This document shows positions 1 to 30,392 of a stretch of DNA of 30,392 nt, one piece after another. Every line of letters begins with the position of its first letter. Positions within the stretch are counted from its first letter, which is position 1. The notes beneath the pieces are model-generated. The model made no database searches. It saw nothing but the letters and a program-made list of their open reading frames with translations, and was not told where the DNA came from. The stretch lies in IMG/VR virus record IMGVR_UViG_3300035181_001116, positions 1-30,392 of that record. The stretch is one strand, 5' to 3'. This DNA comes from a virus. The translations under genes and the position numbers were made by a program.

Positions 1-127
1 ATTATTTTGATTTGCTGGAATTTTGAATGTACCCAAATAGTGTGTGATACATTTTTTCTTTTAGTCTTGTGTTTAAAGATAAAAGTAAGGGGCATAAAAC
101 CAAAAGCATTAAAGAAAGAAGAAAAAA

Positions 128-157
128 AAAGCCCTTTTTTCAATATTGACGGGCTTT
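128..157 (-). terminator. Intrinsic terminator candidate (leftward)
   Basis: AAAGCCC (128-134) pairs with GGGCTTT (151-157). Read on the minus strand the hairpin is followed by a run of T (the A run at 122-130), as expected for a rho-independent terminator acting on leftward transcription, for example from the repressor gene or an adjacent host gene. Confidence 0.5.
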
Positions 158-340
158 ACAGGCGATACTGACATAACAGCTAAAAAAACCGATTGCTTTA
201 ATTTACTTATATTACGCTTTAATTACTACACCGCAAATGGCCCTCTATTTACTGATTACTTTAACCCTGGTTGCGTTTCCTGCATACAAGCATACAAATA
301 TAGCAAAATATAGTGTTAACGCCTTACACAGGCTTTTTAT

Positions 341-366
341 GGGCTCCCATTTTGGGGGCTTTTTTT
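341..366 (+). terminator. Intrinsic terminator candidate (rightward)
   Basis: GCTCCC (343-348) pairs with GGGGGC (354-359, one G-T pair), followed directly by seven T (360-366). It would stop rightward transcription entering the region and argues against the open frame that crosses it. Confidence 0.55.
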
Positions 367-426
367 GTGCCCTGGTTACAATGATTTACAAACGGCTTAA
401 AAGGCGATTAAATGGCAAAAAAACGA

Positions 427-465
427 CTAAGAGGGTATACTAAGGGGGTATACTAAGGGGGTAGT
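427..465. repeat. Three 13-bp tandem repeats (CTAAGGGGGTATA)
   Basis: Units start at 427, 440 and 453. The middle copy is CTAAGGGGGTATA; the first differs by one base and the last diverges at its end. A related inverted string (TATACCCCCCC) lies at 540-550. Spaced copies near the repressor and presumed terminus suggest protein-binding sites for transposase or repressor. Confidence 0.65.
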
Positions 466-483
466 TTTTAACGATTCAGGCAC

Positions 484-501
484 TTATAGCATATGCTATA
501 A
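484..501. promoter_or_regulatory. 18-bp perfect palindrome
   Basis: TTATAGCATATGCTATAA is its own reverse complement over all 18 bases, the form expected of a dimeric regulator's operator. It overlaps by three bases the first copy of the 24/25-bp direct repeat. Which protein binds is unknown; the XRE repressor and the transposase are the obvious candidates. Confidence 0.5.
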
Positions 502-523
502 TGACATAAAAACAACACGAAAC
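499..523 (+). repeat. Left-end direct repeat, copy 1
   Basis: TAATGACATA, seven bases, then CACGAAAC. The same two blocks recur at 553-576 with a six-base spacer. A bipartite direct repeat 54 bp apart beside a Mu-like repressor resembles the L-end transposase-binding sites of Mu. The word TGACATAA also occurs at 169-176. Confidence 0.5.
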
Positions 524-552
524 AGGCAAAAAACAGCTTTATACCCCCCCTT

Positions 553-576
553 TAATGACATATTTATACACGAAAC
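553..576 (+). repeat. Left-end direct repeat, copy 2
   Basis: Second copy of the bipartite repeat TAATGACATA-N6-CACGAAAC. See copy 1 at 499-523. The conserved blocks are separated by unrelated sequence, which points to two contact sites for one protein. Confidence 0.5.
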
Positions 577-631
577 TTTTTATTATACATAGTATTATGT
601 AACAGTATATCAGCGTATTAATACAATAACA

Positions 632-655
632 CCCCTGTTTTAGAGTAAAAAGGGG
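632..655. other. Stem-loop downstream of the repressor gene
   Basis: CCCCT-[G]-TTTTA (632-642) pairs with TAAAA-AGGGG (646-655): ten pairs, one bulged G, loop GAG. It lies 3' of the leftward repressor gene and may end or protect its transcript, though there is no clear T run in the leftward direction. Confidence 0.45.
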
Positions 656-683
656 CTATTAGTCAATAAAAATTCAATTTTTT

Positions 684-715
684 GGCACCGGGAAGCACGT
701 GCCTATACTTTTTTT
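684..715 (+). terminator. Hairpin plus T-run facing the repressor 3' end
   Basis: GGCAC (684-688) pairs with GTGCC (699-703), followed after five bases by seven T (709-715). The T run is on the rightward strand, so it would stop transcripts entering the repressor gene from the left. The five-base gap weakens the call. Confidence 0.35.
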
Positions 716-1100
716 AAGCAGTTTGTGAGTAGTTGGATTTTTTGTCAACTGGGCCTTTCTCCAGGGAAGATATTTTCTGTTTTTGCTGCTCAACCTTTTC
801 CTCTAATAAATCAATGATTCTTTCTTTATCACGGCATCTTGGACACGAAACATTATAATTTGTGGTGCTGTCAGTAGCAGTACTTCCCTCCTGGCTTTCA
901 TTATATTCCCCATCAATCAAAAATGTATATGTTGTGTGATATATTTTAACAATATTTGATAGAATTTTTAGCGTTGGTAACTGATTTCCGATCTCTATTT
1001 GCCCCAAATTTGCCCTTTTTATCCCAACAGATGCTGCAAATTCATCTTGAGATAAATTTTGTTTAGTTCTTAATTCTCTAATTCTTAATCCAATAGACAT
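714..1100 (-). CDS. XRE-family repressor (lysogeny regulator)
   Basis: A 128-residue protein with an N-terminal XRE/Cro-CI helix-turn-helix over about residues 4-60: GLRIRELRTKQNLSQDEFA, then a recognition-helix region around IKRANLGQIEIGNQLP. A linker rich in Ser/Thr/Asn follows, then CPRC and a charged heptad-like stretch (about 88-115) that probably forms a coiled coil for dimerisation. I chose the ATG at 1098-1100 because the helix-turn-helix alignment starts there; an ATG seven codons upstream adds only MIIFFTI. The gene is divergent from the rightward early genes, with a 12+12-bp dyad in the shared promoter region, the classic layout of a temperate phage repressor. Its action as the phage repressor is inferred from position. 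Confidence 0.85.
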   Translation of the reverse strand: MSIGLRIRELRTKQNLSQDEFAASVGIKRANLGQIEIGNQLPTLKILSNIVKIYHTTYTFLIDGEYNESQEGSTATDSTTNYNVSCPRCRDKERIIDLLEEKVEQQKQKISSLEKGPVDKKSNYSQTA

Positions 1101-1125
1101 AATTGTAAAAAATATTATCAATAAT

Positions 1126-1160
1126 TGAAAGAATTTATGTCAATGTAATAAATTCTTTCA
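1126..1160. promoter_or_regulatory. Operator-like dyad between repressor and early genes
   Basis: TGAAAGAATTTA (1126-1137) and TAAATTCTTTCA (1149-1160) form a perfect 12-bp inverted repeat with an 11-base spacer. It abuts the rightward -7 box at 1161 and overlaps leftward promoter-like elements (TTGACA on the minus strand at 1138-1143, with GATAAT about 18 bases further). A repressor bound here would control both directions. Confidence 0.7.
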
Positions 1161-1168
1161 TACATTTG
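1161..1168 (+). promoter_or_regulatory. Rightward early promoter, -7 box TACATTTG
   Basis: Exact match to the Bacteroidota -7 consensus TAnnTTTG, immediately downstream of the dyad, with an expected start site near 1175 and the first rightward gene at 1205. No strong -33 TTTG is visible at the usual distance. Confidence 0.55.
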
Positions 1169-1204
1169 TTTCTTCTTAGTAACGCAAAGTTAAGGTAACA
1201 ATTT

Positions 1205-1405
1205 ATGGATTCGACACAAACAACTAAAAAAAGACAAAATAAGGATTTTGAAACCCTTGGAAAAATTCTTGGATGCAAAACCGCAGCGGCCAAAATGCGG
1301 TTTTACCGCCAAAACGAAGAGGCAATGGAAATGATGCTGAAAATAGTTGAGGCAAAAGAAAGCCTGATCAATGAGAATAGTCCCAAAGAAAGTACTAACC
1401 AATAA
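1205..1405 (+). CDS. Small early protein of unknown function
   Basis: A 66-residue, strongly charged, mostly helical protein (KKRQNKDFETLGKILGCKT near the N terminus, then a Glu/Lys/Met-rich helix). It is the first rightward gene after the early promoter and lies where Mu carries ner, a small DNA-binding regulator. The segment around residues 17-35 could be a short helix-turn-helix (GKILGCKTAAAKMRFYR), but that is only a resemblance. ATG at 1205 is about 30 bases past the predicted transcription start. The 3' end overlaps by 11 bases the end of the opposing gene at 1395-1715, so the two converge. A role as a Ner-like or antirepressor protein is inference from position. Confidence 0.6.
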   Translation: MDSTQTTKKRQNKDFETLGKILGCKTAAAKMRFYRQNEEAMEMMLKIVEAKESLINENSPKESTNQ

Positions 1406-1715
1406 AAAACAAACGATATGAAAAAAGATTCTCAATCTCCTGCTTCGTTCGAAGCTCAGTTTCCTTCAGTTTCATTTCCAGAAACTGGCTGTGACCAACA
1501 AAAGCGGGCAACTGCTTTTTATACTCGGCTAAGTTCTCAAGGAAAAATTCAAGAAACAGCCTCTTGTTCTCTTTTGAAGCACCCTGCTCCCTGTCCTCAA
1601 GTTCAACATTAAGAAATCCGAATACAATGTCCTCAAGGGCGTTCATCCTGGCATTCATTACCATAATGTTGAGGCCATTCATTACCAAATTGCTTTCAAG
1701 TTCTTTTAAATCCAT
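1395..1715 (-). CDS. Minus-strand switch-region protein of unknown function
   Basis: About 106 residues, largely helical: MDLKELESNLVMNGLNIM at the N terminus, a central EDREQGASKENKRLF, and a Leu/Glu/Lys-rich C-terminal half that could form a coiled coil. I recognise no family. Composition and codon choice look coding, while the plus-strand frame over the same bases (1418-1612) gives an unlikely Ser/Cys/Pro-rich product. It starts at the ATG ending at 1715 (one Met codon further is equally possible) and has a perfect leftward -7 box (TACATTTG, minus strand of 1743-1750) upstream. It is divergent from the transposase gene and convergent with the small gene at 1205. Position suggests a second regulator in the lysis-lysogeny switch, but nothing in the sequence shows DNA binding. 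Confidence 0.65.
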   Translation of the reverse strand: MDLKELESNLVMNGLNIMVMNARMNALEDIVFGFLNVELEDREQGASKENKRLFLEFFLENLAEYKKQLPAFVGHSQFLEMKLKETELRTKQEIENLFSYRLFFIG

Positions 1716-1718
1716 CAC

Positions 1719-1752
1719 ACTACATTTTAAGGTTTAGCAACACAAATGTAGT
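1719..1752. promoter_or_regulatory. Second dyad with opposed -7 boxes, between switch gene and transposase
   Basis: ACTACATTT (1719-1727) and AAATGTAGT (1744-1752) form a perfect 9-bp inverted repeat, spacer 16. Each arm carries a promoter-like element: TACATTTT rightward (1721-1728, one mismatch to TAnnTTTG) and TACATTTG leftward (1743-1750, exact). This suggests divergent promoters for the 106-residue gene and the transposase, with a shared operator. Confidence 0.55.
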
Positions 1753-1756
1753 AAAA

Positions 1757-1808
1757 CTCCCGGGGTCTCAAGCGCGATGCTATGGATCGAATCCTCGACC
1801 GGGAGCCA
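1757..1808 (+). ncRNA. Cloverleaf-like RNA element in the transposase leader
   Basis: An outer stem is formed by CTCCC (1757-1761) with GGGAG (1801-1805) and GGTC (1764-1767) with GACC (1797-1800), leaving GG (1762-1763) bulged. Inside are two small hairpins, AGCG-CGA-TGCT (1771-1781) and GGAT-CGA-ATCC (1784-1794). CCA follows directly at 1806-1808. It looks like a shrunken tRNA 3' half with acceptor stem, but normal D and anticodon arms are missing. It lies 18 bases before the transposase ATG, so it may control translation or be a decayed tRNA piece. Confidence 0.4.
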
Positions 1809-1825
1809 ATTAATAAAAACTGCAA

Positions 1826-3874
1826 ATGGAAATTTATAATAACACCTTATGTATTCCCGCAAATCAATACTATCATGAGTATGATCTAGGACCGGGCAGG
1901 GGAAAAGTTGTTAAGAGAAATTTTGTAAGTTATGATACTTATAAGCTTCAAAAAAAATCCAAACTTAAAATCGTCAGGCCAGGAAAAGGAGAGGGTAATC
2001 ACGCACTAATTGATTTGGAATCCATTCCCTCAAAATACCGCAATGAAATTGGAAAGCGCGAACCGAACCCGGAACTCTCCGCAGTGATCACTCCATTTAT
2101 TGACCAGGTAAAGATGGATTATGAGGCAGTAAGGTTTTATACAAATTTCAGATATCCAAACGGGAGGCCAATACCAACCGACAAAGTTGACAATATAAAG
2201 CTGTGGAGTAATAACGCAGCAATAATGAACGCCATTAGTGCCGATTACGATAAGCATGTACGCGACCGCGCTAACCAGGGCAAAGGCCCCATTAAAAGTA
2301 CCTTCTTTAAAAATCATGTGGTTCCGGTTAAGTCGAAAGAGCTAAATGATAAGTGGCCAAACAACCTGCCAACCAATGCAAGCCGGTTACAGGAGAAATT
2401 TGACGACTACAAGGAGCTTCGCTATATGGCATTTGTAAAGAACCTGGTTGGCAATGACAACGCGGTTAAAATCAACTCTAAAATTCTCGACCTGCTGATA
2501 TTCATTTCGGTAATGCCTACAAGGCCGTACACAACTGAGGTTAAAAAAGTATATGACGATTTTATGGCAGGCCGGATAGAGCTCGTTAACCATGCCACCG
2601 GTGAGGAGTATTTACCTGAAGATTACCTGGACGAAACCGGCAACGTGATACAGTTCACAGAGGCAGCAATATGGCAGCGGATTGAAAAACCTTCGCAGCA
2701 GGTTAAGGTAGATAAAAAGCGGATGGGCGCAAAGGACTTCAACGACCTGCACCGGCCACACCGCCACCGACACAGCCCGGAATACAGCTTCAGTAAAATA
2801 TCAATGGATGACCGCGACCTTGTTTGGAAGGATGCCGTTTCAAAACAGAGAGTAAAGGCTTACTACGCTTACGACGTTGCTTCCGGCTGCCGGATCGGAT
2901 CGGCATACAGCATGTTCAAAAATGAGGAGTTATTCCTCGACTGCTTGCGCGACATGTTTGCCTTTATCGACCGCAACGGTTTCGGATCGCCTTTAGAAAT
3001 TGAAGTTGAAAATCACCTGGTGAACAAGTTCTTTGATGACCTGGCAGTAATGTTCCCATACCTCACTATTTGCGCACCGGGAAACTCACAGGAAAAACGC
3101 GCAGAGCATTTCAACAGGGCAGTGAAATACCAGGTCGAAAAAAACAATCATCCCGGAATTGGCCGCTGGTGGCTTTCGTCGAAATACAACCGCATTTCAG
3201 TTGATAAGGTGAACGATCAGTTCAAGCAAAAAATGAAGATGGCCGACCGCATGATCATCGATGATATCCAGGACTCACTGGAGTACAATAATGCCCTTCA
3301 CAAAAACCAAAAGAAGTATCCGGGCATGACCCGCATGGACGTGCTAAGAGCTAACCTGAATCCGGGCCTTCCAAAATTAAACAAGCCTTTCCTGTACAAA
3401 TACATCGGTTACGAAACCGAAACAAGCATAGTCCGCAATCAGTACGTGTCGGTTCAATACGAAAAATACATGCTACCTAATCCGCGGGTTCTGGAACTGC
3501 TGGCACCAAACAACCGCAATGTTACGGCCTATTATATGCCTAACGCCGACGGAACTATCAGCGAAGTTTATCTATATCAATACGGCAGGCTCTTATGCAC
3601 ATGCGAGCGCCTGGAGACATACAACGAGTCCAAAGCTGAGCGTACCGACGTTGACGTAACCGCTAAGCTGAAGCAAGATAAGTACGTGGCTATGTTCGAC
3701 AAATACGTGAAGGATGGCACTTCAGAAATGGCAAAACTCGAAATTTTAAAGCCAAACACGGAGGCGTTCGCATCGCCGATGATAGTTGCCGACCGCAAAA
3801 CGGAACCGGACTCAGAACCGGAAAGCGATACTACCGACTACCGGCGCAAAGCAATAGACGATTTCTTTAACTAA
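1826..3874 (+). CDS. Mu-like DDE transposase (MuA family)
   Basis: A 682-residue protein, close to the 663 of Mu MuA. It joins phage ends to target DNA during integration and replicative transposition. The central part (about 320-440) is an RNase H-like integrase core: first acidic residue at ISMDDRD (D328/D329), then AYYAYDVASGCRIG, the second site at EIEVENHL (E395) and the third at SQEKRAEHFNR (E427). The 67-residue spacing between first and second sites equals that of MuA (D269 to D336). The C-terminal region (about 530-600) matches the beta-barrel domain after the core (YMPNADGTISEVYLY). The second acidic residue is Glu where MuA has Asp. The acidic C-terminal tail (656-670, DRKTEPDSEPESDTT) is a possible MuB or ClpX contact. 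The gene directly precedes the MuB-like ATPase, as in Mu. Confidence 0.93.
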   Translation: MEIYNNTLCIPANQYYHEYDLGPGRGKVVKRNFVSYDTYKLQKKSKLKIVRPGKGEGNHALIDLESIPSKYRNEIGKREPNPELSAVITPFIDQVKMDYEAVRFYTNFRYPNGRPIPTDKVDNIKLWSNNAAIMNAISADYDKHVRDRANQGKGPIKSTFFKNHVVPVKSKELNDKWPNNLPTNASRLQEKFDDYKELRYMAFVKNLVGNDNAVKINSKILDLLIFISVMPTRPYTTEVKKVYDDFMAGRIELVNHATGEEYLPEDYLDETGNVIQFTEAAIWQRIEKPSQQVKVDKKRMGAKDFNDLHRPHRHRHSPEYSFSKISMDDRDLVWKDAVSKQRVKAYYAYDVASGCRIGSAYSMFKNEELFLDCLRDMFAFIDRNGFGSPLEIEVENHLVNKFFDDLAVMFPYLTICAPGNSQEKRAEHFNRAVKYQVEKNNHPGIGRWWLSSKYNRISVDKVNDQFKQKMKMADRMIIDDIQDSLEYNNALHKNQKKYPGMTRMDVLRANLNPGLPKLNKPFLYKYIGYETETSIVRNQYVSVQYEKYMLPNPRVLELLAPNNRNVTAYYMPNADGTISEVYLYQYGRLLCTCERLETYNESKAERTDVDVTAKLKQDKYVAMFDKYVKDGTSEMAKLEILKPNTEAFASPMIVADRKTEPDSEPESDTTDYRRKAIDDFFN

Positions 3875-3894
3875 CATTTAAATCCTGTTTAAAA

Positions 3895-4827
3895 ATGGTT
3901 ACAACAGAATTAAAACTCAAAGTAGTTGACCGGCTTAAAGAAGTCGAATCAACATCCGGATTAAGTGGAAAACGGTTCTCGACCCGGATAGGAATTAACC
4001 AGGCTCAGTGGTCGCGCCTGAAATCGGGAGACCTCGAAAGCGTAATTTCCGACTCCCGTTTTATCAGCCTTGCACGTGAGTATTCCGTAGCAATGGGCCA
4101 GCAAATGGACTGGAAAACGGTGCAAACAGCAACCTTTGTTTATATTTCGCAGCTGCTGGAAACCTGCCAGGCACAAAACATAAGTGCCCTTCTGGTTGAT
4201 TATGCCGACCTCGGAAAAACGCATGCCGCAAAGCATTACTCACGCAATAACAGCAACGCAATATACATCGACTGCTCGCAGGTTAAAAGCCGTCAGCTGT
4301 TTATCCGCGAAATTGCGAAGAACCTGGGCGTTAACCACACCGGAAAATACTCCGAGGTTTATAAAGACCTGGTATTCTACATGTCGTCCATCAGTAATGT
4401 AATTGTTATCCTGGATGAAGCGGGTGACCTGAAGTACGACGCTTTCCTTGAGATAAAAGCTCTGTGGAATGCTACCGAAGGAAATGCAGCCTTTTTCATG
4501 ATGGGTGCCGATGGTTTGAAGTCGCTTATAAGCCGTGCCATCAATAACAAGAAGGTTGGTTTTACCGAAATATTCCGCCGCTTCGGCAGCCAGTACAGGC
4601 AAGTATCGCCATGCATTGAGGAAGAAATTAAAAAGGTTAAGAAAGGTAATAACGCACCCAACGTGCGCGAAGCCCTCGACGACTTCCGCCGTGAGCAGGT
4701 TGGACTGGTAGCACAGGCCAATGCACCCGCCGGAACCGATATACAGAAGCTGGTAAAGAATAGCCGTAACTCGCTAACCAACCTGTATAACATGATTAAA
4801 GTTATGAACTCGAAACAAGCTAATTAA
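3895..4827 (+). CDS. MuB-like transposition ATPase with N-terminal HTH
   Basis: A 310-residue AAA ATPase, the same length class as Mu MuB (312). MuB binds DNA as ATP-dependent filaments, selects target and activates MuA. The N-terminal 65 residues form a helix-turn-helix (LSGKRFSTRIGINQAQWSRL), as MuB has. The Walker A position is VDYADLGKTHA (about 101-111): the GKT is present but the preceding loop is D-Y-A-D-L rather than glycine-rich. Walker B is VIVILDEAGDL (169-179), followed by a sensor-like FMMGADGL (201-208). The last 70 residues are basic and helical, like the MuB DNA-binding C domain. It starts 21 bases after the transposase and overlaps the next gene in TAATG, indicating translational coupling. 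Confidence 0.9.
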   Translation: MVTTELKLKVVDRLKEVESTSGLSGKRFSTRIGINQAQWSRLKSGDLESVISDSRFISLAREYSVAMGQQMDWKTVQTATFVYISQLLETCQAQNISALLVDYADLGKTHAAKHYSRNNSNAIYIDCSQVKSRQLFIREIAKNLGVNHTGKYSEVYKDLVFYMSSISNVIVILDEAGDLKYDAFLEIKALWNATEGNAAFFMMGADGLKSLISRAINNKKVGFTEIFRRFGSQYRQVSPCIEEEIKKVKKGNNAPNVREALDDFRREQVGLVAQANAPAGTDIQKLVKNSRNSLTNLYNMIKVMNSKQAN

Positions 4828-5450
4828 TGCCACTACAACGCGCGCTCTCGGTTGACAATGTACTGAATGCAAAGTTTAAGGGTATTCCCTTAACAGGAAG
4901 ATGGGGAGAGGTGATCGGTCAACCGGAGCTCGGCAGTAATACTATTATATGGGGCCAAAGCGGCAGCGGAAAAACAACTTTCAATATGCAATACATGCGT
5001 GAATTGAGCCGGTTCGAAACTACTATTTACAACTCCCTGGAGGAGTGGCCTTCGAGCTCCATACAAATGGCCTACAGCCGCGCAGGTATTACACCAGGAA
5101 TGCCGATTCGTATGATTGGCGAAAACATGGACGACTTTATAGAACGCATGCAACGGAAGCGCAGCCCTAATGTGATGTTCATCGACTCAGTAATTTATAC
5201 AAAGTTTACCTGGAACGATTACGAGCACTTTTGCAAGATGTTCAGGCATAAAATGAAAATATGGATAGGGCATGCTTCAGGAAAAGAGCCGAAAGGATCA
5301 CTGGCCGACGCAATCAGGTACGATGCTTCAATAAAGATTTTTACAGAAGGGCACCGGGCCTTTGTTACTTCCCGGTATAATACAACGGGAATAAACACAA
5401 TTGATATCTGGCCCGAAAAGGCAAAGAGCTATTGGGGCGAAACGGAATAG
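4827..5450 (+). CDS. RecA/KaiC-like P-loop ATPase
   Basis: A 207-residue single-domain ATPase with a textbook Walker A, GQSGSGKT (43-50), and Walker B VMFID (116-120). The TIIWGQSGSGKT strand-loop, then IYNSLEEWPSSS (about 68-78), then a late IWIGHASGK (145-153), follow the RecA/DnaB/KaiC fold order. It is translationally coupled to the MuB-like gene (start codon overlaps the stop). Mu has no second ATPase next to MuB, so this is an extra component. It could process or remodel the transpososome or act in recombination at replication forks; the sequence shows only that it should bind and hydrolyse nucleotide. No helicase-specific DNA-binding extension is visible. Confidence 0.75.
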   Translation: MPLQRALSVDNVLNAKFKGIPLTGRWGEVIGQPELGSNTIIWGQSGSGKTTFNMQYMRELSRFETTIYNSLEEWPSSSIQMAYSRAGITPGMPIRMIGENMDDFIERMQRKRSPNVMFIDSVIYTKFTWNDYEHFCKMFRHKMKIWIGHASGKEPKGSLADAIRYDASIKIFTEGHRAFVTSRYNTTGINTIDIWPEKAKSYWGETE

Positions 5451-5463
5451 TGAATAGTGAATG
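5445..5463 (+). repeat. Short direct repeat GAATAGTGA
   Basis: Two overlapping copies of GAATAGTGA lie at the stop of the RecA-like gene (5445-5460 region), and the same word recurs at 10608 and 10625 around the early-operon stem-loop. Short A/T-rich repeats like this are common in intergenic DNA of Bacteroidota; no function is visible. Confidence 0.4.
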
Positions 5464-5499
5464 ATTAAACATGAATACTAACATAAAACAAACAATCAC

Positions 5500-5850
5500 A
5501 TGAAAATCGAAATCACACCTAAAGCAGTTGAGCTATTCAACGAAGAAGGAAAACCAGCAATTATGACCATTGGTAACAAGGGTATAACATTTAACAAAAT
5601 AGCTGAGCGACAGCTTGCATTAAAGCCAGAAGCATCATTCTTACTGGATTTTGACGAAGGCATTCTTTTTTACAAAGAATCAACTGAGGGGTTTAAAATT
5701 CATCTAACCGGTAAATACCAATTACCTAGCAGTACGGTACAAAACTGCGCCAAATATATTGACAAGTTCTTCAAGAAAAATATTAATACGTTCCGGTTCG
5801 AGATAGGCGAATTTAAGGAAGGCAGACGTAAACTTACTTTATTGAACTAA
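5500..5850 (+). CDS. Hypothetical early protein, 116 aa
   Basis: I do not recognise a family. The protein alternates short beta-like and helical segments: MKIEITPKAVELFN, a repeat-like IMTIGNKGITFNKIAERQL, a central LDFDEGILFYKES, and a basic C-terminal half. No membrane segment or signal peptide. It starts after an A-rich leader (acataaaacaaacaatcac) typical of Bacteroidota and is separated from the upstream ATPase by 49 bases that contain two copies of GAATAGTGA. The next gene begins two bases after its stop. Codons are more A/T-rich than those of the flanking ATPase and later genes, which may mean separate acquisition. Confidence 0.7.
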   Translation: MKIEITPKAVELFNEEGKPAIMTIGNKGITFNKIAERQLALKPEASFLLDFDEGILFYKESTEGFKIHLTGKYQLPSSTVQNCAKYIDKFFKKNINTFRFEIGEFKEGRRKLTLLN

Positions 5851-5851
5851 A

Positions 5852-6445
5852 ATGAAGACAAAAACAATCACCTACAACTATGATCCCGACAGCCGGTCGC
5901 TAACTATACTGGTTGACGGCAGGCCCAGGGGCGGGTTTATAGGCCCTGAAGGAGAAAAGAGGTTTCTCAATCTTATGGACACCGACGCACAAATTAACAT
6001 TACAGCAATGACGGCAGAAGCATTTAAAAACATTTTGATACGGCAATTTCATTCCTGCCTGGCAAAAGTCGGTATAATGGATCAGAAAGAGTCAATCCTT
6101 GAAGGTTACGGCGTTAATTCAACTACGGAGCTTACAATTGATCAACTGAAGGAAGTTGTGGCAAAGTACTCCGGGTTCCATCCATTAAAAGCGAAAGAGG
6201 TGTCGCCGGAAGTACGCGCCATGCGCTCCGAGCTCCTTACTATCTGCAATAAGATGGGAATTTATGTAACTAACGACGACTGGAGCGCTGTTAACCATTT
6301 CTTTGAAAGCCCCAGGATAGCCGGGAAGAAATTAAACAAGCTCAGCCTTGAGGAACTTACAGCCCTGGTTCCAAAGATGCGCTCAATACTTACAAAGCAC
6401 CTCAAAGCTCAGGCCGAAATCATCCGTAAACAACAGCTAAACTAA
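5852..6445 (+). CDS. Early protein, possibly GemA/gp16-like C-terminal part
   Basis: A 197-residue protein. The first 60 residues are beta-rich and polar (YNYDPDSRSLTILVDGRPRG); the rest is helical. The segment from about 120 to 185 (MRSELLTICNKMGIYVTNDDW then LSLEELTALVPKMRSIL) loosely recalls the small helical domain of Mu gp16/GemA-type regulators, which occur in the same part of Mu-like early operons. The match is by feel only and is not decisive. It begins one base after the previous stop and overlaps the next start in TAATG, so it is embedded in a tightly coupled operon. Confidence 0.7.
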   Translation: MKTKTITYNYDPDSRSLTILVDGRPRGGFIGPEGEKRFLNLMDTDAQINITAMTAEAFKNILIRQFHSCLAKVGIMDQKESILEGYGVNSTTELTIDQLKEVVAKYSGFHPLKAKEVSPEVRAMRSELLTICNKMGIYVTNDDWSAVNHFFESPRIAGKKLNKLSLEELTALVPKMRSILTKHLKAQAEIIRKQQLN

Positions 6446-6672
6446 TGGGCTACCGCTACGACCACAACGGTCACTTAACCGATGAGAAAATAAAAGCCCT
6501 GGAGGATCGCATTGAGGTACTGACCGATGCCATTACCCTGGAGAACTCAACCGAAACTCACCGGCTAATCGGAACCCTGCAAATAAAGGTTGCAGCGCTC
6601 AAGCGGAATAGTACATCAGAGGTAATGGACTGGGGAATAAGAATAATCAGCAATACAAAAGACAAATATTAA
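6445..6672 (+). CDS. Small hypothetical protein, 75 aa
   Basis: The start codon overlaps the stop of the upstream gene (TAATG), good evidence that it is translated. Residues 12-55 are heptad-like and charged (DEKIKALEDRIEVLTDAITLE), probably a short coiled coil. No recognised domain, signal or membrane segment. It may be a small partner of the neighbouring 197-residue or DUF3164 proteins. Confidence 0.7.
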   Translation: MGYRYDHNGHLTDEKIKALEDRIEVLTDAITLENSTETHRLIGTLQIKVAALKRNSTSEVMDWGIRIISNTKDKY

Positions 6673-6691
6673 CCCTAAAACAATCAAAACA

Positions 6692-7306
6692 ATGATTCAA
6701 ACACGAAAAGACCCGCACTGGGTAGATGAAAGCGGAACAAAGATTCCATACAACCGGCTAACAAAGCTGGAGATATTAAGAGAGGCTGAACTTGCCCGCT
6801 TAGTGAAAGAGGCAAAGGCCGTTAACACGCGGTTGCATATGTTTAAAAAGCAAATAATTGCCGGATGCGATAAGCTTGTAAAGGAGTTTATGAAAGAAAA
6901 GGGCGTGGATAGTATTGGCAAGGGAAATGTAATGCTTCACAATTTCGATCGCTCCATCCGGATTGAGCTTTCTATTAACGACCGTATTGAATTTGATGAT
7001 CTTACAATGAAAGCCTGTAAGGAAAAATTTGATGAATTCCTTTCGGCTAATATCGACGAAAAGCAGGCGTTTGTTAAAGAAATGGTTAACGAAGCTTTCT
7101 CAACCAGTCGCGGTAAGCTCGACAGCAAAAAAGTAATGAGCTTGCTAAAATACGAAACCAGGATAAAGGATGAAACCTTTCAGGCTGCCCTGGTACTCCT
7201 AAAGGAAAGCATCCGCAGGCCTGATTCAAAATCATACTACCGGGTTTGGGTGAAGGGTAAGGAAGGGGGTTATGAGAACATTGACTTGAACTTTTCGAGC
7301 ATATAA
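6692..7306 (+). CDS. DUF3164 family early phage protein
   Basis: A 204-residue protein of the DUF3164 type, found almost only in Mu-like phages and prophages between the B gene and the middle-region genes. Recognisable traits are the N-terminal DPHWVDESGTKIPYNRL, the long charged helix with LVKEAKAVNTRLHMFK, the DRSIRIELSINDRIEFDD segment, and the C-terminal RPDSKSYYRVWVK. The biochemical role is unknown; position suggests DNA metabolism or takeover of the host during lytic transposition. It is preceded by an A-rich leader (ccctaaaacaatcaaaaca) and no Shine-Dalgarno. It is followed by 162 bases without a gene, which hold the tRNA-like element at 7338-7443. Confidence 0.85.
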   Translation: MIQTRKDPHWVDESGTKIPYNRLTKLEILREAELARLVKEAKAVNTRLHMFKKQIIAGCDKLVKEFMKEKGVDSIGKGNVMLHNFDRSIRIELSINDRIEFDDLTMKACKEKFDEFLSANIDEKQAFVKEMVNEAFSTSRGKLDSKKVMSLLKYETRIKDETFQAALVLLKESIRRPDSKSYYRVWVKGKEGGYENIDLNFSSI

Positions 7307-7337
7307 CACACGCTTAGATGGATATACAGCCGGGAAA

Positions 7338-7443
7338 GACCGGCACACGATTGGAAGGTGAGTAAGGTACACATATTTGCAGAAAGGTTTGTTTCCGTTT
7401 CCCTTATGCAAAACGTTCGCGGGTTCGAATCCCGCTCCGGTCA
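7338..7443 (+). ncRNA. tRNA-like element (perfect T-arm and acceptor, abnormal middle)
   Basis: The 3' part is a canonical T-arm, GCGGG (7419-7423), TTCGAAT loop, CCCGC (7431-7435), then TCCGGTC and A (7436-7443). Upstream GACCGGC (7338-7344) pairs with it in six of seven positions. The total of 106 bases is too long for a normal tRNA. The middle holds a GG..GG D-loop-like stretch, a TTTGCA/TGCAAA stem (7376-7381 with 7407-7412), and a possible anticodon loop TTTGTTT (7388-7394). It is either a decayed or rearranged tRNA, or a tRNA-mimic in the early operon leader of the next gene. Confidence 0.4.
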
Positions 7444-7468
7444 CAGCAACAAACAAACAACAAACATT

Positions 7469-7828
7469 ATGTATAAAAGTAGGCGGTTAACTCGTCTGCC
7501 TGACGAAAGTCTTCGCGAAGGGCTTGTTAAGGCAACACAGGATCAGATAGTTTTGGAAGCGCTTGCCGAATCGGGTCTTACATTCGACCAGGTTAAGGTT
7601 AAAACGCGTGTTAATAAAATAATCATGACCCGGCACATCATACATTATCTACTATCGGTAAATCCTGATCGTTCATTCCAGAGCATCAGGTTTTTATTTA
7701 ATAAAGATCATGCGACTGTTTTACATGGCCGGGACGTAATAGAGGACTTGATTGAAAACAATCGTGAGTTGAAGTTAAAAATAATAACCATATCCACTAA
7801 AATCAGAAACCAAAATGAGCAAAGCTAG
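7469..7828 (+). CDS. DnaA domain IV-like DNA-binding protein
   Basis: About 119 residues. The C-terminal two thirds resemble the DNA-binding domain IV of the replication initiator DnaA: a helix with TRHIIHYLL (54-62), a connecting SFQSIRFLF, and the signature-like KDHATVLHGRDVI (79-91), where DnaA has RDHTTVLHA. There is no ATPase part, so it is a free-standing DNA-recognition module. I start it at ATG 7469 after an A-rich leader; the frame remains open to a GTG at 7358 but those codons come from the tRNA-like element (FESRSGHS from the T-arm). It overlaps the next gene by 14 bases. It may mark phage DNA for replisome loading or compete with host DnaA at its boxes; both are inference. Confidence 0.72.
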   Translation: MYKSRRLTRLPDESLREGLVKATQDQIVLEALAESGLTFDQVKVKTRVNKIIMTRHIIHYLLSVNPDRSFQSIRFLFNKDHATVLHGRDVIEDLIENNRELKLKIITISTKIRNQNEQS

Positions 7829-8108
7829 AGTGCAGATTATAGGCAAGGTTACCGGTCTCGACAGGGAACGCTGCGTAGCGAAATTTAAGGACAGCCAGGA
7901 TATGCTGGAATATGCCGGGTATGAAGTTGTAAACCCGGTTACCCTGGTTCCGGCAGAAACCAGCTATAAGGAAGCCATGCGCATCTGCCTGCGCGAGCTG
8001 CTTAGTGTGGATGCCGTTGCCGTGCAACCCGATTGGTACGACTCTGAAGGCGCAAGGGTAGAGTATATGGTTGCAAATGCGTTGAAACTTAAAATGATTC
8101 ATATATGA
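7815..8108 (+). CDS. DUF4406 nucleoside deoxyribosyltransferase-like protein
   Basis: A 97-residue protein that matches DUF4406 well: N-terminal VQIIGKVTGLDRERCVAKF, GYEVVNPVTLVP (35-46), a helix with YKEAMRICLRELLSVDAVAV, and PDWYDSEGARVEYMVANAL (73-91). The fold is related to nucleoside 2-deoxyribosyltransferases and to TIR/SLOG-like Rossmann proteins; the conserved DS-GA-E arrangement near the C terminus is the presumed active-site region. The family is common in phages but its substrate is not established. It overlaps the gene before by 14 bases and the gene after in ATGA, so the three are co-translated. With the dNTP pyrophosphohydrolase at 9131 it points to manipulation of nucleotide pools. 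Confidence 0.85.
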   Translation: MSKARVQIIGKVTGLDRERCVAKFKDSQDMLEYAGYEVVNPVTLVPAETSYKEAMRICLRELLSVDAVAVQPDWYDSEGARVEYMVANALKLKMIHI

Positions 8109-8548
8109 ACCGGAAATATATAATTACATCCTCAGCCTGGGACGGAGAGGTTGAGCTTATTTACTCCGACGAAATGCTGGAGAGTAAAGATGGAAATATG
8201 CTGCTGGTAATGCTCGACGTTCGCCGTGCCGAATTAAGCGAGCCGCAGCATATATGGTTCCTGAAATCGTGCCGGGAGTTTTCGGAGTTTGAGCCTAAAA
8301 TTAAAAGCGCTCCGGGCGTAGTAATAGCTGAAGTAGCTATTGAAGTAACCTTCGATATCTTTTGGAAACGTTACAAAGCTCCTGATAACTCGAAAAAGAA
8401 AAAAGCCCTGTTGGCGTGGAACCGGCTGCCGGTATCCGAACAAATAAAAGCCTTCAATTACATAGCCAAATACGAACGCGGAATACAAAGCTGGCAAACC
8501 AGGCAATATGCCGAAACCTATTTAAACTCAGATTTATGGAACAATTAA
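8105..8548 (+). CDS. Replisome-organiser-like early protein
   Basis: A 147-residue protein in two parts. Residues 1-80 are beta-rich (YIITSSAWDGEVELIYSDE) and unrecognised. Residues 83-147 carry a motif common at the C terminus of phage replication-initiation and DnaT/DnaC-loader-type proteins: FDIFWKRYKAPDNSKKKKA, an AW-R-P segment, then YAETYLNSDLWNN at the very end. It overlaps its upstream neighbour in ATGA. Lying after the DnaA-like protein, it may help bring host replication factors to transposition intermediates, the role PriA-dependent loading plays in Mu. The functional assignment is by motif only. Confidence 0.65.
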   Translation: MNRKYIITSSAWDGEVELIYSDEMLESKDGNMLLVMLDVRRAELSEPQHIWFLKSCREFSEFEPKIKSAPGVVIAEVAIEVTFDIFWKRYKAPDNSKKKKALLAWNRLPVSEQIKAFNYIAKYERGIQSWQTRQYAETYLNSDLWNN

Positions 8549-8643
8549 ATGAAAAATATTCCGTGTCAGCTAAATGTATAGCTATTGGAATCATCGGGGC
8601 AGGGATCATGCTCCTGTTAATTATAACTGGCATTTTACATTAA
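8536..8643 (+). CDS. Small single-span membrane protein, 35 aa
   Basis: A short gene starting at ATG 8536 inside the end of the upstream gene (13-base overlap). The product is MEQLNEKYSVSAKCIA followed by one hydrophobic helix of about 20 residues (IGIIGAGIMLLLIITGIL) ending in H. No other domain. A longer open frame from 8416 in the same phase would put an unrelated basic stretch before it and is a shadow of the upstream gene. The function is unknown; small membrane peptides in early phage regions include superinfection-exclusion and host-takeover proteins. Confidence 0.5.
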   Translation: MEQLNEKYSVSAKCIAIGIIGAGIMLLLIITGILH

Positions 8644-8661
8644 TCACTAAACAAACAAACA

Positions 8662-9129
8662 ATGACAAACAGACTAGACAACATGACAAAGGAAGAGCGG
8701 AAAGAAGCATTCCGGGAAGCGGATAAAATCCGTAAAAATTACATTATCGGGCAGTGCTGCTCTGTGGATGACTTACGCAGCAGCTTACGCAGCAGCCTAG
8801 AACCTAAAACCGCTGCGGATCGCAATCAGCAATATGATGACCTGGTTCAGGCTATTGAGTACGAAAAAGGGGAGCGCAACCGGGTTACCATTATTAAGAT
8901 GCTTGATACCAAGCGCAGGCAATTAGCAAAGCTCAGCTTTGTGTTTATCCTGGTTATTACAACCAGTTCGTGCGGCAAGTACCAATTAATTATATGGAAT
9001 GGAACAGATATGATTGGGATTGTTTACCTGGTTTTATTCCTGGTGTTTATTTTCATCGTATGGGTGATTAACTACATTGATACGAAGTTGTGGGAGCGTC
9101 GTAGAAACAGGGCTAATAAAGGGAGGTAA
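8662..9129 (+). CDS. Membrane protein with two C-terminal transmembrane helices
   Basis: A 155-residue protein after a good A-rich leader (actaaacaaacaaaca). The soluble N-terminal 85 residues are charged and helical and include an internal duplication, LRSSLRSSL, produced by two adjacent copies of TTACGCAGCAGC in the DNA. Two hydrophobic spans follow, about 90-105 and 118-139, with a Cys-containing short loop (SSCGKYQ) between, and a very basic C terminus (RRRNRANKGR). The SSC could be mistaken for a lipobox but sits after residue 100, not at the N terminus. No family recognised. It lies far from the lysis cassette, so a holin role is unlikely. Confidence 0.65.
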   Translation: MTNRLDNMTKEERKEAFREADKIRKNYIIGQCCSVDDLRSSLRSSLEPKTAADRNQQYDDLVQAIEYEKGERNRVTIIKMLDTKRRQLAKLSFVFILVITTSSCGKYQLIIWNGTDMIGIVYLVLFLVFIFIVWVINYIDTKLWERRRNRANKGR

Positions 9130-9130
9130 G

Positions 9131-9673
9131 ATGAGCTCGCACTGTAACAAATACCCCGGCTGCGGATGCCCGCCTGAATGTGGTGAAAGATGCCACATTG
9201 TTGATCTGGGATCGCCTGAAACGGTTGGCGAACTTCTTGATAAGTTAAATGAAATTCCATTTAACGCTGATTTTGGATTCCGTAACTATCCGCTTCAGTC
9301 TCTGTACTATGATAGTATTAAAGTGTCATGCTATTTCGATAGTGAAGAAAATGACGCAATTGAAACGACTCCTAATTTTAACATTTTTCAGGAGGTACAC
9401 GGTTATTGGAGTGATGAAACATTTGGTACCCGTTCAGCATTAGGCCCATTGAATCACCTTTTAAAAGAGGTTAAAGAGGTAATTGAGGACCCGACTAATA
9501 TAGAAGAGTATGCCGATTGCGGATTGTTATTGATGGACTCATTAAGAATAGCCGGTTACTCGATGGATGATCTTTACACCGCTATGATTAGCAAGTTCCG
9601 GAAGAATAAGACTCGCACCTGGGGAAAGCCAGACAAGAACGGAACTGTTGAACATATAAGAGCCAGGCTATGA
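9131..9673 (+). CDS. MazG-type dATP/dGTP pyrophosphohydrolase (PF04447-like) with Cys-rich N terminus
   Basis: A 180-residue protein whose C-terminal half (about 85-180) matches the dATP/dGTP diphosphohydrolase family formerly DUF550: FQEVHGYWSDETFG, GPLNHLLKEVKEVIED, EEYADCGLLLMDSLRIAGY and KNKTRTWGKPDKNGTVEHIR. The MazG-type metal site is visible as E113-x2-E116 and E126-x2-D129. Members hydrolyse dNTPs to dNMP and pyrophosphate; a phage branch (MazZ) removes dATP and dGTP in 2-aminoadenine phages. No purZ is present here. The first 21 residues hold five cysteines (C5, C11, C13, C17, C21), a possible zinc site not usual for the family. ATG 9131 is chosen because it is preceded by GGGAGGTAAG, one of the few Shine-Dalgarno-like sites in the window; an in-frame start at 9077 lies in the upstream gene. 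Confidence 0.82.
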   Translation: MSSHCNKYPGCGCPPECGERCHIVDLGSPETVGELLDKLNEIPFNADFGFRNYPLQSLYYDSIKVSCYFDSEENDAIETTPNFNIFQEVHGYWSDETFGTRSALGPLNHLLKEVKEVIEDPTNIEEYADCGLLLMDSLRIAGYSMDDLYTAMISKFRKNKTRTWGKPDKNGTVEHIRARL

Positions 9674-9870
9674 AACCACTCACTCCATCTATCCGCCACA
9701 AATACTACTTAAACCGCAAAGTAAAGGCCTTTTGCAAGGTTAGCAGCCGCAAACGGGTAGTGTTTATACTGGAAGCCGACAAAGACGCACTAACAGGCAG
9801 AAACAAGGCTTACTTTGAAGAATTAACAATTAAGTATAGGTATCTAACGCAATTTATAATGCCGCTATGA
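9670..9870 (+). CDS. Small hypothetical protein, 66 aa
   Basis: Starts in an ATGA overlap with the pyrophosphohydrolase gene and ends in an ATGA overlap with the next, which supports translation. Product is basic at the N terminus (RHKYYLNRKVKAFCKVSSRKR) with a central hydrophobic VVFILEADKDAL. No recognised domain. Confidence 0.6.
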   Translation: MKPLTPSIRHKYYLNRKVKAFCKVSSRKRVVFILEADKDALTGRNKAYFEELTIKYRYLTQFIMPL

Positions 9871-10169
9871 ATAAACTCACATTACACCTTAGCCCATCAG
9901 AATGGAATCAACTCACTGCCACCGTTCTTGAACAAAGTAGCGAAGTAAGAAGTACTGAAGATAAGTACATGAAAGCAATCTTGTTTAATGTGCTTCTCCA
10001 GGTGTACGTGAAGCTTCATAATAAGCTCCACAGCCTGAAGGCCGAAAACAACCGGCTTAACCTAACTTACCCTGAAGCTTCAGTACTGGCAATGACATTG
10101 CTGGAACTAAGTACGGATAATTACCTGATTATTAATATTACCGCTTTGATTGATCAGAAATTAACTTAA
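9867..10169 (+). CDS. Hypothetical protein, 100 aa
   Basis: A predominantly helical protein (LSPSEWNQLTATVLEQSS, then VLLQVYVKLHNKLHSLKAE). It is translationally coupled to the gene before it (ATGA). No family recognised and no membrane segment. Followed by 43 A/T-rich bases with a TACATTTA element (one mismatch to the -7 consensus), which could give the next gene its own weak promoter. Confidence 0.6.
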   Translation: MNKLTLHLSPSEWNQLTATVLEQSSEVRSTEDKYMKAILFNVLLQVYVKLHNKLHSLKAENNRLNLTYPEASVLAMTLLELSTDNYLIINITALIDQKLT

Positions 10170-10212
10170 TTCAATACATTTACACGGAATATTAATCTTT
10201 ATTAATTAAGCT

Positions 10213-10614
10213 ATGAAAACAAAATCAAAAGTACTAAGTGGATGCTTTATTTTAATTGCAATAGTGGCAATTGGAATTACACTAGGAATAGCCGCTAAAA
10301 GCTGTGATAATTCTAATAATGCAACTCCGGGGAAAAACGGAATTGATACATTAGCTCTGGAGCTTTATGCGAAATCAATTGCTGAAGCTTCAGTAAAGCA
10401 GCTGTTGAAGGCACCGGCATCGGCTGAATTCCCAAGCGATCAGCAGCACTACCTGTTGCAAGCCGACAGCACTATTATTATCAAAGGGGCTGTTGATTCA
10501 CAGAACGCTTTCGGGGCTATGCTCCGCACAACATTTTATGTAAGTATGAAATGGAAGGCTGATTTTACCAACTCTGATAACTGGCAGGTTCTGGAGTCGT
10601 TCCTGGATGAATAG
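10213..10614 (+). CDS. Membrane-anchored protein, last gene of the early operon
   Basis: A 133-residue protein with an N-terminal signal anchor (SGCFILIAIVAIGITLGIA, about 8-27) and a polar exported domain. The exported part contains SVKQLLKAPASAEFPSD (about 58-75) and GAVDSQNAFGAMLRTTFYVSMK (about 96-117), a combination seen in small secreted or membrane-bound proteins in many bacteria and phages where residues read LK-P-TA-FP and G-VD-QN-FGA-R. The domain's function is not known to me. Transcription ends just after it at the stem-loop (10629-10661) and terminator (10671-10697), so it closes the early transcript. Surface exposure suggests a host-modification role such as exclusion, unproven. 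Confidence 0.7.
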   Translation: MKTKSKVLSGCFILIAIVAIGITLGIAAKSCDNSNNATPGKNGIDTLALELYAKSIAEASVKQLLKAPASAEFPSDQQHYLLQADSTIIIKGAVDSQNAFGAMLRTTFYVSMKWKADFTNSDNWQVLESFLDE

Positions 10615-10628
10615 TGAGGTCTATGAAT

Positions 10629-10661
10629 AGTGAGGGCTTCACTTCAAGTGAAACCCTCACT
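10629..10661 (+). other. Strong imperfect stem-loop after the early operon
   Basis: AGTGAGGG (10629-10636) pairs with CCCTCACT (10654-10661); inside, TTCACT (10638-10643) pairs with AGTGAA (10647-10652); loop TCA, one C-A mismatch. Fourteen pairs in all, followed by TAAAAAA. Its stem contains the second of two ATGAATAGTGAGG copies (first at 10606-10618). It may protect the early mRNA 3' end. Confidence 0.6.
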
Positions 10662-10670
10662 AAAAAACGC

Positions 10671-10697
10671 AAAGCCACCCTAACCGGTGGCTTTTTT
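10671..10697 (+). terminator. Early-operon intrinsic terminator
   Basis: GCCACC (10674-10679) pairs with GGTGGC (10686-10691), flanked by AAA and TTTTTT (10692-10697). A clean rho-independent terminator closing the early region before the promoter at 10737. Confidence 0.85.
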
Positions 10698-10736
10698 GGT
10701 TAATAACTCGTTTAAAATATTTTATTATATATGTTT

Positions 10737-10744
10737 TAAATTTG
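10737..10744 (+). promoter_or_regulatory. Promoter for the small HTH gene, -7 box TAAATTTG
   Basis: Exact TAnnTTTG match directly after the terminator. The gene start at 10750 is only five bases downstream, so the predicted transcript would be leaderless or nearly so. The -33 element is weak (TTTA near 10711). Confidence 0.5.
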
Positions 10745-10749
10745 CACAC

Positions 10750-10977
10750 ATGGCATACAACCGGAAAAACAAGTTACTTCAAATGCAGCATGTTTGCGAA
10801 GTGTACCAGAAGCATATGCTTCCCGGAGTAACAACTGCCTGGGTGTACCGTAATATTATTTTCCCACAGTTTCATATATCAATAGCCACTCTTTATATTT
10901 ACCTGGGTACCTCAATTAAAAAAGAGCTTAGGCAAATAGAGGATTCATCCCGGCCACAGTTAAGTTTATTCGAGTAA
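10750..10977 (+). CDS. Small HTH-like protein, candidate middle/late activator
   Basis: A 75-residue protein beginning MAYNRKNKLLQMQHVCEVY and containing TAWVYRNIIFPQFHISIAT followed by LYIYLGTSIKKEL, which reads as two helices with a turn and an aromatic-rich recognition helix (YRNIIFPQFHIS-TLYIYL). It ends in SLFE. The start at 10750 is chosen over an in-frame ATG at 10687 because the latter lies in the terminator. It stands alone between the early terminator and the converging head genes, with its own promoter, where Mu has the Mor and C activators. No match to Mor is visible beyond size and fold type, so the activator role is inference. Confidence 0.6.
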   Translation: MAYNRKNKLLQMQHVCEVYQKHMLPGVTTAWVYRNIIFPQFHISIATLYIYLGTSIKKELRQIEDSSRPQLSLFE

Positions 10978-10987
10978 ACCCCATCCG

Positions 10988-11017
10988 CCCTTTGGGCACC
11001 TTCCCCGTGGGGGAAGG
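10988..11017. terminator. Bidirectional hairpin pair between convergent genes
   Basis: GCCC-TTT-GGGC (10988-10997) is followed by CCTTCCCC (10999-11006) paired with GGGGAAGG (11010-11017). These lie between the 3' ends of the plus gene at 10750 and the minus gene at 11034. The sequence type recalls widespread intergenic bacterial repeats. T runs are not adjacent, so termination is probable from position rather than form. Confidence 0.5.
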
Positions 11018-11033
11018 GAATAGGAATTTTTTA

Positions 11034-11540
11034 TTACTCAATTGTTATAACAGGATCAGCCAAGTGATATTCCTGGTTCATTGCGCTGTCATCGCTGCAA
11101 AGCGTACTATACACCAATTCAAATTCTCTTATACCGTCGTCGCGTTTCACCTTCCGGGAACTTACCCTGGTTAAAGCTCCGAACTCCGGGTATGCTATCG
11201 GTCGCCAACCGTGCAAAGCCTTGTGAATGTTTTCGAGTATAAGCCAAATGGCGGCTGCTTTGGCCTGTTGACCGGCGGGTGCTTTCGGATTGGTATTACT
11301 AAGTTTTAAATCAGCTACCCGAATGCTGATCAGTATTTCGCCGTCCTGCACCTTCTGCGACTGGTTTTTCCAGGTAGCCTGCTGAAGTTCCAGCAGCATA
11401 CATGGGAATTTAACCGGTGGGTTCTCCTGGTAATAGTCGAGCTGTCCCCAGTCCTCGTCCATGTATTTGAGGTTGGGCTCCATCAGGGCAATGCGGATAT
11501 GGATGGCGGTGAGAATGTCGTTTATCATTTGGTAACGCAT
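11034..11540 (-). CDS. Tail terminator-like protein (Mu gp37-type position)
   Basis: A 168-residue protein, the last gene of the leftward head module. The N terminus NDILTAIHIRIALMEPNLKYMD, the central PPVKFPCMLLELQQATWKN, and the IWLILENIHKALHGW segment resemble small head-tail completion or tail-terminator proteins that sit after the gpG-like gene in Mu-like phages. I judge this from order and general character; individual residues are not diagnostic. It starts at ATG 11540, 26 bases after the stop of the gene upstream, and that gap holds half of a REP-like element (AGACGCGA, 11553-11560). Confidence 0.6.
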   Translation of the reverse strand: MRYQMINDILTAIHIRIALMEPNLKYMDEDWGQLDYYQENPPVKFPCMLLELQQATWKNQSQKVQDGEILISIRVADLKLSNTNPKAPAGQQAKAAAIWLILENIHKALHGWRPIAYPEFGALTRVSSRKVKRDDGIREFELVYSTLCSDDSAMNQEYHLADPVITIE

Positions 11541-11566
11541 TATGGATTAATGAGACGCGAAAGGAT

Positions 11567-12118
11567 TTAGCTGTGAGGTTTGAGGCGGTTGTATATTTCA
11601 GTTTCCAGCTGCTTGAAATGTGAATCGGCAACGCGCTTAACTGCGTGATCAACTTCTATGTGATGCCCTATAAAGCGGCGTTCCGGGATAATGATCTTTG
11701 ATCCTACTTTTTTAAGGGCCATCGCTTTCCAGTAACCGGCTTCGTTACTCAGCGCCTGGTTCTTTTTGCTGCCGTTTACCGCTTTGGTTTTAACCGAAAA
11801 GGTTTGCCTTCCGGCAAGGCTGTAATACATGGCCCAGAAAAACTTTTGCATCTTACGGGTAACCACTATGGTTCCGCCTTCGTTCTGTATGCGGGCATAA
11901 GGCATGGAGTTACTGAATACGATGGAAAGCCCTGCAACCTTTGCCCGGTTCCCGCGCCTGAGCGCTCCGGATCGCATCATCAGGCTGCCGCGTTTGTTTG
12001 CCCTGGCTACCTCCGGCCACGGCCTGTCGAAAAAAGCTTTGCGCTCAAAGTTGCGGTCGAACTCATCCATGAGCTCAATCTTTAAATCAGTGAGTAACAG
12101 CTTTACGAACTCATCCAT
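11567..12118 (-). CDS. Phage virion morphogenesis protein (gpG-like)
   Basis: A 183-residue protein of the phage virion morphogenesis / tail completion family (Mu gpG, P2 gpS). Visible traits are RPWPEVARANKRGSLMMRSGALRRG (about 34-57), then VFSNSMPYARIQNEGGTI (68-85) and, later, a conserved IIPERRFIGHH (139-149), the usual PARPFLG-like motif of the family. The product is basic. It overlaps the end of the MuF-like gene by eight bases. In Mu these proteins act at the head-tail junction and tail completion. Confidence 0.8.
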   Translation of the reverse strand: MDEFVKLLLTDLKIELMDEFDRNFERKAFFDRPWPEVARANKRGSLMMRSGALRRGNRAKVAGLSIVFSNSMPYARIQNEGGTIVVTRKMQKFFWAMYYSLAGRQTFSVKTKAVNGSKKNQALSNEAGYWKAMALKKVGSKIIIPERRFIGHHIEVDHAVKRVADSHFKQLETEIYNRLKPHS

Positions 12119-12917
12119 GAGGCAGGCTGTTTATAATTTCCTTTACTCCATCCTGAACCTTCCGGTAAGGATGATGAGGCGGGAATATTACCTTTTGCTT
12201 ACCCGGATTAAATCGGAAAATAGCATCGGCATTGTTGCCGTTTTTATCTAACCTGGTTGTGGCCTTTTCGCCATTTCGCGCAGCTGCTTCCGGATCGCTT
12301 TCCGGGAACTTGCCTATGCGAACCTGTACGGCTGTACACCGGCAGCGCCATCCGTTTGGCGGGTAGTAATCGCTCCAGAAGGGATCAGTATCCGGCAGTG
12401 TTGTATTGGCCAGCACGGCATGCCATTCGCGTACCCGGTCGTCGCCGGCAGTTCGGTACTGGAGGTTATATCGGTCGCTGCCTTGTTCCAGGTCGGCCCA
12501 TTTGGCGGCCATTTCGGCGGAGCTGGTGGCGAATATATACTCCGCCTCCAGGTACTGAACATTGTAAGCCTGGTTAATTTCCTGCACGTCCACTTTAAAG
12601 GCCGCATATGGCTTTATTGTGCCATCAGCGTTAAGCAATAACTCCGAGGCTTCCTTCAGTTGCGTGTGCGTTTTAAAACCGGAGAAAACAAAAACATCAT
12701 TCTCTAAGGCATTAACCATTGCCGGCGGCGGAACGTTATCGGCCAGTCCGGAACTCATACCGGCGGCAAGAACCCGATTGGTTTCGTTAATCACTCCCAG
12801 GAAGGGTTCATCCTTCAGCATTTCCGGTTCATATTTCCCGGTCTTATGCAAATGGCGGAGAGCTTTGGTATAAACGTTCTTTTTGAAGTTAGCGGACGAC
12901 GGGGACGGGGTGGACAA
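12111..12917 (-). CDS. MuF-like minor head protein
   Basis: A 268-residue protein of the phage Mu protein F / SPP1 gp7 family, found just after the portal in Mu-like phages and needed in head morphogenesis. The hallmark C-terminal region is present: YRTAGDDRVREWHAVLANTT (about 155-174), then DPFWSDYYPPNGWRCRCTAVQV (about 178-199), where the family has a PP-H-N-CRC motif, here PPNGWRCRC. It lies 71 bases downstream of the portal gene and overlaps the gpG-like gene by eight bases. At 268 residues it is at the shorter end for MuF, with no extra C-terminal toxin domain. Confidence 0.85.
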   Translation of the reverse strand: MSTPSPSSANFKKNVYTKALRHLHKTGKYEPEMLKDEPFLGVINETNRVLAAGMSSGLADNVPPPAMVNALENDVFVFSGFKTHTQLKEASELLLNADGTIKPYAAFKVDVQEINQAYNVQYLEAEYIFATSSAEMAAKWADLEQGSDRYNLQYRTAGDDRVREWHAVLANTTLPDTDPFWSDYYPPNGWRCRCTAVQVRIGKFPESDPEAAARNGEKATTRLDKNGNNADAIFRFNPGKQKVIFPPHHPYRKVQDGVKEIINSLPHG

Positions 12918-12988
12918 TGAGGCATGAGCGGGAAGAATACCGCCGCAGCAATCGCACTTCTGATTATAAAGACCCGAAAGCAGTGCGC

Positions 12989-14206
12989 TTACTTTTTTTT
13001 CGGGTCTGGCTGAAAATTTCCGCCGGTTCCTCCAGCTGGTGGCAAGGATGCCTGTTTAACTCCGAGGAATTTAGTACCAAACTTTTCATTGATCCAGTCA
13101 ATGTCAGGTTCCAGGTACTGCATAAACCCGACAGTCATGGTATAAAGGTCTTCGGTATTCTCCTGTGGGTCATATGCGAAAATAAGGCCTTCAGGGAGTA
13201 GTCCAATCTTATACAGTGCCGAAAGTACCACTGTATTCATATAGCCTTCCACAAGGCGTTTGTCGCTCTCGGCAAGTCGCATGAGCTGCTGAACGCTTAC
13301 CTTCTCCTTGCTCTCGTTGCCGTTCTTGGTATCCTGGCCAATAATGGCACCTACGATCAGTATCGAATTCTCGTTGTTGCAAAGCTTGATCAGGTTGTTA
13401 TACACGTCGCCGGTTGTTACCGCTCCGGTCGCAAATTCAAACTCCTCGGAATCATCGATAATAAACCAGGCAGCCGCACCCATATCGCGCATCATGGATT
13501 CAGCCCGGTCGAGCATGGCAGAATCTTGAGTGTTGGTTTTCATAACCCGGGGCGGAATGCCGTAAATTTCGCAAAGCTCACTCCAGCACGATTGCGCAAA
13601 GCGTTTCATCAGCACATGAGGCACGGCTTTCATCAGAAGTCCCCAGTCATCGGGCTGTCCGAATTCCATTAACCAGGAACCGTATTCTTTTGCTTCCCGG
13701 TACAGCACACCGTCGAAGGACGTTTCATCCAGTAGAAGAATTCCCTTTTCGGGAATGATATTCGTTTTAGGAATAAGAACCGGTTTAAGAACGCCATTTT
13801 TGTCGGTAACCATTTCCACAAGAGCGGTGCCGCTCATTTGCGTATCCCATATATGACCAATTAAATCGCTGAACCAGGGAAGTGATTTTAACAGGTCGGT
13901 CGAAGCCTCGTCGATCGTATCGCCTTTTTTCAGACTGAAAGGAGCTGATGTACTAATCATGCGACGGTTGCCAATCTGCGAGCTTAACAGGGCATCAAGC
14001 ATGATATCCTTGTAAAGCTTCTGCAACAAAACCTGCTTCGGCATCAGAACATTATCGCGCTGGCGCCATGCCCTTTGCATGGCTGCTATATCCTGACGGG
14101 TGCGGCTTATAGTCTTGGGCGCAATTTGGGCATAATACCCGTCGGTACGTTTTGCCACAGTTGGCTGAGTTGGAGCGGGAGCTTTGAGGTTTCGATTCTT
14201 TTTCAT
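12989..14206 (-). CDS. Portal protein (DUF935, Mu gp29-like)
   Basis: A 405-residue portal of the DUF935 family, forming the dodecameric channel at the head vertex through which DNA is packaged and ejected. Recognised by ISRTRQDIAAMQRAWRQRD near the N terminus, the LLSSQIGNRRMISTSAPF segment, KAVPHVLMKRFAQSCWSEL-EIYGIPPRVMKTNT (about 193-227), and the late SILIVGAIIGQDTKNGNESKE. It ends in a Pro/Gly tail. The usual Mu gp29 is about 510 residues, so this is a compact version. A REP-like palindrome lies between its start and the next gene upstream (14223-14241). Confidence 0.88.
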   Translation of the reverse strand: MKKNRNLKAPAPTQPTVAKRTDGYYAQIAPKTISRTRQDIAAMQRAWRQRDNVLMPKQVLLQKLYKDIMLDALLSSQIGNRRMISTSAPFSLKKGDTIDEASTDLLKSLPWFSDLIGHIWDTQMSGTALVEMVTDKNGVLKPVLIPKTNIIPEKGILLLDETSFDGVLYREAKEYGSWLMEFGQPDDWGLLMKAVPHVLMKRFAQSCWSELCEIYGIPPRVMKTNTQDSAMLDRAESMMRDMGAAAWFIIDDSEEFEFATGAVTTGDVYNNLIKLCNNENSILIVGAIIGQDTKNGNESKEKVSVQQLMRLAESDKRLVEGYMNTVVLSALYKIGLLPEGLIFAYDPQENTEDLYTMTVGFMQYLEPDIDWINEKFGTKFLGVKQASLPPAGGTGGNFQPDPKKK

Positions 14207-14222
14207 GTAATAATAAATTATG

Positions 14223-14241
14223 AGACGCGAGCATCGCGTCT
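14223..14241. repeat. REP-like palindrome, copy 1
   Basis: AGACGCGA-gca-TCGCGTCT, perfect 8-bp arms, between the DUF1320 stop and the portal start. Same family as 14740-14758, 18146-18170 and 18175-18197. Confidence 0.85.
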
Positions 14242-14248
14242 GTACGCT

Positions 14249-14722
14249 TTATATTTCGTGATTAAATTTTTCGCGGCTTCCGAAACGGAAAGCCTTCTTT
14301 GCTGTTTCTTCGTCACCGGCGGGCAGTACCGGGAAGTTGGGAGCTATAGGAGCTGAGTCTTTGTACTTGCCTATACCGGCTACTTTCTCCAGGTATTCGA
14401 TAGCCCGGTCATAACGTTGAATTACACGCTCCTGTATAATATCCACATTGGCCAGCTGGCATATCTGGTAAAGCGCTATGCTCTTGACCAGGGAAAGGAT
14501 CATAGCGTTACGTGCAGCTCCGGTGGCGGAGAAGATAGCCGCGACATCGTACCGTGGTCGCCCATCGCGCCACTTGATCTGATCAGTGGGGCTTAGGTAA
14601 CTTGTTACTTCTTCCACGGCTGCGTTTATAGCCATTACAGGAATATCGGCATCACTCTCGGTGATTTCACTTAGTTGGTATTCGTAGAGTACCGACTTTA
14701 ATTCTTCAGTTGTCAGAAACAT
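14249..14722 (-). CDS. DUF1320 head protein (Mu gp36-like)
   Basis: A 157-residue protein of the DUF1320 family: FLTTEELKSVLYEYQL at the N terminus, AINAAVEEVTSYLSPTDQI (about 32-50), then the paired helices ARNAMILSLVKSIALYQICQL and RYDRAIEYLEKVAG. In Mu the homologue gp36 lies near the capsid gene and is thought to be a head completion or connector protein. Here it lies between the 99-residue gene and the portal, on the leftward strand, flanked on both sides by REP-like palindromes, so the gene order differs from Mu. Confidence 0.82.
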   Translation of the reverse strand: MFLTTEELKSVLYEYQLSEITESDADIPVMAINAAVEEVTSYLSPTDQIKWRDGRPRYDVAAIFSATGAARNAMILSLVKSIALYQICQLANVDIIQERVIQRYDRAIEYLEKVAGIGKYKDSAPIAPNFPVLPAGDEETAKKAFRFGSREKFNHEI

Positions 14723-14739
14723 GATATTTCGTGTTTTAG

Positions 14740-14758
14740 AGACGCGAACATCGCGTCT
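14740..14758. repeat. REP-like palindrome, copy 2
   Basis: AGACGCGA-aca-TCGCGTCT, in the gap between the 99-residue gene (its stop codon begins at the very next base) and DUF1320. Same family as 14223, 18146 and 18175. Confidence 0.85.
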
Positions 14759-15058
14759 TTACTTTGTGATGTAATAAGCGTGTTTTTCAATATCCTGGAT
14801 ACTCACGCCTTTTTTAAACTGGCGACGAATCAGCGCAACCTTCAGGTCTTGCTTAGCAATACACATGGGGCGGCCATACAGGTTGGTTACAATGTATCGG
14901 CGGTTCTCAAGCCTGCTGAGGCGGTTGGCGCGTTTTACCTTCCGCTCCAGACGCCATCGGTGCCTGGCTGCATACAGGTGCAAGTATGCCCATTGAAAAG
15001 ACCGTATTAGTATTAGCAGGATAAACAGGATGAACTTTAAGTAATTTTTAAGAGTCAT
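14759..15058 (-). CDS. Small basic membrane protein in the head module
   Basis: A 99-residue protein with an N-terminal hydrophobic helix (YLKFILFILLILIRSFQWA, about 6-24) and an extremely basic remainder (RHRWRLERKVKRANRLSRLE). The C-terminal third (YIVTNLYGRPMCIAKQDLK then DIEKHAYYITK) looks folded. It lies between the terminase and DUF1320. I recognise no family. A membrane-anchored basic protein here is unexpected for a structural module; it might be a moron gene or a scaffold-associated factor. Confidence 0.65.
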   Translation of the reverse strand: MTLKNYLKFILFILLILIRSFQWAYLHLYAARHRWRLERKVKRANRLSRLENRRYIVTNLYGRPMCIAKQDLKVALIRRQFKKGVSIQDIEKHAYYITK

Positions 15059-15077
15059 TTAATAAGTTTTTAAAGAG

Positions 15078-16589
15078 TTAATATCTTCTTGATTCACGAG
15101 CTCCGATCCGGTAAGGTGCATCAGAACCACGGCTGCGTTTACTCAAAAGCCAAACGGCTCCTTCTAATGCATCAGGAGCGTCATCATGCGACTTGCTTCC
15201 TTTCTCAAACATCAGCAGCTGATCTACTAATCCGACCATTCCGGGACTGTCCTTTTCCTTTTCGTTGAGCAAAACAAGGCCGCGCTCAAACAAGGGCGAC
15301 ATAGCCTCGATCCTGGCAAACTTGTCGGGCTTCGCCCGCTGGTCGCCCCGGATTGGGATTTGATGACCGGTTATATTACCGACGGTCTTAAATTCATCCA
15401 GGAGCAAATCCTGCATAAAATTTGCCTCCATATAGTAAAGGGTTGGAACCTTACCGGCAATGTAATCCATGATCAGGTAATGCCAGCTTACCATGGTAGT
15501 AACTGACGTTTGATCAACAAAAGCCTTCAGGATATGAAATTCGCCTTCCTTGGTTTTGCCTACCAACATAGTGGCCTTAAAGTCGGCAGTTGTGGAATTC
15601 TTAAACGAAGGGTCAGTGTAGCACACCAAAGTTCTGTAAAGCTTCAGGTCAAGCATTTTGCCGTAGCGTATATGTTTGCGCTGAAAAACGGCACCCTCGT
15701 TTATTGGGTTATTCATGTACTCCTTTTGAAAGCGGCGTTCACCAATAAACTCACGCATCTTTTTAATTTCTTCAGGAGTATAGTTTTCGCTCCAGCTGGG
15801 GAGGCCTTTTTTATTTAGTGCGTTAACTGTTGTATGGTATATGCCCGGACGCTCAGCGAAGCGGCTCAGGATGCTATCCTTGCCAATACGGTTACCAACC
15901 ATAACGAACCGTCCGCGGCCCATGGCCATAGTTCCGGCAAGGGCTGTAAGCGCCCATTCAAGCGCATCAGAAACACGGCGGGGATTGCGGATCAGTTCGT
16001 CATCGTCGATGTCATCAATAACAATATAATCCGGACGTTTGCCACGATCCTTCAAACCGCGGGGACTTTGTCCGCGACCGAGGGCAACAAACAGGCAACC
16101 GTCGGAAGTTCGAAATTCGCCTTCTGTCCAGGAGCCGGTTTTAACCTGGTTGCCAAAGTCCTTAATAAATCCTATGTTATACTGGAGCTCTGCCTGGAGA
16201 TCGGATAAAAGCCTTACGGCCATATCTTCACTTTTACTTACCAGCACCATAACAGAAAGTCTGCGCGGTTTCTGTATCTTCAGCCACAAGGGAATTAACA
16301 GGCTAAGATGTGAGCTCTTAGCATGTCCGCGAGCCCATTCGAAAAGGGCCTTGGTATCTTCATTCCTTAGCAGGTACTCAGCTGCATCCAGCTGGAACTT
16401 ACCGCACTTCTTAGTAGCCAGGTGCGGGAAGTAGGTTTCAACAAAAAAGCTATAATCATTCCGGGCACGTTCAACCCGGTGTGTTTTGTCCTGCTCCGAT
16501 TCCGGGAAGGAAAAATCTTTTGAGTTGATCCACTGGACGCGTTCTATCCACCGGTTCCAGAGCTCCTTATTACCTCGAAAATTTGCCAT
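15078..16589 (-). CDS. Terminase large subunit (Mu gp28-type)
   Basis: A 503-residue packaging motor. The ATPase part shows the adenine/Walker A region LFEWARGHAKSSHLSLL (Walker A RGHAKSS at 87-93) and Walker B YIVIDDIDDDE (188-198). The nuclease part shows the RNase H-type acidic residues D326 in CYTDPSFK, E388 in YYMEANF, and D470/D473 in SHDDAPDALEG. The C-terminal RRSGSDAPYRIG-like basic tail is typical. It cuts phage-plus-host DNA for headful packaging. It overlaps the small subunit gene by 20 bases. Confidence 0.92.
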   Translation of the reverse strand: MANFRGNKELWNRWIERVQWINSKDFSFPESEQDKTHRVERARNDYSFFVETYFPHLATKKCGKFQLDAAEYLLRNEDTKALFEWARGHAKSSHLSLLIPLWLKIQKPRRLSVMVLVSKSEDMAVRLLSDLQAELQYNIGFIKDFGNQVKTGSWTEGEFRTSDGCLFVALGRGQSPRGLKDRGKRPDYIVIDDIDDDELIRNPRRVSDALEWALTALAGTMAMGRGRFVMVGNRIGKDSILSRFAERPGIYHTTVNALNKKGLPSWSENYTPEEIKKMREFIGERRFQKEYMNNPINEGAVFQRKHIRYGKMLDLKLYRTLVCYTDPSFKNSTTADFKATMLVGKTKEGEFHILKAFVDQTSVTTMVSWHYLIMDYIAGKVPTLYYMEANFMQDLLLDEFKTVGNITGHQIPIRGDQRAKPDKFARIEAMSPLFERGLVLLNEKEKDSPGMVGLVDQLLMFEKGSKSHDDAPDALEGAVWLLSKRSRGSDAPYRIGARESRRY

Positions 16590-17037
16590 TTCCTAAACGG
16601 TATTGAATGTAAGAATCCTGTAACCTGGTGATGAGTTTTATGAAATCGTCCGAGATCTCTTTGTTCGAGGATCTCTCCCGGATAAGGAAATCCTGAAAGT
16701 CCATAAAGGTGTTGATATCATCATCCACCGTGTTGTGCGTCTTCAGGGTTTTAAGCTGTGATACGGCTTTTGCGAATGCGTCGGCGCTGAACTGCTCTTT
16801 GTTATCCAACATGTCGGATATCATTTTCAGCGACTTCTGAACCAGGTCGTCGATGCTGATAGTGCGGCTGGCCCGTTTCTGCTCCCATCCGCCGGATTCT
16901 TTCCAGCTTTGTAAGGTGGGAGCCGATATCTTAATACGGTTGCATATATCCGCTTGCTGTACTCCCTGCATGAAAAGCAGGTAAGCGTATTCGAACTTTT
17001 CCGGATCGCGTGGCTGCACCCTGACTGTTTTAGCCAT
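16570..17037 (-). CDS. Terminase small subunit-like protein (DUF1804/gp27-type)
   Basis: A 155-residue DNA-binding protein upstream of and overlapping the terminase gene. Residues 15-50 form a helix-turn-helix (LLFMQGVQQADICNRIKIS, APTLQSWKESGGWEQKR), as in small terminase subunits that recognise packaging sites, and the helical remainder may mediate ring assembly. It is the first gene of the leftward head module. A near-consensus -7 box (GACTTTTG, minus strand of 17057-17064) lies 20 bases before the ATG. Family membership is judged on the helix-turn-helix and position. Confidence 0.78.
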   Translation of the reverse strand: MAKTVRVQPRDPEKFEYAYLLFMQGVQQADICNRIKISAPTLQSWKESGGWEQKRASRTISIDDLVQKSLKMISDMLDNKEQFSADAFAKAVSQLKTLKTHNTVDDDINTFMDFQDFLIRERSSNKEISDDFIKLITRLQDSYIQYRLGNGKFSR

Positions 17038-17159
17038 AATAAGAGGTTATTTTTCGCAAAAGTCATTCAGAAACCTTCAAAAAAATAATTTCCCTCCATA
17101 CATTATACACTTCCTTCAAACGCTTAGACACTTATTTGCAAGAGCTTAAGCGGCTGAGT
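17038..17159. promoter_or_regulatory. Divergent late control region
   Basis: 122 bases separate the leftward packaging genes from the rightward capsid and tail genes. Leftward there is GACTTTTG (minus strand of 17057-17064, 7 of 8 to the -7 consensus); rightward only a weak CTTATTTG (17131-17138). Weak basal boxes would suit activator-dependent late promoters. I see no clear dyad. Confidence 0.45.
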
Positions 17160-18143
17160 ATGTTTGCCATCTCAATTCGATTTCAAATGGTCACTTTTAT
17201 ATTAAATGACGAGTCTGTTGTAACCTCCCACGGCTTCATCGTGCTGAACTCAGGCGGGAAATTCGACCGTTTCAGGAGTAATCCTGTGATGCTGGATGCC
17301 CACAACGATATCAGCGCAATGAACGTTATCGGCAAATGGGGCAACCTGACCGTGAAAGGATCACAGCTTCTTGCTGAGCCTGAATTTGATATGGAAGATG
17401 AAGTTGCCGCAAAAATATCGGGCACGGTCGACCGCGGTTTTGTTAAGGGTACCTCAATGGGCTTAATCATTAACGATGCTGAAATGCGGGATATGCCAGT
17501 ACTGGGAATGCAAATAGTAGTTACCGACTGGGAACTGCTGGAGGCGTCGCCGGTTCCGGTGCCAAGCAATAAAGCCGCGTTGCGCTTTTATGCCAAAGAC
17601 GGTAAAACGGTACTGGCCGCAAATGAAATCAAGCTTTCAGTCGATAGCATTATTAATCAAAAACAAATCATGGAAAAAATCACACTTTCAGTCGAGGCCG
17701 CTAAAGTTCTCGGCTTAGGAAAAGAGCCGGAAATTTCCGACCTCAATGCCGCAATTATGGAGCTGAGCGCAAACCTTTCAGCCGCTAAAACTGCGAAGGA
17801 AAAAGCCGAAAGCGACCTTGCGGCTTATCTGCTTAAACAGGCTACTGACCTGGTTGATCTTGCCGTTACACAAGGCAAAATTACCGCCGACAAAAAAGAA
17901 TCTTATGTTAAACTTGCCACAAGGGATTTTAAAGAGGCAAAGGACATTATCGACTCACTTCCTGGTAAGCAAACCCTCAGCGGTAAAGTTACTAACCTGG
18001 GTGGAAACAAACAGGCTGCCGACCGCGAAAGCTGGGATTATATGAAATGGCTGAAAGAAGACCCGACCGGGTTAACTGAAATGGCTGCTAATGATCCTGA
18101 AGGACACGCTACCCTGAAGGCTTCCTATAAATCGAAATATTAA
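17160..18143 (+). CDS. Prohead protease fused to scaffold (Mu I-like)
   Basis: A 327-residue protein. The N-terminal half is a prohead protease of the HK97/assemblin type: RFRSNPVMLDAHND carries the catalytic His (H48), GFVKGTSMGLI the nucleophile Ser (S99), and TDWELLEASPVPVPSN the conserved strand of the family. The C-terminal half (from about 170) is a helical scaffold: LNAAIMELSANLSAAKTAKE is coiled-coil-like, and the tail NKQAADRESWDYMKWLKED is typical of scaffold ends. I start at ATG 17160 because residues before it are not conserved-looking; an in-frame TTG lies at 17136. An A-rich leader and ATG inside the gene (17670) suggest that the scaffold is also made alone, as for Mu I/Z. The gene precedes the capsid gene. 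Confidence 0.87.
   Translation: MFAISIRFQMVTFILNDESVVTSHGFIVLNSGGKFDRFRSNPVMLDAHNDISAMNVIGKWGNLTVKGSQLLAEPEFDMEDEVAAKISGTVDRGFVKGTSMGLIINDAEMRDMPVLGMQIVVTDWELLEASPVPVPSNKAALRFYAKDGKTVLAANEIKLSVDSIINQKQIMEKITLSVEAAKVLGLGKEPEISDLNAAIMELSANLSAAKTAKEKAESDLAAYLLKQATDLVDLAVTQGKITADKKESYVKLATRDFKEAKDIIDSLPGKQTLSGKVTNLGGNKQAADRESWDYMKWLKEDPTGLTEMAANDPEGHATLKASYKSKY
17670..18143 (+). CDS. Nested scaffold protein from an internal start
   Basis: In frame with the protease gene, an ATG at 17670 is preceded by TCAAAAACAAATC, the same A-rich leader seen before most genes here. Translation would give 157 residues beginning MEKITLSVEAAKVLG, covering exactly the coiled-coil scaffold half. Nested scaffold genes are established for lambda C/Nu3 and Mu I/Z. 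The start is inferred from sequence context and not shown. Confidence 0.6.
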   Translation: MEKITLSVEAAKVLGLGKEPEISDLNAAIMELSANLSAAKTAKEKAESDLAAYLLKQATDLVDLAVTQGKITADKKESYVKLATRDFKEAKDIIDSLPGKQTLSGKVTNLGGNKQAADRESWDYMKWLKEDPTGLTEMAANDPEGHATLKASYKSKY

Positions 18144-18145
18144 CG

Positions 18146-18170
18146 TAAAGACGCGATGCTCGCGTCTTTA
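18146..18170. repeat. REP-like palindrome, copy 3
   Basis: TAAAGACGCGA-tgc-TCGCGTCTTTA, perfect 11-bp arms, two bases after the protease/scaffold stop. It is in the opposite orientation to copy 4 by its loop (TGC versus ACA), making a paired element with 18175-18197. Confidence 0.88.
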
Positions 18171-18174
18171 TGTG

Positions 18175-18197
18175 AGAGACGCGAACATCGCGTCTCT
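18175..18197. repeat. REP-like palindrome, copy 4
   Basis: AGAGACGCGA-aca-TCGCGTCTCT, perfect 10-bp arms, four bases after copy 3 and 39 bases before the capsid ATG. Two adjacent stable hairpins at a scaffold-capsid junction could stabilise or process the capsid mRNA. Confidence 0.88.
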
Positions 18198-18236
18198 ACG
18201 AAATAAAAACCTTTTTTAACCAACACTTTTAAAACC

Positions 18237-19253
18237 ATGCGAAAACAACTTAACACCCGCAACCTCATGTTTAACATGCTCGTTGCCCTTTTATTTTCAG
18301 CAGTTTGCGGGTTAGCCGCCTTGCCTGCTGTTGGAGCCTCCATAGTTGGCGGCACACTGATGTCATTTGTAAAAACGCCCGCCGGAACACTTAACGCAGG
18401 AATCGCTAAAGAAATCTGGACCGATATCCTGATGGAAGGCTTCTACCCTAAAGATGACTTTTTATCCTGGTCACGCGATATGTCGGAGCTTGTGGAATAC
18501 AACACGCTCAACTTAGCTGAAGCCGGAGCCGATCCTAACCTGTTAATTGATAATGCGGTTTATCCTATCGCTGCTGCTACCAGGACTGACGTTCCTAAAA
18601 CCATTACACTGCGTACCCTCGACACTGACTCGACCATAGTTCGTAACCTGGAAAAAAAGGAAACCGCTTATAACAAGATGGAATCCGTTGTCAGGGCGCA
18701 TAGAAATACGCTTCGCAAAGGAGCTATCCAGCTGGCCGCTCACTTTTGGGCACCTCAGGCCGACGGCGTTTTCACCCCTGTAATTGTTGCAACCGGTGAC
18801 CTGATCGGTGGCCGTCGAAGACTCCAATTCGAGGATATTTTATTGCTCCAGGCTAAGTTTGATATTATGGATGTTGATCCTGCCTCATTAGCTATTATGC
18901 TTAACCCGCTTCACAAATCGGACCTTATGTTCCAGGACATGAAGTTATACAAGGATGTAATTTCAAGTGGTTCAATATTCGGGCTTAAATATTTCAGCAA
19001 CTCACAAACGCCTCGCTTTAATGCCACTACCGGCACAAAGGTTGCCTTCCAGGCTGCACCTGCCGGAACCGATACACAGGCATCTGTTATCTGGAGTAAG
19101 GACGAAGTAATGAGAGCCGACGGTTCGGTCGACGTATTTGCAAAATACAACGATCCGGATCAGAAGGGTGATGTGATCAACTTCCAGAAGAGGTTTGTTG
19201 CCTTGCCATTCCGCTCGAAAGTTCTGGGTGCTATTTATAGCCCGCACGCATAG
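18237..19253 (+). CDS. Major capsid protein
   Basis: A 338-residue major head subunit located directly after the protease/scaffold. The HK97-like body shows EIWTDILMEGFYPKDDFLS (about 60-78), DMSELVEYNTLNLAEAGADP (about 82-101), VVRAHRNTLRKGAIQLAAH and a C-terminal DVINFQKRFVALPFRSKVLGAIY. Mu-like capsids carry no signal peptide, yet residues 10-46 are strongly hydrophobic (LMFNMLVALLFSAVCGLAA). This N-terminal part may be a delta-type segment trimmed by the prohead protease. The leader (tttaaccaacacttttaaaacc) has no Shine-Dalgarno. Confidence 0.88.
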   Translation: MRKQLNTRNLMFNMLVALLFSAVCGLAALPAVGASIVGGTLMSFVKTPAGTLNAGIAKEIWTDILMEGFYPKDDFLSWSRDMSELVEYNTLNLAEAGADPNLLIDNAVYPIAAATRTDVPKTITLRTLDTDSTIVRNLEKKETAYNKMESVVRAHRNTLRKGAIQLAAHFWAPQADGVFTPVIVATGDLIGGRRRLQFEDILLLQAKFDIMDVDPASLAIMLNPLHKSDLMFQDMKLYKDVISSGSIFGLKYFSNSQTPRFNATTGTKVAFQAAPAGTDTQASVIWSKDEVMRADGSVDVFAKYNDPDQKGDVINFQKRFVALPFRSKVLGAIYSPHA

Positions 19254-19295
19254 GTTAGTTGTTGTTTGATTGTTTGTTTCATGCCAGAGGCCCAG

Positions 19296-19319
19296 GGAGC
19301 CGGTATTAAAGCCGGTTCC
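19296..19319 (+). other. Hairpin after the capsid gene
   Basis: GGAGCCGG (19296-19303) pairs with CCGGTTCC (19312-19319), one G-T pair, loop of eight. No T run follows, so it is probably an mRNA 3'-end protector or a partial terminator that sets capsid above lysis genes. Confidence 0.5.
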
Positions 19320-19342
19320 TGAAAGCCGAAACCTTGCACACT

Positions 19343-19603
19343 ATGAATGAATTCGAAATATGGCTTTATAGGGGATTGATAGCCGCACTTGTAATGATAG
19401 TCGGATATGTAGTTAAGGTTTTTGCAACCCGCGTAACCGACAGGCTTGATAAACTGATTGACGCTATGAACACGCACGAAGGACGCATAAGCCAGATAGT
19501 TCAGACACAGGAAGACCACAGCAAACGGCTGAACGATCACGGAGGCAGAATCAGAACACTTGAAATTGATCATGCAAAAGGTTGTAGAGAGGTAGTGAAA
19601 TGA
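19343..19603 (+). CDS. Membrane-anchored coiled-coil protein, holin/XhlA-like candidate
   Basis: An 86-residue protein: MNEFEIWLYR, then one transmembrane helix (GLIAALVMIVGYVVKVFATR, about 11-30), then a heptad-rich segment (DRLDKLIDAMNTHEGRISQI and onward). A single span plus coiled coil resembles XhlA-type and small holin partners, though in XhlA the membrane span is at the other end. ATG 19343 is chosen; the in-frame TTG at 19334 is unlikely. It overlaps the endolysin gene in ATGA, forming a lysis cassette with it and the spanin. Confidence 0.6.
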   Translation: MNEFEIWLYRGLIAALVMIVGYVVKVFATRVTDRLDKLIDAMNTHEGRISQIVQTQEDHSKRLNDHGGRIRTLEIDHAKGCREVVK

Positions 19604-20025
19604 AAGTATCTAAGAACTTTGAGCTTCAGGAATTCGTTGATCCTGTTACCTGGATGATCAGGGGGCAGAAATCGGTAGAGCTGATTGACTCAAGGCTTAT
19701 TACCCTGGCGCAGTTTATGCGCGATTATTTCAAGGTTAATGTTACCATCAACAACTGGCAAACAGGAGGGCAATACAAGGAGAGCGGGCTACGTACCTGG
19801 TTAAGCAAAACAGGGGCCGCATACAGCCAGCACAAGTACGGAAGGGCAGCGGATTTAAAGTTCGACGGTTTGGAACCGGAATACGTGAGGAATGAAATAC
19901 GAAAAAACTGGCCGGTATTTAAAGCCGCCGGGCTCACTACCATCGAAAAGGATACTCCCACCTGGGTTCATATCGATGTACGATTTACAGGACAGGAAAC
20001 ATTACTCGAAGTACCATACCAATAA
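19600..20025 (+). CDS. Endolysin-type peptidase M15
   Basis: A 141-residue single-domain peptidase of the M15 group that cuts peptidoglycan cross-bridges. Zinc ligands are in S-Q-H78-K-Y-G-R-A-A-D85 and W-V-H124-I-D126. The N-terminal SKNFELQEFVDPVTW is the usual lead-in of M15A-type phage proteins. There is no signal peptide, so release would need a holin. It is coupled upstream to the membrane/coiled-coil gene and lies four bases before the spanin gene. Similar peptidases also serve as virion tail hydrolases, but the neighbours argue for lysis. Confidence 0.82.
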   Translation: MKVSKNFELQEFVDPVTWMIRGQKSVELIDSRLITLAQFMRDYFKVNVTINNWQTGGQYKESGLRTWLSKTGAAYSQHKYGRAADLKFDGLEPEYVRNEIRKNWPVFKAAGLTTIEKDTPTWVHIDVRFTGQETLLEVPYQ

Positions 20026-20028
20026 TCC

Positions 20029-20550
20029 ATGAAACAGAGATCCTTCCATATCATTTTATTCCTGGTATCCTTAATCCTGGTTACCGGGTGCTGCACCCAA
20101 AAACGGTGTGCCCAGAAATACCCGCCGGTGCAATCCGTTAACGACAGCTCGTCGGTTACGACCGATGAGAGTGTCCAGGAAAAGGATTCCATATCATACC
20201 TGCCTGCTGACAGTTCGTGGCTTATTGCTTTAATTGAATGCGACGAAAACGGGAAGGCCATAATGAAAGAGCTCCAGGAATATAAGAACGGTAAAAACGT
20301 TGAAGTTCCCCAGGTGAAAATTAAGGGAAACGTGTTAACGGCCATTTGTAAGATTGATTCGATTGCCGTTTTTAATCACTATTCAAAGCATTTTAAAAAG
20401 GAAGTTCAATACCGCGATAGGGAGGTAAAGAAGGACGTTCGGGTTAATTACCTGACCGGCTTTCAGAAGGCCGAAATCAAAGGCTTTTATATCTCATTAG
20501 TTCTATTACTTGCACTAGGTTCATTAATCGTTTATAAAATCACCCATTAA
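20029..20550 (+). CDS. Unimolecular spanin candidate (lipoprotein plus C-terminal TM)
   Basis: A 173-residue protein with both membrane anchors in one chain: an N-terminal lipoprotein signal ending in LVTG-C (lipidated C21, followed by C22) and a C-terminal transmembrane helix (about 152-169, GFYISLVLLLALGSLIVY). Between lie about 130 polar residues with a beta-like centre (VEVPQVKIKGNVLTAIC) and a charged heptad-like stretch (SKHFKKEVQYRDREVKKDVR). This is the architecture of T1 gp11 u-spanins, which join inner and outer membrane for the last lysis step. Immediately after the endolysin gene, this fits. No homology is claimed beyond architecture. Confidence 0.72.
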   Translation: MKQRSFHIILFLVSLILVTGCCTQKRCAQKYPPVQSVNDSSSVTTDESVQEKDSISYLPADSSWLIALIECDENGKAIMKELQEYKNGKNVEVPQVKIKGNVLTAICKIDSIAVFNHYSKHFKKEVQYRDREVKKDVRVNYLTGFQKAEIKGFYISLVLLLALGSLIVYKITH

Positions 20551-20551
20551 A

Positions 20552-20890
20552 ATGACAAAACCAAAATCACAAATAAACAAGGCTGCCGCTGATAAGCCAG
20601 CCGGCAAAGCTCCTGGAGCAGAAGCCCCGAAAGCTCCTGAAGCGGAAGTCCCAAAAGCTCCTGAAGCGGAAGCCGAAAAAGCTCCTGAGGCTAAACAGGA
20701 AAATAAGCCGAAAAGCAAATATCCTGCAAGCATTGTAAAGCGGGCACAGGAAGTGTTCGGATCGCACGAAGTTGAAGAGATTTTCTTTACCTCCGATGAG
20801 AACTGCTTCACTATTGAGCAGTACGCTGTAATGCATGGCCAGAACCTTAAGGATCAGGATGTATTAACTGTTAAACGATCGGAGGTATAA
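20552..20890 (+). CDS. KAPEAE-repeat protein before the sheath gene
   Basis: A 112-residue protein. Residues 12-52 are a low-complexity Lys/Ala/Pro/Glu tract with three near-identical APKAPEAE-type units, encoded by a DNA repeat of about 24-27 bases (roughly 20628-20695). The C-terminal 55 residues form a small domain (SIVKRAQEVFGSHEVEEIFFTSDENCF, then VMHGQNLKDQDVLTVKR) of a type seen between lysis and tail genes of other Bacteroidota phages. Function unknown; the tract could be a flexible linker or change in length by slippage. The stop overlaps the sheath start (TAATG). Confidence 0.7.
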   Translation: MTKPKSQINKAAADKPAGKAPGAEAPKAPEAEVPKAPEAEAEKAPEAKQENKPKSKYPASIVKRAQEVFGSHEVEEIFFTSDENCFTIEQYAVMHGQNLKDQDVLTVKRSEV

Positions 20891-22089
20891 TGTTACCACG
20901 CGTTAAAATAGATTTTAGCAACGGCAACCTGGGCCAGGTATCAGCATCAGCTGACGGAGTAATCGGCATACTGGCCACCGGCGTAACCGTTGCGGGTAAG
21001 TTCGTGTTAAACACGCCTTACAAAATTACCCAGGCATCGGATATTACCGGAGTGCTGGGGCTAACCCTGGTTAACAATCCGGGGCTGTTCAAACTGCTTA
21101 CCGAACTGTTTAACCAAAGCGGAGACGGTGTGGAAGTATGGGTTACCGGATTTGCCGATACCGTTACTATGACTACGATGGCGACATTGGGTACCGTAAC
21201 TGGTGTTAAGGAAATGCTGCTGGCTGCCAATGGTAAGATCCGGACGATTATTGTACACCGTACACCTGCAAGCGGATATGTGCCGGTTACAACTACCGGT
21301 ATTGACTCGGATGTTGCAGCGGCTATGGCACAGGCGCAAATTACGGCACTCTGGACAGCCGATACCCTAAAAGCACCAGTATTCTTTTTGATAGCCGGGC
21401 TTTATTACCAGGGTACACCGGACACACTTACCGACCTTACCGCAGCGACTAACAACCGCGTCGGGATCATGATCGGAGATACTGTCTCCGGGAATGGGTG
21501 TGCTATCGGTTTACTTGCCGGGAAACTGGCACGGATACCGGTACAGCGTAATATTGGCAGGGTTAAGGATGGCGCTATACTTGGCGTTGTAAACGCTTAC
21601 CTGGGTACTGTTCTTGTACAAAGTGCCGACGTAGCTTCAGTAAACGATAAAGGGTATATTACCCTGAGAACTCATACAAGCCGCTCAGGCTATTACTTCA
21701 ATGATGATCCGCTCGCTGCTCCGATAACTGACGACTACAATCACATTACCGCGCGGCGAACCGTAGACAAGGCTTACCGTATTGCCTATGACACTTTGAT
21801 TAACGAGCTGCTGGATGAAGTTCCGGTAACCGACCAGGGGAAGATATCGGTGGCTTATGCCAAGAGCCTGGAAAACAAAGTTGAAAGCGCTATTATCAAC
21901 AGCATGACTGCCGCCGGTGAGTTAGGTAACGATCCTGCTAATCAGAACGACAAGGGTGTAACCTTTTACGTGAACCCCGACCAGAACATCATTGCCACCG
22001 GACAGGTGAACGCCACACTCAAGGTTAAGCCTTTCGGCTATGCCAGGTATATTACAGTTCAATTGGGATTTAAAACCTTAACCTCTTAG
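20890..22089 (+). CDS. Tail sheath protein (DUF2586)
   Basis: A 399-residue contractile sheath subunit. LPRVKIDFSNGNLGQVSASADG is the N terminus of DUF2586 proteins; later come GILATGVTV, LFNQSGDGVEVWVTGFADT, then WTADTLKAPVFFLIAGLYYQ and, near the C terminus, NPDQNIIATGQVNATLKVKPFGYARYITVQLGF, the usual sheath ending where a beta strand joins its neighbour. It is coupled to the KAPEAE gene. Two bases separate its stop from the tube gene. With the tube it marks the phage as a myovirus. Confidence 0.88.
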   Translation: MLPRVKIDFSNGNLGQVSASADGVIGILATGVTVAGKFVLNTPYKITQASDITGVLGLTLVNNPGLFKLLTELFNQSGDGVEVWVTGFADTVTMTTMATLGTVTGVKEMLLAANGKIRTIIVHRTPASGYVPVTTTGIDSDVAAAMAQAQITALWTADTLKAPVFFLIAGLYYQGTPDTLTDLTAATNNRVGIMIGDTVSGNGCAIGLLAGKLARIPVQRNIGRVKDGAILGVVNAYLGTVLVQSADVASVNDKGYITLRTHTSRSGYYFNDDPLAAPITDDYNHITARRTVDKAYRIAYDTLINELLDEVPVTDQGKISVAYAKSLENKVESAIINSMTAAGELGNDPANQNDKGVTFYVNPDQNIIATGQVNATLKVKPFGYARYITVQLGFKTLTS

Positions 22090-22091
22090 TT

Positions 22092-22508
22092 ATGTCCTTC
22101 AACTCACGACAATATCAATGGAGCGACCTTACCCTCGAGCTAGGTGGTCGAATAGTAACCGGGTTCCGCGGTTTGAAGTATAGTACCAAGCAGGAGAAAG
22201 AACTGCTTTACGGCAAGGGCAATATTCCCAGGAGCATACAGCGCGGTAACATAGCGCCTGAAGGCGAAATTACCGTTCTGCAATCGGAGCTGGAGACACT
22301 CAGGCAAGCCGGAGGTGGTTCCATCCTCGGTCTTCACCTGGACGCGACAGCCGTTTACGGAGATCCTGCCAACGGCGATACCATTATCACGGATAAGCTA
22401 CTGGGGATTGAATTTACCGAAGATCCCAAAGAGCTGAAACAAGGCGATAAGAATATGGAGATCAGTCTTCCTTTCATTTGCCTCGAAATCAGAAACCAGG
22501 TAGCCTAA
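22092..22508 (+). CDS. Tail tube protein
   Basis: A 138-residue protein directly after the sheath, the normal place for the tube. It starts FNSRQYQWSDLTLELGGRIV and has KYSTKQEKELLYGKGNIPRSI, PEGEITVLQSELETLRQAGG and a C-terminal KELKQGDKNMEISLPFICLEI, which match the beta-barrel tube proteins of Bacteroidota Mu-like phages in order and length. An intrinsic terminator lies just after it (22534-22577). Confidence 0.82.
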   Translation: MSFNSRQYQWSDLTLELGGRIVTGFRGLKYSTKQEKELLYGKGNIPRSIQRGNIAPEGEITVLQSELETLRQAGGGSILGLHLDATAVYGDPANGDTIITDKLLGIEFTEDPKELKQGDKNMEISLPFICLEIRNQVA

Positions 22509-22533
22509 AAGAAGATTATATAATTAACCGGAA

Positions 22534-22577
22534 AGGCTGTCATGTCCGTATACCGGGAAAATGACAGCCTTTTTTTT
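22534..22577 (+). terminator. Strong intrinsic terminator inside the tail operon
   Basis: AGGCTGTCAT (22534-22543) pairs perfectly with ATGACAGCCT (22561-22570), extended by AAA/TTT and followed by a T run to 22577. It separates sheath and tube, needed in many copies, from chaperone and tape measure, needed in few. Confidence 0.85.
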
Positions 22578-22588
22578 AAACTAAAATC

Positions 22589-22897
22589 ATGAAACAAGAA
22601 CTAACCGGGCAGGCCACTCCCGAACAAGTGGAAGAATGGAAAACAAAATATGGTAAGTTATGGGCTATCATTGTGGATGGACATATCTGTTACCTGAAGA
22701 AACCGGATCGGAAAGTACTGGGATACGCCTCAGTTGCCGGTAAGGATAATCCTTTAAAATTTAACGAAGTTATCCTGGCTAATTGTTTTGTCGGAGGATC
22801 AGAAGAGATTAAAACCAATGATGAGTTGTTCCTGGGTGCAAGCTCCAAGCTTGTGGAACTTATCCAGGTGAAAGAGGCTGAACTGGTAAACTTATAG
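22589..22897 (+). CDS. Tail assembly chaperone, upstream frame
   Basis: A 102-residue protein between tube and tape measure, the place of gpG/gpE-type chaperones. EEWKTKYGKLWAIIVDGHICYL and RKVLGYASVAGKDNPLKFNEVILANCFVGG are typical of small tail chaperones of this group, which read KFNE--L-NC-VGG in many phages. It ends in VKEAELVNL. The -1 frame is open across its end and continues to 23061, so a longer product by ribosomal frameshifting is predicted. It would coat the tape measure during tail assembly. Confidence 0.82.
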   Translation: MKQELTGQATPEQVEEWKTKYGKLWAIIVDGHICYLKKPDRKVLGYASVAGKDNPLKFNEVILANCFVGGSEEIKTNDELFLGASSKLVELIQVKEAELVNL

Positions 22898-23061
22898 AGG
22901 AATCCGGAGTTGAAGAGCATGAATTGATACGTATTGGCAATGCCCAGCTTACGTACTACATGCACATATCGGACCCGGATATCCTCACTGATGAAGTATG
23001 GGCAATGCGATTGCGAGAAGTTGAATATATACGCCGCAAAGAAGCGGAATCCAATAAATAA
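22882..23061 (+). CDS. Tail assembly chaperone, -1 frame extension
   Basis: In the -1 frame relative to the 102-residue gene, an open stretch from after a TGA at 22879 to TAA at 23059 encodes ESGVEEHELIRIGNAQLTYY, then a continuation ending LREVEYIRRKEAESNK. It has no plausible start of its own near the front (first in-frame ATG is about 60 bases in). The W-MRLREVEYIRRKE ending is typical of the T-part of gpG-T chaperone fusions. The shift must occur in 22882-22894; A-AAC-TTA (22888-22894) is the best but imperfect slippery candidate. Confidence 0.75.
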   Translation, partial: TGKLIEESGVEEHELIRIGNAQLTYYMHISDPDILTDEVWAMRLREVEYIRRKEAESNK

Positions 23062-23066
23062 AGCTA

Positions 23067-24698
23067 ATGTCGAATATCCTTGAATATATCCTGAAGCTTA
23101 ACGACAGCATGAGTGCCAAATTAAAGGCAGTCGGGGCCCAGAGCGATACTACCAAGCACAAGCTTGAGGGATTGCGAAAGGAGTCATCGGGTACGTTCAA
23201 CGGCATTGGCAATATGCTTGGAGCCGCCGGTATTGGGTTTGGTATGTTCCAGATTGTAAATATGATGGAACAAGGTGTTGAGAAGGTACACGCCTTGCAT
23301 TTAGCTGAAGCCGCTTTAAAGAATACCATGATGAACATGGGTACTTACGGCGCTGAATCTTTTGATAAGATTGTGGAAGGCTCTAAAAAAATGGCCAGTG
23401 GTATACTCTATTCTACTGCCGATATAGTTGGGTTACAGTCGCAGCTGCGAATGGTAGGAGGAATTGGTGAAAGTGAAATGCAGCGAATGACTAAGGCCTC
23501 TGCTGATATGGCTACCAAGCTTGGTATGGGACTAGATGAAGCCGGTAATGCACTGGCCAAAGCCGTAAATAATCCCGAAATGATGACCCGGTTGGCGATG
23601 CGCATTAAAATTGACCCTGAGGCTGTTAAGCATATGCAGGACCTGGCTAAAGGAGGCAATGAAGCTGCTGCCCGGCTTGAACTGTTAAATATCGTTGAGC
23701 AGAAAGTTGGAGGAGCCGCTAAGGCTGCTTTTGATGCTGATCCGCTGGCGAGGTATAATAAGGTTGTTAATTCCATGAAGCTGTCGCTGGGGGAATCTGC
23801 CATAAAAATTCAGGCTACACTTGCTCCAGCTCTGATTATACTCGCTGATAAGTTTAAGAATCTTGCAACCGGAATTGCAGATGTTGTTTCATGGATGGCT
23901 GCGCATAAAAAGACAACTGCTGCCATAGTGATCACCTGGAGTTTGCTTGAGATAGCCATTAATGCTGTTGCCATTAAAACGAAATTTCTGGCCATGTGGC
24001 AAAGTATATTAGCTACTAAAACCGCATTGCTTACAGCGGCTCAATGGCTTCTTGATATCGCTATGAATGCCAATCCAATAGGCTTAATCATCATAGGCAT
24101 AGCAGCCCTGATTGCGTTGATCACAGTGATCATTGTTAAGTATAATGAATGGGGTGCAGCACTTACCTTATTCTTGGGTCCGATCGGGTTTGTGATTGAT
24201 GCTATAATGTCCTTCAGGCGAAACTGGGATTCAATAGTGGAAGCGTTTAAAAGTGACGGAATTATAGGCGGCATTAAGCGGATTGGGATAGTTCTCTTAG
24301 ACGCTTTACTATATCCGGTTCAACAGCTTTTAGAATTGCTTAGCAAAATACCTGGTTTAGGAGATATAGCAGGAGGAGGAGCAGCTAAAATACAGGACAT
24401 ACGGAATAAGCTAGGATTGATCAGCCCGGAAAAAACTGTCCTTGATAAAATAGCAGTTGCGACGCAACCTGGTAAGTCTGATCCTTTAGGAAAGATTACT
24501 CCAGATAAAAAAGCAAAAGCAACCAACGATGCCATCAGCTCCGGAGGAACTCGTAACACTTCTATCATAATCAATTTAAAAAACATGGTGGAAACCATCA
24601 GGTTCGACGGCAACCTTGCCGACAACCGCGGTGACCTGGAGAAAGAAGTAACTTCAATTATGGCACGTGTGTTAGGCATGGCCCAAGCTACAAGCTAA
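23067..24698 (+). CDS. Tape measure protein
   Basis: A 543-residue tape measure, which sets tail length and travels into the host at ejection. The N-terminal NILEYILKLNDSMSAKLKAVG starts a long helical part; residues 45-70 are glycine-rich (GIGNMLGAAGIGFGMF), and the hydrophobic block about 325-360 contains the classic NPIGLIIIGIAALIALI of tape measures. At roughly 1.5 angstroms per residue the predicted tail is about 80 nm, a short myovirus tail. The ATG lies five bases after the frameshift product's stop, and the stop overlaps the next start. Confidence 0.9.
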   Translation: MSNILEYILKLNDSMSAKLKAVGAQSDTTKHKLEGLRKESSGTFNGIGNMLGAAGIGFGMFQIVNMMEQGVEKVHALHLAEAALKNTMMNMGTYGAESFDKIVEGSKKMASGILYSTADIVGLQSQLRMVGGIGESEMQRMTKASADMATKLGMGLDEAGNALAKAVNNPEMMTRLAMRIKIDPEAVKHMQDLAKGGNEAAARLELLNIVEQKVGGAAKAAFDADPLARYNKVVNSMKLSLGESAIKIQATLAPALIILADKFKNLATGIADVVSWMAAHKKTTAAIVITWSLLEIAINAVAIKTKFLAMWQSILATKTALLTAAQWLLDIAMNANPIGLIIIGIAALIALITVIIVKYNEWGAALTLFLGPIGFVIDAIMSFRRNWDSIVEAFKSDGIIGGIKRIGIVLLDALLYPVQQLLELLSKIPGLGDIAGGGAAKIQDIRNKLGLISPEKTVLDKIAVATQPGKSDPLGKITPDKKAKATNDAISSGGTRNTSIIINLKNMVETIRFDGNLADNRGDLEKEVTSIMARVLGMAQATS

Positions 24699-25264
24699 TG
24701 GATAATGTTATCGCTACCGGTTTTAGTTTACCGCCATACTGGCTGCAAGGCAAGGTGGTGGTTATTAACGTGAATACTGAAAGCGGTAAAATGTCGCTGG
24801 AGGGTTACCAGGGACCGGGCAACCAGTTCCCGCTTAAATTGTCGGCTGAGGGCATGGATGAATTTACCTTCCCGATTGACCCTTTTATAAATGTAGGCTT
24901 TAAAAATATACTTACCATGCGCACGGTGGCCAAAGGCAAAACCAGGGGAACCGTAAAGGAACGATGGACGGAAGATGATGCTGATATCACTATTTCGGGC
25001 GTGTTTATTAACCCGGATCACGCTACCTATCCGAAGGAAGTTGCATTACTGCAAAAGTTTTTTCAGCTGCATAAGGCCATTGCCGTTACCTGCCCGCTGC
25101 TAAACGATAAAGGCATTTATCACTTCGCTATTGAAAGCCTGGAATTTCAGCATACAAAAGGGATTGAAAATCAGTCCTTCGACATAAAAGCATACTCGGA
25201 CGACGTATTTCAATTGCTTGTTGATCAGAATGCAGTACCATTCATGCAATCAAAAGGATTCTAA
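24698..25264 (+). CDS. DUF6046-like baseplate protein
   Basis: A 188-residue protein directly after the tape measure. It contains YQGPGNQFPLKLSAEGMDEF, the central GTVKERWTEDDADITISGVF (about 84-103) and LLNDKGIYHFAIESLEFQHT (about 137-156). This matches the DUF6046 domain found between tape measure and hub genes of Bacteroidota phages; I infer a role at the tail tip or baseplate centre, the place of Mu gp43 (DNA circularisation protein). The stop overlaps the next ATG by one base. Confidence 0.75.
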   Translation: MDNVIATGFSLPPYWLQGKVVVINVNTESGKMSLEGYQGPGNQFPLKLSAEGMDEFTFPIDPFINVGFKNILTMRTVAKGKTRGTVKERWTEDDADITISGVFINPDHATYPKEVALLQKFFQLHKAIAVTCPLLNDKGIYHFAIESLEFQHTKGIENQSFDIKAYSDDVFQLLVDQNAVPFMQSKGF

Positions 25265-26214
25265 TGTTTGACTTAACCTGGAATATAACAATCGGACGCG
25301 GCTTTAAATTGCTTCTCCTGGATAGCGTTACTATAACGCGATCGGTGGAGCAATTGGCTGATACGGCTGAGATTGTTTTGCCGGGTTCAGTCTTTAACAA
25401 GGCAATCGAAATCGAAAAGCAGATCAGGCGCGGCGATCCGGTTACTATCGAAGCCGGGTACGATGGCAACAATGTTACTGAATTCTCCGGGTACCTGGAG
25501 GCGATTGCCACGGACGACGGTTCGATCAAGCTGAAGTGTGAGGATGGCATTTACAACTTCCGGAAGCCGGTTGCCGATAAGCAATTCAGTAACCCGGATG
25601 TAAAAGATTTGCTGAATTATGCCTGCTCCCAGATAGGCGGTTATACGCTCAGCTGCGACTATACTTTTAAGTACGACAAGTTTGTCGTTCGCAATTACAC
25701 CGGGTATGATATCCTGAAGAAAATACAGGAAGAGTGCAAGGCAAATGTTTACCTGAAGGATAATGTTTTACACGTTCATCCGCAGTACAAGGAAATTTCA
25801 GGCTTCGCAAAATATACCTACCAGGATAACATTGAAAAGAGCGACCTGGAGTATAAGATTGCTGAAGACCGGCCTTATGAAGTTACAGTCGAGGGCAAAG
25901 GCACCGACGGCAAAGTTATCAGGGTAACTTCCGGGAACAAAGGAGGCGACTCCGAAACCATAAAGCGCGACGGAGTGAGCGATATTGCATCGCTTCAGGC
26001 GCTGGCCGATGAGGTAGCAAAGCGCAAAAGCTATACCGGGTATTCCGGGAGCTTCACCGGATGGCTGATTCCATACTGCGATGCCGGGTATAAGATAAGC
26101 CTGCGCGATGACGATTACGAATACAAGGACGGCGACTATTACGTGCTTGAGGTCGAAACTAAAGTAAGTAAATCCGGAGGCGAACGGAAGGTTAAAATAG
26201 GAGCTAAGATATGA
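25264..26214 (+). CDS. Baseplate hub protein (gpD / late control D-like)
   Basis: A 316-residue hub protein. IGRGFKLLLLDSVTITRSVEQLADTAEI begins the gpD/VgrG-like beta-barrel, PVTIEAGYDGNNVTEFSGYL (about 59-78) is the second typical strand pair, and the DILKKIQEECKANVYLKDNVLHV segment (about 149-171) matches the standard helical insertion. The C-terminal KISLRDDDYEYKDGDYYVLEVE with a basic tail closes the second barrel. It forms the trimer on which the spike sits. It overlaps the spike gene in ATGA. Confidence 0.85.
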   Translation: MFDLTWNITIGRGFKLLLLDSVTITRSVEQLADTAEIVLPGSVFNKAIEIEKQIRRGDPVTIEAGYDGNNVTEFSGYLEAIATDDGSIKLKCEDGIYNFRKPVADKQFSNPDVKDLLNYACSQIGGYTLSCDYTFKYDKFVVRNYTGYDILKKIQEECKANVYLKDNVLHVHPQYKEISGFAKYTYQDNIEKSDLEYKIAEDRPYEVTVEGKGTDGKVIRVTSGNKGGDSETIKRDGVSDIASLQALADEVAKRKSYTGYSGSFTGWLIPYCDAGYKISLRDDDYEYKDGDYYVLEVETKVSKSGGERKVKIGAKI

Positions 26215-26720
26215 ACGAGGTAGCAGAAATAAGAGAAAGGATAATGCGCATTGCAGCTGCTGGCCGTAACGCGGGTTCAGTTGTGCTTACCGTTGAAGTT
26301 ATCGAGGTGTACAGTTCACATTGTACCGTTATGCTTGGCGATTTGAGGATTACAAATGTGCGCCTGTATAGCCAGGCATCTGAGGAGGGAAATTTACTTC
26401 TTATGCCTAAAATCGGAAGTATGGCCACAGTGTTATCCGACACTGATCTCCGCGACATGGAACTGATAAAAGCCGATAAGATCACATCCTTTAAATTCGA
26501 GGAAAACGGTATAGTTGTCGAAGTTGACTCTGAATCCGGGAAGGTCGATATCAAAAACAACCAGGTATCCTTAAAAGACCTGTTTCAGTCGCTTTCTACT
26601 CTGATCAAGAATTTAAAGGTATCAGTTCTGGCACCTAACTCAATCAGCGGCCCGGTTGATCCGGGAACATTAAGCGCTGCTCTGAATTTTGAAACATCAT
26701 TTAAACAGCTTTTAAAATGA
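26211..26720 (+). CDS. Baseplate spike-like protein (gpV/gp45-type)
   Basis: A 169-residue protein with an N-terminal helix and a small OB-fold-like domain: VLTVEVIEVYSSHCTVMLGDLRITNVRLYS (about 25-54) and LLLMPKIGSMATVLSDTDL (about 61-79), followed by beta-rich VEVDSESGKVDIKNNQVSLKDL that looks like the start of a spike needle. It ends in a helical segment and PISGPVDPGTLSAALNF. Position after the hub and before the gp46-like gene equals that of Mu gp45. No metal-binding apex motif is visible. Confidence 0.75.
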   Translation: MNEVAEIRERIMRIAAAGRNAGSVVLTVEVIEVYSSHCTVMLGDLRITNVRLYSQASEEGNLLLMPKIGSMATVLSDTDLRDMELIKADKITSFKFEENGIVVEVDSESGKVDIKNNQVSLKDLFQSLSTLIKNLKVSVLAPNSISGPVDPGTLSAALNFETSFKQLLK

Positions 26721-27010
26721 TCCGTAACGATATACTCCTGGATGAGAATATGGACCTGCTGATCCGGGACGGCGACTTTGTTATCGGCGACTGCCTGAAC
26801 CAGCAAATTAACTGCCTTTTGCAGGCGGTTCCGGGAGCCTACAAGCAATCGATAACTACAGGGGTTGGCATTGACTCTTTTATCCTGGATACAGCAAGCG
26901 ACGAGTTAAACCGGACTATCAGGCAGCAATTTAAAAAAGACAAGCTTTCAGTAAAAAGCATCAGCATCACGAACGAAAAAATTAACCTGGTAGCAGAGCA
27001 CGAAGAGTAA
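26717..27010 (+). CDS. Baseplate wedge protein (Mu gp46 / gp25-like)
   Basis: A 97-residue protein overlapping the spike gene in ATGA. NDILLDENMDLLIRDGDFVIGD (about 3-24) then NQQINCLLQAVPGAYKQSIT-GVGIDSF (about 28-54) is the form of gp25/W-like proteins, where a GD-x-Q-I-LL--PG-----P-GVG motif leads the lysozyme-like fold. It ends LVAEHEE. It would stand at the junction of sheath and wedge. Its stop overlaps the next start. Confidence 0.75.
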   Translation: MIRNDILLDENMDLLIRDGDFVIGDCLNQQINCLLQAVPGAYKQSITTGVGIDSFILDTASDELNRTIRQQFKKDKLSVKSISITNEKINLVAEHEE

Positions 27011-28011
27011 TGAGTAATACAACCGCCATAAAAACTATTATTGTACAGGCAGGACAGTCCCTGGCTGATATCGCGCTTCAGGAGTACGGCACGTACGAGG
27101 GCGTTATTTTGGTTATACAGGCTAATCCCGGGCTTAGCGTTTCCGATCAGCTGGCAGGAGGGCAGGAGCTAAACCTGTTTACCGGCTACACCGTTAACCT
27201 GGTGAAAGAGCTGGTGAAGGTTGAGCCTTATGCCTCAGCGCTGCAAAGCCTGCTGGCGCAATGGGCTGCGCTGATTAAATTCCCTGCCACCGGGATAACG
27301 GTTGAAAGTGATCCGGTGTTTACTGCCTGGCTTGCAACCTTTGAGCCATTTAGCGGGGTGTATAACGACCTTACAGGGAAGCCCGCGTTATTCAGCGGAT
27401 CATACACTGACCTTACCAATAAGCCTACCCTTACTACTGATTTCCTTTCGCTTACCGATGTATTACCTACCAGTTACGTCGGGAAAGCAAAAAACATCCC
27501 CATTGTTACCGATTCCGAAAATGGCCTTGATTTTATGGAAACCGTACAGGCGAAGCTAACCCACCTGGCTGATTTCCCGGCAAGTTACCTGGGTCAGGCG
27601 CTGAAATTTGTAAGGGTAAAAGCGGATGAGTCAGGAATAGAGTTTTACACTCCGGCTTTTATAAGCGGTATTACAAAGGCAATGGTTGAGGCAGTGCTTA
27701 CGGGAGTAATTGGTTCGCACACGCACGACTATTTGCCTACTTCAGTAAAGCAGGAAATAGAGATAAATGATACCTGGAAACTTGGCAGCAACCTGTATGT
27801 AGAGAATGTTTTTATAGGTGCAGATTTAACCCAGGTTAATTACTGGAGTTCAGCCGCAAAAGTGCTGAAGCTCTTTACAAAGGATATTACCTACACAGGC
27901 GGCAACCCTACCACTATAGTGCTGAAGGATGAAGTTACAGGCAAACTGCTTACTACTACTATTGCCTATACAGGAAGCGAAGTGTTAAACGTTACTAAAG
28001 TTGTGAGCTGA
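27010..28011 (+). CDS. LysM-like/tail fibre protein
   Basis: A 333-residue protein. The N terminus, TIIVQAGQSLADIALQEYGTYEGVILVIQANPG, resembles LysM-type modules of baseplate proteins, which bind peptidoglycan or contribute to the tail tip. The centre has the tail-fibre motif repeated, YNDLTGKPALFSGSYTDLTNKP (about 117-138), and two related segments later (PTSYVGKAKNIPIVTDS and PASYLGQALKFVRVK). It also has a His-rich GSHTHDYLPT typical of fibre shafts. It is coupled upstream and overlaps the adhesin start by one base. Confidence 0.7.
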   Translation: MSNTTAIKTIIVQAGQSLADIALQEYGTYEGVILVIQANPGLSVSDQLAGGQELNLFTGYTVNLVKELVKVEPYASALQSLLAQWAALIKFPATGITVESDPVFTAWLATFEPFSGVYNDLTGKPALFSGSYTDLTNKPTLTTDFLSLTDVLPTSYVGKAKNIPIVTDSENGLDFMETVQAKLTHLADFPASYLGQALKFVRVKADESGIEFYTPAFISGITKAMVEAVLTGVIGSHTHDYLPTSVKQEIEINDTWKLGSNLYVENVFIGADLTQVNYWSSAAKVLKLFTKDITYTGGNPTTIVLKDEVTGKLLTTTIAYTGSEVLNVTKVVS

Positions 28012-29882
28012 TGAGAATTTATAGCTGGAAAAAGCCTGAGCTTACAATAACACAGACAACTGGAGGATCTCTTGTTGAAGGAACTACTTATTATTTATAC
28101 GCAAGGTTTAGGTATACAACAGGAGAGGCTAATGCTACTTGTGCATCTCAATCTCCAAGAACGGATGTAATTCCAATTACAATAACTGCTGGAAACAGCG
28201 CTTTCCTACTTAATTGGAAAACAAGTGGAAATATAACAGCATATGCAAGTGGAGGAACTGGAGTAACTATTGTTACAAGTGCTAAACATTGTTTAGATAC
28301 AGGGAATGTAGTTACGATTCCTTCTGGAGTTTATGCGGGGACATATACTATTACTTGGTTGAGTTATAATACATTTTCAATACCAATTACTTATTCCGCT
28401 ACTGAAATATCCTCTTGGGAAAGTTCAAGTATTCCAAATAAAACAGGAACGGGTTTACTTATTAGTTTAGATACAGTTCCTCAATTTGACAGTAATGGTT
28501 ATTGGTCTTATAGATCAACTTATCAATATAATATAGTAACTCAGGGAATAAAAATATCAGTCGTTCCAACTGGTAACTTATACCAGGCTGAACATAAATC
28601 TTGGAGAACAACAGAAGTACAGGCAAAGGCTTATATCTGTTCCGCTTTTGATTATGATACTTATGGATTTCCTTGGTTTGAGATTACAGAAAGCGCTTGG
28701 AGTGAAGCAAATCTTAATACCGAATGTTTAAATTCCGGGTATCCAATGGTAGGCATATTTAGTGCTGGTTATTCAAAAGTTTTTAATATGCCATTTAATT
28801 TTAATGCTCCTAATCTATCGGAAACAACCTTAACAGGTTATCAGGTAAATATTAAATCTGGTTCATTTAATGCACCGAATCTTACTTTCAAGCTGAGTAA
28901 TATAAATCTCGAAGCACTTAATGGTAATAGCGCAATGTATGGAGGACATACATCTTTTTTTAAGATGGATAATTCAAATCTTGCTAATAATTCTTATAAT
29001 ACTTACTCAGTAGTACAGACTTTCAACTCATCTATTATAGGCTCTAATAATGGTTGGGGCATTTATGGAATAAATCTTTATGCTAACAATACAGGCTGGG
29101 TTCATGGAACTGAGCTTAGAACAAGAGGTGCAATATTTGGAACAGGTAAAAGCGGATATACATACGGAACTCCAAGTGGTTTAATTATTACAGACCAATT
29201 ATATATAGATGGTGGAGCAAGTCCTGCTTCTGATGCTATTGCAATGTTAAGAGATTGTAAGTTAGTGAATGGTTACTTAATTGATCGGTGGTCTTATAAG
29301 CCAGCAGGAGGTGCTAATTATAAGATGATAAACCTTGATGTAAACACCATTGACAATAATACATTTTTTGGCTATGGAGGATCCTATACAGATGGAACTT
29401 GGGCATCAAAACTCTATTTATATAGGCAAAAAACAATCAAAGTAACTGACAAAGATGGTGTAGCTATTCCATTCCCAATATTGTCAATTACTATTGGCAG
29501 CCAAACAAAGAGATACTACAATGGCTCATATCAACAAACAGATTCAACCGATCCGGTAACTTATACTTTTAACGGTAATGTTAATGGTGTCATCAATACC
29601 GGAACCGGAGATGATGTTGCAACTATGATTCTTGAAAGCTGGTTGCAATGGCAAAGTCCATTATTTGTGCAATATAAATATCATTTTATAAAAATTAATT
29701 GTTTTCTCACCGTTACAGCCAGCGGCTACGAAACGTATTACAGCAAATGTGATATTCCCAAAAATATTGAGGAACAAATCACCCTTAAACCCGTCACCAA
29801 AACCCGTTATACCATTGAAGGCAAACCCCTGCGAGCTCTTATCCCTGAGAGTGGATCATCATCAAAACTGCTTGAGTTATGA
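28011..29882 (+). CDS. Putative receptor-binding tail protein (adhesin)
   Basis: A 623-residue protein rich in Ser, Thr, Asn, Tyr and Gly, with beta-type composition. The N-terminal part is fibronectin-like (LTITQTTGGSLVEGTTYYLYARF); a segment around 95-120 (CLDTGNVVTIPSGVYAGTYTIT) is like the domain repeated in phage fibres; the middle is a repetitive NAPNLS/NAPNLTF-rich region compatible with a right-handed beta-helix; and about 470-500 reads TIKVTDKDGVAIPFPILSIT, an Ig-like domain. The DNA is visibly A/T-richer than its neighbours over most of its length, returning to normal near 29700. This suggests a replaced host-range segment. Receptor binding is inferred from position and composition. 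Confidence 0.65.
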   Translation: MRIYSWKKPELTITQTTGGSLVEGTTYYLYARFRYTTGEANATCASQSPRTDVIPITITAGNSAFLLNWKTSGNITAYASGGTGVTIVTSAKHCLDTGNVVTIPSGVYAGTYTITWLSYNTFSIPITYSATEISSWESSSIPNKTGTGLLISLDTVPQFDSNGYWSYRSTYQYNIVTQGIKISVVPTGNLYQAEHKSWRTTEVQAKAYICSAFDYDTYGFPWFEITESAWSEANLNTECLNSGYPMVGIFSAGYSKVFNMPFNFNAPNLSETTLTGYQVNIKSGSFNAPNLTFKLSNINLEALNGNSAMYGGHTSFFKMDNSNLANNSYNTYSVVQTFNSSIIGSNNGWGIYGINLYANNTGWVHGTELRTRGAIFGTGKSGYTYGTPSGLIITDQLYIDGGASPASDAIAMLRDCKLVNGYLIDRWSYKPAGGANYKMINLDVNTIDNNTFFGYGGSYTDGTWASKLYLYRQKTIKVTDKDGVAIPFPILSITIGSQTKRYYNGSYQQTDSTDPVTYTFNGNVNGVINTGTGDDVATMILESWLQWQSPLFVQYKYHFIKINCFLTVTASGYETYYSKCDIPKNIEEQITLKPVTKTRYTIEGKPLRALIPESGSSSKLLEL

Positions 29883-30392
29883 TCATCCTTCGCTCATCGG
29901 ATAATAAGATATTGCGCACAGTGGAAACAGTGCTTGAGATAACCTATGACAATATTAGCAATTGTCAATTGGCTGATCCACTGGATTTAGATGGCTGGAA
30001 GACTATATTCGTACTGATAGGTGGTGGATATGAATACCAATGGCATTTCAAAGGTGTTGAAGTTGTAGGAAACAAAGTACGACTATTGAATGGATGTGGG
30101 CTACAACCTAATGTAACGTATGATAATGGTTATATTATTCATCTCGTTACAACCCATATTATTAGGTTTGAGGATAACGGGTGTTTAGCGAATGGGAACT
30201 TAGCCTGTTCTCAGAACTCACCAATACTCAACTATTTCAAGTCAACAACAATGCAGAGAGCTTCTACGGGCTTATTACAGAATTGCCCATTGCTTGAAGA
30301 GGTTTACTTACCCCAAATTAACCTTGCCTGGTGGAGCTCTTTCAATAATTGTTTTGCCCTTAGAAAATTAGTGGTATCTAATATAGTTGACC
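29879..30392 (+). CDS. LRR (BspA-like) protein, cut by the window end
   Basis: An open frame from ATG 29879 (overlapping the adhesin stop in ATGA) to the window edge with no stop, at least 171 residues. The first 100 residues are beta-rich (SSDNKILRTVETVLEITYD, then KTIFVLIGGGYEYQWHF). From about 140 the pattern NCPLLEEVYLPQINL-WWSSFNNCFALRKLVVSNI appears, which is the BspA/LRR_5 type leucine-rich repeat: C--L--V-LP-------F--C--L-KL. Such repeats bind host surface or matrix and are known from Bacteroidota and Treponema surface proteins. As the last gene of the tail region it is probably a further adhesin. Confidence 0.7.
   Translation, partial: MIILRSSDNKILRTVETVLEITYDNISNCQLADPLDLDGWKTIFVLIGGGYEYQWHFKGVEVVGNKVRLLNGCGLQPNVTYDNGYIIHLVTTHIIRFEDNGCLANGNLACSQNSPILNYFKSTTMQRASTGLLQNCPLLEEVYLPQINLAWWSSFNNCFALRKLVVSNIVD

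Follow-up and report, generated by a model that had tools for sequence, protein, structure and literature searches.

Introduction

RNase P measures the stack formed by the T-arm and the acceptor stem, and any RNA that presents such a stack is cut (PMC4919913). Its substrates include phage M3 RNA, phage C4 RNA and mRNAs; the RNase P-processed M3 RNA, the C4 antisense RNA of P1/P7 and RNase P-cleaved polycistronic mRNAs are non-tRNA RNAs with a tRNA-like part inside a phage or operon transcript (PMC11143913). Related architectures are found in phage-encoded tRNA genes (Rfam tRNA, RF00005), which have an acceptor stem, T-arm, T-loop and 3' RCNA, and in the tRNA-like domain of tmRNA (RF00023), which has acceptor and T-arm with the other arms reduced. 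At the level of gene order, the reference is the c/Ner early switch of phage Mu, in which a minus-strand repressor, an operator region and a small first early gene precede MuA and MuB.

Here we describe a 30,392-nt stretch of viral DNA (positions 1 to 30,392 of the IMG/VR virus record IMGVR_UViG_3300035181_001116), referred to as the window, which combines features of all these systems. It has the early order of Mu, but to our knowledge Mu carries neither a tRNA-like RNA nor an exchangeable minus-strand gene between ner and A. Its two tRNA-like elements share the parts listed above with RF00005 tRNAs but are devoid of D and anticodon arms and are called by neither ARAGORN nor Rfam, and they stand as single copies in the leader of one early gene rather than in clusters as phage tRNAs do. 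Unlike M3 and C4 small RNAs or isolated cleavage sites, they belong to a recurring element that precedes transposase and DnaA-C genes in many phages, and their cleavage is only predicted. Unlike tmRNA, they have no tag reading frame or pseudoknots; the T-arms of L009, L008 and window element 2 gave weak tmRNA matches of 13-16 bits against a cut-off of 47. We propose tentatively, as a close call, that in Bacteroidota transposable phages reduced tRNAs (acceptor, T-arm and RCNA) before transposase and DnaA-C genes may act as early-operon punctuation that hands mRNA maturation to host RNase P/RNase Z, and that one lineage may have joined the mimic to a promoter that serves exchangeable accessory genes.

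Results

A Mu-type early region with one plausible operator

The early region contains the following features.

714 to 1100, minus strand: XRE/CI-type repressor gene, 128 aa from its ATG, matching Pfam HTH_3 (E 9.1e-11) and PHROG transcriptional regulators
1126 to 1160: dyad 1 (O1), perfect 13+13 palindrome TGAAAGAATTTAT-N9-ATAAATTCTTTCA, overlapping the -33 region of the early promoter
1161 to 1192: face-to-face promoter boxes, TACATTTG at 1161-1168 (plus) for the early operon and TAACTTTG at 1192-1185 (minus), a candidate for the repressor gene
1205 to 1405, plus strand: 66-aa first early gene in the Ner position, 82-86% identity in L003 and L004
1395 to 1715, minus strand: 106-aa accessory ORF in a variable position, no recognisable regulator
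1719 to 1752: dyad 2, conserved cassette edge, ACTACATTT-N16-AAATGTAGT (9+9), holding a minus-strand -7 box, TACATTTG, at 1750-1743
1826 to 3874, plus strand: MuA-type transposase (PHROG 310 transposase, E 5e-33), its ATG 21 nt past tRNA-like element 1
3895 to 4827, plus strand: MuB-like ATPase, a DNA transposition protein (PHROG 296, E 1e-31; AAA_22)

MuA and MuB homologues (PHROG 310 and 296) behind an HTH_3 repressor and a small early gene, together with DUF3164, identify a Mu-type transposable phage. The preliminary description had given the order as repressor, small gene, unknown gene and transposase, which agrees with the sequence (XRE, minus; 66 aa, plus; 106 aa, minus; transposase, plus), as does its placing of convergent small genes between the dyads: the 66-aa and 106-aa ORFs converge and overlap at 1395-1405. 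The 66-aa protein has a weak Myb-like Pfam match (E 0.005) and a helical predicted model. Searches of viral contigs with the transposase, repressor and 106-aa protein found no relatives, nor did scans of genome contigs for the window's own family.

The same description reported two perfect inverted repeats, each lying in a divergent promoter region with TAnnTTTG boxes. Both repeats exist, dyad 2 with the reported 9+9 arms, but dyad 1 is 13+13 and not 12+12. Three boxes conform, TACATTTG (1161-1168, plus), TAACTTTG (1192-1185, minus) and TACATTTG (1750-1743, minus), whereas the plus-strand box of dyad 2, TACATTTT (1721-1728), is imperfect. The boxes of each region face each other and do not stand back to back.

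Dyad 1 is a strong palindrome. In 1000 dinucleotide-shuffled versions of the intergenic region, 13+13 arms never arose, and arms of at least 12 are expected about 0.05 times across the whole window. The palindrome lies over the -33 region of the promoter for the early operon and occurs together with an HTH_3/XRE repressor gene and a small early gene placed first, as Ner is in Mu. It is plausible that the XRE repressor of this phage uses dyad 1 as its ordinary operator. Comparison with other phages fits this reading: the palindrome changes when the DNA-binding half of the repressor changes. Dyad 1 is absent in L004, whose repressor has a different HTH half and a conserved C-terminal tail, and L016 and L020 have other palindromes. 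Both box motifs at dyad 1 recur in L004 (TATATTTG / TAACTTTG).

Dyad 2 is one edge of a portable module

By itself, dyad 2 is only moderately unusual: its 9+9 arms were reached in 4 of 1000 local shuffles, and the window holds 23 inverted repeats with arms of at least 9 where 4.6 are expected. Dyad 2 is identical at 34/34 positions in L003 and L004 despite unrelated adjacent minus-strand genes, and diverged copies occur in L015, L016, L018, L020 (two) and L021 (two). The 106-aa ORF is swapped for unrelated ORFs in all relatives, and the minus-strand proteins are mostly unrelated among phages. The 106-aa protein itself matches nothing in Pfam or PHROG. Modelled from its single sequence, it is a helical coiled-coil for which the PDB holds no significant match.

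These data bear on the earlier model of two regulators and two decisions. Its O1 half is plausible. The second switch is not supported, as dyad 2 stays constant while the adjacent minus-strand gene is exchanged; the product of that gene thus cannot be the conserved ligand of dyad 2. If the repressor or the 106-aa protein bound dyad 2 as a lysogeny operator, this could account for the dyad symmetry partly kept in distant copies, and for a small GTT..AAC inverted repeat at the centre of dyad 2, over a putative minus-strand start site. Against it, L004 keeps dyad 2 unchanged although its minus-strand gene and its repressor HTH are both different, no HTH occurs in the 106-aa protein, the minus-strand ORFs show neither a conserved linked regulator nor a DNA-binding domain, and the same module is also found ahead of a ParB-like gene and of a 75-aa gene. 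We regard this model as highly improbable; the comparison does not support dyad 2 as a second lysogeny operator, and it should not be modelled as one. We claim no promoter on the plus strand within dyad 2, since its sequence is not conserved (TACATTTT, TACATGTT, TTCATTTA).

What the preliminary description missed is a GC-rich structure that directly adjoins dyad 2.

1757 to 1808, plus strand: tRNA-like RNA element 1 (type A), with acceptor-like stem CTCCCGG/CCGGGAG, mini-hairpin AGC-GCGAT-GCT and T-arm-like GGATCGAATCC, then GCCA

Dyad 2 and element 1 form a module of about 90 bp, found in nine phage contigs and in two copies in some of them. Start codons lie on either side at near-constant distance, and both neighbouring genes are exchanged. 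Because the module occurs twice in one phage and also before a ParB-like gene, dyad 2 is part of a portable cassette with the tRNA-like RNA and does not belong to a dedicated lysogeny decision.

Element 1 has the shape of the top half of a tRNA

Element 1 has a 12-bp stack and a 3' RCNA, that is, the top half of a tRNA in shape. A type A covariance model built from ten module copies scored all known copies, in nine contigs, at 75-110 bits (E 1e-16 to 1e-25), with 75 bits for the window copy. In the nine main-type A copies, 126/126 helix cells are paired (120 Watson-Crick and 6 G-U). The six G-U cells become A-C mismatches if read on the other strand, which argues for an RNA-level structure on the plus strand. 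One double change in the acceptor stem replaces a G-C pair with A-U; the stem of the mini-hairpin reads AGC/GCU in the window and GGC/GCC in L021. The acceptor and T-arm stack of about 12 bp with an RCCA-like 3' end, by which RNase P substrates are recognised, is present as 8+4 bp in main-type A and 7+5 bp in element 2.

The anatomy of the tRNA-like module is well supported, with some weaker points. The type A loop is AUCGAAU and not UUCRANN, and the T-stem has 4 bp in a shifted register, both of which count against the tRNA reading. Type A covariation is thin because the type is too conserved; pairing and covariation of A7 were reached by 15-23 of 500 shuffle controls, and the folding energy of the window copy has a z of only -1.55. 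The consensus element gave only short chance matches in GenBank phage and plasmid collections. An intrinsic terminator at 1757-1808 was rejected, as the plus strand has no T-run after the structure and the minus side only TTTT. Also discarded were a core-motif match in L041, a chance hit inside a tape-measure-like gene, and L017, L019 and L023-L028, which matched one pattern with the rest of the module absent. No credible Rfam RNA was found at L015.

The exchange of genes on both sides could also be explained by a DNA-level recombination or cassette-exchange (att-like) site. tRNA T-arms are common att sites, a near-identical element is flanked by unrelated genes, and L020 has two copies 450 bp apart and L021 three elements. 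However, no recombinase is linked to the copies, one L021 element has neither dyad nor minus-strand gene, and RNA is indicated both by G-U pairing specific to the sense strand and by an orientation that is always toward start codons. Homologous recombination from one repeat of the element to another would account for the swaps with no dedicated site, and we consider an att-like role improbable.

Equivalent elements precede early genes in other phages

A second element lies further downstream in the window.

7329 to 7446, plus strand: tRNA-like RNA element 2 (type B), with 5' hairpin GCCGG-GAAAGA-CCGGC (7329-7344) and acceptor GATTGGA (7349-7355) / TCCGGTC (7436-7442)
7469 to 7828, plus strand: gene with a DnaA C-terminal HTH domain (Bac_DnaA_C, E 2e-9), its ATG 26 nt past element 2

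The T-arm of element 2 is canonical (GCGGG-TTCGAAT-CCCGC, then ACAG) and hits the tmRNA model with an E of 0.0005, which falls short of the gathering score. The element is syntenic in L005 and L006, which are the same contigs as L004 and L003, respectively, and precedes the DnaA-C gene in four phages, with synteny matches in L043, L006 and L044.

In hankyphages, a tRNA directly precedes the transposase gene or the HTH gene ahead of it, with Rfam tRNA scores of 42-47 bits (cut-off 29), and ARAGORN calls tRNA-Arg in three of them (L030, L031 and L032). Porphyromonas phages have a tRNA at the equivalent place (43-50 bits, same cut-off), and gut phages have shortened tRNA-like versions there. In the window, ARAGORN called no tRNA and no Rfam RNA reached the gathering score; an anticodon stem with a 7-nt anticodon loop is absent in both window elements and irregular in the Porphyromonas copies. 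The best non-member matches of the type A model include Porphyromonas elements (E 0.005-0.06), and GGNTCGANTCC gave 12 matches among 13 records and none with the reversed control. All 24 listed elements are in sense orientation, and C74 is retained in 23. The distance from the end of the element to the next ATG is 13-32 nt in 22 of them and 46 and 60 nt in the other two. The element is not universal, since the Winogradskyella phage Peternella has none and MT835523 at best a very degenerate one. A T-arm match in G003 was rejected as a host tRNA beside an integrase.

Phages often carry tRNAs, and the elements might be tRNA genes in decay, belonging to the phage or captured from a host, that no longer serve any role, given that the hankyphage and Porphyromonas copies are near-complete and the others have lost D and anticodon arms. 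Such decay is hard to reconcile with a position and sense orientation constant across many phages, with acceptor and T-arm pairing kept while other arms were lost, with the full and sense-specific pairing of main-type A, or with copies recurring within single phages (L020, L021), and we think it improbable as well.

A proposed role in early mRNA processing

From the conservation of sequence and structure, the strand, position and recurrence of the elements, and matches to true tRNAs in the equivalent position of other phages, all observed here, we infer that the RNA is produced and processed and that this affects transposase expression. Specifically, early mRNA would be cut at tRNA-mimicking cis-elements by host tRNA-processing enzymes just upstream of key genes, a proposition that we see as evenly balanced. 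Dyad 2 and element 1 form a portable two-sided module. Its left side offers a promoter-like box facing the minus-strand accessory gene, swapped between phages; its right side supplies a cis-acting plus-strand tRNA-like RNA directly upstream of an early gene, here the transposase. This RNA retains only the parts of a tRNA that processing enzymes read, namely the acceptor and T-arm stack of about 12 bp, a T-loop-like loop and the 3' RCNA. Once the early operon is transcribed, host RNase P would recognise the mimic and cut the polycistronic mRNA, perhaps or probably with RNase Z or another 3' nuclease as a second cutter. This would leave the downstream gene with a short mRNA leader that is A-rich and unstructured, and the mRNA upstream of the cut with a tRNA-like end.

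A 5'-leader control element with no processing site is possible too, if rather unlikely. Here the fold would stabilise the mRNA, or translation of the transposase would be set by a phage or host protein bound to the fold, such as EF-Tu or the first early protein. The element always lies just upstream of a start codon, the type A side arm and T-loop are near-invariant beyond pairing needs, and EF-Tu likewise reads only acceptor and T-arm; however, a mere hairpin would have no need of the conserved 3' RCNA, and very different sequences occupy the equivalent place in other phages.

If processing by host enzymes is correct, transposase expression would be tied to host tRNA maturation, and a phage group abundant in the gut and the environment, to which the widespread hankyphages belong, would possess a recurring RNA device passed over in the published annotations examined. 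Literature searches on transposable or Mu-like phages turned up nothing specific on tRNA-like elements; the hankyphage papers leave the tRNA unmentioned, and the Porphyromonas phage paper treats tRNAs solely as integration sites. The hankyphage and Porphyromonas tRNAs are missing from the annotation in annotated records, and the tRNA-like element could serve annotators as a landmark for the early operon.

A portable module with a predicted tRNA-like core

The valuable result of this analysis is a tRNA-like element rather than the dyads, which the preliminary description had read as a double lysogeny switch with two regulators. The features concerned are listed below.

Features of the window
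1126-1160: dyad 1, inverted repeat between the XRE repressor gene (minus strand) and a 66-aa gene (plus strand)
1719-1752: dyad 2, inverted repeat between a 106-aa ORF (minus strand) and the transposase gene (plus strand)
1757-1808, plus strand: element 1 (type A), predicted tRNA-like RNA before the MuA-type transposase gene
7329-7446, plus strand: element 2 (type B), between DUF3164 and the DnaA-C-domain gene; hairpin GCCGG-GAAAGA-CCGGC, then an acceptor/T-arm structure whose T-loop is canonical

Dyad 2 (9+9, 16-nt spacer) is by itself only moderately unusual (4 of 1000 shuffles) and, judged by sequence comparison, is part of a portable module. Its sequence CACTACATTTTAAGGTTTAGCAACACAAATGTAG is unaltered in the related phage contigs L003 and L004, where the adjacent minus-strand genes are unrelated, and even the L003 transposase belongs to a highly diverged family. 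Pattern scans found further module copies in L015, L016, L018, L020, L021 and L022, with two copies in L020 (450 bp between them) and two in L021. To the left of every copy lies a minus-strand ORF of 64-165 aa starting at a near-equal distance, and to the right a plus-strand ORF starting 13-27 nt away (60 nt once); depending on the copy, this downstream gene encodes a transposase, is ParB-like or is some other early gene. Among the minus-strand proteins, only those of L016 and L021/L022 are related (E 1e-8). The conserved promoter-like element is the minus-strand box TACATTTG (TACCTTTG in L020, TACATTTA in L018), whereas the plus-strand box is not conserved across module copies. Since dyad 2 is kept while its flanking genes are exchanged across phages, a window-specific regulator-operator pair cannot be the explanation, and for dyad 2 the two-switch reading lacks support. 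In L021, the slot between two module copies (1430-2344) encodes an early protein of 304 aa in which pentapeptide-type repeats (NSGDL/NSGDR) form a long run.

The core of the module is a predicted tRNA-like RNA, a feature absent from the preliminary description. Its ten type A copies share a predicted three-way junction. In it, an acceptor-like stem of 8 bp joins a mini-hairpin and a further hairpin of 4 bp, which has loop GAUCGAAU, stacks on the 3' strand of the acceptor and is followed by RCNA. All 126 helix cells are paired in the nine main-type copies; six are G-U pairs, which would read A-C on the opposite strand, so that plus-strand RNA is likely the working form. A third L021 element (2602-2653) is of the same sub-type as the window copy, and the two differ by a compensatory change in the mini-hairpin stem. 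This L021 element has neither dyad nor minus-strand gene, so the tRNA-like part is separable from dyad 2. Because the copies are so alike, covariation alone lends the structure statistically modest support.

Equivalent elements in other phages

The window, a virus record from IMG/VR, carries genes for an XRE repressor and DUF3164 besides the MuA-type transposase and a MuB-like ATPase. Among annotated genomes, its relatives are phages of Bacteroides, Porphyromonas, Elizabethkingia and Winogradskyella, which makes a host within the Bacteroidota likely. Equivalents of element 1 lie directly 5' of the transposase or of a small HTH gene preceding it. They include an unannotated tRNA-Arg-like gene in four hankyphages (L011, L030, L031, L032) and shortened versions in gut phages (L007-L009, L039) and an Elizabethkingia phage (L012).

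Unannotated tRNA-like genes upstream of transposases
L031 1767-1850, L030 1965-2048, L011 1751-1834: tRNA-Arg(cct)-like gene just 5' of the HTH gene preceding the transposase (hankyphages)
L013 1949-2019, L034 2414-2484, L033 2415-2485: tRNA with irregular anticodon arm, 3' end ~16 nt before the transposase ATG (Porphyromonas transposable phages)

A type A covariance model built without hankyphage, Porphyromonas, gut or Elizabethkingia elements ranked Porphyromonas elements as top non-members (rough E-values of 0.005-0.06). All 24 listed elements are in sense orientation, 23 carry C74, and the 3' end of 22 lies 13-32 nt ahead of an ATG; these counts characterise a set gathered by seeking such structures in leader regions and cannot stand for an unbiased sample. 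For the T-arm motif GGNTCGANTCC, 13 records gave 12 matches and the reversed control none, and 1.5 Mb of base-shuffled sequence yielded 4 structures with acceptor and T-arm fully paired. In MT835523 (1795-1850, 2065-2250), the TACATTTG box recurs at a minus-strand gene, beside a different hairpin, CTATTCC/GGAATAG then T5, and the transposase is preceded by what may be a degenerate tRNA-like structure, TGCAAG..CTTGCA-CAA.

Element 2 is syntenic in L003 and L004, and an element of unrelated sequence stands before a DnaA-C-like gene in L020. GAAAGA-loop hairpins with other stem sequences also lie 5' of the L007 and L009 elements, and one was seen by eye before that of L008.

Proposed processing of the early transcript

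Across these elements the acceptor/T-arm stack and 3' RCNA are kept and the decoding half is lost, a pattern that fits enzymes reading the upper tRNA half only. RNase P measures the acceptor/T-arm stack, and any RNA that displays it is cleaved (PMC4919913); the enzyme's known targets include phage RNAs and operon mRNAs (PMC11143913). On these grounds we propose that the early transcript may be processed at the tRNA-like elements, just 5' of the transposase and DnaA-C genes. The elements could instead be, in falling order of weight, a protein-binding leader, a tRNA relic or a recombination site. The window elements are filed as a putative variant of RNase-P-type tRNA-like RNA elements in phage transcripts; they are not filed as tRNAs because both fail tRNA tests.

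Dyad 1 as a candidate operator

Both claimed inverted repeats exist; dyad 1 measures 13+13, one pair more than the 12+12 first described, and is far above chance (0 of 1000 shuffles). Conservation in relatives was proposed as a check: dyad 2 is unchanged in L003 and L004, and the dyad 1 palindrome is absent from L004 even though the adjacent 66-aa gene is 82% identical there. The L004 repressor differs from that of the window in its DNA-binding half and keeps the C-terminal tail, and different palindromes occupy the dyad 1 position in L016 and L020. Such behaviour would be expected of an operator tracking its repressor, making dyad 1 a candidate operator. Promoter-like boxes face each other nearby (TACATTTG at 1161-1168, TAACTTTG at 1192-1185), so that early and repressor transcripts would overlap; no new kind of switch is needed.

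Comparison of the repressor genes (window 714-1100, L004 106-495) places a putative domain-swap boundary inside the gene, the C-terminal tail and 3' flank being nearly identical and the HTH halves different. Elsewhere in the window, three tandem 13-bp repeats ACTAAGGGGGTAT lie close to the record's left end (426-464), and a further perfect 12+12 inverted repeat with a 17-nt spacer occupies 22532-22572, where ~0.05 of such size are expected in the window.
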